A model generated the notes under the pieces. It saw only the letters and a list, made by a program, of their open reading frames with translations. It did no database searches and was not told where the DNA came from. Shown here one piece after another: positions 1 through 43,502 of a stretch of 43,502 nucleotides of DNA; the first letter of the stretch is position 1, and each line of letters starts with the position of its first letter. Both the position numbers and the translations under genes were made by a program. Source of the stretch: Nitrospirales bacterium (GTDB taxonomy: Bacteria; Nitrospirota; Nitrospiria; Nitrospirales; UBA8639); NCBI GenBank assembly GCA_021604105.1, contig BQIW01000033.1:1-43502 (forward strand), in the 5' to 3' direction.

Positions 1-434
1 ACATCGACCCACGCATAGCCCTGTTGAAGGAATCGTTTGGCATAGGACCCGATGAGCCCCCGGGGACCGTCATCTTTGAAGGCGGAGATCAACCAGCGAT
101 ATTCGATTGCCCGCCAATATCGGGTTTGATGTAAAAGGGTGGGAATGGTGTGGCCTGGTTTCAGTCCGTTGGGGAGATAGACATCCACTGCAATCTTAAC
201 CCCGTCCCGCATCGTGAGATACTGCGAGGTACGGTGGAATGTCCCGGCTGGCTCTATAACGCTGCTAGCTGAAGAAGATGGACTGGCTGCCGCCGGGTCA
301 GAATGCTCAACATTATTGGGTGCACAACCTGCGAAGAAAAGGAGTGCCAGCCAAAGCAGGAGGAAAGCCCATAAGCGGAAAAATGGGGAAAAACGGCTGG
401 TAGATGGGAAACGGAGATTGTTTTGTCTGAACAT
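1..434 (-). CDS. CocE/NonD-type (peptidase S15 family) hydrolase, exported lipoprotein, 5' part only
   Basis: The gene runs off the left edge, so only the first 144 codons are visible. It starts at ATG 434 on the reverse strand. Residues 1-37 form a signal peptide with an uncharged core (LWAFLLLWLALLFFAGC) and a likely lipobox ending at Cys37, followed by a Ser/Ala-rich linker. From about residue 65 the sequence reads TSQYLTMRDGVKIAVDVYLP, the typical N-terminal strand pair of CocE/NonD and X-Pro dipeptidyl-peptidase (S15) alpha/beta hydrolases. The catalytic Ser-Asp-His region lies outside the window, so activity and substrate cannot be judged. Inference: a membrane-anchored periplasmic or surface esterase/peptidase. 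Family call fairly sure; substrate unknown. Confidence 0.75.
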   Translation of the reverse strand, partial: MFRQNNLRFPSTSRFSPFFRLWAFLLLWLALLFFAGCAPNNVEHSDPAAASPSSSASSVIEPAGTFHRTSQYLTMRDGVKIAVDVYLPNGLKPGHTIPTLLHQTRYWRAIEYRWLISAFKDDGPRGLIGSYAKRFLQQGYAWVD

Positions 435-883
435 ATGGAGTGAACGGGTCTTGGTTTTGATTTTACAGCATTATCATGCTAATCGGGAATTTATCGACTT
501 TGGATCTGCCGGAAAAAACGAACGCCGGTGAACGCATCGCACTTGTGTCCCTAACTTTCGTGTCTAATGTGATTGTCTGCGTTGCCGGGTTTCGCCCACG
601 GCAGGCGACCTACTTTTGTTTTGGCAAAAGTAGGCAAAACCATGGACGCCCCGTCTGGCCTTAGGAGAGCGAACGGACGCCAATCTTAAGAGGGCGGCCC
701 AACTCGCAGAGCTCAAACAAGGGCCGCCCACTGAGGAGAGCGTCCCTCCCTTGGGCCAGCCGGCAGGCGTCGGAGCCGAGGAGACGACCATCTCAGTGAC
801 TCCTGTCGAAGAGCGACATGGATGTTCTGACCTAAATATCAATGGGTTTATGATAGCAAGAGCGTGAAGAGAAGGAGAAGGAG
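435..883. other. Intergenic spacer with two stem-loop repeats
   Basis: No convincing gene lies in this spacer between two divergent genes. It holds a 10-bp perfect inverted repeat (609-618 with 625-634) and a 9-bp GC-rich inverted repeat (692-700 with 721-729), listed separately. Reading frames that cross it on either strand lack ribosome-binding sites and family resemblance. The last bases (866-882) are a purine-rich ribosome-binding region for the gene at 884. Confidence 0.6.
585..735. repeat. Dispersed-repeat-like element with two hairpins
   Basis: Seen: CCTACTTTTG (609-618) pairs perfectly with CAAAAGTAGG (625-634) across a 6-nt loop. GGGCGGCCC (692-700) pairs with GGGCCGCCC (721-729) across a 20-nt loop containing AACTCGCAGAGCTCAAAC. 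I recall both modules, the GGCAAAAGTAGGCAAAACC part and the CCCAACTCGC...GCTCAAAC part, as recurring intergenic repeats in many bacterial genomes. That is memory and not a search. Only one copy is in this window, so its repeat status here is inferred. Confidence 0.5.
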
Positions 884-1435
884 ATGGCCTCCGTGTTTGG
901 ACATGTGATGCTGGCGTATGCCATGGGCAAAAGTCTGAGGACTCCTTTCTACACGGCAAGGTTTTGGTGGTTGACGATGGCCTGTTGCCTGTTGCCGGAT
1001 GCGGATGTGCTGGGACTGGCACTCGGGATTCCGTATGAGCATATGTTGGGGCATCGTGGATTCACCCATTCCATTGTCTTTGCCATACTGGTGGGTGTGG
1101 TGGTGCCTCGGTGGGCTTCACCAACAGTGGTGTTTGGGACCGGACCGTATTGGGTGTTTGCCGTGTATTTCTGTCTCGTTACCCTGTCCCATGGGTTTCT
1201 GGATGCCCTGACCAATGGGGGGCTCGGCATTGCCTTTTTTGCGCCATTCGACTCGACCAGATATTTCTTTCCCTTGAGACCGATAGTCGTTTCGCCGATT
1301 GGGCTCTCGGCCTTTTTATCCCAGGAGGGCATGGGCGTGCTTTTCAGTGAACTGGTGTGGATTGGCATACCGGTTGGGATCTGGTTGTTGTGCCTACGCG
1401 TCATCAGGAAGCCGGAAGGGAAAGGCATCCCATGA
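884..1435 (+). CDS. YdjM/DUF457-type membrane-bound metal-dependent hydrolase family protein
   Basis: A polytopic inner-membrane protein of 183 residues. It shows the family signature: GHVMLAY near the N-terminus, then LPDADVLG (about 37-44), HRGFTHS (about 57-63) and a later HGFLDALTNGG, with His/Asp residues that could bind metal. The family (YdjM, annotated as LexA-regulated putative hydrolase) has no settled function. The start at 884 follows the ribosome-binding site GAAGGAGAAGGAG. The gene ends 88 bases before the CDF transporter and may be co-transcribed with it. Family call good; enzymatic activity is only inferred from the conserved metal-type residues. Confidence 0.8.
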   Translation: MASVFGHVMLAYAMGKSLRTPFYTARFWWLTMACCLLPDADVLGLALGIPYEHMLGHRGFTHSIVFAILVGVVVPRWASPTVVFGTGPYWVFAVYFCLVTLSHGFLDALTNGGLGIAFFAPFDSTRYFFPLRPIVVSPIGLSAFLSQEGMGVLFSELVWIGIPVGIWLLCLRVIRKPEGKGIP

Positions 1436-1523
1436 GACACCAGAGGCCGGACTTTTATCCGGACTATCAGGTAACATTGCGGGTTCTCTCGCCCAAAATG
1501 TTATTCGTATAATTTCAGGTCCG

Positions 1524-2447
1524 ATGGCATCATCCTCAAAAAAAGTTATCTACGCGGCCTTAATTGGGAATAGTCTCATTGCGGTCACCAAATTCGCCGC
1601 TTCGGCGATGACCGGCAGTTCGGTGATGTTGGCCGAAGGTATCCATTCACTGGTGGATACCGGCAATCAAGGGCTTCTGCTCTATGGACTTCACCGCGCC
1701 AAACGACCGGCTGATGAGCGGTATCCATTCGGGTATGGGAAGGAAATCTATTTTTGGAGTTTTGCGGTGGCCATAATGGTCTTCGCCTTGGGCGCGGGAA
1801 TTTCCCTCTATGAGGGCGTGTTGCACATCCTCCATCCGAAACCGATTATCAACCCCATGGTCAACTATATCGTCTTGAGTCTCTCCCTGGTCTTTGAGGG
1901 TGGCGCCTGGTACATGGCTTTCCGGGAATTTTCCCGTGCCAAGGGAAAGTGGTCGTATTTGCAAGCGGTTCAACGGGGAAAGGATCCGACCATCTTTATG
2001 GTCCTCTTTGAGGATTCGGCGGCGGTGCTGGGGTTGGCGGTGGCCTTTATCGGCATCTGGTTGGGACAGGTGACCGGTATTGTTTATATTGACGGCATTG
2101 CAACCTGTATCATCGGGTTGATTTTGGCGGGGATCGCCATGTGGCTCGCGTACGAAACCAAGGGATTGTTGATTGGCGAAAGTGCCAATAAGGAAGTGGT
2201 CCAGAGCATTCGTGACATGGCCAGACAGCTTCCCGGCGTTGAGCATGTGAATGAAGTCCTAACCATGCACATGGGACCGAATTTCATTTTGGTGAATCTG
2301 AGTGTGGACTTTCGAGACGGGGTCACCTCCGAAGAGGTGGAACGTGGCGTGGCCACATTGGATAAGGATATTAAGGTGAAGCATCCACTGGTGAAACGGG
2401 TGTTTGTGGAGGCCGAAGCCAGACGGGTCCTCAAGATTCCGGAATAA
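1524..2447 (+). CDS. Cation diffusion facilitator (CDF) family metal transporter, ZnT9-like
   Basis: Inner-membrane transporter, 307 residues from ATG 1524, expected to export divalent cations such as Zn, Co or Mn by proton antiport. Residues 8-30 form the first membrane helix. The second carries AEGIHSLVD, giving the H41xxxD45 metal-site pattern. RYPFGYGKEIYFWS (about 67-80) and GAGISLYEG (about 90-98) are typical of the SLC30A9/ZnT9-like branch, and the fifth helix region has FEDSAAVLG (about 162-170). The C-terminal 80 residues fit the cytoplasmic ferredoxin-like domain. The frame is open upstream to about 1299, but it overlaps the previous gene and does not look like CDF sequence, so 1524 is preferred. 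Metal specificity cannot be read. Confidence 0.85.
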   Translation: MASSSKKVIYAALIGNSLIAVTKFAASAMTGSSVMLAEGIHSLVDTGNQGLLLYGLHRAKRPADERYPFGYGKEIYFWSFAVAIMVFALGAGISLYEGVLHILHPKPIINPMVNYIVLSLSLVFEGGAWYMAFREFSRAKGKWSYLQAVQRGKDPTIFMVLFEDSAAVLGLAVAFIGIWLGQVTGIVYIDGIATCIIGLILAGIAMWLAYETKGLLIGESANKEVVQSIRDMARQLPGVEHVNEVLTMHMGPNFILVNLSVDFRDGVTSEEVERGVATLDKDIKVKHPLVKRVFVEAEARRVLKIPE

Positions 2448-2519
2448 TGCATCACGGTCTTTGCGTTGATGAAGTGCAAACCGGCGCTTAAGGCCTAAGA
2501 AAAGGGATAGACGATCGCG

Positions 2520-4103
2520 ATGGGTGAAACCCGGGTTGATTTGCTTCATCTGCTTGAAGATTTGCGGGATGCCTATCCGGGCGCGCTCGAAGACACCATC
2601 CTTACCGAAATCATTGCGAACGCTCTGGATTCAGGAGCCAGCCGGATTGTGATGGAAGTGAATCCGTCTGCGAGCACGTTGATGGTGAGAGATAACGGGT
2701 CGGGCATGCAACGGAAAGACTTAGCCCGGTATCATGACATTGCCTCCAGCACCAAACGACGGGGACAGGGGATTGGCTTTGCCGGTGTGGGTATTAAGCT
2801 GGGGTTGTTGGTATGTCAGGAAGTCCTGACGGAAACCAAGCGAGGACACACGCATGTGTCGACCACATGGCATTTGTCGTCACGGCATCGGGCTCCCTGG
2901 AAATGGGTCCCTCCGATCGGCATGGTGATTCAACAAGGCACTGCTGTTCGTCTGAAACTCCACAATATTCTCTCTCCACTCCTGGATCAGGCATTTATCG
3001 GGACGGCCATCTCCAGACATTTCCAACCGTTGCTGGATCCCACGTTTTCCCCCATCCTGAATGCTCACTATCCCCACGGGGTGACTTTTGAAATTAATGG
3101 GGTGGATCTGCCGCCTCAACGCTTTGAGGCGCCGCTGCATGCGCCTTTGGAAATTCGCTTGGCGCGCAAACGGAAACCCTCTGCGGTGGGATATCTGGTG
3201 CGGACGGGAAATCCCTTGCCCAACGATCTTCAAGGATTGGCCATTAGCACCTTTGGCAAAGTCATCAAGTCCGGGTGGGATTGGTTGGGGATCACTCCGC
3301 AGGCACGGGAACACATTTCCGGGCTGATCGAGGTGCCTGGCCTGGCGGCCAGCCTCACATTAAATAAGGGTGATTTCATTCGTGTGGGAGCACGAGGCGC
3401 GATATATTTGGCCTATCGGAAAGCCATTCAGGAAGCCGTTCAGCGTCAACTTTCAGAATGGGGAGTGGTGGATAATCCGGTCGAGGAAACCCCACCACGC
3501 CAAATCAGACCGCTGGAACGGGATCTTGAGCGCGTGTTGGAGGATCTCTCCGACCTCTTTCCGCTCCTGGGCTCGTTGGTCGAACATCGGAAGGGCGGGC
3601 AGAAGCGGTTACCGTTGGGAACGCCGGGCCCCTACGAGTCTATGCGGGCGGTGAGGGTTCCCGGAGAAGCCTCGCAGGATCAGGAAACGGAAGAAGAACT
3701 GTTCGTTCAACCTCCCGGCAATGAATCCCCAGGTGGAGAAACCCAGCGTGAGTCTCGCGAGCCGGGAGAAGATGCCTCGGTGGTATCTGACTTTCTGCTG
3801 CCGGACCGAGGCAGCCGAAGGGCTCCAGCCCGATTTGGGCTCGGTATTCAATTTGAAGACCGGGAAGATGATCAGGAAATCGGGCGGTTGGTGGAATCAA
3901 CGGTGTGGGTGAATCGCGCCCATCCTGCCTATCAACGGGCGGTGGCGACACGGTCGGTCGGTTATCATATTGCTCTGGCGGTGGGGTTGGCCTTGGCACC
4001 CCTAGCCGTAGAGGCTTCAAGCGAGCATGAATTTCTCACGGCTTTTCTCTCCTGTTGGGGCGAGGCCGGTCTTCCCAAGAAATCGAAGCCACGCAAGCGG
4101 TAA
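2520..4103 (+). CDS. Stand-alone GHKL (HATPase_c_3) ATP-binding protein
   Basis: 527 residues, predicted soluble. The N-terminal 200 residues form a Bergerat-fold ATPase like MutL, Hsp90 and MORC. E30-x3-N34-x2-D37 is the N box, DNGSGM at 58-63 the G1 box, and GFAGVGIKLG at 86-95 the G2 lid. A transducer-like segment follows. Residues of about 340-450 are acidic, Pro/Glu-rich and probably disordered. The C-terminus has a VWVNRAHPAYQRAV motif and a hydrophobic helix region (about 455-515). It has no histidine-kinase dimerisation/phosphoacceptor domain and no MutL endonuclease domain. The start at 2520 has AAAGGGAT upstream. Function unknown; a DNA- or chaperone-type ATPase role is only inference. 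Confidence 0.75.
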   Translation: MGETRVDLLHLLEDLRDAYPGALEDTILTEIIANALDSGASRIVMEVNPSASTLMVRDNGSGMQRKDLARYHDIASSTKRRGQGIGFAGVGIKLGLLVCQEVLTETKRGHTHVSTTWHLSSRHRAPWKWVPPIGMVIQQGTAVRLKLHNILSPLLDQAFIGTAISRHFQPLLDPTFSPILNAHYPHGVTFEINGVDLPPQRFEAPLHAPLEIRLARKRKPSAVGYLVRTGNPLPNDLQGLAISTFGKVIKSGWDWLGITPQAREHISGLIEVPGLAASLTLNKGDFIRVGARGAIYLAYRKAIQEAVQRQLSEWGVVDNPVEETPPRQIRPLERDLERVLEDLSDLFPLLGSLVEHRKGGQKRLPLGTPGPYESMRAVRVPGEASQDQETEEELFVQPPGNESPGGETQRESREPGEDASVVSDFLLPDRGSRRAPARFGLGIQFEDREDDQEIGRLVESTVWVNRAHPAYQRAVATRSVGYHIALAVGLALAPLAVEASSEHEFLTAFLSCWGEAGLPKKSKPRKR

Positions 4104-4221
4104 GATTTCGTCGGAAATAGAGAATGGAATTGTTGAATAGTTAAATTTCCTTCAGTTTAAGTTCCAACATATTATTGCGAGGCAATCGGGAGCAATGAGA
4201 GAGGGTTGGGTGGAAAGAACC

Positions 4222-5535
4222 TTAATCCTGATCGGTATTCTCGATTTCCAATACCACCGGGCAATGATCGGAGAGAAAGCGGTAGGCGAGGGGATAGTTT
4301 CCTCGAATGCGTTCACAACCTGCCACGGCGCAATAGCCGGTGACCTGAACGGTGGTGACGGTGACTTCCTGCATCTCTCGTGGAACCAGCACATGATCCA
4401 GCCATCCTCCGCGTCCGCGAAAATAGTGGGAACATTGTGGATGTAAGGTCAGATCAACAAACCCGGGCTTTTCCTTGGCAACTTTTCTACGCAAATTTTT
4501 CAGCTCGGAGTCCCGTGATTTCCAATCCCCGGCGCCCATCGTATTGAAGTCGCCGAGCAGGACCACATCCCGATCGTGAGCCAGGAGGGGAGCAATCGTT
4601 TCATCAATCCGGTTTAAGGCGTGATGCCGATCCTCTACGGCAAACACGGTGGGACCGGACTTTAAATGCAATCCGATCAGATGAAAATCAACGCCATAGG
4701 GGACTCTGGCCTGTACCCAGGCATATTGCCCTGGACGTAACCCGGAGGTGCAGGCGTTGTTGGCCGATTTCGCCCTCGCATTAAATTGCCACAAACTTTC
4801 AAATTGCGATAAGGACACGCGGGTGTCGTTCCACAACAGGCCGACATGATGGTCCTCGGGCCGGCCGCATGGTTGGCGATACCACCGCCATGTGGCTCCG
4901 GTCTGTTGATTCAGTGAATCGATGATCCGGTCCCAGGCTTTGGTGGCTTCCGGGGTCGCGAGACTTTCCTGGACCGCGAGAATATCAATTTGCATCCAAC
5001 GTATCGCACAGATCAGCCATTCGAGATCGGTCGGATCGGCATGATTTTCACTGTGGTCAGTTGGCTGGCCGATGGGAAACCATCTGATATTCCATGTGGC
5101 CAGCCGGATCTTGTCAGAAGATTCTTCAGCCATACGGCTGCCTTGCTTGACGGCGGTCTCGCACTGATCCCGGCTGGCCCATACTTCGTGCTCTCCTTCC
5201 CCGGCGGTGAGGGGAAGGTCGGATTTGGGAGGCGGATTTGGCGGCGGTGAACCGGCTATGAGATATTTTTTATGGACCCAGGCCGTGTCATCATTGGGCA
5301 GACGAAGGAAAAGCCATTGGCCATTCTGTGCGGTCTGTTCAATGGTGGCAGAAGTGCCCGTCGGGACATGCTTCAGATAGCTCGGGGCCGGGTTGCGATG
5401 GAGCGGAACGCCAATGGGTTTCGTGGCCTCAAGAATCACCGATTGCCCAACCTCAAAATCCTGGGCGAAGGTGATGGTCCAGCCACACATGGTGAACCAG
5501 CATACAAAGCCGAAGGTAGAGATAAGTTTATGCAT
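4222..5535 (-). CDS. Exported SH3-domain plus endonuclease/exonuclease/phosphatase (EEP) family protein
   Basis: 437 residues. Residues 1-24 are a signal peptide ending in TFAQ. About 30-93 looks like a bacterial SH3 domain (VILEATKPIGVPL ... WLFLRL ... AWVHKKYL). A Pro-rich linker follows. From about 143 there is an EEP (DNase I/exonuclease III fold) domain with the expected motif series: TWN147-149, QE189-190, H290, GDFN328-331, D380-H381 and SDHCPV422-427. Metal-binding and catalytic residues therefore appear complete. Likely a periplasmic or extracellular phosphodiesterase or nuclease; the substrate may be DNA, RNA or a phospho-compound. It stands alone on the reverse strand, convergent with the GHKL gene. 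Ten cysteines, unusual for a cytoplasmic EEP enzyme, may form disulfides. Confidence 0.8.
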   Translation of the reverse strand: MHKLISTFGFVCWFTMCGWTITFAQDFEVGQSVILEATKPIGVPLHRNPAPSYLKHVPTGTSATIEQTAQNGQWLFLRLPNDDTAWVHKKYLIAGSPPPNPPPKSDLPLTAGEGEHEVWASRDQCETAVKQGSRMAEESSDKIRLATWNIRWFPIGQPTDHSENHADPTDLEWLICAIRWMQIDILAVQESLATPEATKAWDRIIDSLNQQTGATWRWYRQPCGRPEDHHVGLLWNDTRVSLSQFESLWQFNARAKSANNACTSGLRPGQYAWVQARVPYGVDFHLIGLHLKSGPTVFAVEDRHHALNRIDETIAPLLAHDRDVVLLGDFNTMGAGDWKSRDSELKNLRRKVAKEKPGFVDLTLHPQCSHYFRGRGGWLDHVLVPREMQEVTVTTVQVTGYCAVAGCERIRGNYPLAYRFLSDHCPVVLEIENTDQD

Positions 5536-5803
5536 GTCCTTTACTTAACAAACTTGGGATAGAATACCAAGTAGGACCCGGGGTGGCTGTTAGGCGGGAA
5601 TAGGCCGTGTGTTTTTTGGTAGTAATCCTGACGTCCCCGCTGCGTCACACCCGGCCGACTTGATTGCATGAGGAAACGAGGTCGATGCTTCAGGGAGGCA
5701 GGCGCCTGGGCGGGAGAAAGGGCTCGTCCTCTGCTTCGAGTATGCGATAATGAATACAACATCCGGATCTTCACCCCACGCACGTTTTTGAGGAGTCACC
5801 CTG

Positions 5804-7486
5804 ATGAGTCATTCTTCCACGAATCTCGACATCGCCAACCGCATTCCCTTGCAACCCATCGCCGAAGTGGCCCGGGAAAAACTTCACCTGGATGCAAGTC
5901 AAATCGAATCGTATGGGCGGTATAAGGCCAAAATTCCCTTAGCGTCCCTCCCGCCATTTCCGAATCAGCCGGAGAGCAAGCTTATTTTGGTGACCGCCAT
6001 GAGTCCGACGATGGCGGGAGAAGGAAAGACCACGACGCTGATCGGTCTGGTAGACGGCTTGAATAAGATCGGGAAACGGGCTGTTGCGGCCGTTCGGGAG
6101 CCAAGCCTGGGGCCCTGTTTCGGAATGAAGGGCGGCGGATGTGGGGGAGGGTATGCTCAGGTTGTCCCTATGACCGACATCAATTTACATTTTACGGGGG
6201 ACTTTCATGCCATCACCTCTGCGCACAATATGTTGGCCGCCCTGGTAGACAATCATTTGTATTGGGGGCACAAACCTCACATTGATCCCCGTCGGGTCAC
6301 CTGGGGTCGGGTCATGGACGTGAATGATCGGTCATTGCGATCCGTGGTCACGGGACTTGGGGGGAAATCCAACGGGTTTACCCGAGAAGGACGGTTTGAC
6401 ATCACCGCAGCCTCGGAAGTCATGGCTATTCTGTGTCTGGCGACGGACCTCCAGGATCTTCAGCAACGATTAGGTCGTATCAAAGTGGGGAGAACGGTCA
6501 ACAAGGAAATGGTCTTTGCGAAAGATATCCAGGCGGAAGGAGCCATGACCGTCTTACTCAAGGAGGCTCTCAATCCCAATCTTGTACAGACCCTGGAACA
6601 TAATCCGGCCCTGGTTCATGGTGGCCCGTTCGGGAACATCGCCCATGGGTGTAGTTCCGTCGTGGCCACCAAGGCCGCGCTGACTCTCGCGGATTACGTC
6701 GTCACAGAAGGAGGGTTTGGCGCCGATCTCGGGGCCGAGAAGTTTTTTAACATTAAATGCCGACGATCCGGTCTCACGCCGGCATGTGCCGTGGTGGTCG
6801 GGACGATTAAGGCATTAAAACTTCATGGTGGAGCCCAGGAAAAAGAACTTGAGCAAGAAGATCTGGACGCACTCCGTCAAGGGTTGCCGAATTTATTGCG
6901 CCATTTGGATAATGTGAAAAAATTCGGCGTCCCCGCGGTTGTGGCTATTAACCAATTTACGAGTGATACGAAGCGGGAGTTGGAACTGGTGGAACAGGCG
7001 TGCGCGAATCATGGGGTCAAAATGGCACTGGCGAATCATTGGGCAGAAGGCGGTGCTGGTGCCGTGTGTTTGGCCGAAACCGTTCGTGATGTCATCGAAA
7101 AAGAACCCGCCGACTTTCGCGTGCTGTATCCTGATGCGATGCCGTTGGCAGAAAAAGTGCGAATTATCGCGAGGGAGATTTATCGGGCCGAGGATGTAGA
7201 GATTCCGCCGGCTGTCCATGCCCGTTTTGCGGAACTCGAAAAAAACGGGTTTGGGCATTTCCCCATTTGTATGGCGAAGACGCAATACAGCTTTTCCACC
7301 GACCCTGCCAACAAGGGAGCTCCGACCGGATTTACGGTTCCGGTGCGAGAGGTTCGCCTCGCGATGGGCGCAGGATTTGTGGTGATCATTACAGGGGATA
7401 TGATGACGATGCCCGGTCTTCCGCGTGTCCCGGCGGCTCAATCGATCGGCATCGACGCCAAAGGGAATATTGTGGGGTTGTTTTAG
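5804..7486 (+). CDS. fhs: Formate--tetrahydrofolate ligase
   Basis: Cytoplasmic enzyme (EC 6.3.4.3) that makes 10-formyl-THF from formate, THF and ATP, feeding purine, fMet and serine/C1 metabolism. The 560 residues match the usual length. PTMAGEGKTTT (about 68-78) is the family P-loop, and the REPSLGPCFGMKGG and DFHAITSAHNM signatures follow. The end (PGLPRVPAAQSIGID) is also typical. ATG 5804 has GAGGAG eight bases upstream. The 268-bp spacer before it shows no riboswitch I can recognise. It converges with the hemerythrin-like gene 51 bases downstream and probably forms its own unit. High certainty. Confidence 0.96.
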   Translation: MSHSSTNLDIANRIPLQPIAEVAREKLHLDASQIESYGRYKAKIPLASLPPFPNQPESKLILVTAMSPTMAGEGKTTTLIGLVDGLNKIGKRAVAAVREPSLGPCFGMKGGGCGGGYAQVVPMTDINLHFTGDFHAITSAHNMLAALVDNHLYWGHKPHIDPRRVTWGRVMDVNDRSLRSVVTGLGGKSNGFTREGRFDITAASEVMAILCLATDLQDLQQRLGRIKVGRTVNKEMVFAKDIQAEGAMTVLLKEALNPNLVQTLEHNPALVHGGPFGNIAHGCSSVVATKAALTLADYVVTEGGFGADLGAEKFFNIKCRRSGLTPACAVVVGTIKALKLHGGAQEKELEQEDLDALRQGLPNLLRHLDNVKKFGVPAVVAINQFTSDTKRELELVEQACANHGVKMALANHWAEGGAGAVCLAETVRDVIEKEPADFRVLYPDAMPLAEKVRIIAREIYRAEDVEIPPAVHARFAELEKNGFGHFPICMAKTQYSFSTDPANKGAPTGFTVPVREVRLAMGAGFVVIITGDMMTMPGLPRVPAAQSIGIDAKGNIVGLF

Positions 7487-7537
7487 GAAGGAGCACGAGA
7501 ACGTGACTGGCCGCAGGGGGTGTGCCGGTCGAGGAGA

Positions 7538-7978
7538 TCAGTTTCCCATTCGGGCGAGCAGGGAGGCCCGCTCTTCGTCGCTGACGCAAGTGTCAATCCA
7601 CGGATAGAGGATTTTTTCTTCCTTCACATTGTGAGCAGTTAACACCTGAAGTAAACCTTCTTCCGCCTCTTCAGTGGTAAGGTCGCCTTCTGCGACTTTT
7701 GCCTGAATTTGTTCCAGCAAGTCCTTGATCTGCCGATGCTCATTTCGCATCACTCCGGTCGGTCCATGGTCTCTGGCCATTTCCGCTTGAGCCTCAAAGA
7801 CCGGAAAAAGAATCTCCTCCTCCCACCTGATATGTCGGTGAAGTCCGGTTTTTAATTCTTGAAACAATAACCGGGCTGTTTGAGCATCCTGCTTCTTGAT
7901 TGTGTGAAACCGGTTGAATATCTCATCCAGGCGGTCATGATCCTGTTCCATAAACTCCGCGATCGTGGTTGTAGGCAT
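7538..7978 (-). CDS. Hemerythrin HHE-domain protein
   Basis: 146 residues, all-helical, no signal peptide. The HHE pattern is visible: MEQDHDRLDEIFNRF with H14, LHRHIRWEEEILFP with H47/H49 and E53-E55, RNEHRQIKDLLEQ, and TAHNVKEEKILYPWID near the C-terminus. These His/Glu residues would bind a diiron centre for O2 or NO sensing or storage, or protection from oxidants. That role is known for the family but not shown here. It is divergent from uvrB with 121-139 bases between the start codons, and convergent with fhs. Family assignment is sure; physiological role unknown. Confidence 0.9.
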   Translation of the reverse strand: MPTTTIAEFMEQDHDRLDEIFNRFHTIKKQDAQTARLLFQELKTGLHRHIRWEEEILFPVFEAQAEMARDHGPTGVMRNEHRQIKDLLEQIQAKVAEGDLTTEEAEEGLLQVLTAHNVKEEKILYPWIDTCVSDEERASLLARMGN

Positions 7979-8117
7979 AGGTCCTCCGCTTATGTGGGGT
8001 GGGTGTCCCTGGTGTTCTTAGATAATCCTGGCTTGATCAGCATGGAAGCGTCAAGAGAATTCATGGATTCCATCGGTATGACTGCCTCCCGCAATCGCCT
8101 TGTGCTACATTGACAAG

Positions 8118-10124
<2,007 letters not shown>

Positions 10125-10162
10125 TTCGGGACCATCGCCTTCTTTAGTGCTCCCTTAGTTCA

Positions 10163-10193
10163 AATCCGGGCTAGGGACCCGGTTCCTTTTCTT
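10163..10193 (+). terminator. Weak intrinsic terminator after uvrB
   Basis: A 5-bp GC stem, CCGGG (10166-10170) with CCCGG (10178-10182), has a 7-nt loop and a pyrimidine tail TTCCTTTTCTT. It lies 41 bases after the uvrB stop. The stem is short and the T run is interrupted, so this is a modest call. Confidence 0.4.
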
Positions 10194-10253
10194 GTTGGTT
10201 GCCACGCCGGAAAGAGAGAGGGTTGAGAGGTACGGTCAGGCGTTTGAGTTGGT

Positions 10254-10517
10254 TTAAATGTGTTTATAAACGTAAGCGCCGAGGAACATCCCCAACACGG
10301 TGAGGAGGTTCATTTTCAAGAGGAAACCGAGTGTGAATTTTATCAGGACCAAATTGACGGTCACGGGTGGGTCTAAGCCTAGGTTTAACGCCTGAGTGAA
10401 AATATTTTGCACGGTGCCCTGAGGAGCCACGACCTGAAGAATTTCCCCTAAAATACTGCCTAACAGCCCGCCAATAAATATAAATAAGAGTAAGTAGCTT
10501 CCACTCTTTTTTAACAC
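10254..10517 (-). CDS. DUF4321 domain membrane protein
   Basis: A small inner-membrane protein of 87 residues. It begins KKSGSYLLLFIFIGGLLGSILGEI, the usual start of DUF4321 proteins. A second hydrophobic helix covers about 64-84 (LKMNLLTVLGMFLGAYVY), and a Pro-containing amphipathic stretch lies between them. The start is GTG at 10517, with GGGAGG seven bases upstream, which settles the start. The family has no known function. It is convergent with uvrB. Confidence 0.8.
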   Translation of the reverse strand: MLKKSGSYLLLFIFIGGLLGSILGEILQVVAPQGTVQNIFTQALNLGLDPPVTVNLVLIKFTLGFLLKMNLLTVLGMFLGAYVYKHI

Positions 10518-10716
10518 CCGTTGCCTCCCGGCGCATGGTTGGGGATCAGAGACTTGTGTGTATGCAAACGCTGGAATGTATCAGAAATTTGCACGAAATG
10601 ATGGCTGGAATGGCCCAAGAATATGCTTAGGGTAAACTGCTGAATACCTTACAAGAAACATGGAATTGAGTCAAGAAATAGCCTGGCGCCAAAAGTCTGT
10701 GGCCACATGAAAGTGT

Positions 10717-11388
10717 TTAGGGTAAAGCGGGCGCGACAGGGTGAGGAGCAATGGTAAATCGCATGGTGCCCAACTTATTGACGTCATTGGCGATATACCC
10801 CACGAAAATTTCGACGCGGTATGGGCCGGGTTGCCAGGTTCCGTCCGGTGGGAAAAATTTTAGAAATCCGCTCTCGTCTTCCGTGGCCAGGTCGACGATA
10901 TCTTCGTCAAGCCATTGAGGATCATTCATGTCGGTCGTTGAATCAGAGAACAGACGGCCAATGATTTGATAGGACGACAAATGTTCATGGACGGTAAACA
11001 CCAGATATACCGATGGGATGCTCGGAGGGAATGTCTCGGTTGATCTGACGGGTATGTGCGTATGGCCGCCACGGGTGGTCGGTTTGACCTCAAAACTTTC
11101 TGCGAAATCTAAATCCAGAAATACTCCACCGGGTTTTTTATCCAAAGAGGGGACAAGAGGCGATTGCGAGTAACTATCATAAAGGGAGGGACCATCAGAA
11201 AAATAATCGGGCGGAGTATCATATTGGGAAAATCCGTGTTGTGTATCTTTGGGTTGAAGCACGGAAGAGGAGTCGGTCTGAACGGAAGAATCCTTGCCCC
11301 ACGCGGTGCCGGGCATCGTCAGGAGCATGATCGCCACCAGGATGCTCAACAGACGGTTGTGCGGCACCATGGGCAAAGGATGGTTCAT
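10717..11388 (-). CDS. Secreted protein of unknown function with C-terminal Ig-like beta domain
   Basis: Not recognised. 223 residues. Residues 1-31 look like a signal peptide (LLSILVAIMLLTMPGTAWG, cleavage after AWG). About 32-100 is Ser/Asp/Tyr-rich and probably flexible. Residues of about 110-215 look like a beta-sandwich, with PSVYLVFTVHEHLSSYQIIG, then SGFLKFFPPDGTWQPGPYRV and a final GTMRFTIAP. The W-x-PG-x-YRV plus RFTI pattern is common in periplasmic Ig-like domains that bind ligands or partners. No catalytic motif is seen. It is transcribed away from the methyltransferase gene across a 242-bp spacer. That spacer holds an 8-bp inverted repeat (11438-11445 with 11460-11467) of unknown meaning. 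Confidence 0.6.
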   Translation of the reverse strand: MNHPLPMVPHNRLLSILVAIMLLTMPGTAWGKDSSVQTDSSSVLQPKDTQHGFSQYDTPPDYFSDGPSLYDSYSQSPLVPSLDKKPGGVFLDLDFAESFEVKPTTRGGHTHIPVRSTETFPPSIPSVYLVFTVHEHLSSYQIIGRLFSDSTTDMNDPQWLDEDIVDLATEDESGFLKFFPPDGTWQPGPYRVEIFVGYIANDVNKLGTMRFTIAPHPVAPALP

Positions 11389-11630
11389 ACGGGTCTTCGG
11401 GTAGAGTGTACGTGACTCGGCAAAATCGGTGTTTCGAGGATTCTTTTCTTTCTTTTTTCAAGAATCCACGTTCTCTACCTTCGATGGCGGCATTGAGTCA
11501 AGGACTTTCGATCTCGCCTTGCAGCACTCTGAGGTGTTTGTTAAGATTCCGGCCGATTCTACGCATTTTCATCTACCTGGTTGCCACTGGCATTTTCATT
11601 CATTTTGTCTAAGGAATATAGGTTAGAACT

Positions 11631-13067
11631 ATGGGTGCTTCACCAAGTATGGATCCCGATGCATTGCCGCAACTCGTAGGAGATTTTCAACCGGTCGATA
11701 TGTGGCAGGCCCACATTAATCGTCTTTTTTACGGATTGAGAGGAAGTCGGGTTCGAGAATATTACCAAACGGTGGCCGCGGCCGATTTCCGGTTAGGCTT
11801 TGCTTTGGCCGAGGACTATTGGCGTCGGTGTGGACAACGAGCCAAGACTCAAGGTGCCGACCAAGCGACCACACCATTGACCGTGATGGAATGGGGCGCC
11901 GGAAATGGGAATCTCGCGGCGTGTTTCTTGGATCGCCTTCAGGAGTTGGATCAGGATAAACGGATATTTCCAAGAATCACCTATCGTTGTATAGAGCGTG
12001 AGCCGGTTCTGTTGGAACAGGCCAAGGCCAACACGGATCTAGCTAAGCATCGGGATCGGGTCACGTTTGACTGTGTGTCTATCGAGGATCTCTCGGACTT
12101 TCCGGATGGGAGTATTGATCGGATTATCTGCAATGAACTCTGGAGCGAGTTGCCAACCAAGCTCATTCTGCGGAAAGGCGGTGAAATACATGAAGAACAC
12201 CTTCGTCCCAATCTGAACGAAAAGCGGTTGGCGGATTTCCCGGATTGGCCGAAGTTTATTGAGGCTTTTAGTCAGCAGGACATCGAATCTCTTAACGCGT
12301 TACCCTCCTTTCTCGAAGATCTTGTCTGGGAGCGGGAATATCGTTCCATCGAGGCCAAGGAATTTCCGTTTCGCCGCACGGTCGCCGAGTTTCTTAAACA
12401 CATCGACGAAGAAGTCCTCGTGCCGTATAACGTGGGGGCGTGTCAGAACATTAAGGAAGCCAAGCGATTGTTGTCCCCGAACGCAATCGGATTCAGCGCA
12501 TTTGACGCAGGGACGGTCGATTCGCATGTGCTGAATGACCCGGAAAAACCCTGTTATACGGTTCAGGGTGGGCAATTCAGCTTTATGGTGAATTTTCAGT
12601 TGTTGCAAGACGTGGCCAGGCATTTGAACATTCACTCGGGCGTGATTGAGTCGCAACGGGACTTTGTGGGACGGAGCTTGTCAGCCAATGTGATCACGGT
12701 CACGGATCTGCTGGCATCACATCCTTCGCCGCCGGAAGGCCAGGCCTGGCAATTGGACGCATTGATTCTTCGAACCCTGGAAGCATTGAACCGCACGTAC
12801 CGGAGTCCCTATCAACGTCATATCGAATTTCCGATTTCCGAAAGTACTCCGGATCACGAACGCGCCGGACTGGAAAATCTGGTGCAATCGTTACCGCCAC
12901 ATGGGGTTCCGGATACCATCGCCTATCTCACCGAATCGGAAATTTGGAAGGCCATGCCGGATTTGGAAAAATTGGGTTACGATTCAGAAGGCATTAAAGG
13001 CATGTTGCAACTTCCCCTACAGCCTGTGGATTACATTCACATGTCCTTTACCTTGAAGGGTTCATAG
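11631..13067 (+). CDS. Class I SAM-dependent methyltransferase, MidA/NDUFAF7-like
   Basis: 478 residues, cytoplasmic. Motif I VMEWGAGNGNLAACFLDRL (about 85-103) is the glycine-rich SAM-binding loop. YRCIEREPVLLEQAK (about 118-132) supplies the acidic residue after strand beta-2. IDRIICNELWSELPTKLI (about 162-179) resembles the GNEFFDALP region of MidA/NDUFAF7-type (PF02636) enzymes. The C-terminal half (about 220-478) shows no family I recognise. MidA-type enzymes methylate protein arginine in complex I assembly, but this protein is longer and divergent, so the substrate is open. ATG 11631 has a weak AAGGA/AGG upstream. It ends 256 bases before the tat genes. Confidence 0.6.
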   Translation: MGASPSMDPDALPQLVGDFQPVDMWQAHINRLFYGLRGSRVREYYQTVAAADFRLGFALAEDYWRRCGQRAKTQGADQATTPLTVMEWGAGNGNLAACFLDRLQELDQDKRIFPRITYRCIEREPVLLEQAKANTDLAKHRDRVTFDCVSIEDLSDFPDGSIDRIICNELWSELPTKLILRKGGEIHEEHLRPNLNEKRLADFPDWPKFIEAFSQQDIESLNALPSFLEDLVWEREYRSIEAKEFPFRRTVAEFLKHIDEEVLVPYNVGACQNIKEAKRLLSPNAIGFSAFDAGTVDSHVLNDPEKPCYTVQGGQFSFMVNFQLLQDVARHLNIHSGVIESQRDFVGRSLSANVITVTDLLASHPSPPEGQAWQLDALILRTLEALNRTYRSPYQRHIEFPISESTPDHERAGLENLVQSLPPHGVPDTIAYLTESEIWKAMPDLEKLGYDSEGIKGMLQLPLQPVDYIHMSFTLKGS

Positions 13068-13323
13068 CCATCATTTTGGTTCCGGGAGACGTTTATTTTG
13101 TCGTGGACACTTGCTTAGAGTAGAATGCGGTCATGATGTTTGTGAGATTAAAAGCCGCTAGACAAGGAAGTGGATCCTGTGAAGGCCAAATCTCAATCTG
13201 AAAAAAATTATTACCGATGCAAGATATTTGCAATCAGGTAGATTTTTTGAAAAGGGTTGTGTATACTTCGGCGGATTTTTCCAAGAATGTAGACACTCTC
13301 ATTCACAATAAGACGAGGTTGCT

Positions 13324-13629
13324 GTGTTTGGATCGTTTGGATGGATGGAGCTTATGCTCATCCTTATCATTGTTCTCATCATTTTCGGTGCAGGGAAAAT
13401 TCCGCAGCTTGGTGAGGGCTTAGGGAAAGCGATCAAAGGCTTTAAAAAGTCTGTTGCCGAGGCGGATACGCTGGATGTGACGCCTAATGAGCAAGGCGAA
13501 GGCGGGCAGGCCCCACCGCCACAACCGGAACAATTGTCGACCCAACACCAGACAGCAGAAGTTCCCCCTCCGCCTCCGGCGCAAGGGGTGCCGCAGCCAA
13601 CGGAATCCACGCAATCCAAACAGGGATAA
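13324..13629 (+). CDS. tatA: Twin-arginine translocase TatA/TatE family subunit, Pro-rich tail
   Basis: 101 residues. An N-terminal membrane helix (about 4-22, GWMELMLILIIVLIIFGAG) is followed by KIPQLGEGLGKAIKGFKKSV, the amphipathic helix and FG hinge of TatA proteins. These form the pore or membrane-weakening oligomer for folded proteins carrying RR signal peptides. The C-terminal 50 residues are Pro/Gln-rich and low in complexity. The start is GTG 13324 with GAGG upstream; a later start would lose the membrane helix. A second TatA-type gene follows 118 bases downstream. No tatC is in the window. Confidence 0.88.
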   Translation: MFGSFGWMELMLILIIVLIIFGAGKIPQLGEGLGKAIKGFKKSVAEADTLDVTPNEQGEGGQAPPPQPEQLSTQHQTAEVPPPPPAQGVPQPTESTQSKQG

Positions 13630-13747
13630 TTTGCGGGTGAGATTGATACGGTGAAGACCGCCCACCGAAGGGACAGGCAGCATGGACCAAAGCCTGATCA
13701 ACGCTCAAGGTATAAGTTCAGCGGGCAGATTATAGAGGAGTGGGAAA

Positions 13748-14035
13748 ATGTTTGGCTTAGGAGCGATGGAAATCTTGATCATCCTCGTCATCGCGTTCCT
13801 GCTCTTTGGGCCTAAGGAATTACCGGAAATCGGCAAGCAGGTCGGGAAAGCGGTCAAGGGGTTTAAGGAAACAACGGAAGATCTTCGGCAATCGGTTGAG
13901 CCGGAGATCAATATGATTACCCAGGAATTTAAATCGGTCGAACAGGATTTGGAATCGTCAATTAAAGAAGCCGAAGCAGAGATCAAAGAGGCGACAGAAC
14001 AAGCCACCGAGTCCGGTGGATCCAAAATGGGGTAG
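13748..14035 (+). CDS. Second TatA/B-type twin-arginine translocase subunit
   Basis: 95 residues with the same architecture as its neighbour: membrane helix (about 5-20, AMEILIILVIAFLLFG), hinge FGPKELPEIGKQVGKAVKGFKE, then a charged helical tail rich in Glu (about 40-90). The FGP hinge and long acidic helix could suit a TatB role, but the G-x-x-V/L-G-x-A-x-K-G-F-K core is TatA-like, so A versus B is left open. ATG 13748 has GAGGAG nine bases upstream. Likely co-transcribed with the gene at 13324. Confidence 0.85.
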   Translation: MFGLGAMEILIILVIAFLLFGPKELPEIGKQVGKAVKGFKETTEDLRQSVEPEINMITQEFKSVEQDLESSIKEAEAEIKEATEQATESGGSKMG

Positions 14036-14530
14036 CCAGGGGAGGTGTGGCTCCGTGAGGACGTTGACTGCTGGATCGTTTCGTTGACACCCAAGCCTAA
14101 TTTCGATTTCTAAATTTTTTTTGTCATCACGAAATCCTTCCGGACGGTCATCAGACTGTTCAATGTGCGCACTGCTGGTGGGTCTACGGCTCTCTTCTTT
14201 CGTGTTGTTTTTGCAACTATCGTAGCATTCAGGCGATAGGGCAAAGAATTAAAATCATCGGGGAAGTCATGTAAAAGACATTACTTTTTAATGATTTACG
14301 ACGAAGAATTGGCCCTGGCATCTAAATGGCAAACAATCGATAAAGATCAGAAGAATCATAGGACAAGGTAACCCTTGGTGTGTAGAAAGCATGGAAGTGC
14401 TTGAGACGGCAAAAATTACGCAGTCAAGAAGGAAGCGGATGAGAGAAACCGGCAGCTCTGGAGAGTAGTAAAGGGGTACAGGGCGTTGGATCTTGAATCC
14501 ACAGGGCTATTCACCAACAGGAGGAGTGCA
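14036..14530. other. Long leader/spacer before the porin gene
   Basis: No gene is seen in these 495 bases. The stretch is AT-richer than its neighbours. It holds a candidate sigma-54 promoter at 14316-14331 (listed separately) and ends with AGGAGGAG, the ribosome-binding site of the porin. An in-frame ATG at 14486 would add 15 residues ahead of the signal peptide and has no comparable ribosome-binding site. Confidence 0.5.
14316..14331 (+). promoter_or_regulatory. Candidate sigma-54 (-24/-12) promoter for the porin gene
   Basis: TGGCATCTAAATGGCA fits the RpoN consensus TGGCAC-N5-TTGCA, with both invariant GG (14317-14318) and GC (14329-14330) at the correct 12-base phase. Start of transcription would fall near 14343, giving a leader of about 190 bases. 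Chance matches occur, and no enhancer site was identified. Confidence 0.35.
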
Positions 14531-16000
14531 ATGAGGACTTTTTACCAAACCTTTACCAGGTTGACAGCAGCGGCTGTGATTGTCGCCATGTCGGCAGCAC
14601 CGGGATTGGCCGCCAAGACCACCCCGGCGACCGACAAAAACACCAATGTGCCGGCAGTGCCACGGGCCATTCCAGACTTAGTGCCCTATGGCAAGTTTGA
14701 TCCGCCCAAAGGGGTGTTTGATCTCAGCAAATTGACGATTTCCGGCGACATGCGTGTTCGGCCTGAGTTCCGGACAAATGGGAATTTTAGCAACAACTCC
14801 GATTCCAATGCCTACTTCACGCAGCAACTCATCCGGTTGGGATTTAATTATGATCTTTCCCCGGATGTCGTGTTTTTCGTCCAACCCCAGGTGTCAAACA
14901 ATTTCGGTGCGATGCCGGACCCAACGAATGTGGGTGGAGCAGGGAATCCCAACAGCCCGAATGCTGATTTGTTTCTTCGCCAAGGGTTCATGTTGGTCAG
15001 AAATTTCGTCATGCCCAATTTGACGTTGAAAGCCGGTCGACAACTCATGGTGTGGGGAAATCACCGCATATTCGGACACTTTGACTGGAACAACGTCGGG
15101 TTTACCTTCGATGGTGTGACGATGCGATACAACCATGCCACCGTGCCGGTGGAATTGGGTTGGTTGCGCGTGGCAGAAGGCAATTGCGTACAAAATGCCG
15201 GCGGATGCACAACCGGGAAGGCCAGTAAGGGTGACGGCGACATCCTGTTCTTACGTCTCCCGATGAAGTTCGGGTCTGTCGCCATTGAACCCGCCTATAT
15301 TTATGAAGACGGGGGTTCAACCACGGGACCAGGTGCTCCGGCTCAAGGTTTCGGTGGACAGCAATCCAATCAAGAACGAAGCACCGTCGGTGGTCGTGTT
15401 GCCTTCAAGCAGGGAATGTTCGATCTGACGGGAGAAGGTTATTGGCAGTTTGGTGAATTGGGTCCTGTAGGGGGAGCGAGTCAGACTCGTATTAATGCGT
15501 TGGCCGGGCATTTGGACGGTGGTGTGACCTTGCCGGTTCCGATGCAGCCCCGCATTGGTGCCGAAATCAACTACGCCACAGGCAGCAGCAATAAGGATGG
15601 TGGACATACCTTCAGCCAATTGTTTCCGACGAACCACATTCACTTCGGGTACATGGACTTGATGTCCTGGCAAAATATGTTGACCTATGGCGGAAACTTG
15701 CAATTGCGTCCGACGCCAGAAAGCCATTTCGAAATTGCCGGGCATATCATGCGGTTGGCGAACAAGAGGGATAATTGGTACACGGCTTCTCAGGCCACCT
15801 TCTTTAGCACTCCTGCAGGCAATGACGAAAAGTCCCTGGGTGGTGAAATCGATGTGGTGTACACCTTATTCTTTCAAAACAATAGGGTGGGATGGCAATT
15901 GGGCTACGGCCATTTCTTCACCGGGGATTACCTGAAGAAGAACGGGTTTGGTACGGCTGATCAGAACTGGGGCTATACTCAACTCTGGATCAACTTCTAA
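14531..16000 (+). CDS. Outer-membrane porin, alginate-export (AlgE-like) family
   Basis: 489 residues. Signal peptide 1-28 (FTRLTAAAVIVAMSAAPGLA, cleaved near LAA-KT). After a short Pro-rich linker comes KLTISGDMRVRPEFRTNGNF, then a series of alternating amphipathic strands typical of a beta-barrel of the alginate-export domain family, e.g. LIRLGFNYDLSPDVVFFVQP and LTLKAGRQLMVWGNHRIFG. The chain ends in an aromatic/hydrophobic strand, GYTQLWINF, with terminal Phe as expected for BAM-dependent assembly. Family name does not prove alginate transport; in this setting it is more likely a general or anion channel. ATG 14531 is preferred because AGGAGGAG lies just upstream. A strong terminator follows. 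Confidence 0.82.
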   Translation: MRTFYQTFTRLTAAAVIVAMSAAPGLAAKTTPATDKNTNVPAVPRAIPDLVPYGKFDPPKGVFDLSKLTISGDMRVRPEFRTNGNFSNNSDSNAYFTQQLIRLGFNYDLSPDVVFFVQPQVSNNFGAMPDPTNVGGAGNPNSPNADLFLRQGFMLVRNFVMPNLTLKAGRQLMVWGNHRIFGHFDWNNVGFTFDGVTMRYNHATVPVELGWLRVAEGNCVQNAGGCTTGKASKGDGDILFLRLPMKFGSVAIEPAYIYEDGGSTTGPGAPAQGFGGQQSNQERSTVGGRVAFKQGMFDLTGEGYWQFGELGPVGGASQTRINALAGHLDGGVTLPVPMQPRIGAEINYATGSSNKDGGHTFSQLFPTNHIHFGYMDLMSWQNMLTYGGNLQLRPTPESHFEIAGHIMRLANKRDNWYTASQATFFSTPAGNDEKSLGGEIDVVYTLFFQNNRVGWQLGYGHFFTGDYLKKNGFGTADQNWGYTQLWINF

Positions 16001-16047
16001 GAGTCCTGTTTTTTAACAAGGGGACATTACCCTCCCCGTTATCCTGA

Positions 16048-16086
16048 GCGCCCCGGTAGTATTTCCCAGCCGGGGCGTTTTTTTTT
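16048..16086 (+). terminator. Strong Rho-independent terminator after the porin gene
   Basis: An 8-bp perfect GC-rich stem, CGCCCCGG (16049-16056) with CCGGGGCG (16070-16077), has a 13-nt loop and an unbroken run of nine T (16078-16086). It lies 48 bases after the porin stop. A textbook intrinsic terminator. Confidence 0.92.
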
Positions 16087-16450
16087 ACTCTGTCATGCCA
16101 GGCCCTCACTGAACTCTTTTCCCATCGGCCGTGCTTCAAGATTGTCCTTTGTGCTCTTACCACATTCCCGGAATAATATTCTGTGGTGATTTTGTCATCG
16201 AAGCTATGAGCTTCAACTCATCAAGGGCCATATTGAATGTAGGGGAATATTCCTGAATGGTATTCTGTCACGATTATTTGTCAGATTTAATTTTCATTAG
16301 AGCCAGGTGAGAAGAAGAATGCTCAATATTTGATATTCAAGACAGACTTACTCCCTGTTAACCAATTTACTTTCAGGGAGTGTTGAATAATAAGGATGTT
16401 CAAGGGCAAATTTGCGCAGGATAAGATTCCTCATCAACGGCTCCGGGTCG
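16087..16450. other. AT-rich intergenic spacer
   Basis: No gene is supported. Two related stretches, TATTCTGTGGTGATTTTGTC near 16177 and TATTCTGTCACGATTATTTG near 16261, look like an imperfect direct repeat. A perfect 10-bp palindrome GGAATATTCC sits at 16244-16253. I cannot assign a function. Confidence 0.4.
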
Positions 16451-16584
16451 GTTCAAAAAAGCATGCCCTGAGTCTTCCCGAAGGGTCCGTCCAGCAAGGC
16501 CGCAGTCGTTTGTACGCGCGGAGCGTACGCTGAGTACGTGAGCACGGGAAAATGGCGAGAACGCCGCTGGCGGCTTTTTTCAAC
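16451..16584. mobile_element. MITE-like 134-bp element with terminal inverted repeats
   Basis: The left end GTTCAAAAAAGC (16451-16462) and right end GCTTTTTTCAAC (16573-16584) are inverted copies matching at 11 of 12 bases. The inside carries TCCGTCCAGCAAGGCCGCAG (16486-16505) and ends in a small hairpin GCCG-CTGG-CGGC (16563-16574) before six T, so it could also terminate transcription. I recall this core as abundant in Nitrospira intergenic regions; that is memory, not a search. It has no coding capacity and no clear target-site duplication. Non-autonomous transposition or a structured repeat are both possible. Confidence 0.6.
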
Positions 16585-16648
16585 AGATCCATTATGTAAA
16601 TGGATTGTATCCTCGGCAGGGTTACAGTGGCCGGGATGAATACAAAGT

Positions 16649-17758
16649 TTAACGTCGGGGGCTTCTGGAAGTAGGTTTTCTGGTAGGTCCTGGTTGAATT
16701 TCAGCGCGGACGGTATGCCTTCCGGGGGGCATGCCTTCAGAGAGGATAATTCCGATGATCAACTCACCTTGGATGTATTCGGTTACCTGACCCAATCGGC
16801 CCCGTATTTCCGCGGTCCGCTTTTCTCCCGGCTTAAATGATCCTAGCGGGACGGGAAGAGGGGCGACCCGTTTAAAAGCCTCCACCAGGGTAGGGGTCCC
16901 CCGTAACTCCACATAGGCTGATGGGATGGATGTTTCGCTCACATTGGTTGTTTCAATTAAAAGAATAATGGCCTCTCCGCCCTCCAAGACCAAATTGCGG
17001 TTCGCATCAATTAATTTGGTTCTAAATTGAACCGATGGGGTTGCAACCGGTGGAGCAGGGGACGACACGCCGACAGCCGGACTTTGCAGAGCTGGTGGAG
17101 GGGAACCTGGTTGCGGGGCGGTGGGTTGTTGCCCGGTACTGAGTTGGACCAATTGGGGGAACACGCCTATCATTTGTTTAGCCAGAGATTCAGCGGCGTC
17201 TTCTACCGTTCCGTCAATTTGACCGGTATGGCAGGAGACGGATTGGCTTGTGAGTTCCGGCACCCATAGCCTGACTTTCTGATGGTAGGTCAGGGGACTT
17301 TGAGCAAGGGAGGTGCCGTTCGCGTCTTCGTAGACGGCGTGGAGCTTCAGATCCACAAAGACGTCGTACCGATCTTCCTGTCCCGAGCGGGTCACCGGAT
17401 CGAAACCAAACTGTTGGAGACTCAGGACGACTCGATATCCATCGGGAGAAACGCCTTGCGCCTCTCCGACGGGGGGTTCGGCTCTCACACCATTGAATTG
17501 TTCTTGGCCGACCTGGAGAAATGTTTTGGATATGATCTCGCCAACCGGAATCGTATACGGTAACCCACATCCACCCACGGTTTGAGTATAGGTTAGAAGA
17601 TTGGGTGCAAAGGCGTAGGTGATCGTGACAGGAATTCGTGGTTCGTGTTTATCTTCGTGAGTCAGGCGGGGAATGGAAACTTTGTCGCAGGCGAAAAGAA
17701 GGAACGCTACAACAAACAGTAAGATGTAATGGAAAATTTTATTAAGCAGTGGGCACAC
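16649..17758 (-). CDS. Lipoprotein of unknown function with C-terminal CARDB/Ig-like domain
   Basis: 369 residues, not recognised by name. The signal peptide has a lipobox LFAC with Cys24. Residues of about 40-190 form an alpha/beta region (ITYAFAPNLLTYTQTVGG ... GYRVVLSLQQFGFDP ... YDVFVDLKLHAVY) that reminds me of periplasmic envelope lipoproteins. A Pro/Ser-rich linker covers about 205-245. The last 120 residues (ANRNLVLEGGEAIILLIETT ... LGSFKPGEKRTAEIRG) look like a CARDB/Ig-type sandwich. The start is GTG 17758 with weak GGGTAAAG upstream. It is divergent from two other lipoprotein genes, which suggests a shared envelope role; that is inference. Confidence 0.6.
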   Translation of the reverse strand: MCPLLNKIFHYILLFVVAFLLFACDKVSIPRLTHEDKHEPRIPVTITYAFAPNLLTYTQTVGGCGLPYTIPVGEIISKTFLQVGQEQFNGVRAEPPVGEAQGVSPDGYRVVLSLQQFGFDPVTRSGQEDRYDVFVDLKLHAVYEDANGTSLAQSPLTYHQKVRLWVPELTSQSVSCHTGQIDGTVEDAAESLAKQMIGVFPQLVQLSTGQQPTAPQPGSPPPALQSPAVGVSSPAPPVATPSVQFRTKLIDANRNLVLEGGEAIILLIETTNVSETSIPSAYVELRGTPTLVEAFKRVAPLPVPLGSFKPGEKRTAEIRGRLGQVTEYIQGELIIGIILSEGMPPGRHTVRAEIQPGPTRKPTSRSPRR

Positions 17759-18115
17759 CGCTTTACCCTACCCGAAGATCCTGAAAGATGGCAACTGGAT
17801 CCCCTGTTTTTTCAGGAGACTTTTTCTGCTTTGCCCAATCCGACCCTTAGACTGGTATCCGGTTGGCAAGATTCACCAACCATGGTCATGGAGCGAAAGA
17901 CCGTGGAAACCATGGGGAGACCGGGAGGAAGATCCTGGGAGCCTAGGTATGGATGATCCAGAGAAAAACAATGGATTGCGGTCTTCAGCTTGTCGGCTTT
18001 TGACAGATAACACATGGACGAGTCCTCTCTTTCTTGACGATCCTGGATCAAAGGGAAGACAATTTAACATTAAAAAAGACGGTCTATTTTCATCTTAACC
18101 AATGGAGACTTCATT
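17759..18115. other. Divergent promoter region between lipoprotein genes
   Basis: No gene is supported. The region holds a perfect 6-bp inverted repeat GGTTGG/CCAACC (17862-17867 with 17877-17882) and a repeated GAAGATCCTG (near 17775 and 17928). The right part has a plausible promoter for the gene at 18116, listed separately. Confidence 0.45.
18034..18063 (+). promoter_or_regulatory. Candidate sigma-70 promoter for the lipoprotein pair
   Basis: TTGACG (18034-18039) and GACAAT (18058-18063) are 18 bases apart, giving 5/6 and 4/6 matches to consensus. Transcription would start near 18070, about 46 bases before the GTG start. Reasonable but unproven. Confidence 0.4.
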
Positions 18116-18886
18116 GTGTGGCGTCACATCTGGTTGATGGTCGGTTTTCTATGTGCATGTTCTTCTCTTGGCTGTTCGTTGCAGAACACGCCCAAACGGT
18201 TGACGGCGTATCTCCCCCAGTCCACCGGTCTGTCAGGAGGGGACGTTGCATCAATGGCGCTCCCAGCCGAAGGAGTGACTGCCGTCTTGGTGGTTCTCAA
18301 CGACTCGGGATTTGAAAAATCAGCTCCTGAACTTCGCCGGGGGACGTTGGAAAATCTTGGGGAACATTTGAAAACAGAACTTCATAAACAACTACCGATT
18401 CAAATACATTCCGTCGTGTATCCGGATGATGTGAAACCCAAAGGGTCTGTGGACCCCTTCATCCGATTGGGAAAAGACCAGAATGTGCCCTATTTGCTCT
18501 TGGCGGTGTTATCCAGTTCCGAGTATGAGGTCTTTGATCATTTTCCTATGGGCGGGATGCAGCAACCGACGGGTATGCGGGGTGGGGGAATGCCAGGGTA
18601 CCGTGTGGAAAATTATGCCCGTATGGAACTTGCTTTACTGGATGTCAGGACAGGTCAATCGGTGGTCTCCACGGATGGTCAAGCGTGGGCGACCCTTGAA
18701 CGGCTGGTTGTCCCGATTGAATCGAATGTATATCCCGTCGTCCGACGGGCTCAGACCCAACCTCCCATTTATCCCAATTCAGAGGGTGAGGAGTATGAGA
18801 CACTTCGATGGGTTTCCGGGCAGGATGCCATTGGCCAGGCGGTGATGCATTTAGAGATATTATGGAGGAAGAGTCAGGCGGCTTAA
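18116..18886 (+). CDS. Lipoprotein of unknown function (paralogue of the next gene)
   Basis: 256 residues. A short signal peptide carries two possible lipidation sites, Cys15 (FLCAC) and Cys20 (SSLGC). The mature part starts with VTAVLVVLNDSGFEKSAPEL and a helix LENLGEHLKTELHKQL. It then has the strand YLLLAVLSSSEYEV, a Met/Gly-rich loop (about 143-160), and YARMELALLDVRTGQSVVST followed by TLERLVVPI. This order and several residues recur in the next gene, so the two are remote paralogues. The alternating pattern resembles small periplasmic lipoproteins of the CsgG/LpoB/FlgO kind, but I cannot name the family. The start GTG 18116 has GGAG eight bases upstream. Confidence 0.65.
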   Translation: MWRHIWLMVGFLCACSSLGCSLQNTPKRLTAYLPQSTGLSGGDVASMALPAEGVTAVLVVLNDSGFEKSAPELRRGTLENLGEHLKTELHKQLPIQIHSVVYPDDVKPKGSVDPFIRLGKDQNVPYLLLAVLSSSEYEVFDHFPMGGMQQPTGMRGGGMPGYRVENYARMELALLDVRTGQSVVSTDGQAWATLERLVVPIESNVYPVVRRAQTQPPIYPNSEGEEYETLRWVSGQDAIGQAVMHLEILWRKSQAA

Positions 18887-18890
18887 ACCG

Positions 18891-19574
18891 ATGGTTCTGC
18901 AATTGTGTATGTGTGTGCTGATTTCTATGCTGGCGGGGTGTGGGGCCGGTTCCACACCTCGTCTGATGGATCTTGTCGGACAAGAGGCCTTTGAATCACA
19001 GGAATTATCTCACAAGAATGGTGAGTGGCCTCGGATATCCACCATTGGTCTGATCGTCCATGCAGATGCCTCGGGGCGGAAGGCCGCTCCGGTGATCATT
19101 GCCGAGTATCTTGAGACGCTTACTCGACGTACCGAAGAATTTCTCAGACAGCGTTGTTCCCTTCAGAACATTATGACTGTTCCACGGTTGTCCCAGCCGG
19201 TAAACTTTTCCCAAGAATTGAAAGTCCAAGGCCAGCACTTGCGCCTCCCGTATGAAATGGTCGTGGTGTTCTCAAGTCGTGAGAACACTGGTCCCGTAAA
19301 AATTGGAGAAGCGACGATGATGAATCAAATGGGCGGGATGGTTATTGAAAATTCAGCAATAGCTGAAGTGGGTATCCTTCGTCTTCCGGATTTTCAAATG
19401 GTCTATTGGACGCAGGGGCGGGCATCTGAAAGTTTAGAGCAACTGGATGTTCCTATTGGAAAAAATCGTCCTTCCGCGATGGAGGCTCGCGACATCTTAA
19501 GAGCTCGAGCCGGTCAACAGGCTCTCGACCGGGCATTGGAACACGTCGGGGCCGATTGTGAGCCTGCGGTGTGA
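18891..19574 (+). CDS. Lipoprotein of unknown function (paralogue of the previous gene)
   Basis: 227 residues with a clear lipobox LAGC (Cys17). The mature region has ISTIGLIVHADASGRKAAPV, a helix EYLETLTRRTEEFLRQ, the strand YEMVVVFSSREN, and a Met/Gly loop MMNQMGGM. AIAEVGILRLPDFQMVYWTQ is then followed by SLEQLDVPI. Segment order matches the upstream neighbour (e.g. LERLVVPI versus LEQLDVPI), while sequence identity is low. Only four bases separate the two genes, so they are surely one operon. Likely inner-face outer-membrane or periplasmic lipoproteins working as a pair; function unknown. It is convergent with yajQ. Confidence 0.68.
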   Translation: MVLQLCMCVLISMLAGCGAGSTPRLMDLVGQEAFESQELSHKNGEWPRISTIGLIVHADASGRKAAPVIIAEYLETLTRRTEEFLRQRCSLQNIMTVPRLSQPVNFSQELKVQGQHLRLPYEMVVVFSSRENTGPVKIGEATMMNQMGGMVIENSAIAEVGILRLPDFQMVYWTQGRASESLEQLDVPIGKNRPSAMEARDILRARAGQQALDRALEHVGADCEPAV

Positions 19575-19587
19575 CTACGGTTATCTC

Positions 19588-20085
19588 TTACCGATAGTTT
19601 TCAAATTGCAGATCGAGTCCGAAGTCCTGCTCTTTGAGATGTTTCATGACGGCTTGCAGTTCGTCTTTGCTTTTGCTTTGCACCCTGACTTGTTCCCCTT
19701 GGATCTGTCCCTGGGCCTTGAATTTGGCTTCTTTAATCGATTTCGTGATGGCTTTAGCCTTGTCTTCCGGAAGTCCGCTTTGAATGGTAATGGTTTGGCG
19801 TACGGTTCCGCCTAAGGCTTCTTCCACTTTCCCATACGTCAGACCCTTTAAGGACACATTACGTTTGACGCATTTGCCCTTAAGGATATCTAAGACGGCG
19901 TTCAGTTTGTAATCGTCATCCGAAATCACCACTAATTGTTTGTCTTTTTCTTTTAACGTCAATTCGGTTTTTGATCCTTTGAAATCAAAGCGTTGGCCGA
20001 CTTCTTTTTCGGTTTGATCCACCACGTTTTTCATTTCCTGCATGTCGATGCGAGAAATGACGTCGAAGGAATAGTTGTCCGCCAT
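19588..20085 (-). CDS. yajQ: YajQ family nucleotide-binding protein
   Basis: 165 residues, the usual length, made of two ferredoxin-like halves. It starts MADNYSFDVISRIDMQEMKN and contains QRFDFKGSKTELTL, LKGKCVKRNVSLKG, QTITIQSGLPEDKAKAI and a C-terminal VQSKSKDELQAVMKHLKE, all YajQ signatures. Family members have been reported to bind cyclic di-GMP and act as effectors; in E. coli the protein binds nucleotides or tRNA. Which applies here is unknown. ATG 20085 has a very good AAAGGAGG upstream. It ends 14 bases from the convergent lipoprotein gene, and the CstA-type gene lies 36 bases upstream, so those two may share a transcript. Confidence 0.93.
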   Translation of the reverse strand: MADNYSFDVISRIDMQEMKNVVDQTEKEVGQRFDFKGSKTELTLKEKDKQLVVISDDDYKLNAVLDILKGKCVKRNVSLKGLTYGKVEEALGGTVRQTITIQSGLPEDKAKAITKSIKEAKFKAQGQIQGEQVRVQSKSKDELQAVMKHLKEQDFGLDLQFENYR

Positions 20086-20121
20086 AAGCCTCCTTTCAGG
20101 TTGTTGTGAGAGGCCACTGGA

Positions 20122-22071
20122 TTAGCAGCACCGTCCTGCGGGAAGTTGAATGCCTTCGCCTTCGATTACTTCGGTGCTGTTCAGTGGTTGTTTGTGAATA
20201 AGATAGCCGTACCATTTTCTGGCGCTGTCTGTGAGAACAATGAGTGCGAGTATGGCCACCAGGCCGACGAGTGAGGCATTAATCGCCATGGTCAGGCTTT
20301 GCGACCCATCTGTTAAGAGGGCACGACTGATAAAAATCACCAGGAGTTCATAGCATCCGGCCAGGGTGATGACGCCAACAAAGACCATCGGGATCACCGT
20401 CACCCACAGATAAGAGGTTTTGTTCATCTTGATGAGCACGGTCGTGGCAATACAGAGAGCGAGCATGCCGAGCAATTGATTGGCTGCGCCAAACATAGGC
20501 CAGATGGTCGCAATGGATCCTGTGCCAATGAGATACCCCCACGCTCCAACCACGAACAGACTGGCGCCTAAGACGCCCGGCCACCAATTGATCTGTTTGA
20601 GCGGGGTATAGAATCGTCCCCCTAATTCCTGAACCAGATACCGGGCGACCCGTGTCCCGGCATCAATGGTGGTCAAAATGAACAGGGCTTCGAACAAGAG
20701 CGCGAATTGATACCAGTAGGCCATGAGCCCGGACATCCCCGGCAGGCTTGAAAAAATCGAGGCCATGCCAACGGCCAGAGATACCGCACCTCCCGGGCGG
20801 CCCGAAACATCTACCTCAACAAGGGTAGAAAGTTCTGTAATGTGGGCGGTTGGAAATCCCATGGTTTGCAGGGTATCCGTGGACAGGCTGGTGTTGATGG
20901 CAAAATAGTCGCCGGGAACAAGAAGGCAGGCGGCGATGAGCGCTACTACTCCGACAAAGCTTTCCAGAAGCATAGCACCGTAGCCGACGATAGCCTGAGA
21001 TTCCCGACTAATCAGCTTGGGGGTCGTTCCTGATGAGACCAGGGAATGAAAGCCGGAAATGGCCCCACAGGCAATGGTGATAAAGAGAAACGGAAACAAC
21101 GTTCCTGGAATGATCGGTCCATTGCCCGCCGTAAAAATAGTGGTGCGAGGCATTTCAATGGTGGGCGCGAGTATGATGACGCCGACGGCCAGAAGGGCGA
21201 TCACGCCCAATTTCATAAATGTTGAGAGGTAATCCCGGGGCACTAATAACATCCAGACGGGGAGGACTGATGCAAAAAATCCATAGGCCGCAAGGGCCCA
21301 TGTGAGCGTGGTGCGTTCCCATAAAAACCATTCAGCCCATTCTGATTGTGCCACGGTTCGTCCAACGAGAATGGCTACTATCAAGAGTCCTAACCCGATC
21401 AACGTCATTTCCCCGACCTGTCCCTGGCGGAATTTTTGAAGGTATAGTCCCATGAGCAAGGCGATGGGAATGGTCATAACGATGGTAAAGGTGCCCCAGG
21501 CATTGTGATACAGCGCATTCACCACCGCCAGGCCTAATCCGGCTAGTGCGACGACCACGATAAAGAGCACGGCGATTGCCGTGGCCATCCCGGTGATGGG
21601 ACCTAATTCAGCATGCGCGATCTCCGGAAGTGAACGGCCATTTCGCCTCATAGAGGCGACAAGGATAATAAAATCCTGGACTGCGCCTGCCAGAACCGCG
21701 CCAATGACGATCCATAAAAACCCTGGGAGAAAGCCAAATTGTGCTGCCAGTACGGGACCCAGTAATGGGCCAGCTCCGGCGATAGCCGCAAAATGATGGC
21801 CGAAAAGAATGTATTTGTTGGCGGGATAGAAATTTGTGCCGTCCTCCAGCCGGTGCGCGGGTGTGCGACGTCGATCGTCCAGATTCATGACTCGCTGCGC
21901 CAAAAATCGGCCATAGAACCGGTAGGCCAACACATAGAAGCATGAGGCCGCGACCACAAGCCAGAGTCCATTCACTTTTTCGTGAGGATTGACCAGGCCG
22001 ACGACATGGCCGAAGGCCACGGCACAGAGTCCGGCGAGTCCTAGCCATCCGATCTTATTCCATACAGACAT
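20122..22071 (-). CDS. Carbon-starvation CstA-family membrane carrier (pyruvate/peptide uptake type)
   Basis: 649 residues with about 16-18 hydrophobic helices. The N-terminal part, NGLWLVVAASCFYVLAYRFY followed by DGTNFYPANKYILFGHHFAA and AGPLLGPVLAAQ, is the CstA core signature. GFHSLVSSGTTPKLI and DAGTRVARYLVQE are also typical. In E. coli, CstA and the related BtsT import pyruvate, and CstA has also been linked to peptide use under starvation. ATG 22071 has AGGA eight bases upstream and gives an N-terminus like E. coli CstA; an in-frame TTG at 22110 would add 13 residues. The end GRCC at the C-terminus is unusual but not informative. Confidence 0.9.
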   Translation of the reverse strand: MSVWNKIGWLGLAGLCAVAFGHVVGLVNPHEKVNGLWLVVAASCFYVLAYRFYGRFLAQRVMNLDDRRRTPAHRLEDGTNFYPANKYILFGHHFAAIAGAGPLLGPVLAAQFGFLPGFLWIVIGAVLAGAVQDFIILVASMRRNGRSLPEIAHAELGPITGMATAIAVLFIVVVALAGLGLAVVNALYHNAWGTFTIVMTIPIALLMGLYLQKFRQGQVGEMTLIGLGLLIVAILVGRTVAQSEWAEWFLWERTTLTWALAAYGFFASVLPVWMLLVPRDYLSTFMKLGVIALLAVGVIILAPTIEMPRTTIFTAGNGPIIPGTLFPFLFITIACGAISGFHSLVSSGTTPKLISRESQAIVGYGAMLLESFVGVVALIAACLLVPGDYFAINTSLSTDTLQTMGFPTAHITELSTLVEVDVSGRPGGAVSLAVGMASIFSSLPGMSGLMAYWYQFALLFEALFILTTIDAGTRVARYLVQELGGRFYTPLKQINWWPGVLGASLFVVGAWGYLIGTGSIATIWPMFGAANQLLGMLALCIATTVLIKMNKTSYLWVTVIPMVFVGVITLAGCYELLVIFISRALLTDGSQSLTMAINASLVGLVAILALIVLTDSARKWYGYLIHKQPLNSTEVIEGEGIQLPAGRCC

Positions 22072-22143
22072 GCGGGCAATCCTATCAATGGGAGAAAAGG
22101 GTGTAAACAATGTTGGCCGAGGGAGGTTCAGGAGGAGATGTGG

Positions 22144-22584
22144 TTAGGTCGGAGTGTTTTCATGGAACACAAACGGCAGTTTGCCTGCTTTTTCTCGCAT
22201 GGCGTTGATGGCGTTGAGAATCCGAGGTTGCCGAATGATTTTTTGTTCCACACGGTGTTTTCCCGGAAAATCCAGAAACAAGATACCCAGAACCATTGTG
22301 AGGATACCTTGTCCCGGGAGGACCAGCATGGCAATTCCAGCAACCAGAAAAACGAGTCCTAGCCCGTTTTTCACCATCAACCCTATGGCGCGAACAATTG
22401 GATGATGATTGGCAAACCACTTGCGGTGGCCGTGATTGTTGAAGTAATCGGGTGGCAGGCGAATTAATATAGCAGGGATCGCAATGAGGGTTCCGACAAA
22501 AGCAATCAGCGAAAGGGTGATCATGCCGACCCAGATTTCCCTGGGAACCCAAGACTCGGCAAACTGAATGATTTGATCAATCAT
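22144..22584 (-). CDS. PGPGW-family transmembrane protein
   Basis: 146 residues with two or three membrane helices. The signature segment GLGLVFLVAGIAMLVLPGQG followed by ILTMVLGILFLDFPGKHRVE and a basic tail (QKIIRQPRILNAINAMREKA) is that of the PGPGW transmembrane family (PF09656), with PGQG in place of PGPG. No function is known. I prefer ATG 22584 over the TTG 33 bases upstream, because it starts at a helix boundary; the GAGG ribosome-binding site is then rather far away. It is divergent from the EVE gene. Confidence 0.78.
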   Translation of the reverse strand: MIDQIIQFAESWVPREIWVGMITLSLIAFVGTLIAIPAILIRLPPDYFNNHGHRKWFANHHPIVRAIGLMVKNGLGLVFLVAGIAMLVLPGQGILTMVLGILFLDFPGKHRVEQKIIRQPRILNAINAMREKAGKLPFVFHENTPT

Positions 22585-22725
22585 GGCTGATATTGATGCC
22601 TCAAAGATATTAAGCAATCATACGGTAAATGCGTTAGGGTAGGGTCCAATTGTCTTCTGAAAAATGTCCACTTTATAATTGCTCAAGAGTGTCTGGGGTT
22701 TGCAACGCCGATGAATGAGTGAGGC

Positions 22726-23220
22726 ATGATGATGCAGTACTGGTTGTTCAAATCAGAGCCGACAACATTTTCCATTGATGATCTGGTAAACGCTCCCCGT
22801 AAGACCACATGTTGGGAGGGCGTACGTAATTACCAGGCTAGGAATTTCCTGAAATCCATGAATGTTGGGGATTTGGGATTTTTTTACCATAGCAATACGG
22901 ATCCTCCCGCAATAGTGGGAATCGTTAAAGTGGTTAAGGCCGCTTATCCTGATGCTTTTGCATTCGATTTAAAAAGCCGATATTTCGACCCGCGTAGTTC
23001 TCAGGATTCGCCCCGTTGGTTCCTTGTGGATGTCCAGTTCGTCAAAAAGTTTCCTCAGGCCTTGCATTTGGATCAGTTGCGAACCGTGAAGGGATTAGAA
23101 AAAATGGAGCTGCTTCGTAAAGGTTCACGGCTCTCGATTCAACCAGTGCGTCCAGAGGAGTGGCAACGGGTGTTGGATTTTGTTCAGAACAATACAAAGC
23201 ACTTCTCAAACCCAAAGTAG
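22726..23220 (+). CDS. EVE-domain protein
   Basis: 164 residues, a single EVE (PUA-like) domain. YWLFKSEPTTFSIDDL at the start, then WEGVRNYQARNFLKSMNVGD, FFYHSNTDPPAIVGIVKV and DPRSSQDSPRWFLVDV, match the thymocyte-nuclear-protein-1 type. EVE domains are thought to bind modified bases in DNA or RNA; here it is solitary, without nuclease partners. Three consecutive ATG codons (22726, 22729, 22732) follow GTGAGG, so the exact start is ambiguous by two residues. Confidence 0.9.
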   Translation: MMMQYWLFKSEPTTFSIDDLVNAPRKTTCWEGVRNYQARNFLKSMNVGDLGFFYHSNTDPPAIVGIVKVVKAAYPDAFAFDLKSRYFDPRSSQDSPRWFLVDVQFVKKFPQALHLDQLRTVKGLEKMELLRKGSRLSIQPVRPEEWQRVLDFVQNNTKHFSNPK

Positions 23221-23273
23221 ATCCTCAGAGGTTTTCTAACAGTTGGCGTAAATTCTTCTTCTCTTTTTTCTGG

Positions 23274-23561
23274 CTAATGGGGATCATTCCCTCTGGGAAA
23301 CACCTGGAGAAACGGGTGGACGGTGACTTCCTGAAAAACCCCATGAAGGGTATAGGGATCATCCTTGGCAAACGCTTGGACTTCTTCGAGTGATTCTGCT
23401 TCAACCACGATTAAGCTTCCTATTTTATCGGTCAGAGGCCCTGCCAAAATAACTTTGCCTTGTTTCGCCCACGCCTCAAGTCGTTTGAGGTGGGCTTCTC
23501 GATAGAGGGGACGTTTTTGCGCCCCTTCAGGACCATCTTTACCTAAAATGACGAATTTCAT
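23274..23561 (-). CDS. YciI-like family protein
   Basis: 95 residues from ATG 23561. MKFVILGKDGPEGAQKR, then HLKRLEAWAKQGKVILAGPL and GSLIVVEAESLEEVQAFAKDDPY, are the YciI ferredoxin-like signature. His47-type and Asp residues of the family are present in equivalent places (REAHLKRLEAW; KDDPYT). The family is predicted to be enzymatic (dehydrochlorinase-like), but the substrate is unknown. A frame extension upstream to 23630 lacks family resemblance and was not used. Confidence 0.85.
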   Translation of the reverse strand: MKFVILGKDGPEGAQKRPLYREAHLKRLEAWAKQGKVILAGPLTDKIGSLIVVEAESLEEVQAFAKDDPYTLHGVFQEVTVHPFLQVFPRGNDPH

Positions 23562-23728
23562 GCGTTTTTCTGGGTCCGTTACCGACGCTGAATCAATGGC
23601 CTCTCTTCCACAATGGGCGTGAGTTCTCAATCATATCAAAATCAAAAGACAGTCGTATGGGTATTTGCCTCGGCGGCCCTGGTTGTCTAAGAGTGGGCTT
23701 GAAACGAATAGGCGAATGCGCGGCAGGT

Positions 23729-24145
23729 TTATAGGTTAGGGTCTTCTATGGGTTGTCTGTTTGCATATCCGCTGTCGATATCGTGCCACCAGCGAACTTG
23801 TTTTTCTCCGGATTTCCAACATAAAAATACCAGGCGGCCATCAAGCAGAAATGGGAAATCACATAATCCAATTTCGACATCTTTGATCACCACGCCGAGT
23901 TCCTGAATGGCATGCAGGCTCCCATTGATATCTTGTAACCCTTTGATATATTGGACGCCCATGACCGTTCCTCCTCCTGATGAGGCTTGAGCGCTTGCTT
24001 TTTTGACTTCTTCCCTCGTGTCCATCAGGATTTGTCGTCCGGCCTTGATATTGTCCCAAAATTGTTCCAACTCGGGGATTAATCCATTGGCTTCAGAAAG
24101 GGTGAAAATCCGTTCACTGGAAAAGGGGAAACCTGAATCAGACAT
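23729..24145 (-). CDS. DUF2203 family protein
   Basis: 138 residues, soluble. RIFTLSEANGLIPELEQFW near the N-terminus, a Gly/Ser-rich turn (about 60-66), GVVIKDVEIGLCDFPFLLDG and LVFLCWKSGEKQVRWWHDID then GYANRQPI are the DUF2203 pattern. The family function is unknown. ATG 24145 has AAGGAAGGG nine bases upstream, better than the in-frame TTG at 24175. It lies divergent from rho across a 508-base spacer. Confidence 0.87.
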   Translation of the reverse strand: MSDSGFPFSSERIFTLSEANGLIPELEQFWDNIKAGRQILMDTREEVKKASAQASSGGGTVMGVQYIKGLQDINGSLHAIQELGVVIKDVEIGLCDFPFLLDGRLVFLCWKSGEKQVRWWHDIDSGYANRQPIEDPNL

Positions 24146-24653
24146 GTGAGAGAACCCTTCCTTGTTGACTTTCAATTACCATTCTAATGGTTTAACATAA
24201 TAAGAATCAGGGTGCCAACCATGAGCGATTGAGGTGGTGTTTCGACGAGTGGTCCGGGGAAAAATTTGAGTTTCCTGTCGCAACTTCCGAAAGGAGCCTA
24301 TTGACAAGTTGTTCAATAGTGAGATAAATAATTACTTAAGACCTGCCCATTTGATAGCAAAATCCATTTCCGCCACGTAACTTCTCGGACTTCACGTATT
24401 TATTTCAAATCGTAGATAGGACAACACCGGTGGTTTTGACAAGTGTGGTTCTTCAGTTTCTCTAAACATTCTTCCTAAACACACAACAGCGGTCTTAATT
24501 TTTTAATTGTATAAAGTGTGGCGTGGTTTCCTTTCCCTGAATCGCCAAAATTTGCAGCGCACAACCCAGATGAAAATGTTCCTATTCTTTCCACCCCTCG
24601 TAACAGGCTAAGCCCACGAGAAAACCCTACCGGCCAACGAATGGAGTAACCTA
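24146..24653. other. Long AT-rich spacer and probable rho leader
   Basis: No gene or RNA family is recognised. The stretch is AT-rich, with T runs near 24500 followed by TATAAA (24510-24515), a possible -10 element without a good -35. rho leaders are often long and autoregulated by Rho in other bacteria; whether that applies here cannot be told from the sequence. Confidence 0.4.
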
Positions 24654-25904
24654 ATGTATCTTGCCGAATTGAAGCAAAAGTCTATTGGAGAATTAAATGA
24701 AATCGCGCGGGACCTAAAAATCGATGGCGCGCCAAATTTGCGCAAGCAAGAGCTGATTTTCTCTATTCTTCAAGGGCAGAGCGACAAGAACGGAGTCATT
24801 TTCGGAGAGGGAGTTCTGGAAACTCTGTCAGATGGATTTGGATTTCTCCGGGCCCCGGATTCCAACTACCTGCCAGGACCTGATGATATTTATATTTCTC
24901 CGTCTCAAATCCGACGATTTAATTTGCGAACCGGTGATATCGTCTCGGGGCAGATTCGTCCGCCTAAGGATGGAGAACGGTATTTCGCCCTCTTGAAAGT
25001 TGAAAAAATTAATTATGATGAGCCTGAGGTGCAGCGGGATAAAATTCTGTTCGATAATCTCACTCCGTTGTATCCTGAAGAACGGATCAATCTGGAATTT
25101 GATCCTGAAGAGTATTGCACAAGAGTGATGGAGCTCACGACGCCAATTGGCAAAGGGCAACGGGGACTGATCGTGGCGGCTCCCAGAACGGGAAAGACCA
25201 TGCTCTTGCAGGCCGTGGCGCGGGCCATTATTGCGAATCAACCCGAAATTGTCCTGATTGTCCTCCTGATCGATGAACGACCGGAAGAAGTCACCGACTG
25301 GCAGCGCCAAGTCAAAGCCGCCGAAGTCATTAGCTCCACATTTGATGAGCCGCCTCAGCGCCATGCCCAGGTGGCAGAGATTGTCATGGAAAAAGCCAAA
25401 CGATTGGTCGAACATAAACGGGATGTGGTGATATTGTTAGACAGTGTGACTCGATTGGCGCGGGCCTATAATACGATTTCCCCTCCCAGTGGAAAGGTGT
25501 TATCCGGAGGTTTGGATTCCAATGCCCTGCAACGGCCAAAGCGGTTTTTTGGTGCCGCCAGAAATATCGAATTTGGTGGAAGTCTGACGATTCTGGCCAC
25601 AGCATTGGTTGATACGGGAAGTCGAATGGACGATGTTATTTTTGAAGAGTTTAAGGGCACAGGCAATATGGAAGTGCATTTGGATCGTCGGTTAGCGGAT
25701 AAACGGCTCTTCCCGGCCATTGATATCAGTCAATCCGGTACGAGGAAAGAAGAGTTGCTGGTTGATCGTGACCGCCTGAACAAAATGTGGATCCTCCGGA
25801 AGGTGTTAAGCCCTCTCGGGACCATGGAGGCGATGGAATTTCTCATGGATAAAATTGGCGGAACCAAGAGTAATAATGAGTTCTTGCAATCTATGAATCG
25901 ATAA
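24654..25904 (+). CDS. rho: Transcription termination factor Rho
   Basis: Hexameric RNA helicase that ends transcription. 416 residues, the compact length without the large N-terminal insert found in some phyla. The N-terminal SAP-like helix bundle ([20 protein letters not shown]) is followed by the cold-shock-like RNA-binding domain (about 50-115, with [20 protein letters not shown]). Walker A APRTGKT is at 176-182, and [15 protein letters not shown] plus [10 protein letters not shown] are the ATPase and Q/R loop motifs. ATG 24654 follows GGAGTAACCTA. It begins the long plus-strand run that continues to dnaG. Confidence 0.97.
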
Positions 25905-25980
25905 TTCACAATAGGGGTCCGGCGTTGAGGGCTTTTCCTATTTAAGTTTGGAATCGAGAGATGGCATTGAAGGAGGCAGT

Positions 25981-26202
25981 ATGAAAAAGGGCATTCATCC
26001 GGCTTATGAATTTGCAAATGTGAGTTGTGCGTGCGGTATGACCTATCAAACCAGGACGACCGTGGGAGACTTAAAGGTCGATATCTGTTCCAGTTGCCAT
26101 CCGTTTTTCACGGGTACCCAGAAAATTGTGGATGCCGAAGGACGGGTCGAACGTTTCAATAAAAAATACGCCAAAATGGCGAAGCCCAAAGCTAAAGCGT
26201 AA
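25981..26202 (+). CDS. rpmE: 50S ribosomal protein L31, zinc-binding form
   Basis: 73 residues. It carries the four zinc-ligand cysteines of the C+ type: C16, C18 (SCACGM) and C36, C39 ([11 protein letters not shown]). The HPFFTG and RVERFNKKY motifs are standard. ATG 25981 has GGAGG six bases upstream; an in-frame start at 25948 is not needed. It lies 76 bases after rho, a neighbour order (rho-rpmE-prfA-prmC) common in bacteria. The zinc form suggests a Zur-regulated zinc-free copy may exist elsewhere, but that is not shown. Confidence 0.97.
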
Positions 26203-26476
26203 AGACTTTTTCCTCTTTCTTCTCCCTTGTCCTACCTACAACAACCCTCCAGGGGATGATGTCTGTGCATGGTGTTGAAGCGATCCTGGCTGTGGCTTTT
26301 TTCGATCTGTGGTCAAGTAGACTGGGGTACCCAGCCGTGGTTCCCCTGAGTGTTGGCACGGCTCCCCTCTGTGCAGTCCCATCTTTCCATGAAATTTTCG
26401 TATGCGGCTAGCGGTCATGGTTGTCTAGGATAAGGAGTACATGTCGTGTTCTCTAATTTCCTGTTAAACTAGATAG

Positions 26477-27556
26477 ATGCCACCAATAACTAAGACAGAG
26501 CTTAAAGAGGGCGGTTTATTTAGCAAATGGGAAGCCATTGCGAATAAATATGAAACGCTCAACGATCAGTTGTCAGACCCTGCGATCTTATCTCAACCGA
26601 ACCTTCTGGTTGCGCTCACTAAAGAGCAATCGGAGATTGAGCCCATTGCGCAGTTGTTTGTCGCGTACCGACGGGTCGTCGAAGAAATTGCACAGACGCG
26701 GCTGATGACGGAAGATCTACAATTAGATCCCGACATGCGCCGGTTGGCCGGTGAAGAATTGCAAAGCCTGGAAAGTCAACGTGAGGCCATGGAATCCCAG
26801 GTCATTGAATTGCTCTGCCCGGCTGATGAAGGGGATAATAAAAATTCGTTCATTGAAATCCGCGCAGGGACGGGTGGAAGTGAGGCCGCGCTCTTTGCCG
26901 GCGATCTCCTTCGGATGTATACGAAGTTTGCCGAGGCTAAGGGGTTACGGGTCGAATTAATGGAATTTCAGGAAACCGGTCTTGGTGGGGTCAAAGAGGC
27001 GGTTTTGCTGGTTGAAGGCAAGGGAGCCTTTGGAAATTTTAAGTATGAAAGTGGAGTGCACCGGGTGCAGCGTGTTCCGACGACAGAGGCTAATGGACGC
27101 ATTCATACATCCACAGCCACGGTCGCGGTGATGCCGGAGGTTGAAGAGGTGGAGGTGCACATTGATCCAAAGGATTTACGGATTGACACCTATTGTTCAT
27201 CAGGGGCTGGTGGGCAGAGTGTGAATACGACCTACTCCGCAATCCGGATTACACATATTCCGACAGGAGTGGTGGTGACCTGTCAGGACGAGCGATCCCA
27301 ACTAAAAAATCGAACGAAGGCCATGCGAACCCTTCGAACACGAATTGGTGATGCCGAGCGCGAAAAACAGGAAGCCTCTATTGCGCAACAACGCCGTTCC
27401 CAAGTCGGGACGGGGGAACGGAGTGAGAAAATCCGCACGTATAATTTTCCACAAAATCGGGTGACCGACCATCGAATTGGACTGACGTTGCACAAATTGG
27501 ATCGAGTGATGGAAGGCGACCTTGACGGGTTAATCGAGGGACTTAAAGCCCAATGA
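26477..27556 (+). CDS. prfA: Peptide chain release factor 1
   Basis: Reads UAG and UAA stop codons and triggers peptide release. 359 residues. [20 protein letters not shown] (about 195-214) holds the P-x-T tripeptide (PTT, 201-203) that marks RF1 rather than RF2 (SPF). [14 protein letters not shown] carries the catalytic GGQ (245-247), whose Gln is the target of PrmC encoded next. ATG 26477 has only a weak ribosome-binding site (CTAGATAG), and the first ten residues are not conserved, so the true start could differ slightly. It follows a 274-base gap after rpmE, in which I see no gene. Confidence 0.96.
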
Positions 27557-27623
27557 AGTCTTTCGTGTAACGCCAGTCCGTTTCCTGCAACGGTTCAACG
27601 CGCGTGTGGTGTTTGAGGCGCAG

Positions 27624-28502
27624 ATGCCCCCCTTCACTTCCTATTCACAGTTATATCGTGGTGCGGTTGAGACGCTGACTCAGGCGGGGATTGCCAACGC
27701 CCGCCATGAAGCCTTGTGGATTCTGGAGGATGCTCTTGGCATTCCGCGATTGCAACTGTATGCGAATCCAGGTATGCCTGTTGATGCGGAAGTCTGTCAG
27801 CGGGCTGTCGCCTTGTTTCAGCGGCGTGCATTACATGAACCACTGCAATATGTCATTGGGACTCAAGATTTTTTTGGTTTGGATTTTTTTGTCCAACCTG
27901 GGGTGCTCATTCCAAGACCTGAGACGGAATTGCTGGTGGAAGAGGCGATTGGGCTTCTAGGAGCTGACGCGCGTCCGGTGATTCTGGATATCGGGACGGG
28001 TTCTGGATGTCTGGCGATCAGTCTGGCGGTCAACCTTCCTGGCGCGGTGATTATCGCATCAGACAAGTCAGTCTCGGCGCTACATCTTGCGCGAGTAAAT
28101 GCCATGCGCCATGGGGTTGCGCAACGAATTCTGTGGGTGGCCGGTGACCTACTTTCCCACTTGTTATCCGGAAATTTAGCAGGTAAAGTGACCGCCATTA
28201 TTGCTAACCTGCCGTATATCTCCCATGCGGAATGGGAACACCTTTCTCCAGATGTCAAAGACTTTGAACCACGGCTGGCGTTGGATGGAGGGCCGGATGG
28301 ACTCGATGTGTACCGGCGGTTATTGGATGAATCGCCGGGACTTGTCTCCTCAAAGGGATTTATCCTCATGGAAGTGGGAGTCGGTCAGGCTGACCTTCTG
28401 TGCCGGGAGCCTTCCCTGACGAATGCGTTTAAGGTGGTAAAAATCCGGCCGGATTCCCAGGGCATCCCACGAGTGGTATGCGTGCAACGGCGTCTTGTGT
28501 AG
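27624..28502 (+). CDS. prmC: Release-factor glutamine methyltransferase (PrmC/HemK)
   Basis: N5-methylates the GGQ glutamine of release factors. 292 residues. N-terminal helical domain (1-75), then GTQDFFGLDFFVQPGVLIPR with PETE, motif I LDIGTGSGCLAISLA (about 121-135) and IIANLPYISHAEW. The substrate-binding NPPY tetrad reads NLPY (195-198) here, a departure from the E. coli form. ATG 27624 has GAGG five bases upstream; GTG codons at 27606 and 27609 are possible but weaker. It lies 67 bases after prfA, a classical pair. Confidence 0.93.
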   Translation: MPPFTSYSQLYRGAVETLTQAGIANARHEALWILEDALGIPRLQLYANPGMPVDAEVCQRAVALFQRRALHEPLQYVIGTQDFFGLDFFVQPGVLIPRPETELLVEEAIGLLGADARPVILDIGTGSGCLAISLAVNLPGAVIIASDKSVSALHLARVNAMRHGVAQRILWVAGDLLSHLLSGNLAGKVTAIIANLPYISHAEWEHLSPDVKDFEPRLALDGGPDGLDVYRRLLDESPGLVSSKGFILMEVGVGQADLLCREPSLTNAFKVVKIRPDSQGIPRVVCVQRRLV

Positions 28503-28518
28503 ACAAGGAATATTGTCA

Positions 28519-29778
28519 GTGGATCAAATTCGAATCACAGGTGGATTGCCATTAAAGGGGTCGGTGGAAATCGGCGGAGCCAAGAATGCCGCCTTGCCAA
28601 TTTTGGCCGCGACGTTATTAGGAGGCGGGGAATGCGTCATTGACCATGTTCCACACGTTCGTGATGTGATGACCATGGGGAAATTATTGGCTTTGTTGGG
28701 AGTGACGGTTCAAGAGGAAGGCGCCAGAGTCAGACTGGATGCGGCTCAGGTGCATTCGATTGAAGCACCGTATGATTTAGTCAAAACGATGCGAGCGTCT
28801 ATTTTAGCCTTAGGCCCTTTACTCGCTCGGCTGGGAGAAGCCAAGGTTTCTCTGCCGGGCGGATGTGCGATCGGTACCAGACCGGTCAATCTTCACCTGA
28901 AAGGATTGGAGATGATGGGGGCTGAAATTCAAGTGGAGCATGGATATATTCATGCAAAAGCCGGTCGTCTTAAAGGGGCAAGGATTGACTTGGATTTCCC
29001 GACGGTCACGGGCACGGAAAACCTGATCATGGCGGCATGCCTGGCACAAGGAACCACGAGTTTGCATAATGTCGCACGGGAACCGGAAATCACGGACCTC
29101 TGTGCATTCTTAACCAAGCGGGGTGCCAAAATTCATGGGACGGGAACGGACACCATTACCATTGAAGGGGTGAAGGAACTTCATGGGGCGGGGCATTGGG
29201 TGATCCCCGATCGAGTTGAAGCCGGCACCTATTTGATGGCCGGAGCCATTACCGGCGGGGATGTGATGGTAAAGGGGTGCGAAACAGATCATTTAGGCGG
29301 CGTCCTGAAAAAAGTTCAGGAAATGGGTGCTGAGTTAACCGAAAGCCATGAGGGTGTGCGGATCCGCCGGTCGGGTCCGCTCAAAGCAGTGGAAATTAAG
29401 ACGCTCCCCTATCCCGGCTTCCCGACCGATCTCCAAGCCCAAATGATGGCGTTGATGTCGGTGGCAGAAGGTGTGAGCGTGATTTCCGAAACCATTTTTG
29501 AAGGGCGATTTCTCCATGTCCCGGAACTTCACCGGATGGGCGCGTCGATTGAGATTGATGGACCACATGCCGTGGTCAAAGGTGTGCCCTTGCTCACGGG
29601 TGCACCCGTCATGGCTTCGGATCTTCGCGCCAGTGCAGGCTTGGTTTTGGCTGGATTAGCGGCTGATGGCGAAACGATTGTGTCCCGGGTGTATCATTTA
29701 GATCGCGGGTATGAGCGGCTGGAAGAAAAGTTACAGGCCCTGGGTGCGAGGATTGCCCGTGTTGGCGAGGTGACATGA
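28519..29778 (+). CDS. murA: UDP-N-acetylglucosamine 1-carboxyvinyltransferase
   Basis: First committed step of peptidoglycan synthesis: transfers enolpyruvate from PEP to UDP-GlcNAc. 419 residues from GTG 28519. GSVEIGGAKNAALPI has the K22-N23 pair, and LPGGCAIGTRPVNLH carries the active-site cysteine (C116), the fosfomycin target. The end ASAGLVLAGLAADGETIV is typical. GTG 28519 is chosen because AAGGA lies nine bases upstream and MDQIRITGG aligns with the E. coli start; TTG 28513 and TTG 28495 are alternatives. The start falls 17 bases after prmC ends. The stop overlaps the hisG start (ATGA). Confidence 0.96.
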   Translation: MDQIRITGGLPLKGSVEIGGAKNAALPILAATLLGGGECVIDHVPHVRDVMTMGKLLALLGVTVQEEGARVRLDAAQVHSIEAPYDLVKTMRASILALGPLLARLGEAKVSLPGGCAIGTRPVNLHLKGLEMMGAEIQVEHGYIHAKAGRLKGARIDLDFPTVTGTENLIMAACLAQGTTSLHNVAREPEITDLCAFLTKRGAKIHGTGTDTITIEGVKELHGAGHWVIPDRVEAGTYLMAGAITGGDVMVKGCETDHLGGVLKKVQEMGAELTESHEGVRIRRSGPLKAVEIKTLPYPGFPTDLQAQMMALMSVAEGVSVISETIFEGRFLHVPELHRMGASIEIDGPHAVVKGVPLLTGAPVMASDLRASAGLVLAGLAADGETIVSRVYHLDRGYERLEEKLQALGARIARVGEVT

Positions 29779-30437
29779 GCGAAGTGATTACCATTGCCCT
29801 TTCCAAGGGTAAACTTCTTGATCCGACTCTTGAATTGTTCCGCCGGGCAAGCTATACCGGATATCATGTGCGAGCGGATGACCGTCGTTTAATATTGGAA
29901 TTTCCGGAGCATGGGCACCGGGTCTTAATTGTTCGCCCAAGTGATGTGCCGGCATATGTTGAGTATGGCGCAGCCGATTTAGGGGTAGTTGGGAAAGATG
30001 TCTTATTGGAACAGGAACCGGATGTCTATGAACCGGTTGACTTGAACCTGGGAGTCTGTCGGCTGGTGGTTGCTCGTCCGAAGGGTCATCTGCTGGTACA
30101 ACGGATGTCTTCCAAGCTTCGGGTAGCAACCAAATATCCCACGATCACCGAACGCTATTTTAACCAGCAGGGGTTGCCTGTGGAATTGATTAAGCTCTAC
30201 GGGTCGATTGAGTTGGCTCCATTGGTCGGATTGGCCGACCGGATTGTCGATCTGGTGGAGACAGGAAACACCTTGAAAGCCAATAATCTGGTCGAGGATG
30301 AAGTCATTGCCTGGTCATCTGCCCGATTGATTGTGAATCGGGCAAGCTTAAAAATGAAACATGCCGTGATTACAGAGCTGATTGCTCGGGTGAAGAAAAT
30401 TCTTTCTCGGTCTCGTTCCAAAAAGGTTCATGCATGA
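29775..30437 (+). CDS. hisG: ATP phosphoribosyltransferase, short (HisG-S) form
   Basis: First step of histidine synthesis: joins ATP and PRPP. 220 residues, so it lacks the C-terminal regulatory (ACT-like) domain of long HisG and should need HisZ for histidine feedback. ITIALSKGKLLDPTLELFRR at the start, AADLGVVGKDVLLEQ and a PRPP loop LVGLADRIVDLVETGNTLK are all present. No hisZ lies in this window. The ATG overlaps the murA stop by four bases and the stop overlaps hisD by four, indicating translational coupling on both sides. Confidence 0.95.
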   Translation: MSEVITIALSKGKLLDPTLELFRRASYTGYHVRADDRRLILEFPEHGHRVLIVRPSDVPAYVEYGAADLGVVGKDVLLEQEPDVYEPVDLNLGVCRLVVARPKGHLLVQRMSSKLRVATKYPTITERYFNQQGLPVELIKLYGSIELAPLVGLADRIVDLVETGNTLKANNLVEDEVIAWSSARLIVNRASLKMKHAVITELIARVKKILSRSRSKKVHA

Positions 30438-31717
30438 ACATTGTTTCCCACAAGGATCAAGGGTTTTCGCAAGCGGTGAATCGTGTCTGTCAGCGGGCAG
30501 CACAACAAAACGACAAGGCTGAAAAGTCCGTGAAGACCATATTGGATGCTGTCCGGCAAGAGGGCGATCAGGCACTCCAGCGATTAACCTGGAAATTCGA
30601 TCATGTCCGAATCAGTCCTGACAGCCTTCGTGTGACGTCGAAAGACATTGAACGTGCATACGCCGAGCTACCGTCCTCGGATATCAAAGCGCTGAAATAT
30701 GCGGCCACCCGTATCCGGACTTTTCATCGCCGACAACGAAGGAAATCCTGGGTCTATCGTCAACAGGGGATTAAATTAGGCCAACGGATTACGCCCTTAG
30801 ATGCCGTCGGTGTGTATGTTCCGGGCGGAAAAGCCCTGTATCCATCATCGGTCCTCATGAATGCCATCCCCGCGAAAGTGGCTGGTGTGAAGCGGGTCGT
30901 CATGTGTACGCCGACTCCGAACGGCATTATTCACTCCGCGTTGTTGGTGGCGGCGGATGTCGCCGGAGTGGATGAAATCTATCGGGTCGGCGGAGCCCAA
31001 GCCATTGGAGCCTTGGCTTTTGGCACCTCGACAATCCGGCCCGTAGATAAAATTGTCGGTCCCGGCAATTTGTATGTGGCGACGGCCAAACGCCTGGTCT
31101 ATGGCCAAGTGGACATTGATATGATTGCGGGTCCGAGTGAACTACTGGTCATTGCGGACTCCGCCAGTAACCCACTTCATGTGGCGGCTGATCTTCTTTG
31201 TGAAGCGGAGCATGATGAGGAAGCCTCCGTCTATCTCGTAACGACTTCTCTGACTCTGGCCAGACGGGTTGTGACTGAAGTGACCCGCCAACTCGCACAG
31301 TTGGGACGCCAGGCGATTGCGTCCCGATCAATTCAAAATCATGCCCTGGCATTTGTTGTGCGATCCTTTGACGAGGCGTTTGAATTAGCCAATCAAATTG
31401 CGCCTGAGCATTTATCATTAAATGTGGATCGGGCGGGAGACTATGTGTCCCGTATACGTCATGCGGGTGCTATTTTTGTTGGGCGCTATACCCCTCCCGC
31501 CGTGGCGGACTATGTGGCAGGGCCCAATCATGTGTTACCAACTGGTGGGAGTGCCAGATTTTTTTCGTGTTTGGGTGTGGATGAGTACATGAAAACCAGC
31601 AATGTGGTGGCCTATTCGAAGGCGGCGTTGCGCAAAGCCCATGCTCCAGTGATGCGGCTGTCTTTGCTGGAAGGCCTGGATGCACATGGGCGATCAATGG
31701 AGAGTCGATGGACATGA
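30434..31717 (+). CDS. hisD: Histidinol dehydrogenase
   Basis: Zinc enzyme that oxidises histidinol to histidine in two NAD-dependent steps, the end of the pathway. 427 residues. [49 protein letters not shown] and the C-terminal [15 protein letters not shown] are diagnostic. The C-terminus also has [14 protein letters not shown]. The ATG overlaps hisG by four bases and the stop overlaps the hisB start by ten. Confidence 0.97.
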
Positions 31718-32316
31718 ACCAACATCTTGTTCCCAGAACGGCTTCTCAAGAACGGAAAACCGCAGAAACAGCCATTCGAGTGGAATGGGGCCTTGACGGG
31801 TGCGGCAACAATCAGATTAAGACCTCGATCCCGTTTTTAGATCACATGTTGAATTTATTCGGTAAACATGGATTTTTTGATCTGACGGTGGAAGCGAAAG
31901 GGGATACCGAGATTGATGACCATCATACGATCGAGGATGTGGGTATTGTCATGGGACAGGTCTTGACCCAGGCTCTAGGGACCAAGGAAGGCCTCACCCG
32001 ATTCGGATGGGCGACGGTGCCGTTGGATGAAACCCTGGCCCAGGTGACCGTCGATCTGAGTGGCCGGCCGTACCTTGTATACAATGTGGTGTTACCCACG
32101 CGGTATATAAAGTCGTTTGATTTGGGATTGTTTGAAGATTTTTTTCAGGCATTTGTGAGTCAGGGAGGGTTAAACCTCCATGTGAATGTGCTGTATGGAA
32201 GAAATCCTCATCACATCATGGAAGCGATTTTTAAGGCGTTTGCAAAAGCCTTGGATCAAGCGGTGAGACGGGAAGAACGAATTAAGGGAGTGCTTTCCAC
32301 CAAAGGCTTGCTCTAA
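31708..32316 (+). CDS. hisB: Imidazoleglycerol-phosphate dehydratase
   Basis: Sixth step of histidine synthesis, a manganese-dependent dehydratase. 202 residues, a monofunctional dehydratase without the phosphatase half of E. coli HisB. Metal-binding motifs [11 protein letters not shown] and [15 protein letters not shown] are intact, and a second half has [23 protein letters not shown] 31708 has GGAGAG just upstream; ATG 31714 is possible. The final hisD bases overlap it by ten. A histidinol-phosphate phosphatase must be encoded elsewhere. Confidence 0.96.
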
Positions 32317-32360
32317 ATGGTGAGAATCCGTGGGCGGAGAGAGAGGAAAACAGGCAGGAC

Positions 32361-32984
32361 ATGATTGCCATTATTGATTATGGGATGGGAAATCTTCGGA
32401 GCGTGCAGAAAGGGTTTGAATGTGTGGGTCATGAAGCGGTCGTGACTCGAGCCCCACTTGTGATTGACCAGGCCAGTCATGTCGTGTTGCCGGGTGTAGG
32501 CGCGTTTGGAGATTGCATGGACAACCTGGCTCGTTTTGAGTTGATGGATGTCATCCACCGTTCCATAGACTCGGGAAAACCCTTTCTCGGCATTTGTTTA
32601 GGGTATCAATTGCTGTTTTCGGAAAGCGAAGAATTTGGATATCATCAAGGGTTGGGGATCCTGGCCGGGAAGGTGAAAGCGATTCCCCGTCCGTCCGGGA
32701 ATGGGGAGACGTCGTTTAAAATTCCTCATATGGGTTGGAACACAATTCAGGTCAACACGGTTGCTCCGCCTTTACGTGGCATTGCCTCCGACTCCTATGT
32801 GTATTTTGTGCATTCCTACTATGTAGAACCAACGGATTGTGGTCTTGTCAGTACCCAAACCGACTATGGAATTTCTTTTGCGAGTAGTGTCTGGAAAGAC
32901 AATGTGTTTGCCACTCAATGGCATCCCGAGAAAAGTCAGGCGGTCGGGTTGCAGGTCTTGAAGAATTTTGGTGATTGGCAATGA
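32361..32984 (+). CDS. hisH: Imidazole glycerol phosphate synthase glutaminase subunit
   Basis: Class I glutamine amidotransferase that hydrolyses glutamine and passes ammonia to HisF. 207 residues. The nucleophile is in PFLGICLGYQLLF and the His-Glu pair in ATQWHPEKSQ, completing the Cys-His-Glu triad. GMGNLRSVQKGFE is the usual start. AGGCAGG lies upstream of ATG 32361, 44 bases after hisB. The stop overlaps the next start (ATGA), and the HisF partner is encoded two genes downstream. Confidence 0.96.
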   Translation: MIAIIDYGMGNLRSVQKGFECVGHEAVVTRAPLVIDQASHVVLPGVGAFGDCMDNLARFELMDVIHRSIDSGKPFLGICLGYQLLFSESEEFGYHQGLGILAGKVKAIPRPSGNGETSFKIPHMGWNTIQVNTVAPPLRGIASDSYVYFVHSYYVEPTDCGLVSTQTDYGISFASSVWKDNVFATQWHPEKSQAVGLQVLKNFGDWQ

Positions 32985-33790
32985 GGAGAATGTGCCTTGC
33001 GATCGATGGGCGGTCGAGACCGTTGCCTGCCCGGTTCCTGGTGATGAGCCTGATCGGGTGGTGGTGTCTCGGTGTAGGCTGTGTTCCCCCTAAAGTTCAA
33101 ATTCAGGCTGCTCCACAATTTGATCCCTCCCGTATATCCAGTCTCGCCATCCTTCCTTTTCAGACCATCAAAACTCCTCAATTGGCGAGTAACTCACGTG
33201 GAGGTATAAGGGATCCGGAAGAAATTCGTACACAATTCCGGTTGCCGGGGACAGATCAGGCGGATGGGACTGAATTCAAAAAAGTTCGTTATGTGGTGCC
33301 TGAAACGGCCGCACATCGAATTTCGATACATGTGGCTTCTGTGTTGGCCCTCCGGCCTTCCTTACGGGTGATCGGTCCGGAGGAGTCTTCTGCCGTGATC
33401 GGCAAAGAAAGTCTGGAAGGGGAATCGTCATTTCCCTCCATGGCTCAAGAGGTTGGAACCCGCTTAAAGGTGGATGGAGTTGTGGCGGGACTCGTCCGGA
33501 CATACCGTGAGCGTGAAGGGAGCAAGCTTGGAGCTAAGCCGGCTGCAGTAGGGTTTGAAGTATACCTCCTGAGACCGTCTGATGGAATGGTCTTGTGGAC
33601 CGGGGAATTTTTTGAGGAACAAAAACCACTTAACCAGGATGTAGTAGGATTTTTTGAAAAGGGTGGAGGGTTTGTGACTGCCGATACACTTGCCGAATTG
33701 GGTGTCAACAAAGTGATGAAGGCCTTCCCCGTCGGCTTGAACGAACAGGGGTCTCCTTTACCTGCTCCATCCTTGAAGGAGAATCCCTAA
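32981..33790 (+). CDS. Unrecognised lipoprotein-like gene inside the his operon
   Basis: 269 residues, not a histidine enzyme. After a basic stretch, FLVMSLIGWWCLGVGC is a hydrophobic signal ending in a plausible lipobox at Cys34 (G at -3 is atypical). The mature part begins FDPSRISSLAILPFQ. It has a region of about 90 residues with ETAAHRISIHVASVLALRPS, then GTRLKVDGVVAGLVRTYRER and VGFEVYLLRPSDGMVLWTGE, reminiscent of envelope lipoproteins of the CsgG/GNA1162 sort; that is a resemblance, not an identification. It overlaps hisH by four bases and sits three bases before hisA, so it must be translated with the pathway genes. Confidence 0.75.
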   Translation: MRRMCLAIDGRSRPLPARFLVMSLIGWWCLGVGCVPPKVQIQAAPQFDPSRISSLAILPFQTIKTPQLASNSRGGIRDPEEIRTQFRLPGTDQADGTEFKKVRYVVPETAAHRISIHVASVLALRPSLRVIGPEESSAVIGKESLEGESSFPSMAQEVGTRLKVDGVVAGLVRTYREREGSKLGAKPAAVGFEVYLLRPSDGMVLWTGEFFEEQKPLNQDVVGFFEKGGGFVTADTLAELGVNKVMKAFPVGLNEQGSPLPAPSLKENP

Positions 33791-33793
33791 CCG

Positions 33794-34540
33794 ATGCTAC
33801 TGATTCCTGCAATTGATCTGAAGGACGGGAAATGTGTCCGGTTGCGACAGGGCGAGATGGATCAGGTCACCAGGTATTCCGATGACCCCGTCGCGATGGC
33901 GGAACATTGGCAGAGTCTTGGGGCCCGCTACCTTCATGTGGTGGATTTGGACGGGGCGGTGACCGGAACACCCCAGCATCTCTCACACATTGAAGCCCTT
34001 ACCAAACGATTAGCAATCCCTGTGCAGGTCGGTGGGGGCATACGAAGCACGTCAATCATCCGCGCCTACTTGTCCTGCGGAGTGGACCGGGTGGTGATTG
34101 GAACAGCGGCCCTACAGGATGCTGATTTTTTGGCGGCAGCCGCCACAGAGTTTCCTGAAAAAATTTTAATCGGGATTGATGTCAAGCAGGGTTTAGTCGC
34201 AGTGCATGGGTGGAAGACCGTGTCAAGTCTCACCCCACGACAGGTCTTTGAATCAGTAAAAGACCTCCCATTGGGAGGCATGGTCTTTACGGACATTTCC
34301 CGGGACGGTATGTTGGCAGGACCAAATATTTCAGCTCTCCAAGAAGCTGTTGGTATCTCGCCGTTTCCCGTTATTGCCTCTGGTGGAGTCACAGTCCTCA
34401 AGGATGTGCAAACCATTCAGGCACTCGGAAGCAGGATTTCCGGAATCATTATCGGCAAGGCCTTGTATGAAGGGACCTTGGATTTGAAAGCGGCTCTTGA
34501 AATGGTAGCCCTGGCAGAAGCGTCTCAAACATCATGCTGA
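33794..34540 (+). CDS. hisA: ProFAR isomerase
   Basis: Fourth step of histidine synthesis: Amadori rearrangement of ProFAR to PRFAR on a TIM barrel. 248 residues. [20 protein letters not shown] holds the first catalytic Asp, and [37 protein letters not shown] and [11 protein letters not shown] follow in barrel order, with the second catalytic Asp in TDISRDG. Three bases separate it from the preceding lipoprotein gene, whose end carries the ribosome-binding site AAGGAGAATCC. The stop overlaps hisF by seven bases. Confidence 0.96.
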
Positions 34541-35331
34541 CGAAGAGGATCATACCCTGCCTGGATGTTAAAGACGGGCGAGTGGTGAAAGGGGTCTCGT
34601 TTGTGAATTTGCGGGATGCGGGAGATCCGGTTCACGTTGCACAGGTGTATGATCGTGAAGGTGCGGACGAGCTGTGTTTTCTGGATATTACCGCCTCACA
34701 TGAAAATCGGGATACGATTTTAGATGTGGTGATTCGGACGGCGGAGCAGGTGTTTATGCCCCTTACGGTTGGGGGAGGGATCCGGACCATTGAGGATATT
34801 CGCCGGTTATTAGAGGCCGGAGCGGACAAAGTCAGTATCAATACCGCTGCGGTGACAGATCCGGACTTTGTAAAAGCCGCTGCCAATCGTTTCGGCTCGC
34901 AATGTATCGTCGTGGCTATTGATGCGAAACGGGTGACCGTATGTGAAGGGGGTGAACCCGGGTGGGAAGTGTTTACCCATGGAGGGCGGACCTCGACCGG
35001 CTTGGATGCCGTTGAGTGGGTGAGACGGATGAAGGACTATGGGGCCGGCGAGATTCTTTTGACCAGTATGGATCAGGACGGAAAGCAGGACGGCTATGAT
35101 TTAGCCTTAACCGCGGCGATTTCCGAGTCCGTCTCTATTCCCGTCATTGCCTCTGGCGGGGCCGGCACGCTTCACCATCTGTATGAGGCGTTTTATGTGG
35201 GGAAGGCAGATGCGGTGCTGGCGGCATCTATTTTCCATTATCAAACGTATTCAATCGGACAAGCCAAATCGTATCTGGCCCAACATGGTATTCCTGTGCG
35301 CCCGGGAACCGTCCCGGTTTCAATTTCATAA
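34534..35331 (+). CDS. hisF: Imidazole glycerol phosphate synthase cyclase subunit
   Basis: Uses HisH-derived ammonia to convert PRFAR to IGP and AICAR. 265 residues. [18 protein letters not shown] holds Asp11, [13 protein letters not shown] and [13 protein letters not shown] the phosphate sites, and VVAIDAKR the second catalytic Asp. [15 protein letters not shown] and [12 protein letters not shown] complete the TIM barrel. It overlaps hisA by seven bases and ends six bases before hisIE. Confidence 0.97.
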
Positions 35332-35337
35332 GGACCA

Positions 35338-36033
35338 ATGACCGAAGTTTCTTCAATAAGCCCATTGCAGTTTGATGAACAGGGGTTGGTCCCCTGCGTG
35401 GTGCAGGATTGGTTGGACGGGACGGTCCTGATGGTGGGATTCATGAACCAGGAAGCGTGGGAAATGACTTGCGATTCCCAACGGGTTCATTTCTGGAGTC
35501 GATCTCGAAAACGGTTGTGGAAAAAAGGCGAAACGTCCGGCCATGAGTTACTTGTAAAAGAAATGTTTGTGGATTGTGATCGGGATACGATTTTGGTGAA
35601 GGCCCATCCCATTGGACCGACGTGTCATACCGGAACCCGTTCATGTTTTTTTTCTCCCCTACCGTCTTCGACTTCTGAAGAGCATGCCGCCCTCTTCTCC
35701 GGTACGGCCTGGGGAGGGATTATCCGGCGTCTGTATGAAATGGTTGGCGATCGGAAGGCCCACCCGAGCCCTGATTCCTATGTGTCGAAATTACTGGAGG
35801 GTGGCCTCGATCGTATGTTGAAAAAGGTGGCGGAAGAAGCCGGCGAAGTCCTCCTCGCTGGGAAAAATGGCGATCGGGAGGAAATTATTTACGAAATGGC
35901 TGATTTGTGGTTTCATACCCTCATCATGCTCGGGCATTTTTCCATTCCTCCTGAAGACGTCTATCAAGAGCTTGGCAAGCGATTTGGCAAATCAGGAGTT
36001 CGACAGCCCGAAGGAGGCTCGACTCATGGGTGA
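35338..36033 (+). CDS. hisI: Bifunctional phosphoribosyl-AMP cyclohydrolase / phosphoribosyl-ATP pyrophosphatase
   Basis: HisIE fusion catalysing the third and second steps. 231 residues. The N-terminal cyclohydrolase part (1-115) has VHFWSRSRKRLWKKGETSGH, DCDRDTILV for magnesium, and GPTCHTGTRSCFF with zinc cysteines. The C-terminal all-alpha pyrophosphatase part (about 120-225) has SYVSKLLEGGLDRMLKKVAE followed by EAGEVLLA and EMADLWFHTLIML. The fusion removes the need for separate hisE. It overlaps the HIT gene by eight bases. Confidence 0.96.
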   Translation: MTEVSSISPLQFDEQGLVPCVVQDWLDGTVLMVGFMNQEAWEMTCDSQRVHFWSRSRKRLWKKGETSGHELLVKEMFVDCDRDTILVKAHPIGPTCHTGTRSCFFSPLPSSTSEEHAALFSGTAWGGIIRRLYEMVGDRKAHPSPDSYVSKLLEGGLDRMLKKVAEEAGEVLLAGKNGDREEIIYEMADLWFHTLIMLGHFSIPPEDVYQELGKRFGKSGVRQPEGGSTHG

Positions 36034-36370
36034 ATGTCTTTTTTGTCAAATCGTCAAGGGGACTATTCCCACCGACCCACTCTATGAGGATGAACAGGCG
36101 TTCGTGTTTAACGATATCAATCCTCAAGCGCAGGTGCACATGTTGGTGATTCCCAAGCGCCACGTGGTGTCTTTGGATGATACGAAAGAGACGGATGCCG
36201 CCTTGTTAGGCCACCTGATGGTCGTCTGCGCCAAGATGGCCAGGCAGTGGGCCATTACCGGCGGCGGATATCGGGTCGTTGCGAATACCGGACCGGAAGC
36301 CGGGCAGAGTGTTTTTCATTTGCATTTTCACGTCATGGGTGGGAGAACATTTGCCTGGCCTCCTGGTTAA
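36026..36370 (+). CDS. HIT family protein (HINT-like purine nucleoside phosphoramidase)
   Basis: 114 residues from ATG 36026, with AAGGAGG six bases upstream. CLFCQIVKGTIPTDPLYEDE at the start, INPQAQVHMLVIPKRH in the middle and the triad motif FHLHFHVMGG near the end identify a HINT-branch HIT protein that hydrolyses AMP-lysine or AMP-amidates. It overlaps hisIE by eight bases, so the two are translationally coupled. A HIT gene after hisIE is a neighbour order I recall from other bacteria, but no direct role in the pathway is established. Confidence 0.93.
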   Translation: MGECLFCQIVKGTIPTDPLYEDEQAFVFNDINPQAQVHMLVIPKRHVVSLDDTKETDAALLGHLMVVCAKMARQWAITGGGYRVVANTGPEAGQSVFHLHFHVMGGRTFAWPPG

Positions 36371-36468
36371 AACTGGATTGCCGGGGAAATTCTCCCTGAG
36401 AGAAATGGGTATCCGAAGGGAACGACATTCGTGAAGTGTCCCTAACGCAGTCCGTGGTGAGAAGTGAA

Positions 36469-38295
36469 ATGACAGGCGATAAACGAGGAGTTTCTCCAGA
36501 TATTCTTCAACAAATTCGAGATCGCATTGATATTATCGATCTCATTTCCACATACGTGAGTCTGTCCAAGGCGGGGCAAAACTTTAAAGGACTGTGCCCC
36601 TTCCATTCAGAAAAAACTCCCTCATTTTCGGTCAACCCCGCCCGACAAATGTTTTATTGTTTTGGCTGCAGTGTCGGAGGAGATGCCTTTACCTTTTTGA
36701 TGAAACAGGAAGGCATGGATTTCATGGAGGCTCTGCGCGAGTTAAGCCAACGGACAGGGGTGCCCCTGCCTGAACGTCGGGAGTCAGCGGGGAAGACCAC
36801 CTCAGGCTTATCTCGTGAACGATATTTTCATCTGTATCAATTGGCCGCATCCTGGTATCACCGCAATCTTCTGGAAACTCCTGAAGGTCAGAGCGCCCGT
36901 GATTATTTGGATCAGCGGGGGATTACCAGGGAATCCTGGAATACATTCCAGTTGGGATTCGTTCCGGAAGGTTGGAATGGTCTTTCCAAATGGCTGGAAC
37001 GGCAATCTGTCAAGCCGGAAGAACTCATACAGGCCGGATTGGTTGTGCGGAAAGAGTCGGAGGATGGGGCCAGAATCTCAACGTATGATCGATTTCGTGA
37101 GCGGGTGATGTTTCCCATAACTGATCCCCGCGGACAGGTGATGGGATTTGGGGGTCGGGTACTGAAAGATGGGGCATCTCCCAAGTATCTCAATTCACCC
37201 GAAACCGACCTATTCTTTAAGGGCAGAGCCCTCTATGGAATGGACAAGGCCAGGCAGTCAGCCTCCGCTTCCGGGAGGTTTTATTTGGTCGAGGGATATT
37301 TTGATGTCATTGCTCTTCACCAAAACGGGATTGAAAATGCCGTGGCACCATTGGGAACGGCGTTAACCTCCGATCATGTCCAGATTCTCCGCCGATTGGC
37401 CCCGTCGGTGATGCTCGTCTTTGATGGAGATGCTGCTGGGATCGGCGCGGCCTTACGGACGCTTGATTTGTTTATGAATTCCGGCATTGAAGTCCGGGTG
37501 CTGCTGCTCCCGGCTGGTGAAGATCCTGATACATTTATTCGGAGAAACGGGGTGCCGGCGTTTCGTGAGTTGGAGGGAAAAGCCTCGACACTTCTGGATT
37601 TTGCCATTATGTCGGTCCTGAACAAAGCCCAAAATCATTCCATTCAGGATCGAGTCAAGCGGGCGGATGACATTCTAGCGATTCTACATAAGACTAAAAA
37701 TCCCATAGAAAAAGAAGAATATCTGAAAGTGGTCTCAGAACGATTGGGTATCCGACCGGAATTGCTCCGAAAACGTCTCCCAACTCTTTCCAGGCCGATG
37801 CATGTCGCCCCGTCGGTAAAGGGGAAGGAACAAGCTGCCACGAACCTGGTCATTCCTCAAGGTAAGCCGGAGGAACGGGACCTTATTGTGTTATTACTCC
37901 AAGGTCGCCTGGGACCTGATCAGATTCGTCAACTCGATGAAGGTGTATTTACTGTCCCACTGTATCGCCATATTCTTGACAAGGCTTCTCAGCATACGGA
38001 TGAAGAGGGGCATGTGAATCTCGATGCGCTGCATGCCGAATTCAGCGAGGATCCGGCATATGAACCGGTCATTTCCCGGTTGAGCGTGGTGGAGTATAAT
38101 TGTGACGAAGTGGCTATTCATGTTGCCGGATGTCTCCGTGTTTTAAAGGAAAAACAGATTCAACGCCTTATGGACGAGGTGATTAGTAACCTCAAGGTTG
38201 CGCAACGGGAGGGACGCCAGGACTTGGTCGATGCTTTGGTTGCGGAGTCCAATGTGCTTCGTCAGAAAAAGGCCTCATTAATGGCGTCCACCTGA
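36469..38295 (+). CDS. dnaG: DNA primase
   Basis: Makes the RNA primers for replication. 609 residues from ATG 36469. The zinc finger GLCPFHSEKT then MFYCFGCSVGGD gives C43, H46, C64 and C67. The RNA polymerase domain has FGGRVLKDG and SPKYLNSPET. The TOPRIM domain has the catalytic Glu in FYLVEGYFDVIAL (E275) and FDGDAAG (319-321). The C-terminal 140 residues are a helical DnaB-binding-type region. The frame is open back to GTG 36436; the ATG is favoured because the extra 11 residues are unlike DnaG. There is no rpoD after it, which is unusual, since dnaG-rpoD is a common pair. Confidence 0.95.
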   Translation: MTGDKRGVSPDILQQIRDRIDIIDLISTYVSLSKAGQNFKGLCPFHSEKTPSFSVNPARQMFYCFGCSVGGDAFTFLMKQEGMDFMEALRELSQRTGVPLPERRESAGKTTSGLSRERYFHLYQLAASWYHRNLLETPEGQSARDYLDQRGITRESWNTFQLGFVPEGWNGLSKWLERQSVKPEELIQAGLVVRKESEDGARISTYDRFRERVMFPITDPRGQVMGFGGRVLKDGASPKYLNSPETDLFFKGRALYGMDKARQSASASGRFYLVEGYFDVIALHQNGIENAVAPLGTALTSDHVQILRRLAPSVMLVFDGDAAGIGAALRTLDLFMNSGIEVRVLLLPAGEDPDTFIRRNGVPAFRELEGKASTLLDFAIMSVLNKAQNHSIQDRVKRADDILAILHKTKNPIEKEEYLKVVSERLGIRPELLRKRLPTLSRPMHVAPSVKGKEQAATNLVIPQGKPEERDLIVLLLQGRLGPDQIRQLDEGVFTVPLYRHILDKASQHTDEEGHVNLDALHAEFSEDPAYEPVISRLSVVEYNCDEVAIHVAGCLRVLKEKQIQRLMDEVISNLKVAQREGRQDLVDALVAESNVLRQKKASLMAST

Positions 38296-38386
38296 GTTTC
38301 CTTCCTGTAAGGGAATAAAATTCGCAGGGGGGAGTTTTTCCTGAACGCCATTTATGGTAAAAGGGTGTGTGCGCCGTGATGATCTC

Positions 38387-38463
38387 GGGCCCATAGCTCA
38401 GTTGGTTAGAGCGGCTGACTCATAATCAGTTGGTCCCAGGTTCAAGTCCTGGTGGGCCCACCA
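38387..38463 (+). tRNA. tRNA with CAT anticodon, probably tRNA-Ile2 (lysidine type)
   Basis: 77 nt including an encoded CCA. Acceptor GGGCCCA (38387-38393) pairs with TGGGCCC (38453-38459), followed by discriminator A. The D arm GCTCAGTTGGTTAGAGC, anticodon stem-loop GCTGA-CTCATAA-TCAGT and T arm CCAGG-TTCAAGT-CCTGG are all intact. CAT can be elongator Met, initiator or Ile2. An initiator would lack the first acceptor pair, but here it is G1-C72. The C4-G69 and C5-G68 pairs are those TilS recognises in tRNA-Ile2, so Ile2 is favoured. Elongator Met cannot be excluded. Confidence 0.93.
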
Positions 38464-38525
38464 TGAGACCGGGCCGGACTTGAGTAACCGGGTGGGCGAA
38501 TGTTCCATAGGATATTGAGGACTTT

Positions 38526-39254
38526 GTGAATTTGCAGTTGCAATACCTGATTAATCTTCAAAAATTTGATCTTCGAATTTTTCAGATTCAAGACCAGTTA
38601 CGGAAGGCTCCAGAACTTCTCAAATTCGCTGAAACTCCGCTTCAAGATATTCTTGCCAAGCTACAAGTCCTAAAAAATACCGGTGAATCTCTCGTCAAAC
38701 AACGACGCAGTTCGGAACGGGAGCTCGCTACTCAAGAAGAACAACTCCAGAAAATCAGAAATCGGCTATCTGAATTAAAAACGAACAAAGAATACCAGGC
38801 GCACCTGTTTGAAATAGAGTTAGCTCGAAAGAAAAAAGACTCTATTGAGGAGAATGTGCTGGAAATCATGGAGCGTGTGGAACAGAATGAGCAGGCCTTA
38901 AAGGAGCTGGAAGAACAATCCGCGGAAGCCCAGAAAGCTTTTGATAGCGAAAAGGCGAGACTGGAGACTCATTTTGCCAATTTGGAGAATGAATTAGCCG
39001 ATTTGGATCGTCAGCAAACAACTCTTTCCCTACTGGTGGACAAGCCACTCTTGGTTCGATACAACCGGTTAAAGACCATAAGAAAAGGATATGCCGTTGC
39101 CCAGCTTCGTGACGGGGCCTGTGGGGGCTGTCAGCTTCAGCTTCCTCCTCAACTGGTTGCAGAGGTGAAACGCGGTGACGAATTATTGGATTGTTCCTAT
39201 TGCCACCGCATTCTCTATATGGCTCGCCATCTTGAAGAGGAAACGACCGAATAG
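38526..39254 (+). CDS. Coiled-coil zinc-ribbon protein (CT398-like)
   Basis: 242 residues. About residues 1-165 are a long coiled coil (LSELKTNKEYQAHLFEIEL is the family hallmark). The C-terminal zinc ribbon has C199-x2-C202 (ACGGCQLQLPPQ) and C223-x2-C226 (LDCSYCHRILY). Family members are predicted nucleic-acid or protein scaffold binders; the chlamydial CT398 binds secretion and sigma-54-type partners. Function here is unknown. The start is GTG 38526, with TTGAGGA upstream. It lies between the tRNA and the RNase P RNA. Confidence 0.9.
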   Translation: MNLQLQYLINLQKFDLRIFQIQDQLRKAPELLKFAETPLQDILAKLQVLKNTGESLVKQRRSSERELATQEEQLQKIRNRLSELKTNKEYQAHLFEIELARKKKDSIEENVLEIMERVEQNEQALKELEEQSAEAQKAFDSEKARLETHFANLENELADLDRQQTTLSLLVDKPLLVRYNRLKTIRKGYAVAQLRDGACGGCQLQLPPQLVAEVKRGDELLDCSYCHRILYMARHLEEETTE

Positions 39255-39266
39255 CCTTTCCGTCTC

Positions 39267-39295
39267 TTGCTTTCCTCATTTTCTCAACTTACGAT
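39267..39295 (+). promoter_or_regulatory. Candidate sigma-70 promoter of the RNase P RNA gene
   Basis: TTGCTT (39267-39272) and TACGAT (39290-39295) are 17 bases apart, each a 4/6 match. Transcription would start near 39302-39303, exactly where the extended P1 stem of the RNA begins, which supports the call. Confidence 0.5.
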
Positions 39296-39302
39296 AGTTC
39301 TT

Positions 39303-39739
39303 GATGGTGCGAGTGGGCCGGGTGGCCGCTCACGGACATTTTCGTGAGAGGAAAGTCCGGACTCCAAAGGGCAAGGTGCTGGGTAACGCCCAGGCGGAGC
39401 AATCCGACACCAGCGCCACAGAAAATATACCGCCAATGGCAAATTCCTCTGTTTTTGCCAGGTAAGGGTGAAATGGTGGGGTAAGAGCCCACCGCGCCTG
39501 TGGTAACACAGGTGGCAGGGTAAGCGTCACCTGGAGCAAAACCAAATAGGGGGACGATTCCCGGTTTGGTGAAGGAAGCGATTTCTTCCAGGACTGGGGG
39601 AGAGGCCGGCCCGGTCGAGGTCCTCGGGTAGGTTGCTTGAAGCCTAGGGTAACCTAGGTTCCAGAGAAATGGTCACCACCGGATGAAACTCGTTTCATCT
39701 GGTACAGAATCCGGCTTACAGGCCCACTCCTTCACCATC
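39303..39739 (+). ncRNA. rnpB: RNase P RNA, class A
   Basis: The catalytic RNA that matures tRNA 5' ends. GAGTGGGCC (39311-39319) pairs with GGCCCACTC (39721-39729), and GATGGTG (39303-39309) pairs with CACCATC (39733-39739), so P1 is long with an internal bulge. Hallmarks are GAGGAAAGTCCGGACTCC, GGTAAGAGCCCACCGCG, TAGGTTGCTTGA of the CCA-binding P15 region, and AGAGAAATGGTCACC with ACAGAATCCGGCTTAC at the 3' side. About 437 nt is a little long for bacterial class A, mainly from the extended P1. No intrinsic terminator is seen. Confidence 0.97.
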
Positions 39740-39896
39740 GATTATGTATATGGCAAATATTTTGGTGGTTTGTCCTCATGTGGTGTCAAGGCATTATTCG
39801 GGAGATCACACAATTGCGAGGAGGCAAAGTTACAGTCGGTGCCGTGTGGTGTTCTCTAGCCAGGAGCATCCGGGTGGTTGAGAATAACTTCTTGGT

Positions 39897-39925
39897 TTGA
39901 CTCGTGTTTTCCCCATTGATAAAAT
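39897..39925 (+). promoter_or_regulatory. Sigma-70 promoter upstream of tRNA-Glu
   Basis: TTGACT (39897-39902) and TAAAAT (39920-39925) are separated by exactly 17 bases; each matches consensus at five of six positions. Transcription would start near 39932, leaving a 54-base leader before the tRNA. A good call by spacing and sequence. Confidence 0.7.
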
Positions 39926-39985
39926 GCCGGGTCCATCGCGTCCGTGGTTATCAAAAAAGGCCTAGCACACATCCTGAATTATTGC

Positions 39986-40063
39986 GTCCCCATCGTCTAG
40001 CCTGGCCTAGGACGCCGGCCTTTCAAGCCGGCAACACGGGTTCGAATCCCGTTGGGGACGCCA
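39986..40063 (+). tRNA. tRNA-Glu (TTC anticodon)
   Basis: 78 nt with encoded CCA. GTCCCCA (39986-39992) pairs with TGGGGAC (40053-40059), discriminator G. The anticodon stem-loop CCGGC-CTTTCAA-GCCGG has TTC, and the T arm is ACGGG-TTCGAAT-CCCGT. The body closely resembles E. coli tRNA-Glu. In some bacteria tRNA-Glu also supplies 5-aminolevulinate for tetrapyrrole synthesis; this locus does not say whether that occurs here. Confidence 0.97.
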
Positions 40064-40070
40064 TAGCTTA

Positions 40071-40105
40071 AGCCGTTGAAGGTTTCTTCAACGGCTTTTT
40101 TTTTT
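40071..40105 (+). terminator. Intrinsic terminator of tRNA-Glu
   Basis: A perfect 11-bp stem, AGCCGTTGAAG (40071-40081) with CTTCAACGGCT (40086-40096), has a 4-nt loop and is followed by an unbroken run of nine T (40097-40105). It lies seven bases after the CCA end. Confidence 0.93.
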
Positions 40106-40484
40106 AAATTATTTTATTTATATCATTATCAGTCTTTGATTACATATTATGTCGCGTGTCTTGAAGAAATTCGACTGAAATCTCTTCACTCGTTCAGTGA
40201 AGTTCGATATGGTAAGCATAACAGCCCTAATTTTTCCGGGGCCTGTCCTATTTCAATCTTCCGATGATTGGGAGAGAGTTTTCTTTTGGTTGCTCCGGTT
40301 GTAAGCAAGCACCGTTTAGGAGTCGTCATACAATCCGGCCGTAAGGTATTTGGCTGACCGAGGTATTCCCGAAAGTACTTAAATGTATTTAATGATTCGT
40401 GACAATTTCAGTGGGTGTTTGGCGACGGAATGCGACGCGTATTGCGGACCAAAAATTAATAATTCCAATTTCTAGCGAGGTGTT
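40106..40484. other. AT-rich spacer before the SUMF1-like gene
   Basis: No gene is supported. CTTCACT (40184-40190) and AGTGAAG (40196-40202) form a perfect 7-bp inverted repeat that could be a regulator site; nothing identifies the regulator. The spacer ends in GAGGTGTT, the ribosome-binding site of the next gene. Confidence 0.4.
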
Positions 40485-41351
40485 ATGACGCACTCATGGT
40501 TATTGAGCATAATGGGGGTATTCTTCATTTTCAATGGTCTGAGCGAGCACACCTGGGCTCAAGAATCCACAGGAGAAAATTCTTGGCTGGATGCTCCGGT
40601 ACAAGATGATGGACCGCCGGGTTCCATGGTGCTGATTCCTGAAGGGGAATTTCTTATGGGAGATAATGACGGCCCTCGAAACGAACGACCGGAACATACC
40701 GTGTGGTTGGATGCCTATTCTATCGATCGATACGAAGTGACCATGGCCGAATATCAGAAATTGTTGGATACCGATTACAGCATTGAACCGCCACCGCTGT
40801 GGGATGATGGTATTGCCGCTGGAGAATTTGGGATTCGACCGGCCGTGGGCATTTCCTGGAACGATGCCGATCGTTACTGCAAGTGGGTGGAAAAACGCCT
40901 GCCCACGGAGGCCGAATGGGAGAAAGCCGCTCGGGGTACAGATGGGCGAAGGTATCCATGGGGCCACATGCAGCCCTTTGTGGATATTGCCAACTATAAT
41001 CAGGGGACGACGGGGTGGGTCAGTTATAAATTAACCCTTTCACCGGTCACCAGTGGGACCAGGGGCATGAGCATTCGTCACGGGTTAAAACAGGGTGGAA
41101 AAAGTGCCTATGGCTTGTACCATATGGCCGGGAATGCGGCTGAATGGGTCAATGATTGGTATGAACGGTTTTATTATGAAGAGAGCCCTAAGAAGAATCC
41201 TCAAGGTCCGGCGGAAGGTGATTATAAAGTATTACGCGGGGGCTCGTGGGAAGATCAGCCGGTAAACTTGCGGGTGACCGCTCGTTCAAAAGGGGAAGTT
41301 GATTATCAGGACCTGACAACAGGATTCCGTTGTGCCAAGGATGCGAAGTGA
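40485..41351 (+). CDS. Exported SUMF1 (formylglycine-generating-enzyme-like) family protein, probably non-catalytic
   Basis: 288 residues. Signal peptide 1-25 (LLSIMGVFFIFNGLSEHTWA, cleaved near WAQ). The SUMF1 fold is clear: MVLIPEGEFLMGDNDGPRNE, VTMAEYQKLL, KRLPTEAEWEKAARG, HMAGNAAEWVNDWY, VLRGGSW and GFRCAKDAK. The only cysteines are C132 and C283, and the paired active-site cysteines of true formylglycine generators are missing. It is therefore probably a binding or structural SUMF1 protein in the periplasm. ATG 40485 follows GAGGTGTT. Confidence 0.88.
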   Translation: MTHSWLLSIMGVFFIFNGLSEHTWAQESTGENSWLDAPVQDDGPPGSMVLIPEGEFLMGDNDGPRNERPEHTVWLDAYSIDRYEVTMAEYQKLLDTDYSIEPPPLWDDGIAAGEFGIRPAVGISWNDADRYCKWVEKRLPTEAEWEKAARGTDGRRYPWGHMQPFVDIANYNQGTTGWVSYKLTLSPVTSGTRGMSIRHGLKQGGKSAYGLYHMAGNAAEWVNDWYERFYYEESPKKNPQGPAEGDYKVLRGGSWEDQPVNLRVTARSKGEVDYQDLTTGFRCAKDAK

Positions 41352-41392
41352 CGGTGCGGCTACTCGCAAAAGTGGCCGCATTCGGGCAATCT

Positions 41393-41737
41393 CTACAAGG
41401 GAGTATGAATGAGATCGCGATTTGAGTCGACCGGTTGGAGTGGAGCGGAAGGCGATCGTTTTTGGCCATAGAGCCAACGAGCGGTTGAACCTCCAATATT
41501 TCGAATAGTATAAGGTGTATCTTTGGGAATAAGAACTTCTTCTCCCAGAGATGGCTGAACCCGCTCTCCGGCTATTTCTAGTTCCAATTCTCCTGACATT
41601 GCCATAAATATTTCTTCCGTATCCCGGGTGGCGGCTCTCCATTCACGTCCGGCATGATCAATCCACACCCCACAGGAAAATCCACGAGCATGCCACTTTT
41701 TTGCAACGATTGCACGGTCGATGATACGGCTTTCCAT
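41393..41737 (-). CDS. Small cupin-domain protein
   Basis: 114 residues from ATG 41737, with GAGG seven bases upstream. GREWRAATRDTEEIFMAMSG, ELELEIAGERVQPSLGEEVL and IPKDTPYTIRNIGGSTARW are cupin motif 1, a connecting strand and motif 2. The usual metal-binding His-x-His of motif 1 is not obvious, so it may not hold a metal. The reading frame is open for 90 codons upstream to 42007, but that part looks unlike protein. A strong promoter lies about 230 bases upstream, at 41973-42001. It is convergent with the SUMF1-like gene. Confidence 0.78.
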   Translation of the reverse strand: MESRIIDRAIVAKKWHARGFSCGVWIDHAGREWRAATRDTEEIFMAMSGELELEIAGERVQPSLGEEVLIPKDTPYTIRNIGGSTARWLYGQKRSPSAPLQPVDSNRDLIHTPL

Positions 41738-42258
41738 AATAGGCCTCTTAAAGAATAAAAGACTTATAAAAAATTCCGATGAATAAGCTGATGATCGCCG
41801 ATATTCAGGCATTGATTCCTGCCGAGGAAGAAACGTGGAAATGGACAAGAGCGGCAGGGAAATACCCCAGTCACTCTTACTGAAGGGAAGTCGTGGAAAA
41901 GCACCGACAGTGCATTCATGGGGGTAGAGAGAAGAGAATGCAAGGAAGTTAAATTTTCTTTGAATGCGCATTCTTATATAGAGGGAGGATATCTCTGTCA
42001 ATGTCACAATTTGTGGAAAAGGTGTGAACGGTGGTGGATAATTTTATCGTGAAGTCACAATGTCCTTTGTGAAAAGGAAATTCACGATGTGAATTCTGGG
42101 GATAAATATTTTTTTGAAGGTTTTGAAAAAAAGAGTGAGGCAAGCCACAGAACATGTCATGTATGGAGATAGAAGGTAGATGCTGTCCGGGTCCTTCGCG
42201 TATATTCCTTCGGAAATATGGTCCGTATCGAGGATGAATTTACCATAAGAATAACCAT
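41738..42258. other. Divergent regulatory region between cupin and J-like genes
   Basis: No gene is supported here. The region is AT-rich, with the cupin-direction promoter (41973-42001). It has a near-palindrome CACAATTTGTG (42006-42016). It also has a perfect 7-bp inverted repeat AATTCAC-GAT-GTGAATT (42079-42095). GTCACAAT followed by GTG-AAAAGG occurs twice (near 42004 and 42055), as if a regulator site were repeated. No ribosome-binding site is seen just before the gene at 42259. Confidence 0.45.
41973..42001 (-). promoter_or_regulatory. Strong sigma-70 promoter on the reverse strand, toward the cupin gene
   Basis: On the reverse strand TTGACA (41996-42001) and TATAAG (41973-41978) are 17 bases apart: 6/6 and 5/6 matches to consensus. 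Transcription would begin near 41966, leaving about 229 bases of leader before the cupin ATG. Confidence 0.65.
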
Positions 42259-43164
42259 ATGATTGACGGATTAAACTATTACCAAATTCTGGGTATTCCT
42301 GAAGATGCACTGCTGAAGGAAGTGCAGAGCGCATGGCGCAAATTTGTCAAAGAAAATCATGAGGATGTCGTCCCACCAGCAGAACGACAAGCCGCCAAGG
42401 AAAGGATGTTCAGGGTCAACGAAGCCTATGCCGTGCTCAGTCACGAAGAAAAACGGGCTGATTACGATAACGGGTATATGCTCAACGGCGGGTCAAAAAT
42501 TGAACTTGTCAGGAGTCGGGTTAGAAGAGCTAAAGACATCATTCTCAGAGATCGATCGCTCATTACCAGAGAAGAGATGAAGCTGATCGAATCCATTATC
42601 GATTACCTGGATAGAAGTACCCAGGAAAGGTGTTTTGCCTGGATGGCCGATATCTTATGCGAGCGTCCGGAAATGGCCAAACATGTGGTGACGTCGGCGT
42701 TTGATGAGCAACTGTTAGGGGTTAATACCCATTTACTCGACAGGCTCTTAGAGCAAGCGCCCTACGCCATGACATGGGAAAAAATCTACCTCTATGGAGA
42801 AGAGATTCTCGGGATTGCCGGGAAGGAAAATAAGGAAAGAAATTACAACCAGCTTGCCCGTATCCTGTGTCACCGGCTTGATTTGGCGAAACACTTTGTG
42901 TACCCGTCATTCCAGGAGCAAGCCTCCGGTTGTGAAAGCTGTTTGCTGCCAACATTATTAAAAGTGGCCCCCCATGAAATTACGCAGGATCATTTCAATG
43001 ATTACATTGATACCGTCCACAGCATGCGGTGGATTGTTTACGGGCAGCTCAGAAACTATAACGAGCAGGCCGTTTCATGGATACTGAAGGCCAGGCCCGA
43101 TCTCGTCAGAAAGCCGGAAGAGAAGCCAGCACCGAAGGAGTTGCCACTTCCCTTGCGGTCATGA
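42259..43164 (+). CDS. J-domain-like protein with HED for HPD and a duplicated helical repeat
   Basis: 301 residues. About 3-72 resemble a J domain: GLNYYQILGIPEDALLKEVQ, AWRKFVKENHED and NEAYAVLSHEEKRADYDNGY. The invariant HPD is H34-E35-D36 here, so activation of an Hsp70 ATPase is doubtful. Residues 130-172 and 200-242 align without gaps, offset by exactly 70 residues, with about 20 identities in 43 (I-L-C, R, A-K-H, F, E-Q, G, L-L, A-P and T positions). A shorter third copy may begin near 266. I know of no name for this repeat. The start at 42259 has no clear ribosome-binding site. Function unknown. Confidence 0.75.
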   Translation: MIDGLNYYQILGIPEDALLKEVQSAWRKFVKENHEDVVPPAERQAAKERMFRVNEAYAVLSHEEKRADYDNGYMLNGGSKIELVRSRVRRAKDIILRDRSLITREEMKLIESIIDYLDRSTQERCFAWMADILCERPEMAKHVVTSAFDEQLLGVNTHLLDRLLEQAPYAMTWEKIYLYGEEILGIAGKENKERNYNQLARILCHRLDLAKHFVYPSFQEQASGCESCLLPTLLKVAPHEITQDHFNDYIDTVHSMRWIVYGQLRNYNEQAVSWILKARPDLVRKPEEKPAPKELPLPLRS

Positions 43165-43201
43165 GGCAAGAGCTTAAAGGCGTCTATGGGATTTTTGACC
43201 T

Positions 43202-43233
43202 TCCGGCGTTCTTTGAATTCAAAGAACGCCGGA
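43202..43233. repeat. Perfect 32-nt palindrome downstream of the J-like gene
   Basis: A 16-nt arm, TCCGGCGTTCTTTGAA (43202-43217), is followed at once by its exact reverse complement (43218-43233), with no spacer. It lies 38 bases after the J-like gene's stop. As RNA it forms a strong hairpin, but no T run follows; as DNA it could be a binding site or part of a repeat family. Confidence 0.8.
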
Positions 43234-43451
43234 TAGATTTAACTTGGGTGCTATGGTTTGGGACTTCTTCCAGAGGGCCAGGTAAGAAGTGTTCCGATAG
43301 AATTTTGCATTTAGTCCTAATTTTCAAGGCTTAATGGATTAAATCCTTGAATATTTAATGAAAGCTTTTTCCGGCATTTAGGGCAATTGGTGCTATCCAA
43401 ATCATTATTTTTGGAATCCTTTACCAATAAACCCAAAAACGAGGCTGATCT
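43234..43451. other. AT-rich spacer to the right edge
   Basis: No gene is supported. TTCAAGG (43323-43329) and CCTTGAA (43345-43351) make a 7-bp inverted repeat with a 15-nt loop. GAGG at 43441 can serve the start at 43452. Confidence 0.4.
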
Positions 43452-43502
43452 ATGATGATCAATAGTGAAAACGAACCCACAAGGGCATTGACATTTTCTT
43501 TT
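43452..43502 (+). CDS. Possible start of a gene that continues past the window
   Basis: ATG 43452 has GAGG seven bases upstream and opens a frame of 17 codons (MMINSENEPTRALTFSF) up to the edge. It is too short to compare to any family. An ATG one codon later (43455) is equally possible. Confidence 0.4.
   Translation, partial: MMINSENEPTRALTFSF

Follow-up and report, generated by a model that had tools for sequence, protein, structure and literature searches.

A gene on the forward strand of the window, by which we mean the whole 43,502-nt stretch of contig BQIW01000033.1 (assembly GCA_021604105.1, a Nitrospirales bacterium of UBA8639), encodes a protein of 301 residues in which an N-terminal J domain carries HED in place of HPD and is followed by a tail that is helical throughout and contains a 70-residue repeat. 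The motif is the same in all 21 orthologues, the gene is under purifying selection, and the family is confined, within the genomes searched, to one family-level clade of Nitrospirales, bacteria of the nitrite-oxidiser type. With a recognisable J domain whose HPD is non-conservatively replaced, the protein falls within the published definition of type IV (pseudo-) J-domain proteins (JDPs) (PMC13254874), and it is a new architecture inside this recognised kind. A first-pass annotation had proposed a new adaptor family: the fusion of J domain and repeat does define a family of its own, while an adaptor role is reasonably supposed. The features, in window coordinates, are:

42259..43164, + strand: HED J-protein gene, 301 codons plus stop, with 21 orthologues
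42274..42468, + strand: J domain, residues 6–70, matched by Pfam DnaJ and at the same coordinates in the genome search
42358..42366, + strand: HED tripeptide in place of HPD, residues 34–36, CAT GAG GAT, invariant in 21 orthologues
42472..42540, + strand: junction and first tail helix, residues 72–94, with the conserved columns NGGSxxELVRxRVRxA; linker entropy 0.445
42580..42789, + strand: helical repeat 1, residues 108–177, from the offset-70 self-match; the least conserved, entropy 0.868
42790..42999, + strand: helical repeat 2, residues 178–247, the best-conserved part of the tail, 35 of 70 columns invariant
43000..43113, + strand: half-length third repeat, residues 248–285, from unit profile, self-match and model helices 243–255 and 262–278
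43114..43161, + strand: C-terminal Pro/Lys/Glu-rich tail, residues 286–301, predicted unstructured (pLDDT 45–57), with the conserved ending ELPxPLRS

The start codon is backed by an N-terminal M-I that is invariant among orthologues and by DNA identity that falls upstream of the ATG. The upstream alignment of genus members revealed no obvious Shine-Dalgarno sequence ahead of the gene. Two upstream DNA blocks, GGGGATAAATATTTTT and CTTCGCGTATATT, are conserved in eight genus members and lie at window positions ~42098–42115 and 42196–42210, ~150 and 55 bases ahead of the ATG. Elsewhere in the window, a bacterial class A RNase P RNA gene (39310–39734, + strand; Rfam RF00010, 319.9 bits) is flanked by tRNA-Met (38387–38463) and tRNA-Glu (39986–40063), and an open frame on the minus strand (43317–43502), which runs past the contig end, has several CxxC-like pairs and is zinc-binding in look.

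The head is a J domain by profile, scoring 51.8 bits with Pfam DnaJ (PF00226) on residues 6–70, where the cut-off is 27.8. It is the sole credible match of the full protein in Pfam and NCBIfam; of the further parts of class A/B DnaJ, neither the C-terminal substrate-binding domain nor the class A zinc centre was matched in these collections. HPD is absent between helices II and III; translation confirms the HED that the first-pass annotation had read there, and H34, E35 and D36 are each invariant in the 21 orthologues, down to 67% identity. Among the 20 intact copies, all differences in the three codons are synonymous (CAT/CAC, GAG/GAA, GAT/GAC). No orthologue has HPD, and the motif is therefore no single-strain change; a single-strain error or pseudogene is rejected by the 21-way conservation and by dN/dS. 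Pairwise dN/dS, where dS is usable, is ~0.03–0.13 in J domain and tail alike, and column entropy rises from the J domain (0.41) through repeat 2 (0.55) and repeat 3 (0.65) to repeat 1 (0.87). ‘Degenerate’, as the head had been called, is thus the wrong word for a domain more conserved than any other part. A J-only profile scored the HED family at 158–175 bits and the next-ranking sequence, an ordinary HPD DnaJ, at 69 bits, a gap that marks the HED head as a separate, tight lineage. By residue mapping, W26, R27 and M50, invariant in the 21 orthologues, correspond to DnaJ Y25, K26 and F47, and helix II has fewer basic residues than in DnaJ, with Q23 and S24 at the positions of R22 and K23; acidic residues outnumber basic ones in the domain (14 D+E, 10 K+R). 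In a low-confidence model of the J domain, helix II stops at residue 33 and HED remains in the loop.

The tail repeats itself at an offset of exactly 70 residues, as had been claimed. Its top ungapped self-match pairs residues 111–172 with 181–242 (24/62 identical) at a BLOSUM62 score of 108, which 1000 shuffles did not approach (mean 26.3, sd 4.1, maximum 46); the earlier count of about 20 identities over 43 positions is about right, with 19 found in residues 126–168. The offset is kept in 20 of 20 ungapped orthologues, with 17–26 identities over the 62 positions. The shortened third copy, previously a suspicion, exists: a unit profile matches it at 43003–43113 (model positions 2–35, E 1.9e-6), a match that is not independent since the profile held third-copy rows of three species, and independent support comes from the second-best self-match of the tail, RNYNQLA/RNYNEQA at offset 71, and from the same helix pair recurring in the tail model. 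Residues 79–301 gave no described repeat family and no credible Pfam, NCBIfam or PDB sequence match, so that the repeat is indeed unnamed at this level; no HEAT or ARM family exceeded the cut-off by sequence, an ARM model reaching E 0.046 in one of 20 members. A PDB sequence match to EF-hand domain-containing family member C2 (E 5e-4, 64 residues) is isolated and unsupported by fold searches and was taken as chance. Weak Pfam/NCBIfam tail hits to Baculo_FP, glucosamine isomerase and pgl, and a PADLOC Cas10d match, were discarded as scattered, below cut-off or trivial in score.

While the sequence of the repeat is new, its fold probably is not. An AlphaFold2 model of the tail alone (pLDDT 90.8, pTM 0.83) places helices, in tail numbering, at 25–37, 40–56, 58–74 (with one break) and 80–87 in unit 1, at 94–105, 110–126, 128–143 and 150–157 in unit 2, and at 164–176 and 179–199 in the third copy, and so predicts two helical hairpins per 70-residue unit. 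The closest solved fold is the TOG domain 4qmh (VIA-align Z 11.0, rmsd 3.7, 182 aligned), a Z of ~11 being below the diagnostic level and within the common range for helical repeats; Kap121, the PP2A scaffold and designed armadillo proteins, all HEAT/ARM solenoids, are also near. No named fold stood well clear of the helical-repeat background in this comparison, and Foldseek against PDB and viral models returned nothing at E < 0.001. The predicted fold is a general HEAT/ARM-like alpha-solenoid, a term which, given the Foldseek result and the Z of 11, is a description and makes no claim of membership.

Orthologues were found by protein search and tail profile, one each, in 21 of 196 genomes of the order, all in a single family-level group (f1); the carriers include Nitrospirales NPIRA01, 02, 04 and 06 and the UBA8639 MAG. 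Among 395 genomes of the phylum, the tail profile matched f1 members only, and no tail relative outside this clade was found in these samples of order and phylum genomes, viral contigs and plasmids. J proteins of a sister Nitrospirales family (f3; L125 125–1198, L126 446–1312), which as candidate relatives had similar Pfam scores, were rejected: they combine HPD J domains with a nuclease-like tail, a C-terminal domain that by eye resembles an ERCC4 nuclease. Within f1 the gene is patchy, with several genomes lacking it, and on a DnaK tree its presence is scattered (five changes; deep forks weak), which may reflect one gain with losses or transfer inside the clade. In one copy (G027) the frame is broken in the second repeat, with HED still present; the other 20 are intact. 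Another genome (G033) carries, at L064 1461–1569 (G033:C39), a lone 109-bp second copy of the gene’s 3' end, 79% identical and apparently a pseudogene fragment; the C-terminal 24-residue match that it produces was rejected as a shared docking motif.

The carriers have an ordinary Hsp70 complement. Only DnaK and HscA were found in the f1 genomes checked, carriers and non-carriers alike, with no dedicated or extra Hsp70; further short partial matches are probably other actin-fold proteins. By motif search, DnaK is ordinary around R167, the LLLD linker and P419 in both sets of genomes; in one genome P419, and in HscA the linker, escaped the pattern. There is thus no visible compensation for HED, and a compensating DnaK change at the J-contact motifs was rejected on this motif search. 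Each carrier genome has six or seven J-domain matches, and the other J domains readable by motif search, which did not capture HscB and a small number of other diverged domains, are all HPD in the same and in related genomes (27 and 24 sequences). Neighbourhood comparison identified no operon partner common to all genera. In part of genus g1 and in g9 the order is dnaG, a zinc-ribbon protein gene, a SUMF1-like gene, a divergent cupin gene and then the HED gene, which elsewhere adjoins unrelated genes; with no neighbour common to all genera, it is a stand-alone gene.

Published work on HPD bears on what the glutamate might do. Replacement of H or D abolishes stimulation, and HPE is said to be the sole tolerated replacement of HPD (PMC13254874); the classical loss-of-function changes are in H or D, both of which HED keeps. 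In the DnaJ–DnaK complex, H33 bonds L391, P34 packs on P419 and D35 bonds R167 (PMC8215388), and in simulations of P34A helix II is extended and H33 and D35 are disoriented (PMC13012618). The evidence found in the literature on the role of P34 is of these two kinds, simulation and structural contact. Non-HPD J proteins are a recognised fourth type of unknown logic, within which Pam16 inhibits Pam18; the review that sets out the type regards the origin of motifs other than HPD, by evolutionary accident or by selection, as enigmatic, and raises the question of competition for Hsp70 versus mere recruitment (PMC13254874).

We favour a lineage-specific type IV J protein, in which a solenoid grips a partner and the head docks without normal ATPase stimulation, a reading for which and against which the balance is about even. 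The tail, a short HEAT/ARM-like alpha-solenoid of two and a half 70-residue units, would serve to bind a specific partner, for which the highly conserved faces of repeat 2 are the most likely contact surface. The head, a folded J domain, may still dock on DnaK or pair with one of the cell’s HPD J proteins, and the change of proline to glutamate would keep ATP hydrolysis from being triggered normally, so that DnaK might be recruited to, or excluded from, the bound partner and the protein would act as a tether or regulator. That the head docks yet stimulates poorly is suggested by the published contacts and simulations and by the constraint under which the head has evolved, and HED would plausibly weaken stimulation while part of the contact is kept; we infer Hsp70 docking, weak or no stimulation, and partner binding. 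The favoured reading draws on the invariance of HED under low dN/dS in the most conserved domain, on the HPD of the readable J domains around it, on an ordinary DnaK with no dedicated Hsp70, on the solenoid model and the lack of a conserved operon partner across genera, on the P34–P419 contact and P34A simulations, and on the precedent of a fourth type with its inhibitory Pam16. Against it, H and D, which directly contact the DnaK linker and R167, are retained; HPD/AAA retains stimulation in some systems (PMC13012618), so that HED might work; the low-confidence J model has no helix extension of the P34A type; and the tail’s fold matches are under the diagnostic level for helical repeats.

An unlikely alternative is a functional class C J protein for which HED is a tolerated variant and which hands a solenoid-held client to ordinary DnaK and effectively drives ATP hydrolysis. 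Besides the invariant H and D, the invariance of W26, R27 and M50 speaks for it, as do the tolerated HPE of DjlB/DjlC and an active designed J analogue without HPD (PMC13254874). HPE, however, pairs with the diverged Hsp70 HscC (PMC13254874, PMC8215388), of which the f1 genomes hold no equivalent; P34 constrains the orientation of H and D in simulations (PMC13012618); and an acidic residue here takes the place of one that packs on DnaK P419 (PMC8215388), itself kept. It is also improbable that the head, while keeping the J fold, no longer belongs to the Hsp70 system and serves the solenoid as a plain module for structure or protein–protein interaction, as DnaJB13, with HPL, sits in the radial spoke (PMC13254874). 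The loss of basic residues in helix II (Q23, S24) and the net acidity would suit such a role, but the invariance of H34, D36 and several Hsp70-facing positions would be unexpected had the contact been lost. Finally, a decaying DnaJ paralogue en route to a pseudogene, to which the patchy presence (21/196, with several f1 genomes lacking the gene), the disrupted frame in G027 and the fragment in G033 might point, is very improbable and largely refuted by dN/dS, given 20 intact copies and an invariant HED.

A bolder version of the type IV reading, which we regard as possible but doubtful, takes HED as a selected working signature, with a head that binds ordinary DnaK in a non-hydrolysing manner, as a naturally occurring brake or anchor of Hsp70, while its private solenoid steers it. 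Whatever the reading, a change of proline to glutamate that spares H and D has become fixed, under strong purifying selection, in a clade with 20 intact copies whose genomes have plain DnaK and HPD J proteins, and whether HPD departures are selected or accidental can be tested with a single protein, a single DnaK and a single residue.

Several known systems resemble parts of this protein. HEAT/ARM alpha-solenoids such as TOG domains, Kap121 and the PP2A scaffold share with the tail model its predicted stacked helical hairpins; the HED tail differs in having no profile match over the cut-off and a 70-residue unit of two hairpins. AtcJ–AtcC of Shewanella, involved in cold adaptation, likewise ties a bacterial J domain to a dedicated non-J partner module, but AtcJ combines a working J domain with a tail of 21 aa and belongs to an operon of four genes (PMC6715715), whereas the HED protein has its tail fused on, reads HED at the motif and is part of no conserved operon. 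Escherichia coli DjlB/DjlC are, like the HED protein, class C J proteins of bacteria in which the motif is not HPD; they change D and not P, are tail-anchored and use HscC (PMC13254874, PMC8215388), while HED carriers have no additional Hsp70, diverged or dedicated. Type IV proteins, among them Pam16, DnaJB13 and exported Plasmodium JDPs, are also close. Pam16 has DKE/DKS and pairs with Pam18, and DnaJB13 has HPL on a class B body (PMC13254874); the HED protein is bacterial, is changed in the proline alone and has a repeat tail for which no sequence relative was found. HPD J proteins that could take part in a Pam16-like pairing are present in the carriers, and a non-hydrolysing HED head, if real, would give bacteria a counterpart to Pam16-type control that has no kinship with Pam16.
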